Source: Eleginops maclovinus (Eukaryota; Chordata; Actinopteri; Perciformes; Eleginopidae). Taken from it: 64,000 bases of DNA. This document shows, piece after piece, positions 1 to 64,000 of this stretch. The position numbers and the translations under genes are program-made. Under the pieces are notes generated by a model that worked only from the letters and a program-made list of their open reading frames with translations, was not told the DNA's origin and made no database searches. The stretch is taken from assembly GCF_036324505.1 (NCBI RefSeq), contig NC_086361.1, positions 5,746,802 to 5,810,801 on the forward strand, written 5' to 3'. How positions within the stretch are numbered: the stretch's first letter is position 1; each line of letters starts with the position of its first letter.

Positions 1-1357
1 ATCATACGCGGACAGCACAGCTTTACGGCAATTACGCACACAGGCTCCACACACGCATCGCGTGTAAAGCTACTAGCCACCCATCGTATAGTGAATATTT
101 GTCCGATTCTCAAAACCTGCATATTGAGGTCAGCAGCCGCCTCCTCAAGCAAGCGTGCATTCTTTGCGGACTGGTGGTACAGAGCATAGAGCTTGGAGAT
201 GAAAATCTCAAAGTGGTTACATCCAGCAACCTCCTTGAGTGAGTCATGGACAGCCAATTCAAGGCGGTGGGCGAGACAGTGGATTGACTGTATGTTGGGG
301 AAATCGCGTTTCAGCCTCACAATCAGCCCAGTGGTTTTACCGGTGAGGACTGCAGCACCATCTGTGGCGATGCTAATGAGGTTCCGGCCCAAAAACTCGT
401 CATCTAACCCAGCTTGGCGCAAACTCTGTCTCAAACTATTGAAAGTGGATTCTGCATTTGTGCCCTGTGTCAGCTCTGCAATGTCCAAAAATACATTGTC
501 CACGTCTCCTTTCCCACTCACGTCACATCTTACATAAATAATGAGATAGGCACGTCCGTGCACTGTGCTCTCATCAATGGTTAGGCTGATTCTTGAATTC
601 ATTTCTTTTATGTTTGAAACTAACTTTCTTCTCATTTCCTGCGCAATATGACCAATCATTTCAGCACATGATTTGTCTGATTTGTGCACAGGACCCACTT
701 TTGCCCCATTCAGCTCTTGCAATTTCATTATAGCAGGTAGCTTCTGATAGGCTAGCCTTTCCTTGGCCACCATATAGGCCGATCTAAAGGACAGTGCCGT
801 TTCTTCTGTCGCTTTGGCATTAATCGCAGTAACTCTGTTGGGTAGAATGTCCTTTTGCTTGGTTTCTGTTATCTCGACTGCCCTTCTGTGCGCGTTGCTA
901 TCCCTATGTTTGTATATTTTTTTACGTAACCCGAATTGTGTCTGGCTACTTACATCCCCGTGTATCCATTCCTCAGACAGGTGTGTGCCACTTCCCATTT
1001 CCGATAAAAGGGTTTTTGTGTCCCGGCAGACAGAGCATCCCAACTTGCCATCCTTTGTATACAGCCAGGGGTTTCGAGACTTCCACTCTGTCCACTGCTG
1101 GCTCGTCCAGATGCTCGGATGAGAGAGGGCCACGGACGTGGACTCACCGGCAGATAGCTCCACGCTGCCTGCTCGATCCTGCTGCATGCTGCATGCTGAC
1201 CGTTGGTCCTGCTGCACGCTGACCGTGGGTCCAGCGTGTCCAGTAATGCACGTGGTCCACTGTCATCTGCTGACTGAACAACATCTTGTTCCTCAGAACT
1301 TTTGCTTTTTTTAAAAAATCCAAAATGGGAAAGAGTGCCTTGCTGTCGTTTAGCCAT
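1..1357 (-). pseudogene. hAT transposase of the ZNF862/KIAA1586-like type, partial
   Basis: Reading right to left, the product starts at 1357 with MAKRQQGTLSHFGFF, has a C-x2-C-type finger region near 950-1050, then the hAT core. Visible core motifs are LTIDEST (about 560-590), ATDGAAVLTGKTTGL (about 325-370) and IHCLAHRLEL (about 260-290), the pattern of the RNase-H-like fold of hAT transposases. The reading frame changes between the N-terminal piece (950-1357) and the core, so it is not one clean ORF as seen. Small plus-strand ORFs here are antisense shadows. The C-terminal dimerisation region would lie beyond base 1. Family assignment is firm at hAT level, subfamily tentative. Confidence 0.75.
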
Positions 1358-1750
1358 TGCTAACGCTGACCACTTGCACTTACACGATCTGACTGAAGAC
1401 AGAATTATTAAAAAAACACTTTCTCAAACTTCGGCCACACCCACAACATACATTGTATCAAAATGCGCATGGGAAAGAGGCACAACCACACACAAACAGG
1501 CCTAGAATTCGTGAGAAATTATGGGGATAGACTGCAGTCGTTGTCATATCTGTTTATTTTATCTTTGATGTAAACACAACACTTCTGATATGCAAATAGT
1601 TCCCGTTACACACGATTTCAATATCAATAAAACACATTTTGCCAATATTTTAGAGACCCCCCAACATTTCCCAAATCATGTTTTCGGGGGATCTCGTGTC
1701 AGTTTCAGGGGGTCTCGGATCCCCCGAGTCCCCCCGTAGTTCGGACACTG
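1..1750 (-). mobile_element. hAT transposon, 5' part (continues beyond the left edge)
   Basis: On the minus strand the element starts at 1750 with the terminus CAGTGTCCGAACTACGG and runs out of the window at base 1. About 390 bases of leader are followed by transposase coding sequence. The next bases outward (1751 onward) belong to a BEL/Pao element, so the hAT probably jumped into it; an 8-bp target duplication would be expected, with CCTACACC as the visible copy, but the other copy lies outside the window. Confidence 0.7.
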
Positions 1751-1815
1751 CCTACACCCCCACCAGACAATGGCGGGGAGGAAGAGGAACATGCTAGCAA
1801 CAGCACCGCTATCAC

Positions 1816-2694
<879 letters not shown>

Positions 2695-5513
2695 GCTATC
2701 ACCTCACGCTGCACCCAGGTATGTGGTCCAGAGCGAACAGCAAGATCCTGCTCAAAGATCTGTCTGGTTCGAGTATACCCTCAAGGTCAACGGGAGAAGG
2801 CAGCCAACATGTACGTCATTTTAGATGATCAAAGTAACCGTTCACTGGTGCGATCAGACTTCTTCAAGCTTTTCAACATCACGGGCCAACCATTCCCCTA
2901 CTCACTCACAAGACCTGTGTCAGATTGGTTGAGACGTCAGGCAGAAAGGCAGAGGGTTTTCAAGTCGAATCGCTTGATGGGAAGACTAGCCTACCGCTAC
3001 CACCGCTAATTGAGTGTAACGACATACTCATTGATCGCTCTGAAATACCGACGCCTGATGCAGCCCGTCACCATCCACACCTACGAAGTGTAGCAGCACA
3101 CATACCAGAACTCAACCCCAAGGCGGAAATCCTCATCTTTGGTAGGCAGAGACATTGTGAGGATCCATAAAGTCCAACAGCAAGTGAGTGGACCTCACAA
3201 CGCCCCCTTCGCGCAAAGGCTGGATTTGGGATGGGTCCTGGTAGGAGACGTGTGCCTAGGGAATGCACACAAACCAGCTGTGAGCACGTTCAATACGAGT
3301 GTGCAAGAGAATGGCCGACCCTGTATTCTCAAACCATGTGAAGGCTTCATGAAGCTGACTGAAGATGTGTCCCATGGCAGGGAGCAGAAGAACAAACCAC
3401 ACAAGGCATCGTTGGAGGCCCTTGGACTACAGGTCTTCAACAAGGCCGAATCCGACAACAAACCTGCTCCGTCCATTGAGGACATAATCTTTTTGGAAAT
3501 CATGGACCAAGAAATGTATAGAGACACGTCAAAGAACTGGGTCGCTCCTCTCCCCTTTAGAGTTCCCCGACAATGTTTATCCAACAACCGTGAACAGGTG
3601 TTCACTCTCTTCACCTCCCTGGAGAAAACACTGCGGAGAAAAACTGAGATGAGAGACCAGTTTCTAGAATTCATGAAGAAAATAGTTGACAACAGACATG
3701 CAGAAGTGGCTCCTCCACTAGAGGAGAACGATGAGTGTTGTTACCTGCCAACCTTCGGAGACTACCACCCACAAAATCCTGGAAGCATCCGCGTGGTGTT
3801 TGACTCCAGCGCAAAGTACTTCGACACATCTTTAAATGGTGTTCTTCTGTCAGGCCCAGACCTCAATAACTCACTCCTTGGGGTGCTGATCCGCTTTCGC
3901 AAGGAACAGGTAGCAGTGATCGCTGACATACAGCAGATGTTCCACTGCTTTATTGTCCGCAGAGACCACAGGAACTACCTGAGGTGTTTGTGGTACAGAG
4001 ACAATGACATGTCTAAGGACATCGACCTCAGGATGAGGGTCCATGTTTTCGGCAACAGACCATCACCATCCGTAGCCATCTATGGACTAAGGAGAGCCAT
4101 CCATGAAGGTGCACACAAACATGGAGAAGACACGGTCCAGTTTGTCACACATCATTTTTACATAGATGATGGGCTCATCAGTGTGCCAACTGAAGCTGAA
4201 GCCATCAGTCTCCTACAGAGAACACAGGCCTCTCTCAGTGATCCGAACCTGAGACTTCACAAGTTTGCCTCAAACAGTGAAACCATCCTTAAGGCCTTTG
4301 CACCAGAGGACAGAGCAGTCCTGAAAGACCTTGACCTTAACGGTGAAGCTACACCAGTGCAACGCAGTTTGGGACTGCTGTGGGAGAAAACGACAGACAC
4401 CTTCACATTCTCAGTCCTCAGAGCACAAGAAACACTTCACTCGCAGGGGAGTTCTGTCAACGGTATATAGCGTCTTCGATCCTTTAGGCATGGTCGCACC
4501 GGTGACTATTGAAGGCAAAAGCCTCTTGAGGGAACTCAGTGTCAACACATGTGACTGGGATGCTCCTCTACCAGAACAAAAGCTGAAGCAATGGGAAGCG
4601 TGGCGCGAGTCACTGCATGACTTAAGCAAGCGTTCATACACAGTAACCTCACTTTCCAATGCTGTACACACAGAGCTATGTGTGTTCTCCGACGCGTCCA
4701 CAAAGGCCATTGGAGTTGTGGCCTATCTCAGGACCATTCAAGCTGAAGGACAAGTCGAAGTAGGATTCATCTTAGGGAAGGCTAAGCTGGCCCCATAGTA
4801 CAAACCTACTATTCCTCGGTTGCAATTGTGTGCCGCAGTATTAGCCGTGGAAGTCGCCAAACTCATTCAAGATGAACTGGACATGAAGCTTAATGCGATC
4901 AAGTTTTATTGTGACAGCAAGGTCGTGCTTGGATACATTCACATTCAGACCAAACGCTTCTACGTCTATGTTCACAATCGAGTCCGACAAATCCGTCAGT
5001 CCACAAGACCTCACCAATAGTTCTACATCAACACAGAGGACAACCCGACTGACGACGCATCCAGGTCAGTTCCTGCGTCCCAACTGACAAAGACTAAGTG
5101 GTTCACTGGACCAGGCTTTTTGCAAAAACCAGGTCCATCTGTCAAAGACAAGGATCTTCTCAGCAGACAATGGAGACAAGTCCAAGCTCTCGCTGACAGA
5201 TTCTGGCGGTGCTGGCGTCAGGAGTTCCTCCCCACTCTGCAAGTCCGCCGGAAATGGAGAGATTCCCAACGGGACCTGTAAGAAGGGGACATTGTGCTCC
5301 TGAAGGACAGTCAAGCTGCACATAACGCGTGGCCTATGGCGATGATCACAGTTGTCTTCCCTGGGAAAGACAGCAAAGTAAGGGAGGTGAAGCTCAGGAC
5401 ATCAGACCAAGGTTCTGCGAAGTTGTTCCTGAGATCAGTGTCAGGAGTAATTCTTCTTCTGCCCAAAGACTGAAGGTTCAGAGACATTTGATAGTTAATA
5501 GTGACCTTTAAGG
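2695..5513 (+). pseudogene. BEL-1 pol remnant (protease, reverse transcriptase, RNase H, integrase tail)
   Basis: The order follows BEL/Pao pol: aspartic-protease region with LDDQSNRSLVRSDFF (about 2820-2865), reverse transcriptase with the YIDD box in HFYIDDGL (about 4150-4175), RNase H start FSDASTKAIG (about 4685-4715), then a jump straight to the integrase C-terminus EGDIVLLKDSQ (about 5281-5313). By comparison with the second copy in this window, the zinc-binding and DDE parts of integrase are missing between about 5150 and 5160. Frames change near 3130 and 4430, and stops occur near 4796, 5018 and 5279. It is a dead copy. Confidence 0.85.
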
Positions 5514-5525
5514 TCAGACGGGGAG

Positions 5526-6002
5526 TGTTCTGCCCTTCAGGCATTTAAGTTGAATTTTTATGCTTTTAATTTGACTCTTATTTTGACGTGTTTACTGAGC
5601 TAAAACAGGAAGTAGGAAATCGGTTAGAATTCACAACGTTAGAAACACGTGAGAAACGGCAGGCTGGTTAAAAATGCAGACGGTCATTAAGCCAGTGAAA
5701 ATACATCCTACCTGTTGACTCCCCAGCAGAAGCATCGCTTGTATGTATTTAATTTTTGTTCTGATTAAGTTAACTTTTAAACATATTGATTTCATGCTGT
5801 GAAAGTAATGTTCATGAAAGCTAGGCGGCTAAGCTAATTACAGTATTTTGCTGTTTGTTTCCTATTTCACTCTCTCGTCTCTCATCATATGTATGGATTC
5901 AGTACAATATGAAGACAATAAATCTACAAACAAAGAACTCAGGATTTCTTCATGTTCACGAATGGACAGAGTTTAGCTCACTGTTTAGTTTGAGTTGCCA
6001 CA
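5526..6002 (+). repeat. 3' LTR of BEL-1
   Basis: Starts TGTTCTGCCC directly after the polypurine tract and is judged to end at TTGCCACA near 6002. It contains AATAAA at 5919-5924 near its 3' side, as expected for an LTR poly(A) signal. The partner LTR is not visible, so the right border is an estimate. Confidence 0.55.
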
Positions 6003-6099
6003 CCCTCGTTAGATTTTCACCTGATAGATAGATACATAGATAGCAAAATACACTTCCATACATTGAACATTAACATAATATTTTTCTTCTTCCCTATAG

Positions 6100-7557
6100 C
6101 AATTGAATATGGATGACTTTGTCAAACTAAAGTTAACAGAATGGCAACTTCCGGAGCTGATTGACACTTTTGCAGGTAAATATGTTATATTGTTGTAATA
6201 TAGGCCTTTTATTAATATTGTTGAATATGTCAACATTAAAAAATGAGTTTCCCTATCCTCATGCATCCCCAGTTAAATTGTAGACTAGACAATACTCCAT
6301 TTTGTTTAGATGTACAACATCTTGACATGTAAGAGCATTATGTGAAAGAATCTAACACTCTATGTGTGCCACTGAAGACCATGCCTCCCTAAACAGAATC
6401 AAATTTTGATTACCCATCACCTGTGGTGGTCACCATTGTAGATCCCTGAAATACCGTTTTGATAGTGACAGACATTCTGCCACTATAGAAGGCAAACAAT
6501 TGGCATGAGATTATCCACAGTCCCCAATGCTGACTGGGCCATTAGGCCCTGATATAGCTCTAATAAGATGCATTTATCATCTGGGGAGGTAGTCAGCACT
6601 AGTTTTCATGTATAAGATCTGGAGTTGTCATAGTAATCCAAATGCATGAACCCAAAAGGAGTAACGGACTGTTACTCCTTTTTGGCCTCTGACTGTTACT
6701 CAGAGACCACAGTCTGCAAAGTGTGGTGTTAAACATGCAGCTACATTCAACATCCAGCAGATGGGAATATTTCAAATAATTGACAAATAAACTTTGTATA
6801 TAATATCCAAATCATACATAGCAGACAGGAAATAAATACGTAACTAATAATTGTCGGATTCATGGCAAGACAGGTGCACAATGTTTTTACTCTAATTCAA
6901 CATCTGCTGGCACATGGTTACCGGAAAAGGTTTCATTGTACCTCCGAATTAGCCTGACAAGCCAGACTATAACATCAAAATCTATAGTCTGGCCATGACC
7001 GATAGACCGGGCTCAATCCTAGGGGCGGAATCATGCTAAGCCCGTACAACAACTCTCTACACACATAGAGCGTTGTGATTGGTCCTACTACACCCTGGTA
7101 GGACCAATCACAAGACTTACCAAAGCCCTATGGCTCATGGCTAGACGTACCGGCTGATCAACCTTTTTGCTACCGCTAGGGCACGTCTAGATTTCTAGGC
7201 TACCTCCGAATGGCATTGAGTTGAGATTGCTCCTATACTGACTGAAGAAAATGGCCTGACTTTGTTAAGTACTGTATCTGTTTAAAGTCACTCTCAAGCT
7301 CCTTAAAGGGCTTACATGACATTACAAAGTCCTGTGAGAGTGCCCCAACCTCCCCCCACTACCGCCCTGTCTCTGTGTCTGTGTTATGAAGTTTGTTATC
7401 TTTGTAAAAACCACTAAATGTATATATTTCTGTTTTCTTTTCAGATGAGGTTATTTATTAGGAGAGTTTCCTACTTTTAGATGAGGCAACGATTGCAGCC
7501 CTTGTACCTAGGGTCGGCTTGAGGCTCAAGGTTTTTTTTTAAATCAGAGAATTTGTT
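6100..7557 (+). pseudogene. SAM-domain exons of the gene remnant
   Basis: Exon 1 (6100-6175) starts after CTATAG and reads MDDFVKLKLTEWQLPELIDT from ATG 6109; it ends in phase 1 before GTAAAT. Exon 2 (7445-7557) follows TTTTCAG and continues DEVIY, stop, ESFLLLDEATIAALVPRVG, the LLLD helix typical of SAMD3-like SAM domains. The TAG at 7457-7459 and a poly-T shift near 7535 break it. The intron between them (6176-7444) holds a small inverted-repeat element and otherwise no recognisable feature. Confidence 0.65.
6950..7202. mobile_element. MITE with 9-bp target duplication
   Basis: A 253-bp unit begins TAGCCTGACAAG and ends CTAGATTTCTAGGCTA, giving short inverted ends TAGCCT/AGGCTA. It is flanked by a perfect 9-bp repeat CCTCCGAAT (6941-6949 and 7203-7211). 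Inside is a strong hairpin, GTGATTGGTCCTAC against GTAGGACCAATCAC (about 7076-7113). A 9-bp duplication suits Mutator-like elements; the family is not proven. Confidence 0.7.
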
Positions 7558-7645
7558 GTGAGTACTGAAAATAGCCTATGTTTGTTTTAAATGTAAAGCT
7601 AGAGTGAAGGGCATCTTTAGTCACCTTAGGGCAGTCCATAATGTC

Positions 7646-8193
7646 TATTCTGTCTCTAGGTTTGTTGCTAAAATCGCCTATTATGTGGTCAAATACTGCC
7701 ATCTAGTGGCCAAGTTAGGTATCGGTTTTAATTTAGTCAGTAAGTTACGTTCAGTGTGGTTAGTGTGCAAACGGTAAACGAGGGAGAAAGACGTGCTGTT
7801 TTTGTTGCTCGCAATGCACTCGAAGTAGTCATTTTGTAACTAGGTCAACTATATGTGCTTGGGTTAATTTTAGCATATATATTCATGTTTGTAATGTGTA
7901 AAGAGTAATTGTGCATTTATGAAACAACATGTTGTGCTAGCTAGCAATTCTGTGGAGCTTAGCATTGAACTGGTCCTTTGTTGTAGCATAAATTAGATAG
8001 CGTAATGCTAGAGTAGGTTAACAATGCAAGTAGATTGAAAACAGATCTTTATTTTGTATTTTTGTATTTTTTGCAGTTTCACAAGAATACTGTGTCAAGT
8101 AAACGCTCTGAAAGCCTCTTCAGACTCCTTGGATCAGTTTGTTTAACTCGCTGTCTAGGCTGTGTAGCACCACACATAGCTGAGGGCAGAAGA
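7646..8193 (+). repeat. 5' LTR of BEL-2
   Basis: 548 bases starting TATTCTGTCTC and ending GGGCAGAAGA. By eye it differs from the 3' LTR by one substitution (CTGTTTTTG against CTGTTTCTG) and by lack of a 16-base block. The near identity points to a recent insertion. Confidence 0.9.
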
Positions 8194-8622
8194 GTGAAAA
8201 GATTAGAACACCCATCACAGCAAACAAAACAGAAATCGACACGCCTGATGCAAATGCTTATACACCACCTCTTGATCCAGATAAACAATGTCCCATTCTC
8301 AAGAAGCCACATTCTCTTGCTAAATGTCGGAGCTTTAGAATGAAGACATTGGACGAGAGAAAAGGTTTACTCTAAGAGCATTCCATCTGCTACAAATGTT
8401 GCATATCTACAAGGCACAGGGCAAAAGACTGCAAAGCAGTGATTCACTGTTCAGAGTGCAACAGCAACAGTCACGTGTCAGCACTGCATGCTGGCCCACT
8501 GCCCTGGTCAGTCAAAGATCCAAAGACACCTACAGAGGGTCAAGGCGGGGAGCCAGACAACCCACACTACATTGAAACCTCCTCCAGTTGCACAGAGGTA
8601 TGTGGAAAGGGGCTACAGGGAA
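8194..8622 (+). pseudogene. BEL-2 gag/pol junction remnant with zinc knuckle
   Basis: In the frame ending at 8675 the region reads a conserved BEL segment with zinc-binding cysteines and histidines: CYKCCISTRHRAKDC, then HCSECNSNSHVSALH (about 8385-8490). A stop interrupts it near 8372, and the frame must shift near 8615-8625 to enter the long pol ORF. Upstream gag is deleted. Confidence 0.6.
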
Positions 8623-11223
8623 AAGTCATGCTCGAAGATTTGCCTGGTCTATGTTTATCCAACCAAGTTCCCTGAAAAGAAGAAGAAAATGTATGCAATG
8701 TTAGATGACCAGAGCAATGTATCACTGGCAAGGTCTTCCTTTTTTGATATGTTTGACGTACAAAGTGAAGCTCTACCATATACAATGAAGACATGCTCTG
8801 GCATAACGAACACCAGCGGAAGAAGAGTCAACGGCTTCATCATTGAGGGGATGGATGGGAAAGCACCTATGCCATTACCGACACTCACTGAATGTAACCA
8901 GATTCCGGATAATAGGAGAGAAATACCTACGCCTGAGGCTGCAGCTCATCACCCTCATCTGAAGCCCATCGCGTCTCTGATACCTCCACTGGATCCCTCT
9001 GCAGAGATCCTTCTCCTCCTAGGCAGGGATATCATCAGGGCACACAAGGTACGCAGTCAGGTGAACGGCCCACATGATGCACCTTACGCTCAATGTCTTG
9101 ATCTAGGGTGGGTGATCATAGGGGACGTTTGCCTCAGAGGAGCTCACAAACCTACTGTGAGTTCTTTCAAGACCAGCATACTTGAAAATGGGCGACCCAG
9201 TTTCCTCACCCCCTGTGAGAGCAGAATTCACGTCAGGGAGAGGTACACAGACACCTGCCCCCTAGGTGAAAAGACGCAGACTAAGGAGGATGTAGGCAAA
9301 CTCATATTCAAGCAAACAGCCGATGATGACAAGCTGGCACTTTCTGTAGAAGACCAGACATTTCTGGATATCATGAACAGAGAATTCCACAAAGACAAGG
9401 CCAATAGCTGGATGGCTCCACTCCCCTTTCGTTCCACTCGACAGCGCCTGCCCAACAACAGAGGTCAAGCCGTCCATCGTCTAATGTCCCTCCGTCGGAC
9501 GCTGAAAAAGAACACAGAGATGAAAGATCATTATGTGGAGTTTATGGAGAAGATGTTTAAGAAGAACCATGCAGAACGCGCTCCTCCCATTAGTGCTGAT
9601 CAAGAATGCTGGTATCTCCCGAGCTTTGGCATTTACCATCCACAAAAGCCTGGAAAAATCAGGATAGTCTTCGACTCCAGCGCTCAATGCAATAACGTAT
9701 CCCTTAATGATGTGCTGCTCAAGGGCCCAGATCTCAACAACACCTTGGTCGGTGTGCTCATCCGATTCAGACGCGAACCTTATGCAGTGATGGCAGATGT
9801 TGAGCAAATGTTCCACAATTTCATTGTCAACAAGGAACACCGGGATTACCTTCGGTTCTTGTGGTTTCAGAACCACGACCTGGATGGAGACATTGCAGAG
9901 TTTCGAATGAGGGTCCATGTATTTGGAAATTGTCCATCACCATCAGTCGCCATCTATGGGCTAAAAAGGGCTGCCATCGAAGGCGAGGAAGACTATGGGA
10001 GTGATGCAAGGATGTTCATCGAACGCCATTTTTATGTGGATGATGGATTGAAATCCTTCTCTTCAGAGACTGAGGCTATTGATGTGCTGCGCAGAACCCA
10101 GAAAATGCTGGCACAATCAAATATACGCCTGCACAAGATCTCATCCAACAGTTCGACTATCACAAGCGCCTTTCCAGATGAAGATCTGGCCACCGGACTA
10201 CAGGGCCTGGGTCTTGGACAAAGCACACCATCTATGCAGCGTACCCTAGGATTAGGATGGGACTTGTCCACAGACCTGTTCATGTTTCAGGTGACCACCA
10301 ATGAGAAGCCATTTACAAAGCGTGGAGTGCTATCAGTCATCAACAGCCTGTTCGACCCCCTCGGCTTTGCGGTGCCTGTCAGCATTGAAGGTCGTGTCAT
10401 TCTGAGAGACATCTCTTCTGATGTCTGTGACTGGGACGAACAGCTGCCAGAAGAGAAGCAAGGTATGTGGGAAAGATGGAAAGATTCTTTAAAGCACTTA
10501 CAGCAGCTTAGCATCCCAAGGATGTACACCTCAATCCCTTCGTCCGCAGCACAGAGGAAAGAGGTAATCATTTTCTGTGATGCATCCATAAAAGCAGTGG
10601 GTGCTGTTGCTTATTTGAAGCTTACCAACGCTGATGGTGACAGTGAAGCGGGCTTCCTCTTCGGTAGAGCGAAACTCGCTCCAAAACCAGACATCACCAT
10701 CCCGAGACTGGAGCTCTGCGCTGCAGTGCTGGCTGTGGAAGTAGCAGAATTAGTTCAAGAAGAGCTAGACATTGATTTGGATGAAGTGAACTTCTTTACA
10801 GACTCAAAAGTGGTGCTGGGCTACATCTCTAATGAGAAGAGACGGCTTTATGTCTACGTCCATAACCGAGTAGAACGTATCAGGCGATCCACACAGGTGC
10901 ATCAGTGGCATTTTGTGCCAACTCATCTGGATCCAGCTGATCATGCCACGAGAGCACTACCTGCTGAACAGCTCTCACTCTCTACATGGCTGAGTGGACC
11001 TGCTTTCCTCACAAGCCCGAGGCAAAGTCAAAGACAGGGGGAGCCCTTCAGCCTTGTCGAACCCGACGTGGATCCAGAACTGCGGCCAGAGGTCATTACC
11101 TGTACTACCACTCTGTCAGAAGGTAAACTAGGAAGTGCTAGATTTGAAAGATTTTCTAGTTGGAACATTCTGCTAAAAGTGCTTCAAAGACAGGCAAGAG
11201 AATGTCTGTCACGGCTGGCATGA
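8488..11223 (+). pseudogene. BEL-2 pol, first ORF (protease, reverse transcriptase, RNase H)
   Basis: A 911-codon ORF. In order: aspartic-protease region with MYAMLDDQSNVSLARS (residues about 68-85), reverse transcriptase with the YLPSFGIYHP segment and the catalytic box HFYVDDGL (about 513-520), RNase H with IIFCDASIKAVGAVAY (about 693-708) and FFTDSKVVLGY (about 769-779). The true polyprotein would start upstream in gag, so the ATG at 8488 is only the first in the open frame. It ends in a TGA after a small indel near 11200-11216; the next ORF continues the protein in another frame. Reverse transcriptase and RNase H motifs are intact. Confidence 0.85.
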
Positions 11224-11230
11224 ATGTAGC

Positions 11231-12622
11231 TTGAAGTTTGGTGAAGAACAGTTTCATCAGGCCAAAGTCACAGTCATTCGCGCCGTTCAGAGAGAGATAT
11301 TCTCTGATGAGTTAAAATGTTTGGAGCGGCATGAGCCTGTAAAGAAAGCAAGCCCGCTTAGCAAACTCAGTCCATTTGTGGACACTAGTGGACTTCTTAG
11401 AGTGGGAGGTCGGCTAACAAGAGCACAGCTGACTTTGGATGAAACACATCCTCTTCTTATTCCAGGAAGACATCATGTGACGGAGCTAATAGTCAGGCAC
11501 TTCCATGAAAAAGTGTGCCACCAGGGCAGACATTTCACTGAAGGGGCGGTTAGAGCCGCTGGATTTTGGATTGTGGGAGGAAAGAGAGCGGTGAGCAGCA
11601 CAATCTTCAATTGCGTCACATGCCGCAGGCTAAGAGGCAAGCAAGAAGAGCAGCTCATGGCTGACAGACTACGTTCAGACCCTCCATTCACATATGTGGG
11701 TCTGGATGTGTTCGGGCCATGGACTGTCACAGCAAGGAAGACAAGAGGAGGTTACGCAGAGGCCAAAAGATGGGCGGTCATCTTCGCATGTATGAGTTTA
11801 CGTACCATACATATTGAAATCATAGAATCAATGGACACATCATCATTCATAAATGCTCTGCGCCGGTTCTTAGCGATCAGAGGTGCTGCGAAGCTGCTCA
11901 GATCTGATTGTGGGACCAACTTTGTGAGCGCCTGCAAAGAGCTGCAGATTGACGAGAACGGATGCCACAACAAAAACATCGAAACTTACCTTGAAGACAA
12001 CGGTTGCCAGTGGCTGTTTAATCCTCCTCATGCGTCACACATGGCCGGATCCTGGGAACGCATGATTGGAGTTGCTCGCCGAATCCTGGATGCGATGCTA
12101 CTGCAACATGGGCATGCAAAGCTAACTCATGAGGTGTTAGTAACATTCATGGCTGAAGTAACAGCAATAGTGAACGCAAGGCCCCTTACAACAGTTTCCA
12201 CAGATCCAGAGCACCCTGTGATTCTCACCCCTGCCATGCTGCTCACACAAAATTATGGCACGTCACCAGCACCACCAGGCCAGTTTGAAAGCCGTGACCT
12301 CTTCAGAGGGCAGTGGCGGCGCGTGCAGTACATGGCTGAGGTCTTCTGGGCACGATGGCGAAAAGAATACATCAGCGGGCTCCAAGACCGACGGATATGG
12401 CGGACACCGAGACCGAACCTACAAGAAGGAGACGTGGTCCTGCTGAAGGATGGTCAGGAGAAGAGGAACGACTGGCCCATCGGACTCGTCAACAAAACCT
12501 TTTTTAGTGAGGATGGCAGAGTCAGGAAAATAGAGGTCAAAGTCATGCGGAAGGGCGAACAGAGATTCTTCCTACGGCCTATAAGTGAAGTCGTCCTTCT
12601 GGTTTCTAAGGACACTGCTTAA
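11231..12622 (+). pseudogene. BEL-2 pol, second ORF (integrase)
   Basis: A 463-codon ORF holding the integrase: an H-x-H...C-x2-C zinc-binding N-domain (FHEKVCHQGRHF and FNCVTCRRLRG), the DDE core with YVGLDVFGPW, LRSDCGTNF and SWERMIGVARRIL, and a C-terminal domain with EGDVVLLKDGQEKRNDWP. It is displaced by one frame from the ORF upstream; in frame, coding begins around 11216 (WHECSLKFGEEQ). Except for that break the integrase looks complete. Confidence 0.85.
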
Positions 12623-12688
12623 GAGACTTTGAACTACTTTTATATCCTTTTCAAATATTCTACATAAGTTTGTTTGGGTGACGGGGAG

Positions 12689-13252
12689 TATTCTGTCTCT
12701 AGGTTTGTTGCTAAAATCGCCTATTATGTGGTCAAATACTGCCATCTAGTGGCCAAGTTAGGTATCGGTTTTAATTTAGTCAGTAAGTTACGTTCAGTGT
12801 GGTTAGTGTGCAAACGGTAAACGAGGGAGAAAGACGTGCTGTTTCTGTTGCTCGCAATGCACTCGATACAGGACAATCTGTAAGTAGTCATTTTGTAACT
12901 AGGTCAACTATATGTGCTTGGGTTAATTTTAGCATATATATTCATGTTTGTAATGTGTAAAGAGTAATTGTGCATTTATGAAACAACATGTTGTGCTAGC
13001 TAGCAATTCTGTGGAGCTTAGCATTGAACTGGTCCTTTGTTGTAGCATAAATTAGATAGCGTAATGCTAGAGTAGGTTAACAATGCAAGTAGATTGAAAA
13101 CAGATCTTTATTTTGTATTTTTGTATTTTTTGCAGTTTCACAAGAATACTGTGTCAAGTAAACGCTCTGAAAGCCTCTTCAGACTCCTTGGATCAGTTTG
13201 TTTAACTCGCTGTCTAGGCTGTGTAGCACCACACATAGCTGAGGGCAGAAGA
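12689..13252 (+). repeat. 3' LTR of BEL-2
   Basis: 564 bases, same ends as the 5' LTR, plus a 16-base block (about 12865-12880, containing TACAGGACAATCTG) absent from the 5' copy. It is followed by the target duplication ATGTC. Confidence 0.9.
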
Positions 13253-13257
13253 ATGTC

Positions 13258-13480
13258 AATGCATCATCTCAGTACTTTCAGTGCTGTGAAAACGGCTGTG
13301 GCCGGACATTTTCCTACATAAGGTCCTACAGGAAGCATCTCCTTAGACACAGTGGCAATGACCAGACTGACGAATGCCCTACAGAAAATGATGATGTCCA
13401 AATGATGGATGTCAGCCATCATGAGGCTGAAACAGCAATACAGGATGCACCAGTTGCGCCACGGCCGGGGCCACCGATTT
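13258..13480 (+). pseudogene. C2H2 exon of the gene remnant, split by BEL-2
   Basis: Joining 7572-7645 to 13258 onward across the BEL-2 insertion restores an open frame with VCFKCKARVKG, FSHLRAVHN, then QYFQCCENGCGRTFS and YRKHLLRHSG: one finger end and one full C-x4-C...H-x3-H finger. An acidic stretch follows. Around 13450-13476 the bases match the 5' end of the tRNA-like SINE found at 39930-40097 (CCAGTTGCGCCACGGCC), so the exon end is uncertain. From about 13480 to 13840 nothing recognisable is seen. Confidence 0.6.
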
Positions 13481-13839
13481 CTGTTTCTGTTTCTGGGTGC
13501 TCAAAACAGTGGAATGTCCCACCCCCACGCCAAAGATAAATCTTCTACAATAAACATAGTGTGGAAATTGCGTGAAAAACGAAGCAAAACATTTTTTCAA
13601 GTTGACCACACAAGTGTGTGAGTCGTTTATTTCTGAATGAAATAACTCGGATTTGGAAAAAGTAATCAAATGCACACATTTCAGCACCATAGGAAATTAA
13701 CAGCGACGACCAACACACATTCACACACACACAAAATATTTATAGGGATTGGAGATCCAACGTTAAACTAACGATACACACCAGGAAACGCAAGGAAAGT
13801 AATAATCAGTGCCACCCAAATTATTTAGTAAAAAACGCT

Positions 13840-15500
13840 CACATGAAAATTAATCATAGGCCAAGTGCACTATCCAACACATATCCGACACCGCCGTGGT
13901 GGGGACACTCTCCATGTTCAGATCATGTGCTAATGCTGTAGTGTTTCCTTCTTCACAAAGACACTTTATGTCTTCTCTGAGCGTGTCAATCATCTGTCTA
14001 GCTTTCTGTAGGTGCAACTGGCTCTTTTGGAGCACAGCATTGACTGTTTCCATGCGAGAGAAGAATTTCAGCATGAGTTTCAATAAGAAAGTGCTACATT
14101 TCTGCAGTTGCAAAAGTAGACCGTTGGCTTTGGCTCCTGTATCACCTTTGTCGTTTAAAAACAAGTCCTCGAGAAATTCCATTAATGTGCTGTAGTTAGA
14201 AGAAATGGATTGTAACGAGGCCGTTTTCACGGGAACAGAGGTCTCAAAGACGGTGCTTCTTTGCCTTGAAACTCTTGGAACCAGGTCGCTTTGGCGAATT
14301 TCTGATCAGTGTTATCATGTCACCAACAAGTGCCATGAAGTTGCGACATGCAGTAATGTTTTGGACAACATCATGCACAACCAAATTCACGACATGTGCA
14401 GTGCAATGGACATGCTGCGCTCGGGGCTCCTGTTCCTGCACGCGAGCCTGTAGACCTGTTCGAATGCCAGACATATTTGATGCGCCGTCGTAGCACTGTC
14501 CTCTACATTTACCGATCGGCAGTGAGAATCTCATCAGAACGTCTTTTAACAGCTGCAAAAGTGCGTCTGCTGTTGTTTTTGGTGTCTCATAAAATCCAAC
14601 AAAAAGTTCCTCTGGCTCCAGATTTTCAGTCACAACACGTAGGCAGTTAGACACCTGCTCTTTTACCGTAATGTCGGCTGTCTCGTCAATAATCACAGAG
14701 AAAAACTCAGCAAACTTTTATTTCTTCAGTTAGCGTTCTCAACACATCATGGGCCATAATTTCAGTCTTCTCGTTTAGGATATCATGAGATAGCCACTTG
14801 CTCTCCTTACGAGCCAGCCATGACTGTAACTCTGGGACATCTTGGGCACACAAGTTTAGCAACTGGGTCAAATTGGACTCCTCGTCTGTTTTTCCTCGAA
14901 TAGCCAATCCCTGACACGAAAGATACTGGATAGAGGATAGAGTACACAACAAAGCAGTCGTCGCTTCAGCCATCTGCTTTTGTTTGCTGGCAGAAATGGA
15001 AGCGGCAACATTAACACCCGTATTAGCAGCGGCAACAATGCCAACAGCAGCTCGATGCAGATTTGACTTTTCGTGGAATCAAAATCGTTCTAGTCCTTCA
15101 GGCCAGCTGGAAAAGCCATCTCGTACAAAAGCTTTCAAAGATTCTTGATCGTGTGTTGTCGATGGAAGCGGAGCACCCATGTTTTTAGCTGTGGTGCAAA
15201 CCTCACAACATACCTTGTTTGTTCTGGCTTCATATGCTATCCAGGGGAATTTTACTTTCCAGCTAGTTTGAAAAGTCCGTCCCTTCTTTTGTCAATCTTT
15301 GCTGCTGCGGTTGTTGCTATCTTTGTTACTGCTGCTCGTTGACTGGGCACTGCTGGAGGCACTGGTGGAACTGGAAGTCGCACTGGAAATCGTGCTTGGA
15401 TTTTCTAATCACAAATTTGTCCATTTAGTTGTGCTTGGTCAAGCCGAGGCAAAGTCTCCTGTCAAGGTTAACTATCGAGTTGCCAGCCCGGCCTTGGTCT
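13840..15500 (-). mobile_element. hAT transposon remnant, ZMYM1-like transposase
   Basis: Minus strand, in order from the right: a TTF-type finger region with the cysteines of NKVCCEVCTTAKNMG (about 15200-15230), then an ORF at 14973-14707, one at 14696-14244 with MIIDETADIT, GKCRGQCYDGASNMSG and VHCTAHVVNLVVHDV, and one at 14230-13850. DUF4371/hAT core motifs are clear. Frameshifts near 14700 and 14235 and a missing C-terminal dimerisation region make it inactive. Terminal repeats were not found, so the ends are approximate. It lies within the SAM/C2H2 gene remnant. Confidence 0.7.
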
Positions 15501-15939
15501 ACATTGGCGTTTAATCTGGCGTATCTCCTTCTGCAATGGAATACTCTTTTTTTATTGGCTAACGGGGTGTACATGTCTCTGCGGGCCAGTATAAACCTAT
15601 AAACAAGCAACGTAACCATTACAACACAATTAACTGGGAGGGGGGGGGGGGCGGGGGCACGCACCACTTTCTCTAACGGCAGCACTAGACTACAAATCAG
15701 GAAATCATCAGGTTATTACGCTTATTTTTTTTCCTAAATATAGAGGAAATGATCAAATAAACAATATAACACATTTCTGGATGTGGTAAACGGGAGATAA
15801 GCCGTGTAACGGCCTTCGAGGTGTAAATTACACAAAGTTAATGGATTTAGCGGAGAGTTCTTCGCCCCGCTGCATCCATGGCATGAGATGCACGGCACAT
15901 GGGTGCTCGGCCTTCTCCGTGGGTGCTCAGGCCCGGAAG

Positions 15940-16600
15940 CATCCATGACAGGACTCAAGAGGGACAGTTTACTGAACCAACTGTCATGTCACTCACAATG
16001 TTGCACCCGATATAATGCATGACATTTTGGAGGGTGTTGGACCATATGAAATCAAGCTGGTCTTGAATGCACTGATTGATCAATATGTTATGAGTCTAGA
16101 TCAGCTCAATTATAGGCTTACCGGCTTTGTTACGGTTTTTCAGACAGGTTGAACAAGCCTTCCCTGCTGAGTAGACATGATCTTAAAAACGTTGATAAAG
16201 CCATGCGGCAGTCAGCAGCACAAACCTGGTGCTTAATCAGATTGTTACCTTTACTAATTGGGGATTTGATACCAGAGGACAATCACCAGTAGGAGCTTCT
16301 ACTGATGCTCCTCAATTGCATGGAGTTCACCATCCATTACCTCACCGGGGATAGAAGATCATACAGGAACACCACAGCCTCTTGCTTGAGCTTTTCCCTG
16401 ACTTGCACTTGAGGCCAAAGCATCACTTCATGCTTCACCACCACATGGCCATTAAACAGTTGGGGCCATTAAGGCAGTATTGGGCAATGAGATTTGAGGC
16501 CAAACATGGGTTTTTCAAACATATCAGCCATGTAACATGCAATTTCAGAAACATTGCCAAAAGCATGGCGTTCTATTGGTTCTATTTTTTGTTCTGTTCA
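15940..16600 (+). pseudogene. HDxLEG-domain exon of the gene remnant
   Basis: Reads GLKRDSLLNQL, then NVAPDIMHDILEGVGPYEIK, LNKPSLLSRHDLKN, TWCLIRLLPLLIGDLIPED, LRPKHHFMLH and MRFEAKHGFFK. This string of motifs recurs in many uncharacterised metazoan proteins with N-terminal C2H2 fingers and may derive from a transposon. Three frame changes (near 15983, 16130 and 16380) and a TAG near 16290 show it is broken. The bases 15500-15940 before it hold nothing I can assign. Confidence 0.6.
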
Positions 16601-16611
16601 GGGTTACAAAT

Positions 16612-16920
16612 TGTGAGCGTTCGGGCTCACACCTACGTTCCCAATGATGGAACGACCACTCGGTACGTTGAAACACAATGAAATCTTTATTACAGAACAG
16701 TACTTTTGCAATGGTACTGGTGGTTAGTGGCTCTCGTCCTGCGGGCGAGGGGAAAACAGTCCTCACTCAGGCCCCCGTCTACTGCAACAGAGCAGAACCA
16801 GGTTACGACCATGACTTTAATCAGTGCCTGGTTACCTGATCCCGATCAGCTGTCTGGCCTCCAGCTGAGCCACTCCTACCACTCCAGCAGCTGGCGCCCT
16901 AAACACACCCCGCTGCCACA
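16612..16920 (-). repeat. Solo LTR with 5-bp target duplication
   Basis: On the minus strand the unit starts TGTGGCAGCGG and ends GCTCACA, with an AATAAA signal near its 3' third (complement of TTTATT at 16686-16691). It is flanked by CAAAT at 16607-16611 and 16921-16925. TG...CA ends plus a 5-bp duplication mark a solo LTR of Gypsy, ERV or BEL type; the superfamily cannot be told from the LTR alone. Confidence 0.75.
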
Positions 16921-17309
16921 CAAATGACCCCCCCTTCCATACCCCGTTGTACAAATTCACAGGTAAGAAGAGGTAAATAGTGGTACACAAGTAGAAGTCT
17001 ACCATATCACCAGGATTTATCATAAGCATTATGTATGCTTGCTACGACTAGATGTTAGAATTCCTTGATGAATCAGCACGACTGGTGTTGGAGATGTCCT
17101 CTTGGATGGGGTTTGAGATGTCCTCTTGGGTGGGGTGACAGAAGAGCCACAACATTCTGGAGTTGATCTAACACAGGAGTCAGCCAATGTGGAAACTGAA
17201 TTGCCTTCCACTTATTTTTTAAGTCATTCCTGTGTTTGTAAGTCCCATTTCAACATCTTGGTTGCTGGTTATACTGTATAACAAGTTCCAAATCTACTAG
17301 CCATATAAA

Positions 17310-17455
17310 ACCTTTGCACATGCAACCACACTGGCTTCCAGTGGCCTACTGAATCCAAGTTAAAATACTCCTGGCATACAAGGCCCCACACAACCATGCC
17401 CCCACTGACCTCTCTGACCAGAACATCCCCATCCCTGTCTATCCACAACCACACA
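17310..17455 (+). repeat. L2/Rex-like LINE fragment
   Basis: The translation contains a decayed form of the HWLPV...KYSW...RPHTTMPPLTSL stretch found at the end of the reverse transcriptase in L2-like fish LINEs. Only about 140 bases remain. The flanks 16926-17310 and 17455-17590 show no other feature I can support. Confidence 0.4.
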
Positions 17456-17592
17456 CCTGCTGATTTTATAAGTAAATTGAAAATCCCTTTTAGGTGGTAT
17501 ATGGACTGACTAACTCTTGTTAAAAAAGACTATTATTTGCCCTAGTAAATGTATAAATGTAATGTATTTTTTGTGAATTCTCTATTTTCAAG

Positions 17593-18042
17593 GACATTAG
17601 ATCGATAATGTTAGCCACCGCAGAGGGCAGAGCAGTTATCGCCAACTTAGACCATACGGGTCAATTGATCTCTAAGGAGAAAATGTGCCTGGTGAGAATT
17701 TTAGTTTCTCACATAATGGAGAAATTTGGGGAAACGTAAGTACATTTATTTCAATGCTGTTTAATACCTCCTTTTCAACTTGACATTTAGTATGCAATCC
17801 ATGTTGTTAGTAGATGATCATTTGCTTTCCCCTTTTCAAACCTTTTAGATTGTGTTGTACCTGTATTGTACCTGTATTGTAAGTATTATGGTAGCAACTT
17901 GTGAAAATAATTGTTTGGCTATATCCCTGGCATTCTTTTTTTATTGTTATTTAACAGACCCTCAACCGACACAAAAATTGCCCTTGCTAATTCCTTGATC
18001 CAGACATTCCCATGTCTCAGGGATTCCTCTGACACTGGTAGG
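17593..18042 (+). pseudogene. C-terminal exons 1-2 of the SAM/C2H2 gene remnant
   Basis: Exon 17593-17735 follows TTTCAAG and reads DIRSIMLATAEGRAVIANLD through EKFGET; it ends in phase 2 at GTAAGT. Exon 17958-18042 follows TTTAACAG, completes the split codon and reads PSTDTKIALANSLIQTFPCL up to an AGG/GTGAGA donor in phase 0. Both are open and phase-consistent. Family proteins have this segment after the HDxLEG or SAM region. The next exon lies about 6 kb away because an L1 landed in the intron. Confidence 0.65.
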
Positions 18043-18555
18043 GTGAGAACCTTATTTGTATTTTGTTATATTTTGGGTCATTTTTGTACATTTGTATATT
18101 TCATTTTAATTTTTACTTGATTTTTAGTTCTAATTATTTGTATTTGTTTTGTTTCTCTTTGTATTTCGCTGCTGCATTTCTGATGACTTATACAGTATGT
18201 TAAAAATAGCTGTAAATAATGGTCATTGTAACCAGTAATCTGTTCCAGCCCATAAGTATGTGATAGCTGAGCTCATTAACAATTAAGAGGGTCATTTTGT
18301 TTTGTTTTTTCCTTTTTTTTTTTGTGATCAACTTTTTTATTGCTTTTATGGGGGGGGGGGGGGGGGGGGGGGGGTAGACGGTTACTCTGTACATTCATAA
18401 CTTTATGGGTATTACAGGATATATATATATATATATATATAATAAAATAAAAAAAATTCAAATATATATATACACTCAGCTAGGGTGAAGAAAAAGATTA
18501 AATAAAACATTTAAAAAAAAAGCACACACACAACACCACATACACGTAAGTAGAC

Positions 18556-21500
18556 TCACTGAAGGTGAGATTGATCGTTTGAATCTTGAATTCTAACAAG
18601 AAATGTTTGCCATTTTTGTAGCGTGGAAGGCATGGCTTTGTTTACTCTAGCTGTGTGATATTCTAAATTAACAATATTATCCAAGTAGCTAATCCAAAGT
18701 TTACGAGGTGGAACCTGGGGGTTAATCCATAACTGTAAAATTACCTTTTTGGCAGCTGTAAAGCCTGTCATCATCATTCTTTGTTGGATCATGGAATACT
18801 CTAGATCTGTGAGATCGTTCAAAAGGCAAATGTGTGGTGTTTTTGGGAACTTGATTTCCAGCAGTTTTGAGAGGTCCTTTACTACACTAGTCCACAGATC
18901 TGCAATTATAGGACACTCCCAGAACATATGCAAAAATGTGCCAGGTAAAGCATTACAGATGTTACAGATAGAGCTTGGGGCACGGTTCATACGGAACCTT
19001 CTGTAAGGGGTTGCATATGCTCTATGGATAGTTTTGTAGTGGATCAGCTGGTGTGCTAGATTCTTTGAGCTTTGAGAGAGATTTATCCATATTTCATCCC
19101 AGTCCAGTTCTTGATTGTATGTGGAGAGTTCTCTGTCCCATATTTTCTCTATGGCTAGCTCTCCAGCAGACTTATTTAATAAAGCATTGTAAACCAACGA
19201 GACTCTGCCTCTTAAGTTATTAGAGGGTTGAACCCAGTTAAACAGTGGATGAATTATAGGTGGACGGTCCCATGGCACACCATATGCTCTGAGAGCAGAG
19301 CGTAGCTGGAGATAGACAAAGAATGATGAAGCAGGTAGATTAAATGTGATTTTAAGATTCTGAAATGAACACAGGCCATCACCGTCAAACATATCATTTA
19401 CAGCATTTATGCCCTGTGCGGACCAGTGTGAGTTGTGGAATGACTTGCCACCAATCAGGAATCTGCTGTTATTCCAGAGAGGAGTTAATGCACCTGTATG
19501 GAGCGGGACACCCATGCATTTCTCTGCCTCTTTCCAGACCTTTAATGAGTATGCAATTATACAACCAAGTTTAAGATTGGTGTTAGATCTTCCAAGTCCA
19601 GTAAAAAGCAAATCTTGTAATCTATGGGGCTTAACCATGGCCTCCTCTATAGATCTCCAGGGGACTTTTGAGCTGGGGTCCATCCAGATGTGTAGCGCTC
19701 TTATCTGAAAGGCCCAATGATAAAACTGGAAATTTGGTAAGGCAAGACCCCCCAATAATTTAGGTCTCTGTAATGTTGTTAGCTTTACTCTGGGGCGCTT
19801 ACCATTCCAAATGAATTGAGAGATTGATGAATGGATATCTTTGTAGTAGTTGGGAGGGGGGGCTAAGGGGAGCATAAAAAACAAAAAGTTGATTCGAGGT
19901 AGAATATTCATTTTTACTATATTTACTCTTCCTTGCAAAGATAGTGGTAGCCTATTCCATCTTTTAATATCTATTTGAATATTTTGTAGACCCTTGACAA
20001 AGTTTTCCTTCACAATTTGTGGAATTGTTGGAGAAACGTGAACACCTAAGTAAGTGAATGAGTCCTTAGTCGGAATGCCCTGGGGGGCTTTACTCTTGTT
20101 GTTAAGTGGCATCAAGATGGATTTATCCCAGTTTATCTTGTACCCTGAAAGCTGACCAAACTGCTCAAAAAGCTTCAATACTCGAGGGACTGACGATTCT
20201 ATTTTTGATAAGAACAAAAGTATGTCGTCAGCAAAAAGTGATATATGGTGGTCTACTCCATAGAGTGTGACAGGTTTAACATCCCTGCTTTGCCTAATCA
20301 TTTGCGCCAAGGGTTCTAAACAAAGACAAAACAAAATAGGAGAGAGAGGACACCCTTGGCGTGTACCTCTCTCCAGCTGAAAAGGCGATGAAATTTTGGA
20401 ACCTGTTAACACACATGCAGTTGGCGAATTATACAGGACCTTTATCATACTCAGAAATGTTGGTCCAAAGCCGAAATTTTCCAGTACAGCCCACATATAA
20501 GGCATTTCTAGTCTGTCGAATGCTTTCATTGCGTCCAGTGAAAAAACAGCCATAGACTCAGGGTAGGCATCAGCAGTATTTATAACGTGTAAAAGCCTAC
20601 GTATATTGTCTGATGCTGTGCGCCCTTTGAGAAATCCTGTCTGATCATGATTTATTAATTTACTCACATATGTATCTAACCTATTCACAAGCACCTTAGC
20701 AAATACTTTCACATCACAACAAATCAAGGAAATGGGTCTAAAATTACCACAGTCCAGTGGATCTTTTCCTTTCTTTAGTAATAGAGAAATTAGAGCCCTA
20801 TTTTGATCCCTGTGAAAAACGCCAGTCTCCAGTGCATAGTTAATGGAATCTAGAAAAAGAGGACCAACTATGTCCCACACAAACAAAAGTAGCTCAGGCG
20901 GTATACCATCTAAACCTGGTGATTTCCCTCTGTTAAGAGACCCAAGAGCTGTAGTAACTTCCTTGAGAGTAAGGGGAGACTCCAGTTGTTCAGCTTCCTC
21001 CTGAGAAAGCTTAGGTAACTCCAGCCCATCCAAAAAGGATCTGCTATTTGTGTGGTCCCATTTGACTTCTGAGGAATATAGATCTAAATAGAATTTCCTA
21101 AAAACTTCATTAATAGACACAGGATCTGTGAGGATAGATCCATTTGGGTCTTTGATGGCAAAAATATTGGCTTTTGATTCATTTTCTCTTAGTCTTAGGG
21201 CCAGAAGATGACTGGGCCGCTCTCCTTCAGAATAATATTTCTGCCTGGTGCGTTGGAGGATGAATTCTGTTTTAACTAGATTTAGTCGTTTGTATTCTGA
21301 GCGTAACGCATTAAGTCTACTGGCTGTAGTTTTGTTTGGATTTTGTTTTAATTCTAACTCCAATGTTTTGATGTTTGACTCCAATTCCTCAAGTCGTCTT
21401 TTTCTTGCCTTATTCAGACTAGAAGAGAAAGAAATGCAAAACCCCCTTATAAAACATTTCACTGTTTCCCACAGAATCTGTGCGTTCTCACATCCCTGTT

Positions 21501-22314
21501 TGTTAATCTCAATGAATTCAACCAGCTTTTCGCAGATTTGGGTGTCAAAATTCTTGTCTAATAATAATGAGTCATTAAAGCGCCATCTAGTAGCCTTTTG
21601 AGGAACACCTTTTGGGAAAATGAGGCACACTACTGGAGCGTGATCTGACAATAGAATGGGCAAGATGTCTGGTTTTGCGTGGTGAACTAGAGATTGGCTT
21701 AAAAATATGTAATCGATACGGGAGAAAGACTTGTGCCTATTTGAAAAAAATGTGTAATTCCTGGTGGATTTGTTATGAAATCGCCAAACATCTATGAGTT
21801 GTAGGTCAGTGACAAATTTCTGCAAGGCTGAAGAGAGGCGATGATCTGTGAGAGATGTTGTTCTGTCTATATCATCCATAGCGCAATTAAAGTCTCCCCC
21901 AATAATCAAGTTATATTCCGGCATTCCACAAAGTTTATCATTAATAGAGTGGAGGAAATCTGGATCAAAAATGTTAGGTGCATAAACTGAGGCTACCACT
22001 AATTTGGCCTGACCCATAGTAATGATTGCAAAAGTAAATCGACCCTGGTCGTCACTATAAGTGTGATTAACTGTTATTGGAAGGCTTCTCGTAGCCAAAA
22101 TCAGAACACCTTTAGTTTTATTGGGTGCACAGGAAGAAGATATAATTTTGTAGCGTCTGTTCTGAAAGCGATGCACGTCGGAACTTTTTAAATAGGTTTC
22201 CTGAATGATGGCAAGTATGACTTTTTTACTGTGTAGATACTCCAGACATCGCGTCCGTTTGATAGGTGAATTTAAACCATTTACGTTCCACGTTATTGCC
22301 TTTAAACCCTCCAT
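18556..22314 (-). CDS. L1 ORF2 protein (endonuclease and reverse transcriptase)
   Basis: A 1252-codon ORF of full L1 length. The N-terminal apurinic-type endonuclease shows AITWNVNGLNS, IQETYLK, GGDFNCAMDD, SRIDYIFLS and LSDHAPVV, i.e. the catalytic Asn, Glu, Asp and terminal His. The reverse transcriptase shows NRGKSPGLDGIPPELLL, NFRPISLICCDVKVFAKVL, RGTRQGCPLSPILF and the FADD catalytic box in ISLFADDILLFL. A C-x2-C-x7-H-x4-C finger (CNICNALPGTFLHMFWEC) sits near the C-terminus. It would nick DNA and copy its own RNA in place. No stop or frameshift is seen. The clade is L1/Tx1-like; exact family not determined. Confidence 0.92.
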   Translation of the reverse strand: MEGLKAITWNVNGLNSPIKRTRCLEYLHSKKVILAIIQETYLKSSDVHRFQNRRYKIISSSCAPNKTKGVLILATRSLPITVNHTYSDDQGRFTFAIITMGQAKLVVASVYAPNIFDPDFLHSINDKLCGMPEYNLIIGGDFNCAMDDIDRTTSLTDHRLSSALQKFVTDLQLIDVWRFHNKSTRNYTFFSNRHKSFSRIDYIFLSQSLVHHAKPDILPILLSDHAPVVCLIFPKGVPQKATRWRFNDSLLLDKNFDTQICEKLVEFIEINKQGCENAQILWETVKCFIRGFCISFSSSLNKARKRRLEELESNIKTLELELKQNPNKTTASRLNALRSEYKRLNLVKTEFILQRTRQKYYSEGERPSHLLALRLRENESKANIFAIKDPNGSILTDPVSINEVFRKFYLDLYSSEVKWDHTNSRSFLDGLELPKLSQEEAEQLESPLTLKEVTTALGSLNRGKSPGLDGIPPELLLFVWDIVGPLFLDSINYALETGVFHRDQNRALISLLLKKGKDPLDCGNFRPISLICCDVKVFAKVLVNRLDTYVSKLINHDQTGFLKGRTASDNIRRLLHVINTADAYPESMAVFSLDAMKAFDRLEMPYMWAVLENFGFGPTFLSMIKVLYNSPTACVLTGSKISSPFQLERGTRQGCPLSPILFCLCLEPLAQMIRQSRDVKPVTLYGVDHHISLFADDILLFLSKIESSVPRVLKLFEQFGQLSGYKINWDKSILMPLNNKSKAPQGIPTKDSFTYLGVHVSPTIPQIVKENFVKGLQNIQIDIKRWNRLPLSLQGRVNIVKMNILPRINFLFFMLPLAPPPNYYKDIHSSISQFIWNGKRPRVKLTTLQRPKLLGGLALPNFQFYHWAFQIRALHIWMDPSSKVPWRSIEEAMVKPHRLQDLLFTGLGRSNTNLKLGCIIAYSLKVWKEAEKCMGVPLHTGALTPLWNNSRFLIGGKSFHNSHWSAQGINAVNDMFDGDGLCSFQNLKITFNLPASSFFVYLQLRSALRAYGVPWDRPPIIHPLFNWVQPSNNLRGRVSLVYNALLNKSAGELAIEKIWDRELSTYNQELDWDEIWINLSQSSKNLAHQLIHYKTIHRAYATPYRRFRMNRAPSSICNICNALPGTFLHMFWECPIIADLWTSVVKDLSKLLEIKFPKTPHICLLNDLTDLEYSMIQQRMMMTGFTAAKKVILQLWINPQVPPRKLWISYLDNIVNLEYHTARVNKAMPSTLQKWQTFLVRIQDSNDQSHLQ

Positions 22315-22768
22315 TACGGTGAATCAAGTAGTGTAGCGATGTAGTAGTGACATCTGCAAAACTCTTTAATTATGCGTGCTGAGTGTAATAATCTTTTCGT
22401 ACTTGATAGGCCTATGCACAATACCAGCCAAAAATAGTACCGTCTACCAAAATAATAACAGGAGGGGAAGGGGGTATCTAAAACTATATACAGAGAACAG
22501 GTGCAAGCCGCGAGGACGCTAAATGCTCCTACAGGCTTTGCAAAACACAAAACATCGCTGACCCGTGGCATTATCAACAGCAGCGCAGCTCATCCCAGCT
22601 CGCAGAAAGATCCCCAAAACTCTAGCAACATAGCTGTACCCATATGTTAAGAGATAGTATACTATTCCTTAATAGCATCAGGTCACACAAACCTATCTTA
22701 ATTTTAATCAGACGGTGTTCAGTTTCTAATTCTGGACACCTATGGCCTACTTGTAATTACCCACAATG

Positions 22769-23995
22769 TCAGTCGTTGGCTACTTCCATGAGCGTTGCAT
22801 CGGCCGGAGGGCTTGCACGGTTTTCCGCTGGGCTTGCGTTGCAGTTCTCAGGCGGTGCCTGTGTAGATCTCGGTAGCTGCTCCCCTTCACGGTTCTGGCG
22901 CTGTGAGGGAGGAGATCTCGGTGACTGCTCCCCGTTGCGGTTCTGGCGCTGTGATGGTGGAGATCTCGGCTGCTCTCTGTTGCGGTTCTGGCGCTGTGAT
23001 GGTGGAGGTCTCTGTGGCTGCTCCCCGTTGCGGTTCTGGCGCTGTGCTTGTGGAGATCTCGTTGGCTGCTCCCCTAGCTCATGGGTACCTTGCGAAGTCA
23101 AGAACCTCTCCACCTCGACTGGGGAGCTGAAGTAGAGCTGAGCCCCTCCGTGTTCCACTTTAAGTGTCGCGGGGTATTGAAGGAAGGACCGAATGCCCCG
23201 GTCATTCAGCTTATCTATGACTGGAGTGAATTCTCTTCTTTTAGCTGATGTCTGGGGACTGTAATCGGGGAAGAAAAACAAAGCGGCGTTGTCGTGTTTG
23301 GGCTTTACTCTGCGGGCTCCCTGTAGAATATCTTGTCTGTCGGCGTCTCTCAGGAGACGAAAAATAACAGTGCGGGGTTTCTGGTTTTCTCCTCTGGGGT
23401 GGGTACTGCCACCGTAGATGCGATGGCAGCGATCGATCTCAATGCGTTGTCCCGCTAGGGATGGTATCCACTTAGGCAGGTTGGCAACCAGGAAGGCCTT
23501 CAGATTGGAACCCCCGACTGATTCCGGAAGATTGACCAGCCTTAGGTTATTTCGTCTACTTCTGTCCTCCATTTCGATCAGCTTGTCTTGCAGAGTGGCT
23601 AGTTTGGTGAGAACGTCATTAACGTCATGCTTGTTGGAGCGAACTGTAGCATGAAGGGATTGCACTGTAGCATGTGTCTTCTGCACTTCGCTAGCCTGAT
23701 GCTTTACGTCTGATACTACTTTCCGAATGGCTTCATTAGCGGTAAAGATCTCTTCTTGTAAAATTGTAAGCTGGGGGATCAGGGTACCCTCCAAGGCTTC
23801 CTTCACAGCATGGGCCACTGAAGCATCGAAATGTCGTTGTTGTTCTTTGAGGGCCTTGCTAACTCCGCTCAAAATGGCTGCATCGAGGTCGTCTTTGCAA
23901 ATGGACGTTACTTCTTTTGGTTTTTTCTTCGCTGGGGACATGTCCAGTCCTCTCTTGACGCTGGTTTTGGTTGGTGTATGAGTTGTCATCTTCAA
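22769..23995 (-). CDS. L1 ORF1 protein with C-terminal tandem repeats
   Basis: 408 codons. Order: basic N-terminus; a long heptad-like region (about residues 45-150) predicted to form a coiled coil; the ORF1p RNA-binding domain with EDRSRRNNLRLVNLPES (about 155-170); and a C-terminal domain with RTVIFRLLRDADRQDIL. The last 100 residues hold about five tandem copies of a Pro/Arg/Gln-rich unit around RSPPSQRQNRNGEQ, matched by a roughly 63-66-base DNA repeat at 22840-23080. Such a tail is not part of the standard L1 ORF1p. The product would be an RNA-binding chaperone packaging L1 RNA. Confidence 0.88.
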   Translation of the reverse strand: MKMTTHTPTKTSVKRGLDMSPAKKKPKEVTSICKDDLDAAILSGVSKALKEQQRHFDASVAHAVKEALEGTLIPQLTILQEEIFTANEAIRKVVSDVKHQASEVQKTHATVQSLHATVRSNKHDVNDVLTKLATLQDKLIEMEDRSRRNNLRLVNLPESVGGSNLKAFLVANLPKWIPSLAGQRIEIDRCHRIYGGSTHPRGENQKPRTVIFRLLRDADRQDILQGARRVKPKHDNAALFFFPDYSPQTSAKRREFTPVIDKLNDRGIRSFLQYPATLKVEHGGAQLYFSSPVEVERFLTSQGTHELGEQPTRSPQAQRQNRNGEQPQRPPPSQRQNRNREQPRSPPSQRQNRNGEQSPRSPPSQRQNREGEQLPRSTQAPPENCNASPAENRASPPADATLMEVAND

Positions 23996-24136
23996 TGGAA
24001 GGGTACTAATAAAGATTTAATTAATTATAACACGGTTTTGGGTTGGTCTTTCACGAGCACTAGATTTCACGTCTGCATCGCTGCTGAGACGCCACGTGAC
24101 TCCCGTTTTGTTTTTTCCTTGTGAAGAATGGGCCAG

Positions 24137-24935
24137 GGCAGGAAGGCGATGCCATCAACTGGCTTCCTGGAGAAAAGGCTGCGCAACATACGCAAAAGGT
24201 TAAGGGCCATGAATCGCACTCCACAAGTATGGGAGGACTCGGACTCACAATTACAATCACGTCCTAATTCTATTCCAGGTGAAGCGACTATTACATCTCA
24301 CTTTCTCACTCTCCCTCATTTGCACGCATGCACACACAGACTATTTTTTGACTATCTATATTTGGTTAGTGAAGTGATTGGAACAATGAGATTAACCTTA
24401 CCATGGTCACAAAATGTATAGTTTAGGTACCTTTTATTTTACCACTACACCTCTGTCTACCATTGTGCACAGCAATACTTTAAATGTAATTTTCTTGTTT
24501 AAAAATATGCTGGGGGCCCTAGCTGGCCTAGCAGTTAGGGCACCAGCTTACCACTCCGGCGACACGGGTCCTAACCCGTGCTCCTTTCCGAAACCTTTCT
24601 CCACTCTCCCACCTGCTTCCTATCATTATCTACTGTCCTATCTGATTAAAGGCAAAAACAAAACAAAAAAACTTTTAAAAAATGTGCTGGGCTCTTTTTT
24701 TTATAATTTCGTTTTCATATAATTCTTTGATCTGGACATTGCAGCCTCACCCAGACCCCAGGAGAGAGCGGAGGAGATGATTGAATGGCTGAGGCATAAC
24801 TCGGCGCCGAGCAACCAATTGGAAAACTACATGGAGGCGACCGCTGTTTACCGTGCCGAGTGGCTTTGCAAGAACACAGGCAGATCAATTACAGAGGCCC
24901 TCCAAGAGTTCCCCCGACTCCTGTGTCCAGGCATG
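24137..24935 (+). pseudogene. C-terminal exons 3-4 of the SAM/C2H2 gene remnant
   Basis: Exon 24137-24278 follows GGGCCAG, reads GRKAMPSTGFLEKRLRNIRK and ends in phase 1 at GTGAAG. Exon 24745-24935 follows ATTGCAG, completes the split codon and reads ERAEEMIEWLRHNSAPSNQ through FPRLLCPGM up to GTATGT, phase 0. Both are open. The pyrimidine tract for the first acceptor lies inside the L1 target duplication. The intron 24279-24744 contains a SINE. The next expected exon is not found downstream. Confidence 0.65.
24509..24672 (+). repeat. tRNA-derived SINE (family A), plus strand
   Basis: The tRNA-like head with a degenerate A box (CCTAGCAGTTAGGG) and B-box area (CGGGTCCTAACCC), a pyrimidine-rich body and the tail GATTAAAGGCAAAAAC match the minus-strand copy at 39930-40097. 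The B box has decayed, so it is an older copy. It sits in an intron of the gene remnant. Confidence 0.75.
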
Positions 24936-25019
24936 GTATGTACCTCAGTGCCCCTCAAATCTTTCTGTCAGTCTTGCAATTTGTATGGGTCAGACTGGGG
25001 CAGAAACACAAAACTCATT

Positions 25020-25265
<246 letters not shown>

Positions 25266-25555
25266 TTATGCTTTGGGGGGGGTTCTCTGCTGAGGTGACA
25301 GGGCGATTCACCGCATCGAGTGGATGATGGAGGGGGCCATGTATCGTAAAATATTGGCTGATAACCTCCTTCCCTCAGCCTGGACACTGAACATGGGACA
25401 TGGATAGGTCTTCCAGCACGCCAATGACCCAAAACATAGGGCCAAAGCAACTAAGGTGTGGCTAAAGAAGTCATGTTTTGTAAGGGGATCAAATACTTAT
25501 TTCTGCCATGAAATGCACATTACAGTTTTTTTACAATTGCTTAAACACAATTTCC

Positions 25556-25870
25556 AGCAGTGGCTCAGTCAGTAGGGGCTTGGACTGGGAATTGTAGGGT
25601 CGCCGGTTCAAGTCCCCGAACAGACTTGAAATATGGAAAGTGGACTGCTACTTGGAGAGGTCCCAGTTCACCTCCTAGGCCCTGCTGTGGTGCCCTTGAG
25701 CAAGGCACCGGACACCTGCAATCCCCCCTCCCCATTGCTCCCCGGGCGCTGCACAATAGCTGCCCACTGCTCCTAGTACTAGGATGGGTTAAATGCAGAG
25801 GACCAATTTCACTGTGTGTGCTCTGCTGTGTGCATGTATGTGACAATAAAGAGGGTTTCATCCTCCGATT
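25556..25870 (+). repeat. tRNA-derived SINE (family B) with extended body
   Basis: A box GGCTCAGTCAGTAGG and a perfect B box GGTTCAAGTCC form the tRNA-like head; the body includes TTGAGCAAGGCACCGGACACC and GGTTAAATGCAGAGGACC, and the tail GACAATAAAGAGGG. This arrangement is common in fish SINEs. It is inserted just inside the left end of the IS630-like element. Confidence 0.8.
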
Positions 25871-26372
25871 CTATCTTCTAATTTTGGAAACTATCCTGGT
25901 TTTATCAAAATACTTAACACAATTCACACAACCACACACCCAAACTGCAAATTACCTCATATATGCTGCAAAATTAAGCACTGCAACCAAAACTACATAT
26001 ACCATTATGAAAATCAAACTTTTGCACCAAACGGCACACACTTCATTCATATTACCAGATTTTTGTCTCACCAACTACACACTGTTGGGCAAAATGTAAA
26101 GCACTAACCTCTCTCACTAGTAAGCTTTGCCATAATACTAAAATAGTTCAAAATGTTGAAAATTCTTCAGATTGTTCACATGTACAGAAATATTTGCAGA
26201 TACACACAAATGCTGCTGTTATTTTTTTTTTTCACCCAAAATGTCAATGCAAAATATGCACAGCAGATACATTGGAGTGAACAAAAATATGCAAACAAAA
26301 AATAGTAAACTGAAAAAGAAAATGACAGAAAAAATGTGCAGAAAAAATATACATGAAAAAGAGGCGAGAGCA

Positions 26373-27857
26373 TCTTGCCGCATAGCTGGATCTGGCCACA
26401 ACGCCTCGTCCACATCATAGGCAATATCTTCCCTTGCCAGACATCGAGGGAAGAAAAACGCCTTGAGTGCCTTATCCATCCCTGAATCGCACCCACATCA
26501 CATGCCTCTTCCATAGCCTGCAAAAGACGCATGCACACAAAGGGCTGCCGGTCGTAAACCTTCCACCGCCATGCTGAAAAGAACTCTTCTATGGGTTCAA
26601 AAATGGTGAGTATGGTGGGGGGTATTGCACGACTAATGGTGGGTGGTCAGCAAACCAGGTTTGGACTGGGGCTGCACGATGAAAGCTCACGTTGTCCCAT
26701 ACTATAACATACCTGTTTCTTCAATGCCCTGCATCATTCATACGCTCTGGTGGTATGAGAATATTGTGGAGTCTGTCCAGAAATGTGAGACAACGGGCTG
26801 TGTTGTATGGTCCAAGGTTGGCATGACGGTGGAGGACGCCATGCGTATTGGAGATGGCAGTGCACATTGTGATGTTCCCACCACGTTGGCCAGGAACATC
26901 TATAATGGCTCTGTGGCCAATGACGTTCCTTCCCCTTCTTCTGGTCTTTGCTAAGTTGAACCCAGCCTCATCTACAAAGATGAACTCATGGATTGCATGA
27001 GCATCCATTTCCAGAACTCCCTAGAAACAAAGAACAAAAATCAGTCAATATGGTGTTATCAGTACACTGGGAAACCATGTTGCATGTAGTGTACTGTAGT
27101 CAATATTGTACTCACATCCACATATGCTCTTCTGAGCTCTTTGTTTCTTTGAGAGTTTCTCTCAAAAGGCACCTTTTAAAGTTGTTTCATACTGAATTGG
27201 TTTCGCTCGAGAACGCGAGCCAATGTGGACAAACTGACTTGTTGAATGTGGTTGAATACGGTGTTGTCTTGGATGATGTGACTTTGAATATCTCTTACAG
27301 TAATCTGATTTCATTACTTTCCAAAACCAAGTTTACAATGGCAGCTTCCTGTACCCCGGTGAACATTAGGCCCCTTCCTCCACCATGGTTGCGTCTCTCA
27401 GTCCTTTAGAAAAAAAAAGAAGAAAAAAAACATAGGGCACTGCAGCCTGAAGATATTTCCCCCACAGTAGAGTAAATTATACAGGAAACGTGTACAGTAA
27501 GTGTATGACATCAGCCATTCATGAAGTAAACAGATGTCACCCAATTGATACACTATGAAATGGCATGTACTACAAAGTGTGAAATAAATTTTGATTGCAT
27601 ACCTGTGCTCCAGTCTAAATGTCCGGATGACAGAGACGACAGTAAAACGGCTCAAGTTGGGCTGCACTCTGTCCAGCCTCTCGCATTTTCAGCCCCATGG
27701 TTGATGACATGATCAACTCAGGTTGCTCTGATTTCATTTGAAAGTTGTTGTCTTTGGCCATGAACACCTCTACCAGCTCTACCCCTACCACTCACTCTTC
27801 CTCCTCCTCTCATTCTCACCCTTCCTCTTCCTCTCTCTGCGACGTTTTCCATTGTTG
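26373..27857 (-). pseudogene. IS630-like transposase gene with introns, disrupted
   Basis: From the right: start METVAERG-like sequence at 27857 (actual MENVAERGRGRVRMRGGG), a Gly/Arg-rich leader, a helix-turn-helix region ending RTFRLEHR before a GTATGC donor (about 27603), a middle exon (about 27400-27130), then the DDE part from 27020: FIFVDEAGFNLAKTRRRGRN, GQRGGNITMC, and C-terminal FPRCLAREDIAYDVDEALWPD (about 26455-26390). The first Asp (VDEAGF) is present; the region with the second Asp is deleted, and stops occur in the middle exon. Inactive. Confidence 0.7.
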
Positions 27858-28597
27858 TTGTAAAAAAAAGATGCTCACCTGTGGTGCTTTTATAGTGCTT
27901 ACTTCCTGATTGAAGTGCTAACAATTAAGCATTGAGGTGTTTGACCAGGTGGCACATATTTTGGCCAATTAGCTCATGAAGTGTTATTTTGAATGACAGT
28001 GTTTTGATATGGCAAACATGTGACTTTATGTCAGATTGTTGTGTCTTATGCAGAGAACCATGTTCAGTGCATTTAAAAAGTGCGCTTTTGGATTGCAAAA
28101 TGTGTTTAAAGCAGAAAATGTGTTTAGAGTTTTGGAGACTTGAGAAGAGGTTTCGCTGTCTGTGTGTCAGTTTAAATAATTGTGCTATGCATGTCATTTT
28201 AGTGTCTTAGCAACTGTAAAAAACTGTAATTTATATCTTTTTTTTATGTATATTTCTAGATTTTGCTTTGATATTCTGTCTCTCACTGTTAAAATAAACC
28301 TACCGTAAAAATTACAGACTTTTCATTTCTTTGTAAGTGGGTAAACTAACTAAATTGGCATGGGAACCAATACTTATTTCTGTATTGGCTCCAGGTGCTC
28401 CAAGTATAGAATAAATGTGTGCTATATATATAGCACATATTTATTTTGAGACAGCAGTTTTCAAAACGTTTCTGGTCTGACATTTCTATTCAAACGGTTA
28501 CTGCACGTGCAGCATTAGACATTTCGGCATTCAAAATAAAAGTTTGACTTTTTCCCGTGTTTTCTTTTTTCTCAATTTTTATTTTTATTTAATTCTG

Positions 28598-28645
28598 CCA
28601 CCAACTTTTGGGTCGCGACCCACAAGATGAGAACCACTGTTCTAA
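28598..28645 (-). repeat. Terminal fragment of a hAT-type repeat
   Basis: The bases TTTTGGGTCGCGACCCACAA and GATGAGAACCACTG form, on the minus strand, CAGTGGTTCTCATC...GGGTCGCGACCC, a known style of hAT terminus. The other end is not visible. The rest of 28376-28597 holds only a small palindrome (GTGCTATATATATAGCAC, about 28420-28437). Confidence 0.45.
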
Positions 28646-28746
28646 GGGATCATGTTCAAAGTATGTTATGGTTGCAGAGTATGTAAACCACATTTTTAAA
28701 ATGCAGATATTCGCTTATTTAGCTGCAAAGCTGTTTTGGAGCGAAC

Positions 28747-49172
<20,426 letters not shown>

Positions 49173-50147
49173 GAGTTGTTGTGTTAATATTGTAAAGAAA
49201 GAGATTAGATCATTTAAATATGACCTAATAAACAGAAACAGACAGGAGAATCCCTAAGAAGCATAACTACAATTTTCTGCACTGCAACTAAAGTGATTAT
49301 TCCTTGTTTGGAACTGAGATGCACTCAAATTAGGAACCTCAACTACTTACTGAATAGTACACAAAGCTATATACTTCTGTATTTAGTTTGGTAAATAGCT
49401 TTCCCATTAAATGTCCGGAGACAAACAGCTTTCTGTGATGTAGATGTAAATTAGTGACCAACATTTACATACTTGAGTTTCAACAATGCATTGATACTAT
49501 GATTTGGTGTCAGTCAAAGAGCGCAATTGTTAAACCCTAAGGGTTGTTTTGAATGTCATTCATGAAAATTTGGGAAGCACATTACATAACAAAATAATTC
49601 ATAGAAATTCATAATGCAGATAAAACCAAAGTATGCCGGCATTCTTCCATTTTATCTGCTGGTTTAAATGATTTTCAACAGGCTTCTCCAATTTGCCCTG
49701 GGTGAAATGTTAGAAACTGAATTTCATCAAAAGAAAATATGTTTCAATTAAAGATTTAAATAGTTTTTTATATTTCTTGTTGCCTCACTCACCAGTTGGA
49801 ATTCATTATACATAAAAAAAAAAAAAAATGTAAGCAATGTATCACTGTTTGAAAAGACTTTCACGCCATTGGGAAAAATGTCACTAAGTAACCTTTTGTT
49901 GACTGAACGCACTGAAGTGAGTGTTGATGACTGCATTTTGGACATGCTGTCTTCAGTCAAGTGTCCGCTCTCATACATGGACTTTTTGCATAACCCTGAC
50001 ACCCTGGCGTTATGAAATAAATACTGCTCCGTCATGTAGAACTTGGTTATATTAACCCCCATTCCTTAAAGTATGGCTGCCATTGTTCTTGATATTTTCT
50101 ATTGTATGTTGTTTTTGAATAAAAATAATTTCAAATGTAGTTGTTTT
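49173..50147 (+). other. zmym4: zmym4 3' UTR
   Basis: AT-rich DNA after the stop. AATAAA occurs early (49226-49231) and again at 50119-50124 (TTTGAATAAAAATAA), followed by a GT-rich stretch; either could be the poly(A) signal, giving short and long 3' ends. No other coding feature. Confidence 0.5.
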
Positions 50148-51597
50148 ATGCATGTTTTTGCTATTTTTAATGAGCGTTCAACAACCTTTCTTCACGAGAG
50201 TGATATTGTTGGACAGAGGATATGGTTATATATTAGGACATGTTAAAAGCACTGCTTCCAGTCAGTACCCCAGCAGCAGCATTTTTACCCCTTCCAAAGT
50301 CTTAAGAGACCGGCCTGGATAGCTCGTCACAACTATCCTTCAGCACAGTGACACACCCTTTTATCTCTGGTTGGCCTCTATGATGCTGCTGTATTTAGTG
50401 ATAAGATAGTTCCCTGCCCCTAGATTATTCCTCGCAGATTCATCAGCCTCATCTTTCCATTCATCCCAGTCCACGCCATCAGCCGTCATTACAAAATAAA
50501 TGACCCAGAATTGTACTTTATAAACTCTGAATCTTGGGGTGCTTGAAAAAATACACACTGGCTCAGCCGGCCAGGTGAAATAGATATTTATTAAAATGTC
50601 ACTACTTATTTCAATAAATCACTATCTGAGGATAGTAAGCAAACATAAAACTGCCTGTATCTAGCGAGCCATTGAAGCCCATGAAGAATTGATCCTTCTG
50701 CAAATCTTTTCAATCTTCTGTATTAATAAAGTTGCCAATTGTCTTAAAATTAAAATAAATTCTTCATTTCCAGTATTATAATATTATATATAATAGATGT
50801 AAAAGTGGGTTAATTGCCATGAAGGGTATTTGATATAGTTTACATGCAATTTAAACTTTTTTAGGTAGAAAATCTTCTACTGACTAAACATTTTTAAATA
50901 ATTCACTATAATTTAGAAAGGTTTTTGTGAGAAATGATTTCGAAAGTAGACTTTTTTTCCATTTTATATTAAATTTGAATTGAATTATTAATTTATACTT
51001 TTTATCTATGAATCCATTTATTTTATTGTATTTCATTGAGGCTGGGAAAGATATCCAGCACATACAAACATGCAAATATTAATACAAGTAAGTTTAAGTA
51101 TACCATGAAAAAGTATATTCACTACTTTTAATAGGACGATGTGGATTTATTTTCTCTGACTTGTAATTACTCTATTAAAAAAATCTATAATTTAGCCCTG
51201 GCCTTCTCTCACAAAAAAACCCTTTTGTTGATTTGGACACATTTCTATGAGGCTCCATTGACTGACATGCAATCACTGAGGCAAATGGAAAGATGAGGCT
51301 GATGAATCTGCGAGGAATAAACTAGGGGCAGATAAATATCTTATCACTTAAGACAGCAGCATCATAGAGGCCAACAAGAGTGACAAGGGTGTGTCACTGC
51401 TGAAGGATAATTGTGAGCAGCTATCCAGGCCAGTCTAGACATTCCAAGGGGTAAAAATGCTGCTGCTGGAGTACTGACAGGAAGCAGTGCTGATGTCATG
51501 TCTTCATATCCTCTTAAAATACTCTGTCCAACAATATAACTCTCATGAAGAAATGTTTTTTAACACTTATTAAAAATAGCATGCAAAAACATGCATT
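50148..51597. mobile_element. Large inverted-repeat (foldback) element
   Basis: The left arm (50148-50470) and right arm (51263-51597) are reverse complements over about 320 bases with scattered changes; for example ATTCCTCGCAGATTCATCAG and CAGCAGCAGCATTTTTACCC occur in the left arm and their complements in the right. The spacer (50471-51262) is AT-rich without coding potential. No transposase. Flanking target duplications were not resolved. Confidence 0.8.
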
Positions 51598-51840
51598 CTT
51601 GTATTCAGGAGGAGACTTTGGCAGAGGATTATTCAAAAAGTACACAGTAAAAGTACTCCATAGTACTTGTGGGAGTAGTTTCACTGGAACTGAGTCCAAC
51701 AGTATCAGTCTCATGAAGAACTTATGGCAAAAACATTTTTATCCCTCATCAAACTTGATTTTGTTCTCAGGAGGTGGCTTTGACAGAGTAATTCTAAAAA
51801 TAAATACACAGTAAAAGCACTTCAGTGTATTGTTGGTAGC
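51534..51840. repeat. Diverged direct repeat at the right end of the foldback element
   Basis: Two copies of about 150-165 bases: GTCCAACAATATAACTCTCATG at the start of the first (about 51532) and GTCCAACAGTATCAGTCTCATG in the second (about 51694), both later containing ACACAGTAAAAG and CAGGAGG. The first copy overlaps the foldback right arm. Confidence 0.65.
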
Positions 51841-51859
51841 AGGTTTACTTTTACCAAGT

Positions 51860-52340
51860 CAAATAGTATTCAGTATCAGAATCAGAAATACTTCATTTAT
51901 CCCAAATTACATAAAAACTGCAATACAATATGAAACATAGCATTTTAAAAAAATAGAAATAAGAAATATACAGATAGTAAATATTGCAATGTAATGGAAT
52001 ATTAAATGAAAATCTAATATAAGTGTACAGTGTAAAGAGTGCATGTTAAGTTAACACAGAGGCTATGGAGCAGTGAGTTGTCTGCCAGCTAGAGGGGAAT
52101 TATTGTAAAGTGTTATGTCAGTAGGCAGGAATGTTCTCCTGTACCTGTCCCTGTGACAGCGGAGCTGGAGCAGTCTGTTGGAGATGGAGCTCCGCTGTCT
52201 GTCCAGCTGCAGGTGGAGAGGGTGGGTGGGTTATCACACAGTTTGTGCAGAGTCCTCCTCTCCACCACAGCCTCAAAAGGGTGCAGTTTGATGCCGATGA
52301 CAGCAAACTGGGGGGCAGCATCAGAGGCTGGGCCAATTAA
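51860..52340 (-). repeat. Possible LINE 3'-end fragment
   Basis: ACTTCATTTATCCCAAATTAC, CAGGAATGTTCTCCTGTA, GGAGCAGTCTGTTGGAGA and CACAGTTTGTGCAGAGTCCTC resemble the 3' parts of fish LINEs often found next to genes. Minor ORFs on both strands here have no recognisable domain. The rest to about 53000 has no feature I can support except the leader described next. Confidence 0.35.
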
Positions 52341-53039
52341 TTTCATTAAGAACAAATGGAACAAATAAATAATATTTGTATCGCAGCACTTTATTCCAAA
52401 AAATGAGGAGCTGCTGATTTGACCAAGCAAACGCTAGAGACGGCTGGCTTGACCTCAGTCAGGATCGCTGTATAATTCAAATCTCCTAACAACGCTGTCC
52501 ATTTTACACATAGCCATTCTCCTCTTAGCGGCTTATTAGATGTACAGCCCTCAATAACATTCGTTGTCTGGGCTCAATTAAATTCACCTCGTTTTCCCTT
52601 GTTTATAATATTATCATCGTTCCTTCAACCGGATACTGTAGTGCTTCAATGTACGCGTATTTTAGCATGCGGGTGCTTTTGTTTTGAAAGGACTTCCGAG
52701 AGTTTCGTCCCACCCCTCGCTCCAAGGACCATTGACTATTTAGAAAGGTAAAACGCAAAAACGAAAAAAACCCTCAGAAGCTCTTGCGTTTACTAGTGCA
52801 AGAAAGAAAAACAAATGGTCCGACGATACATGGATTAACAGCAAACGCTATGACATGTTTTGTTTCCGTGGGTCCTCATAAACCACACACACCAGTGATG
52901 TCTTGTGTTGGTAATCCTCACGGTGCTTGATACACCCACGGCAGCTGACTGGCTGCTTTTTAGAGCCTTCCCGTGACGTTACAGTCGGGGAAGCAGCCGC
53001 TCGCCGTAGATGTCGGACCTTCATCGTCACGTGGTCTAG

Positions 53040-53128
53040 GAAAAAAGACGTCAGGGGAAAGATGGCTGCTACTTTGTTAGCTACTTCTTTAGCCCTTATT
53101 GCTTCTACTATGGGATATTGAAGCAAAG
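53040..53128 (+). promoter_or_regulatory. 5' leader exon of the SET-recombinase gene, with uORF and YY1-like motif
   Basis: An exon-like end AAAG/GTAAAC at 53128 leads into an intron ending TTTTAG at 53563. Within it AAGATGGCTGCTAC resembles a YY1 site, and its ATG (53062) opens a 19-codon uORF (MAATLLATSLALIASTMGY) that stops at 53121. The main ATG is in the next exon (53579). The transcription start is not determined. Confidence 0.55.
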
Positions 53129-53578
53129 GTAAACGTGTTTTAAGATATATTTACTGAAAATACATCTATTGAAGTCAAAATCAGCGGGCAATCTGTTGGA
53201 AAACCAATACTAGCTTACTCTCCACTTGCTAGTTAGTGTTAGCATGCTAGCAAAACATGTGCAAGGTAGAAAACAAACCACTGTCAGATACAACTTTTAA
53301 AATTCAAATAACTAGTTGAATAAAACGGCATTATACAGAGATTAACAGGATACTTAGCCAGGTGGCCAGTCTCTTTTTCTCTGCTCACCTTTCAGACTGC
53401 CTTTATTTTTATTAGAGACACAGGATATCTAAACAATGTGAAACAATGCTTATCGAGTTGCAGTGTTGTATTTGTTGAACATAAAACAAAACAAATTATA
53501 TATTTATGGATAACTATGCTAAGCAGATCTCATACAATTCCGAACCTAATATCTTTATTTTAGGAACATATTCCTGTC

Positions 53579-56500
53579 ATGGAGAAGAAAAGACGCCAAC
53601 TGACTCCAGAGCAAGATGCCCTGGAGTACATGCTTGCATGTAGAGACAAACCCTTCCTGGAGGAAAAGTTTATCAACTCCTTTAAAGGTAAGCGGTACAT
53701 TTCTGATAGGAGTCACTCCTTTGTTACATTAGATTTAATTTGGCGGACGCGTTTATCCAAAGCAACTTACAATAAGTACAAAAACCATAGAGATTGAAAC
53801 TCCGAATAACAACGAAAGTGCAGTTAATTAACTTCAAGCAGGTCATATCATTGTAACTACTGTGGAATGTGTTACACGACGTAAAGGGGCGACTGTGGCT
53901 GCGATGTAGTGGGATCGTCTTTCAACCAGAAGGTTGTGTGTTCGATCTCAGCCCTGGCAGTCAACCTGTCGATGTATCCTAAAAGCACATGAAGGTATTT
54001 CTGGTGCCTCATTAACTCATTGTGTTGGAAAGAGTTGAAATGACATGAAGTCCTTTGAGGAAAGATGTGCAAATCTCACATTTATAAATACACTAGGAGT
54101 GAAAGAACTCTGGTCATCACAGACTATTGTCAACTTAAATATGCCCAAATATTTTCCCTTGTAACTGTACGTTTGTTCTTTAGGATTAAAATTAAGACGT
54201 CCTTGGACATTGTACGATCAGTGAAAAATGTAACATTTCTGTATGGTTCTTTTCTCTTTTTCCACCTGTAACTTCGTTGTCCAAAGAAGTTTTGTCTCTC
54301 GTTGTGATAATATATTTGGTAAAAGTAAAACAATGATGTGGTTAATATCCAGATTCAACATTACTAGACTAATGTTTTCATGTTAATTTCTGCTTCATAG
54401 GGAAAGGAGTGTTTACCAGCAGAGCCATTGAACCATCCGCCTTTGTGGTTGAATATCGGGGGAACATCTTCTCTCCAAAACACACAACGCGTAGGAAGAA
54501 ATGGGGCGATAATCTGAACAAATATTTCTTCGAGTTTTCATGGAAAGGAGCACAGTGGTGGTAAGTTATGTCAGAAAGAGACATGGTTAGGTTATCTATC
54601 GTGTTTAAAAAAAAGAAAACAACATGGTAAAGTGCAGTCATTTAGAATTTTCTTTTTGTTGTTTCATAGAAGTTTTTTTTTTCTTTTTGCAGCGTTGATG
54701 CCTCAAAGGATGACGGGACCCTTGGAAGGCTTGTGAATGACGATCACATAAGTCCCAACTGTGAAATGAAGAAAATGTTCTCTGAGGGAAAACCACACTT
54801 GTGCCTGTTTGCTGTAACAAAAATATCTCCAGGTGAGGAGATAACTTACAACTACGGGGACTCGTCGTACCCATGGCGATCAACGGTAAGTTTGTATTAG
54901 AGAAGAAGCATGGATTTTGATCTTTTTATACGAATTACAGACACATTAAAACTAGTTCAGTCTTAACAGTCTTGCATACATTTCTTTAAAGTTATATAAC
55001 ATTAAGATTTTGTTGAAAATGTTTATGAGAAGAGATGATCTAATAGCAGCAATCGGTTGCAATGCTAATTTTTTGTTCTGCAGTGGAACTATCATCATAC
55101 AATAATGTTATTTTATTTTATACACATACAGACAATCTCATACAGTATCTGTTCAAAGTTCAAGGTTAGTTTATTTGTATAGCACATTTTAAGACACAGT
55201 GCTTCAAAGTGCTTTACAGTACATAGGCATTAACACATAATAATTAAAAACAAAAAAAGACAATTCATAAAAGGGATAAAAGAATGGTTGCAGCTAAAAG
55301 TGCAATGATAAGGCACGGTAATACGATCTCAGGATAGGCAGCATTAAAAAGAAAGGTTTTTAACCTTGATTTATTAGAACCCAGGGGGTTATGTGGTCAA
55401 TTATTTTAGTTCTGGTGAGGACTCTGGCGGCTACGTTCTGGATGAGTTGTAGTTTTCTTATTGATTTTATTGAGACCTGTTGACAACGTTTACAGTCATC
55501 AGGTCTGCTAAAAACAAACTCATCGAGGTTGTGTTGGGTCACAAGTGTTTTGAGACTGGTAATATTTTTCAGTTGGTAAAATGCTGATTTTGTGATTCCT
55601 CATTCATTTATACCAATATGAAAATAAAATGGTCTTTTGGACAAATAGACTTTTTTTCTGATGACAGCTGTTTTTTTATGTCCATTTATTCTGAATAATC
55701 AAGCAAATGTGCTCAGTTGAATCTACAGTCATTATTGGGCTTAAAGGCCACACTAATCTTTTTAGTATTACACTCTTTGAAGGTATAGATTTCAGTTGTG
55801 ATTATGTAGGATTGTCGAAATCTTGTGTGATCCAAACATTCCCAATAACTCCACAGAGTTGTTAAGTCCAAAAGTCAAAGTTTATAAATAAAAGATCGAT
55901 GTAATCTTTTTATAAATGCCTAACAATATTTTTATCAAAGAAAATATTATGCTTCAAAACCATATTAGTTGGTGTTTACCTTTTCAAACACTTCATATAT
56001 TCATAAGTTAAGCTTCATTTTATTAAAAAAGACGTGTTAATTTAGTCCAAGAAGCACTTTTTTCTATTATTGGAGGACTTAAAAAACATTTTTTAGGTTA
56101 ATCATAATAGAGCGCCACAGGGATGATATATTTTTGTAGGCCGACCTGGAAGTAAGCTGCACATGGGTTCCCTCGACCACAAAGCCATGCAATTTCTCCA
56201 TAGGGTTTTGGAATATTGTGAAAAATAAGATCTGTGGAAAACCAACCTGTTTGATGAATGCATGATAATCTCCACATGTCTACCTTACTTTTATAATTTT
56301 CGAAGCAGAAATGTAATCGCCAGAAGCAAAATGCTAACGTTATGCTATAAACAAACTACAGACCAGTACAGCAGAGTCGCAGGACTTCAATGTCAAGCCA
56401 ACTTAAGATCGTTTCAACAGATTTTTTAGCCACACTGAATTGAACTAGAAGTATTTCAAGCAGAACAGGGGAAAACAAACTTAGCGGGAGTGTTTACGTG

Positions 56501-59500
56501 TTCGGCGTAATGACGTACAATGTTCTCAACAACTTCTGTAGTCCTATTCAGTCACTTGTTAACAAACATAGCTTTTCAGACATGTAAACTCTTCAAAAAT
56601 CCCCACTTGGGGAGGGGGGGGTCACAGCTGATGTATTAAATGTCGTAGAACAAAATATGATCCGTCTCAACCACTAAATTTGTGTCTACCTTATTTTGAG
56701 CTATCTTCCAAAATCCTATGGAGAAATTGTATTGACTCTGAGACAAGGGAACCGGAAGTTCTAAAATGCTAACTTACTTCCGGGTTATAGGACTTGTTCC
56801 TGTGGCACTCTATATGCAGATATTTAAAGCTTCATTTGAAAACTTCAATAGAAGCTTTGAATGTAAAAAAAGCAGTTGGTACAGGCATTTTATTTCTTAA
56901 TGTTCAGAACTTAGGGCCTCCACACATCTTGCCAATACATGGTTTATATTAATCCAGGCATTACACAAAGTGAATCCATTAATTCATGTGTCAAACTTCC
57001 ACATGACTTTTATATTGCATTCAACCTTGCATGACGAATTTGACTGCATTTCGTTTTTTCATATTTCTTCATGTCTTAACAGTTTTGCACACATTTTTAC
57101 AGGAATCCTGTGAACAGCATACATCACAAACAGATCTAAATGCTGAAGAATCTTCATCTGAGGATAAAAGCGTAAGTGTTTGATGTATTTTCCTCATAAA
57201 ACACATGGCAGATGTGGCCAACCGGCAGTGCAAAAAGAAACACAAAGCATCTCAATGCTGATTTGGACGTTTGTTTTCATGGCAAAAGTCAAAGCTTAAA
57301 TTTTAAAAGTTGAATTGATGCATCCCTAGCGCTTAGTTTTTTCTTCTGATGCCATGGGAAATTGTTGGCTGTGATGACAAAATTAAGGTGGTTGAAGTAA
57401 GACTCTAATAAAATCAAAGTGCAATACTGCTTGATCAGGTGTATTTCATATGTCTAGTCTTGTGGTGGTGGTGGTATGAGTGGTCTAGTGCTGAACTATA
57501 ACTCCAAACCTACAAACCTATGCTGTTATTTTCTGCAGCTGAACTCTTAACCCATTTTTCAACCTATACAGGCGTCCTATGATGGACTGAGTACTTCCTA
57601 CTCAGGCATTCACGCTACTAAATCAACACCGAAGAATGAAACGGTGTGTGAAAGACCGTTAACAATTAAGACTGTACCACTTGATTATCAACATGTACGC
57701 TGCATTCACACACATCTGAAACTGACAGTTAAAAATTAACTTTGGGCCGTGTGTTTTCTTGTCTCAAATCAGTAGATTACATATTTTTCCATGTGTGTTT
57801 ATGTATATGAGTGTGTGCTTATGTAAGTTATCTACTGTATATTTAAAATGCTTTTACTCTATTTTCAGAATGAGTACCGGTCAGCTTGCAGCTCTGACAA
57901 TTCCAGCTCTGATGATGATGACTTTGAACTTCCTGACAGTAGAACAAGTCCTAGCAATTACAGTTTTACCAATCAGCTGGATTTCATGGACAATTCACCT
58001 TTTGCAGATCTAGACTCTTCTCAGGAGATGATGGGGACCTCTATGCTGCAACCAGACAATGCTTCATGCAGCCATCAGGAAGACAAGTCTGCTTTCAACT
58101 CTGAAGAACTCAACTGGAATGGAGACTCTAGACTCAGGAAGGCTAGAGCAAAGCCCAAAAGATGTTCTAGTCTCAATCAAAACTATTGTTATGTCTGCGG
58201 GAAAGGTCAAACTAAAATTGCTCGTCATCTCATAAAGCATGCCAAGGAAGTTCCTGAAATCGCTGAAGCTAAGTCATTACCAAAAACCTCCAAGGAACGA
58301 AAAAAGCTATTCGATGAGTTTCGTAACAAGGGAAATTACCGACATAACCAAGTGGTGTTGAAGAACAACAGTGGAGAGTTGAAAGCGAAAAGACGACCTA
58401 ACACCAGTGCGATCTCTTCTAAATCCCATGTGCACTGTATTCATTGTAAAGGCATGTATTTACGTAAGGACTTGTGGAGGCACGTATTCAGATGTCCTTC
58501 TAGGACAACGCCGTATTCTGCAAAGGACGGCAAGGCTAAAGTCTTAATTGAAACTGCTCTTTCAGAGTCACCATTTTCCAAAGAAATGACACCTGATGTG
58601 TGGAAGTTGCTTTCAACTATGAAACATGATGAGATTTCATCTGCAGTTATAAATGATTTTCTTCTTATACAACTGGCTCAGAATCTGATCAAGAAGCATG
58701 GCAATAACTTAAAGGGATATGAGAAGATTAGAAACACTCTGCGTGAAATGGGAAGACTTTTGTTGGCACTGTTTGAAATGTCGATATTAAGCTTTGAGGA
58801 GGCTATCAAACCCAAACATTTTTACAAAGTTGTAGAGGCTGTCAAAGACCTCGCTGGATTTGATAAAAAGATGCAGAGCTATAACATACCAACCCTTCCT
58901 TTGAAGATTGGAGGTTCGCTGAAAAAAATCTGTGCTGTTGTCCTCACTGGAGGTCATAGTAATGAGCAGATGTTGAAGGACGCAAATGCATTCTTGAAAC
59001 TGTTTGAAAATGAATGGTCTGAACTTGTCAACCAAACAGCCCGACCTTCGTCGGGTGGACGTAAAAGAAACAATGCGTCTACCATACCTTTCACACAAGA
59101 TGTGCAGATGTTCTACCTGTACCTAGAAACAACATCAGCATCTGCCATCGAAAGCATAGAAAAGTATGAAAGCCCACAGGTTTACAATGCACTTTGCAGA
59201 GTTACCCTCGCACAAGCATCAGTCTTAAGCAAATGTGCACCCGAGATTTCAAAAATGACACTGGAGACATTCCAGGAAAGAGAAAACTCTACCCAAGGGT
59301 TGTCCAAACACTTCATCAGGATAAATGTTCGAAACAGGAGAGGCAAAAATGTTGCTGCCTCGTTGACGTCTGAAATGGTCAGTGCAATAAATCTGCTTGT
59401 GAGCAAGAGGAAAGCATGTGGCGTACACAAAGACAATCCTTTCGTGTTTGCAAAGCCTGATTCTTCCCCCACAAGCACCCACTACGGAAAGAGCTGCGTG

Positions 59501-62500
59501 AATTTCTTTTCAGGTCTGTGTGGTGCCAAGTACCCAATACATCTCAGGTCGTTACATCTTCACATGCACCTTGCAAGAATCTTCCAGATTCTCAACCTGG
59601 AGAGCGAAGAGCTAAATCACCTGTCTAAACTGTTGGGTCATGACATCCGGGCCGACAGGGACTATTATCGTTCGCCAGAGGCAGCCGTGGAACTTGCAAA
59701 AATTGCAAAACTTCTTCTAGCAATGGAAAAGGGTTCTCTTGAAAGTTTCAAAGGAAACGAAATTGAGATTGAAGGTAGGCATCCAGTGTTATACTGTTTG
59801 TTCTGCTAGCGGTGGAGAAAAAACACTCTAAATACAAATAACGAATTATATGTTGCCTTTTTATTCAAGATGAATTGGAATCAGATATGGAGCAGGACAG
59901 CTCTGAAAGTGATGATGGTGAAGAGCACTTTGAAGAATCAGAAGTTTTCCTTCAGAAGAGGGGTATGTTGTAGAATGTGTCTGTTATATTCATACTTTCA
60001 TCTCTGAAATAACACCAAAATTCATAAACCCATACTATCGTTTCTAGATGCTGCTGAACAACAAGGCCTGACTCCTGAGCAAGATGCCCTTGAGCACATA
60101 AAGACTTGCAGAGACAAACCCTTCCTGGAGGAACGGCTTATTGACCCTATTAAAGGTTTGTTTTATTTATTCTTTTTTGCTAACCCTGCAAATGGGTAGT
60201 CCTAAAAGCAGACCGGTGCACAAGAGGATGAGTTCTGCACAATAACTCTTACTGAAATTGTTGATCAATAATTGGACGTGATCTGAAGTTTATTTTAGTC
60301 TTGCTTTTATAGGGAGGGGTGTGTTTACAAATGAAGCCATTGAACCATCCACCTTTGTTGTTGAGTATCGTGGGAACATCTCCCATCGCAAAGAATCCAG
60401 GAAAGAAAAGTGTGGGGACACTTTGAAAAACTATTTGTTTGACTTCTCCTGGATGGGAAGAGACTGGCGGTGAGTTTTCTTTTTCAGGCTCGTTATCAAA
60501 TCAAGTTAAACGTTGATTTTGAACAACGTGTGTGTGTGTGTGTGTGTGTGTAGTACATTTACACAAGATATTTCAACATCAGTATCCCTTGGCAGTGTAC
60601 ATTTGAAATAGTTAATTAGGTAGAATTTAAGAGGATGTTAAAAATGGCTTATTTCACCTGCAAAACTGAGTTGTTGGAGTGCAGCAGGTGTACGTTGCTA
60701 ATCATAAAATAATAAAGTATCTAACAATCTGTCACCAAATTCCAGCTCAATGTTGTACAAAATATATTTTGTCTGTGGTTTTAGTCTCATCAAAATATTT
60801 TTCTTTCTAGCATTCAAGCTTCAAATGAAGATGGTACCCTCGGGAGACTTGTGAATGACGATCATATAAGTCCAAGCTGTGAAATGAAGAAAATTGTCTA
60901 TGAGGGAAAACCACACCTTTGCCTGTTCGCAGTGACAGCAGTATCTCCAGGCGAGGAGATAACTTTCAATTATGGAGACTCCGCTTACCCGTGGCGCCCA
61001 AGAGTAAGTTTATAATCTATGTTGATGCCTCCACAGCGGTGACAGCCTAGGAGGAAGGCATTATGAATTGAGGTTGTCCGTATATTGTTCATCCGTTGTG
61101 TAATAGGTCGCCATTGTCAATATGTGTGTCTGCGTTTTGTATTTGTTCATACAGTGTATGACAGTATATATTTGAATGTTTATTATGTTTGTATTTGTAT
61201 ATGTATGCGGAACTGCAGGACGGAGTCCAGAACAAATTTCCTTACGGGGAAAATAAAGTATATCGTATCATATCTTCGTGAACACTATATCTCAGGTGCA
61301 CCTGGAGGGATATTAAACACATGTTGCGTGATCTGACAAATGAACTGATTAACATTTTGGGGTCTAAGGTTATTGTGACCTCACAAAACATGTTTTAGAA
61401 CATAATTCAAGAATCATATGCCAATCAGGACAATTTTACACCAATGTCTAACAGAATAAAACTTGAGACCCTGCATGACGAAATACATTTCCAAATTTTT
61501 GCAGGAATCCAGTGAACAGAATACATCACAATCCGATGTAAATGCTGACGATTCTTCATCTGAGGATAAAAGTGTAAGTGTTTGATGTATTTTTAACACA
61601 TGGCAGATGTGGACAACCGGCGGTACAAAAAAACACAAAGCATCTCATTGCTGATTTGGACATTCATTTTCATGGCAAAAGTCAAAGCTTTCATATCATG
61701 GCAGGATTGTGCATATCCAGCGAATTCTTCAAAGAATCTGCAGTTGAGTTTGCTTGCTGCTGTTGTCTGAGTGAGATCACAAATAACTAAAGCAATATTT
61801 AGCCTGTGCAACAAAAAACCACACAAAGAGAAAACAACTGCTACTAATGTTCAGTTGATGCATCCCAAGTGCTTGGTTTTTTCTTCTGCAAGTTTCTGAT
61901 GCCTTGGGAGACTGTTGGCCATGATTGCAAAAGTCATGGGGTTGAATTAAGACTCTAATATAATCAAAGTGCAATACTGCTTGTTCAGGTGTATTTCATC
62001 TGTCTAGTCTTGCAGTGGTGATATGAATGAGTGCTGTAGTGCTAAACTATAACTCCAAACCTATGCTGTTATTTGCTGCAGTTGAACTCTTGTTAACCCA
62101 TTTTTATCAAGCATAAATCTGTCTTCAAATTACACAATAAAAAGCAGCACAAAAACATCTTAGATTGCTCCAGTTTATTTCAAAGAGAAAAGGAAAACAA
62201 AACAAGTGAAACAGTGTTAAAACTAGAATATATGAGCCAGGGGGTGTACTCTTATTGCATACTGGGGTAGTAATAAATGTGTTTTTAATATTTGCAGGCT
62301 GAGGATTCAGCAGGATCCTTCGGTTCTGCAGCTTCCTGCTGTGATGAAGAATACGTGCCTTCTTCTAAAAAGGACAGCTTTAAAGAACACATTGATGCCC
62401 CACGCACTAGAGAGAAGGACAACAGTGATTCAAGCTCTGATGAAGAGCTCAAAGACCCCTCATTCACCAAAAAGAACTATTGTTACGTTTGCGGGGCAGC

Positions 62501-64000
62501 TCAGACTAAAATTTCTCGTCACCTTTTTACCCATAGAAATGAAGAGCCTAATATAGCTGCTGTGTTAAAACTACGCCGAAATTCGAAAGAACGAAAAGCT
62601 TTACTGAATGAGTTACGTGAAAGAGGAAATACCAAACACAATGAAGAGGTTTTGAAGACTCGTTGTGGAGAACTTAAAGTGAAAAGGAGACCAAGCGTGC
62701 CCACTCCTACTCAAACTGTTGCAGCCTGTTCGTACTGTAAGAACATATTCGTTCGTGAGAAACTAAGGCGACATATCCGCAAATGTTCTGCAAAGAAGTT
62801 CTCAGAACCTCAGATAGGTAAAAGGACCCGAGTTTCAGCTGCTGCAGTGTCAACAGACCACAAACAAATCTCATCAGCTGTGAGGGAGTTGTTAAAAACC
62901 CTGAGGAGGGATGACATTTCATATGAGATCTGGAATAGTCCCTTAATACTGCAGCTAGCACAGTTTATCTACCCCAGGAAAGAAACAACAGCAAAAACAT
63001 ACAGTCATGTCAAACTGAAGCTGAGGCAAGTAGGACGACTCCTGTTAGTATTGAAGAAAAAGTCAATATGTAGCTTAGAAGATGCTACTAAACCACAAAA
63101 CTTCAGCAAAGTTGTTGAAGTAGTGAGAGAGCTCTGTGGCTTCAATGAAGAAACCAAATCCTGTGAAAAACCAAGTCTCATGATGGAATTAGGAAATTCG
63201 CTGAAGAAAATTGCTGACATCAGCTTTGCCACAGCTTGGAAAGAGAATTCAGATACAGTGAAGATCCTAGAAGCACAGAAATTTATACAATTGTGCGAGA
63301 AAGAATGGAACTTTGTACCACTGAAATCAGGTGCAGACCAAATACCAACAATACCATTCGTACATGACGTGCAGCTTTTCCATCAGTGGATACAGAAGAC
63401 AGCAGCTTTTGCGGTTCAAAGCCTGACAATGCACGAAAGCTCTCCGGTCTACACTGCCCTTATGAAGGTGACATGTGCAGAAGTGACAGTCTTAAACAAA
63501 AATATGCCAGTAGTTTCAAAAGCAACGCTCAAGTCCTTCATTGAACGGGACCAGACAGATCTTCATAAAGACGATGCTGCTAGCCAATCAGAGTTTGAGA
63601 GAATGGTGTCCAACCACACTGTGGAAATCAACGTTAAGACCATTGGTGGCCAAAAAGTTACCGCTACATTGACCCCTAAATTGATCACTGCACTAACCCT
63701 GCTTGAGAAAAAGAGAGAGGCATGTGGTGTACATTCAAAAAATCCCTTTTTATTTGCAAGATCGGATGGCTCAGATAAAAGCTTCTACCAGGGACATCGA
63801 CTCTTCACCAATTTTGCAGCTCGCTGTGGTGCAAAGAACTCTACAAACCTCCGCTTTACGCTTCTTCATAAACATATTGCCAAAGTTTTCCAGATTGTCA
63901 GCCTCACGAATGACAAGGTTGATCAGCTAGCCAAACTCTTGGGCCGCGACATTCCGACTGACAGAGAGTACTATCAGACGCCAGAGGCCGCTGCTGACAT
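53579..64000 (+). CDS. Tandem SET-recombinase fusion protein (two KMT5A-like SET and two Crypton-like modules), 3' end beyond window
   Basis: Coding exons: 53579-53687, 54401-54560, 54693-54885, 57103-57171, 57572-57643, 57869-59774, 59870-59962, 60048-60155, 60313-60469, 60811-61003, 61505-61573 and 62298 to the edge. All phases agree and the frame stays open for at least 1610 residues. Order: SET 1 (residues 1-154), acidic linker, two zinc fingers, recombinase-like fold 1 (about 202-836), linker exon, SET 2 (about 868-1020), acidic linker, zinc fingers, recombinase-like fold 2 (from 1044). The SET type is that of KMT5A (H4K20 methyltransferase), so a chromatin role is likely. The second unit lacks its own start codon and follows a splice acceptor, which argues for one transcript; two adjacent genes remain possible. 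No symbol is known to me. Confidence 0.75.
53722..53810. repeat. Dispersed repeat (GGCGGACGCGTTTATCCAAAG type)
   Basis: AATTTGGCGGACGCGTTTAT and CCAAAGCAACTTACAATAAG match a repeat very common in teleost introns. Family name not certain. Confidence 0.5.
53885..54045 (+). repeat. tRNA-derived SINE fragment
   Basis: GGGGCGACTGTGGCTGCGAT resembles an A-box head, and GTGTTCGATCTCAGCCC a B box; the body reads CCTAAAAGCACATGAAGG. An old copy, in the intron between exons 2 and 3. Confidence 0.55.
55150..55545 (-). repeat. L2-like LINE fragment
   Basis: On the minus strand near 55540-55370 the translation includes SIRKLQLIQNVAARVLTRTK and DHITP, the conserved end of the L2/Rex reverse transcriptase; 55160-55220 has the TTTATTTGTATAGCACATTTT 3' sequence. 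Confidence 0.65.
56110..56810. mobile_element. MITE-like element with long inverted repeats, TA-flanked
   Basis: Ends GAGCGCCACAGG (56110) and, reversed, GAGTGCCACAGG (ending 56810), each next to TA. About 110 bases at either end are inverted copies (shared CAATTTCTCCATAGG, TTTTGGAA, GGAAGTAAG). No ORF. Such features suit a Tc1/mariner-derived MITE. Confidence 0.7.
57103..57643 (+). other. Acidic linker exons 5-6
   Basis: Exon 5 (69 bases) reads ESCEQHTSQTDLNAEESSSE; exon 6 (72 bases) reads ASYDGLSTSYSGIHATKSTP. Exon 5 has a counterpart in unit 2 (61505-61573), exon 6 has none. Both are phase 0, so either can be skipped without a frameshift. Confidence 0.7.
57869..59774 (+). other. Zinc-finger and Crypton-like recombinase module 1 (exon 7)
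   Basis: One 1906-base exon. After an acidic, Ser-rich head come a C2H2 finger (YCYVCGKGQTKIARHLIKH, 58187 on) and a C2HC finger (HCIHCKGMYLRKDLWRHVFR, 58433 on), then a helical region and the tyrosine-recombinase fold (about 59090-59740). Fold marks are YNALCRVTLAQASVLSKC, INLLVSKRKACGVHKDNPFV, GAKYPIHLRSL and LLGHDIRADRDYYRSPEAAV. The box-II His and the Tyr are present, while positions expected to be Arg I (SKCAPEISK) and Arg II (LHLHMHLA) are not arginine. It would bind DNA but probably not recombine. Exon 8 (59870-59962) is an acidic linker to unit 2. Confidence 0.75.
60048..61003 (+). other. SET domain 2 (KMT5A-like), exons 9-11
   Basis: Same exon structure and phases as SET 1: GLTPEQDALEHIKTCRDKPF, GRGVFTNEAIEPSTFVVEYR, RLVNDDHISPSCEMKK and GEEITFNYGDSAYPW. 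The residue equivalent to Cys before the VDA motif is Arg (WRIQAS against WCVDAS), and Tyr in EITYNYG is Phe-Asn-Tyr, keeping the second Tyr. It has no start codon of its own. About two thirds of residues match SET 1 by eye. A (GT) run lies in the intron at 60529-60550. Confidence 0.8.
61190..61280 (+). repeat. LINE 3' tail fragment
   Basis: CTGCAGGACGGAGTCCAGAA, TTACGGGGAAAATAAAG and TATCGTATCATATCTT match the tail style of fish LINEs (ATAAAG then repeats of TATC). It lies in the intron after exon 11. Confidence 0.5.
61505..64000 (+). other. Linker exon 12 and zinc-finger/Crypton-like module 2 (exon 13, cut by the window edge)
   Basis: Exon 12 (61505-61573) repeats the ESSEQNTSQSDVNADDSSSE linker. 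Exon 13 starts at 62298 and stays open to the edge. It has the C2H2 finger YCYVCGAAQTKISRHLFTH, the C2HC finger CSYCKNIFVREKLRRHIRKC, and the fold with VYTALMKVTCAEVTVLNKN, LLEKKREACGVHSKNPFLF, GAKNSTNLRFTLLHKH and LLGRDIPTDREYYQTPEAA. The position of Arg I (NKNMPVVSK) and Arg II (LLHKH) are non-Arg as in module 1, and the His of LLGH is now Arg; Tyr is kept. The intron 61574-62297 has no coding feature but matches intron 5 of unit 1. Confidence 0.75.

Follow-up and report, generated by a model that had tools for sequence, protein, structure and literature searches.

A conserved gene encoding two SET–zinc finger–recombinase-fold modules, predicted to run into ZMYM4-like sequence, in Eleginops maclovinus

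The window analysed here, 64,000 nucleotides of Eleginops maclovinus contig NC_086361.1 (C13), carries on its + strand, from 53579 to its end, a gene whose 12 predicted exons join in agreeing phases, across introns that are all GT..AG, into 1,610 codons with 0 stops. The gene encodes a SET domain, zinc fingers and a recombinase fold, followed by the same trio again; the two sets are referred to as modules 1 and 2 (M1 and M2), their SET domains as SET1 and SET2 and their recombinase folds as YR1 and YR2. Each module runs from the SET domain through an acidic linker and two zinc-finger motifs (recognized by eye) to the recombinase fold, and the modules align as proteins with 334 of 818 identities (41%). 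A zmym4-like gene lies directly upstream. By eye, the long window frames at 8443-12619 (+), 18559-22323 (-) and 32378-33460 (-) are presumably a BEL/Pao-type polyprotein, a LINE and a Tc1/mariner transposase, respectively; tandem repeats were looked for and none were found. The features are as follows.

37827..49142, + strand: zmym4-like gene, found by tblastn with fish ZMYM4-like proteins, its extent taken from the matches only
38414-41489 and 43006-43982, + strand: MYM zinc fingers of the zmym4-like gene
About 46.2-47.9 kb, + strand: QRICH1-like part of the zmym4-like gene
About 47.9-49.1 kb, + strand: DUF3504 of the zmym4-like gene (family matches at C13:5794800-5795865)
53579..53687, + strand: exon 1 (M1), start codon and N-terminal helix of SET1; relatives start alike
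54401..54560, + strand: exon 2 (M1), first part of SET1 (GKGVF, VVEYRG)
54693..54885, + strand: exon 3 (M1), second part of SET1 (WCVDAS, GRLVNDDHISPNC, ITYNYGD, PWR)
57103..57171, + strand: exon 4 (M1), acidic linker, a near-copy of exon 11
57572..57643, + strand: exon 5 (M1), linker, present in protein record P0121 and matched by P0129
57869..59774, + strand: exon 6 (M1), linker, two zinc-finger motifs, and the core-binding and catalytic parts of YR1 (predicted model m100d3979507d)
59870..59962, + strand: exon 7, acidic linker (DELESD..) from YR1 to SET2, like the linker that precedes SET2 in other fishes
60048..60155, + strand: exon 8 (M2), N-terminal helix of SET2; opens with an ATG that is out of frame
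60313..60469, + strand: exon 9 (M2), first part of SET2
60811..61003, + strand: exon 10 (M2), second part of SET2, with C to R, D to Q, PN to PS and Y to F relative to M1
61505..61573, + strand: exon 11 (M2), acidic linker, a near-copy of exon 4
62298..64000, continuing to about 64089, + strand: exon 12 (M2), zinc fingers and YR2, cut by the window end

An earlier note on this DNA had proposed twelve phase-consistent exons in one open frame, and this was borne out: the first 1,610 residues of P0121 (2,665 aa), a protein record from the window's own contig, equal the window translation letter for letter. A chance frame was rejected on the grounds that 12 exons run in phase without a stop and that identical residues open P0121. 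The architecture given in that note was right in placing two modules in one frame and stopped short, as the frame runs past module 2 into a ZMYM4-like part; this continuation and the upstream zmym4-like gene had both been missed. Exon 12 ends after EIDIP at a phase-1 intron and the next exon opens with DKLELD, the same arrangement as that from YR1 to exon 7. The P0121 sequence beyond residue 1595 maps to C13 at 63954-83350 (window numbering), up to 19.4 kb past the window, and after residue 1611, beyond the window, it includes MYM (FCS/TRASH) zinc fingers (TRASH_ZMYM4, 1.8e-19; zf-FCS, 3.5e-13), so that the record holds two SET, two TRASH_ZMYM4 and two zf-FCS stretches. Because this MYM part is 24-54% identical to the upstream zmym4-like gene in matched stretches, we read it as a probable tandem paralogue of that gene. 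A DUF3504 end of the window gene was not found in the sequence to 124000 (window numbering), a stretch that includes a 500-N assembly gap at 84527-85026; the gap sits just past the last mapped MYM fingers. The C-terminal QRICH1/DUF3504 part is present in the relatives P0129 and P0130.

Protein searches returned 203 matches for M1 (120 listed) and 92 for both modules together, and the two-module and ZMYM4-joined fish proteins compared among them are all gene predictions. Full-length copies of both SET and both recombinase domains, zinc-finger parts included, are present in P0122 (Micropterus), P0123 (Anabas), P0124 (Leuresthes) and P0125 (Anableps), as in P0121. The junction from YR1 through the linker to SET2 is read through in Micropterus, Anabas, Leuresthes, Characodon, Larimichthys, Lates japonicus, Chaenocephalus and Mugil, and was deduced from the order of matches in Thalassophryne, Anableps and Anoplopoma; the same SET–recombinase order that the earlier note suggested seeking in other teleosts is thus present as a two-module join in several fishes. 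Fourteen of the 92 both-module matches, the window's own and those of 13 other species, carry zf-FCS or TRASH_ZMYM4 (Micropterus, Leuresthes, Characodon, Larimichthys, Lates japonicus, Lates calcarifer, Chaenocephalus, Anoplopoma, Etheostoma, Chelmon, Cyclopterus, Champsocephalus and Perca, the last without a SET). The two-module gene is real and conserved, and its fusion to a ZMYM4 paralogue is a prediction. An alternative interpretation is that gene finders merged module 1, module 2 and the ZMYM4 paralogue, in reality two or three genes lying close together on one strand; some models end after module 1 (P0002, P0006) or after module 2 (P0123, P0125), and the support for a single gene is all prediction. 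We consider this unlikely because exon 7 has no in-frame stop, exon 8 offers no in-frame start before the SET2 helix, the first in-frame Met falls inside SET2, and the join has like introns and linkers in other species. Stand-alone modules were rejected as the main reading because the YR1-linker-SET2 junction is read through in other fishes.

Comparison of M1 with M2, one of the checks named in the earlier note, gave per-domain dN/dS values of 0.25 (SET), 0.25 (zinc-finger part) and 0.35 (recombinase part) at dS values of 0.9, 1.8 and 1.4, respectively, which are near saturation outside the SET. These ratios below 1, along with the same order encoded by other fishes, argue that the two-module order is more than chance. 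In a recombinase tree of 67 domains (quick search, SH-aLRT support, no bootstrap), a clade lacking the catalytic arginines (31 rows, SH-aLRT 100) is nested in an intact family (42-row branch, 99) and splits into M2 (14 rows, 100) and M1 (17 rows, 89). A tree of 53 SET rows is in partial agreement, placing 14 M1 rows together at 98 and 11 M2 rows at 88, with two M2 rows and Thalassophryne outside these groups. This split suggests that a single duplication, predating the divergence of the sampled percomorph fishes, likely gave rise to M1 and M2. Exon 4 versus exon 11 is an outlier (dS 0.16, over 23 codons only), and the adjacent intron is 79-92% identical between modules (families D2, D3 and D7 to D10, of which D3 includes exon 4), compared with 73-80% for SET and zinc-finger exon stretches in the same comparison. 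This greater likeness points to a later gene conversion or local duplication as the likely history of the exon 4/exon 11 region. Window positions 57090-57470 and 61492-62020, which cover exon 4 and parts of the next intron, are 86-92% identical, above other exons.

The earlier note's reading of two modules, in which a KMT5A-like SET precedes zinc fingers and a predicted tyrosine-recombinase fold, was corroborated by Pfam, by the best sequence match and by fold prediction. Pfam SET was found in both modules (E 2.1e-18 and 4e-15); KMT5A was the best sequence match (67.2 bits) and also the nearest predicted fold (fold predicted on the relative P0003). In SET1, the residues E, Y, C, D, N, N and the second Y (NYG) are kept in 15/15 M1 rows and the first Y (ITY) in 11/15. 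The NH motif at the cofactor site is absent, with Asp in place of His in all 15 M1 rows, and with Asp in 12 and Glu in one of the 13 M2 rows. In SET2, C is changed to R in 8/13 M2 rows, and the window copy also has D to Q, PN to PS and Y to F, with several conserved residues lost; at the level of sequence, SET1 is conserved and SET2 is drifting. A Phe/Tyr product switch was rejected as a role for SET2 because Tyr stays in 8/13 M2 rows. The Asp in both SET domains and the changes in SET2 would also fit a domesticated but enzymatically dead protein, both of whose SETs serve only as protein- or nucleosome-binding folds beside the ZMYM4 fingers, a reading that we regard as possible though somewhat improbable: the key residues of SET1 are kept throughout, and the ND form also occurs in 97 of 102 other family rows and is therefore likely ancestral rather than a sign of decay.

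The recombinase part of M1 and M2 is predicted to adopt the core-binding and catalytic domain fold of tyrosine recombinases, as judged from fold lists in which a family may be missing. An alignment of 178 domains separated 53 with a common deletion beside box I from 125 others. At the positions that we take to be those of the catalytic Arg, Arg, His and Tyr, based on known motifs plus the alignment, the four residues occur together in 0/53 domains with the deletion versus 109/125 without it; the window has C, H, H, Y in M1 and N, H, R, Y in M2, so that the box I and box II arginines are missing from both folds, which have likely lost cutting activity. The HxxR position is Thr in 116 of the 125 domains without the deletion, and therefore even the intact family is non-canonical. 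With these arginines lost and the gene conserved between species, the proposal of domestication held. The label 'Crypton-type' is not supported by the searches made: PF12012 (DUF3504) had no match in M1 or M2 at E 1 and was none of the 25 families shown, of 51, for 45 aligned proteins, and hhalign of the recombinase profile against the ZMYM4 DUF3504 region gave no match to a template alignment that was thin (four sequences, from 4 of 7 DUF3504 proteins). No transposase families were found in M1 or M2.

Single-module SET–recombinase proteins, mostly annotated 'uncharacterized', occur in fishes, a frog, a sea urchin and a coral. Among the matches listed, those of fishes with intact recombinase residues are about 34-50% identical to M1; a C1-like cysteine-rich stretch, below the curated cut-off, appears in 2 of 7 single-module relatives scanned. 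The sea urchin (P0177) and coral (P0178) proteins have the same SET, zinc-finger and recombinase order, so the fusion may predate vertebrates. In the E. maclovinus genome, the recombinase part of one relative (L020) matched at least 31 stretches, merged to at least 20 places; 8 of 20, M1 and M2 included, have a SET match within 10 kb on the same strand, and the other 12 have none there. A site at C18:22293042 matches the SET and a short C-terminal stretch, with no recombinase. Two single-module copies on contigs C18 and C20 are 98.35%, 97.86% and 99.26% identical over 4,426, 2,335 and 946 bases, respectively, a likeness of ~7.7 kb in all that spans introns and stops sharply at both ends; the copies are interrupted by different inserts, each of about 4-5 kb. 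Of 56 genome matches to the last 946 bases, two are strong and the others weak and partial; inspection by eye showed no terminal direct repeats. With dS of 0.010 and dN of 0.008 in the recombinase exon, the divergence of these copies is, on this comparison, recent and shows no visible constraint; the pair alone would also fit a segmental duplication. Near-identical loci are found in other fishes: Alosa sapidissima (shad) has six annotated loci on six contigs with proteins 98.6-99.8% identical, and locus pairs in Vanacampus, Misgurnus and Sparus are 99.6-99.8% identical. Gene models of some relatives are named after unrelated genes (PAK1, NCK2a, rnf214), as insertions into genes would give. The recombinase part is 96.6% identical between Alosa and Phoxinus and 90.4% between Alosa and Astatotilapia, which is high for fishes whose divergence is so old, and the frog protein and the C20 copy share 71% identity, a level also seen for many fish proteins; horizontal transfer among the relatives is thus possible. 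Pfam SET was present in 22 of 120 listed (of 945) recombinase matches, under a search length limit that leaves out longer SET-bearing ones, and recombinase models without a SET are plainly common. A further recombinase copy (L044, C12:12666580-12671274), with two stops, is 88% identical to a Sparus aurata single-module protein and possibly moved recently or horizontally.

Taken together, the SET–recombinase looks to be a unit of a widespread, mobile-looking family, and because near-identical single-module relatives lie on two far-apart contigs, the window gene was likely tamed from a mobile lineage that carried its own SET. The earlier claim of a SET and a transposon-derived fold in one protein stands; the two were likely not first joined within a host gene, the pair probably having been a unit already. 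That the window gene is itself a still mobile copy and not a host gene is very improbable: related sequences of the same genome look mobile, but the recombinase arginines are absent from both modules, the ZMYM4-like join is common to 13 other species, and the modules, at 41% identity, are far from near-identical. A still mobile two-module element was rejected for the missing arginines. An 832-codon open frame at a separate locus (L050, C7:4449810-4454450) has zinc-finger and recombinase parts of this same type and shares 62% identity with a stretch of a fish model of MPP8 (M-phase phosphoprotein 8). The MPP8 models P0179-P0181 contain a chromo domain; all three have lost the His of the recombinase, and two of them the Tyr as well. 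This looks like a second recruitment of this recombinase, here by a gene for a heterochromatin reader.

The textbook example of a transposon enzyme fused to a methyltransferase is SETMAR. Excerpts of two reports describe this primate protein (Metnase) as a SET joined to a domesticated DNA-mobility enzyme with sequence-specific DNA binding (PMC6326780, PMC8327481), and in the former the human protein is described as a sequence-specific histone methylase (PMC6326780). Excerpts of a third describe Crypton-derived ZMYM2/3/4, WOC and QRICH1 (DUF3504) as domesticated tyrosine recombinases that have lost most of the catalytic tetrad, ZMYM4 being reported as a Crypton-recombinase derivative (PMC3212892). 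The window gene shares with SETMAR the joining of a SET to a domesticated DNA-mobility enzyme, with DNA binding predicted for the window gene. SETMAR has one SET and a mariner DDE transposase, from an element that landed downstream of a host SET gene, whereas the window gene has a KMT5A-like SET and a tyrosine-recombinase fold, doubled, with ZMYM4-like fingers, and its SET was already part of a mobile-looking unit. Despite their likeness to KMT5A/SET8 in sequence and predicted fold, the window SETs differ in having ND for NH and in being joined to zinc fingers and a recombinase fold. The gene adjoins, and is predicted to be joined with, sequence like that of the ZMYM/WOC/QRICH1 group, but its own recombinase folds lack a DUF3504 match and go with SET domains. 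Single-module proteins share the order of the window modules and differ in having one module, mostly intact recombinase residues and dispersed copies. No description of the double architecture, and nothing on a Crypton together with KMT5A, was found in literature titles, abstract openings and partial listings. The window gene is best read as a SETMAR-like domestication with an unusual source, and SETMAR is its nearest precedent.

We propose, with about even confidence for and against, that one frame carries two SET/zinc-finger/recombinase-like modules of mobile origin into ZMYM4-like fingers and encodes a DNA-tethered lysine methyltransferase that has likely lost cutting. Judging from the trees and the copies, a mobile element coding SET, zinc fingers and tyrosine recombinase as one protein would have come to adjoin a tandem zmym4 paralogue; its module would have doubled once before the sampled percomorph fishes diverged and then been spliced onto the paralogue. 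The zinc fingers and disarmed recombinase folds would hold DNA, possibly at the ends of related elements or at host sites that arose from them; the MYM fingers would tie the protein to a chromatin complex. SET1, with most of its sampled residues intact, would methylate a lysine, on a histone (H4K20, for example) or elsewhere; SET2, drifting, may be structural. We infer from these patterns one transcript, DNA binding, SET1 methylation, MYM anchoring and targets in related elements; the silencing of related elements suggested in the earlier note is a guess. More speculatively, and in our view doubtful, vertebrates would harbour DNA transposons with a KMT5A-like histone methyltransferase fused to a tyrosine recombinase, and the fishes' ZMYM4-welded disarmed pair would find the ends of its mobile relatives and place a methyl mark on them as host defence or gene regulation.

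In this family, a chromatin writer appears to move together with the mobile element, raising the question of whether a transposon benefits from marking chromatin where it inserts. The doubled, ZMYM4-joined form serves as a natural experiment, having apparently discarded recombinase catalysis and retained SET1, and the apparent second recruitment into fish MPP8 hints that the family supplies parts to silencing proteins.
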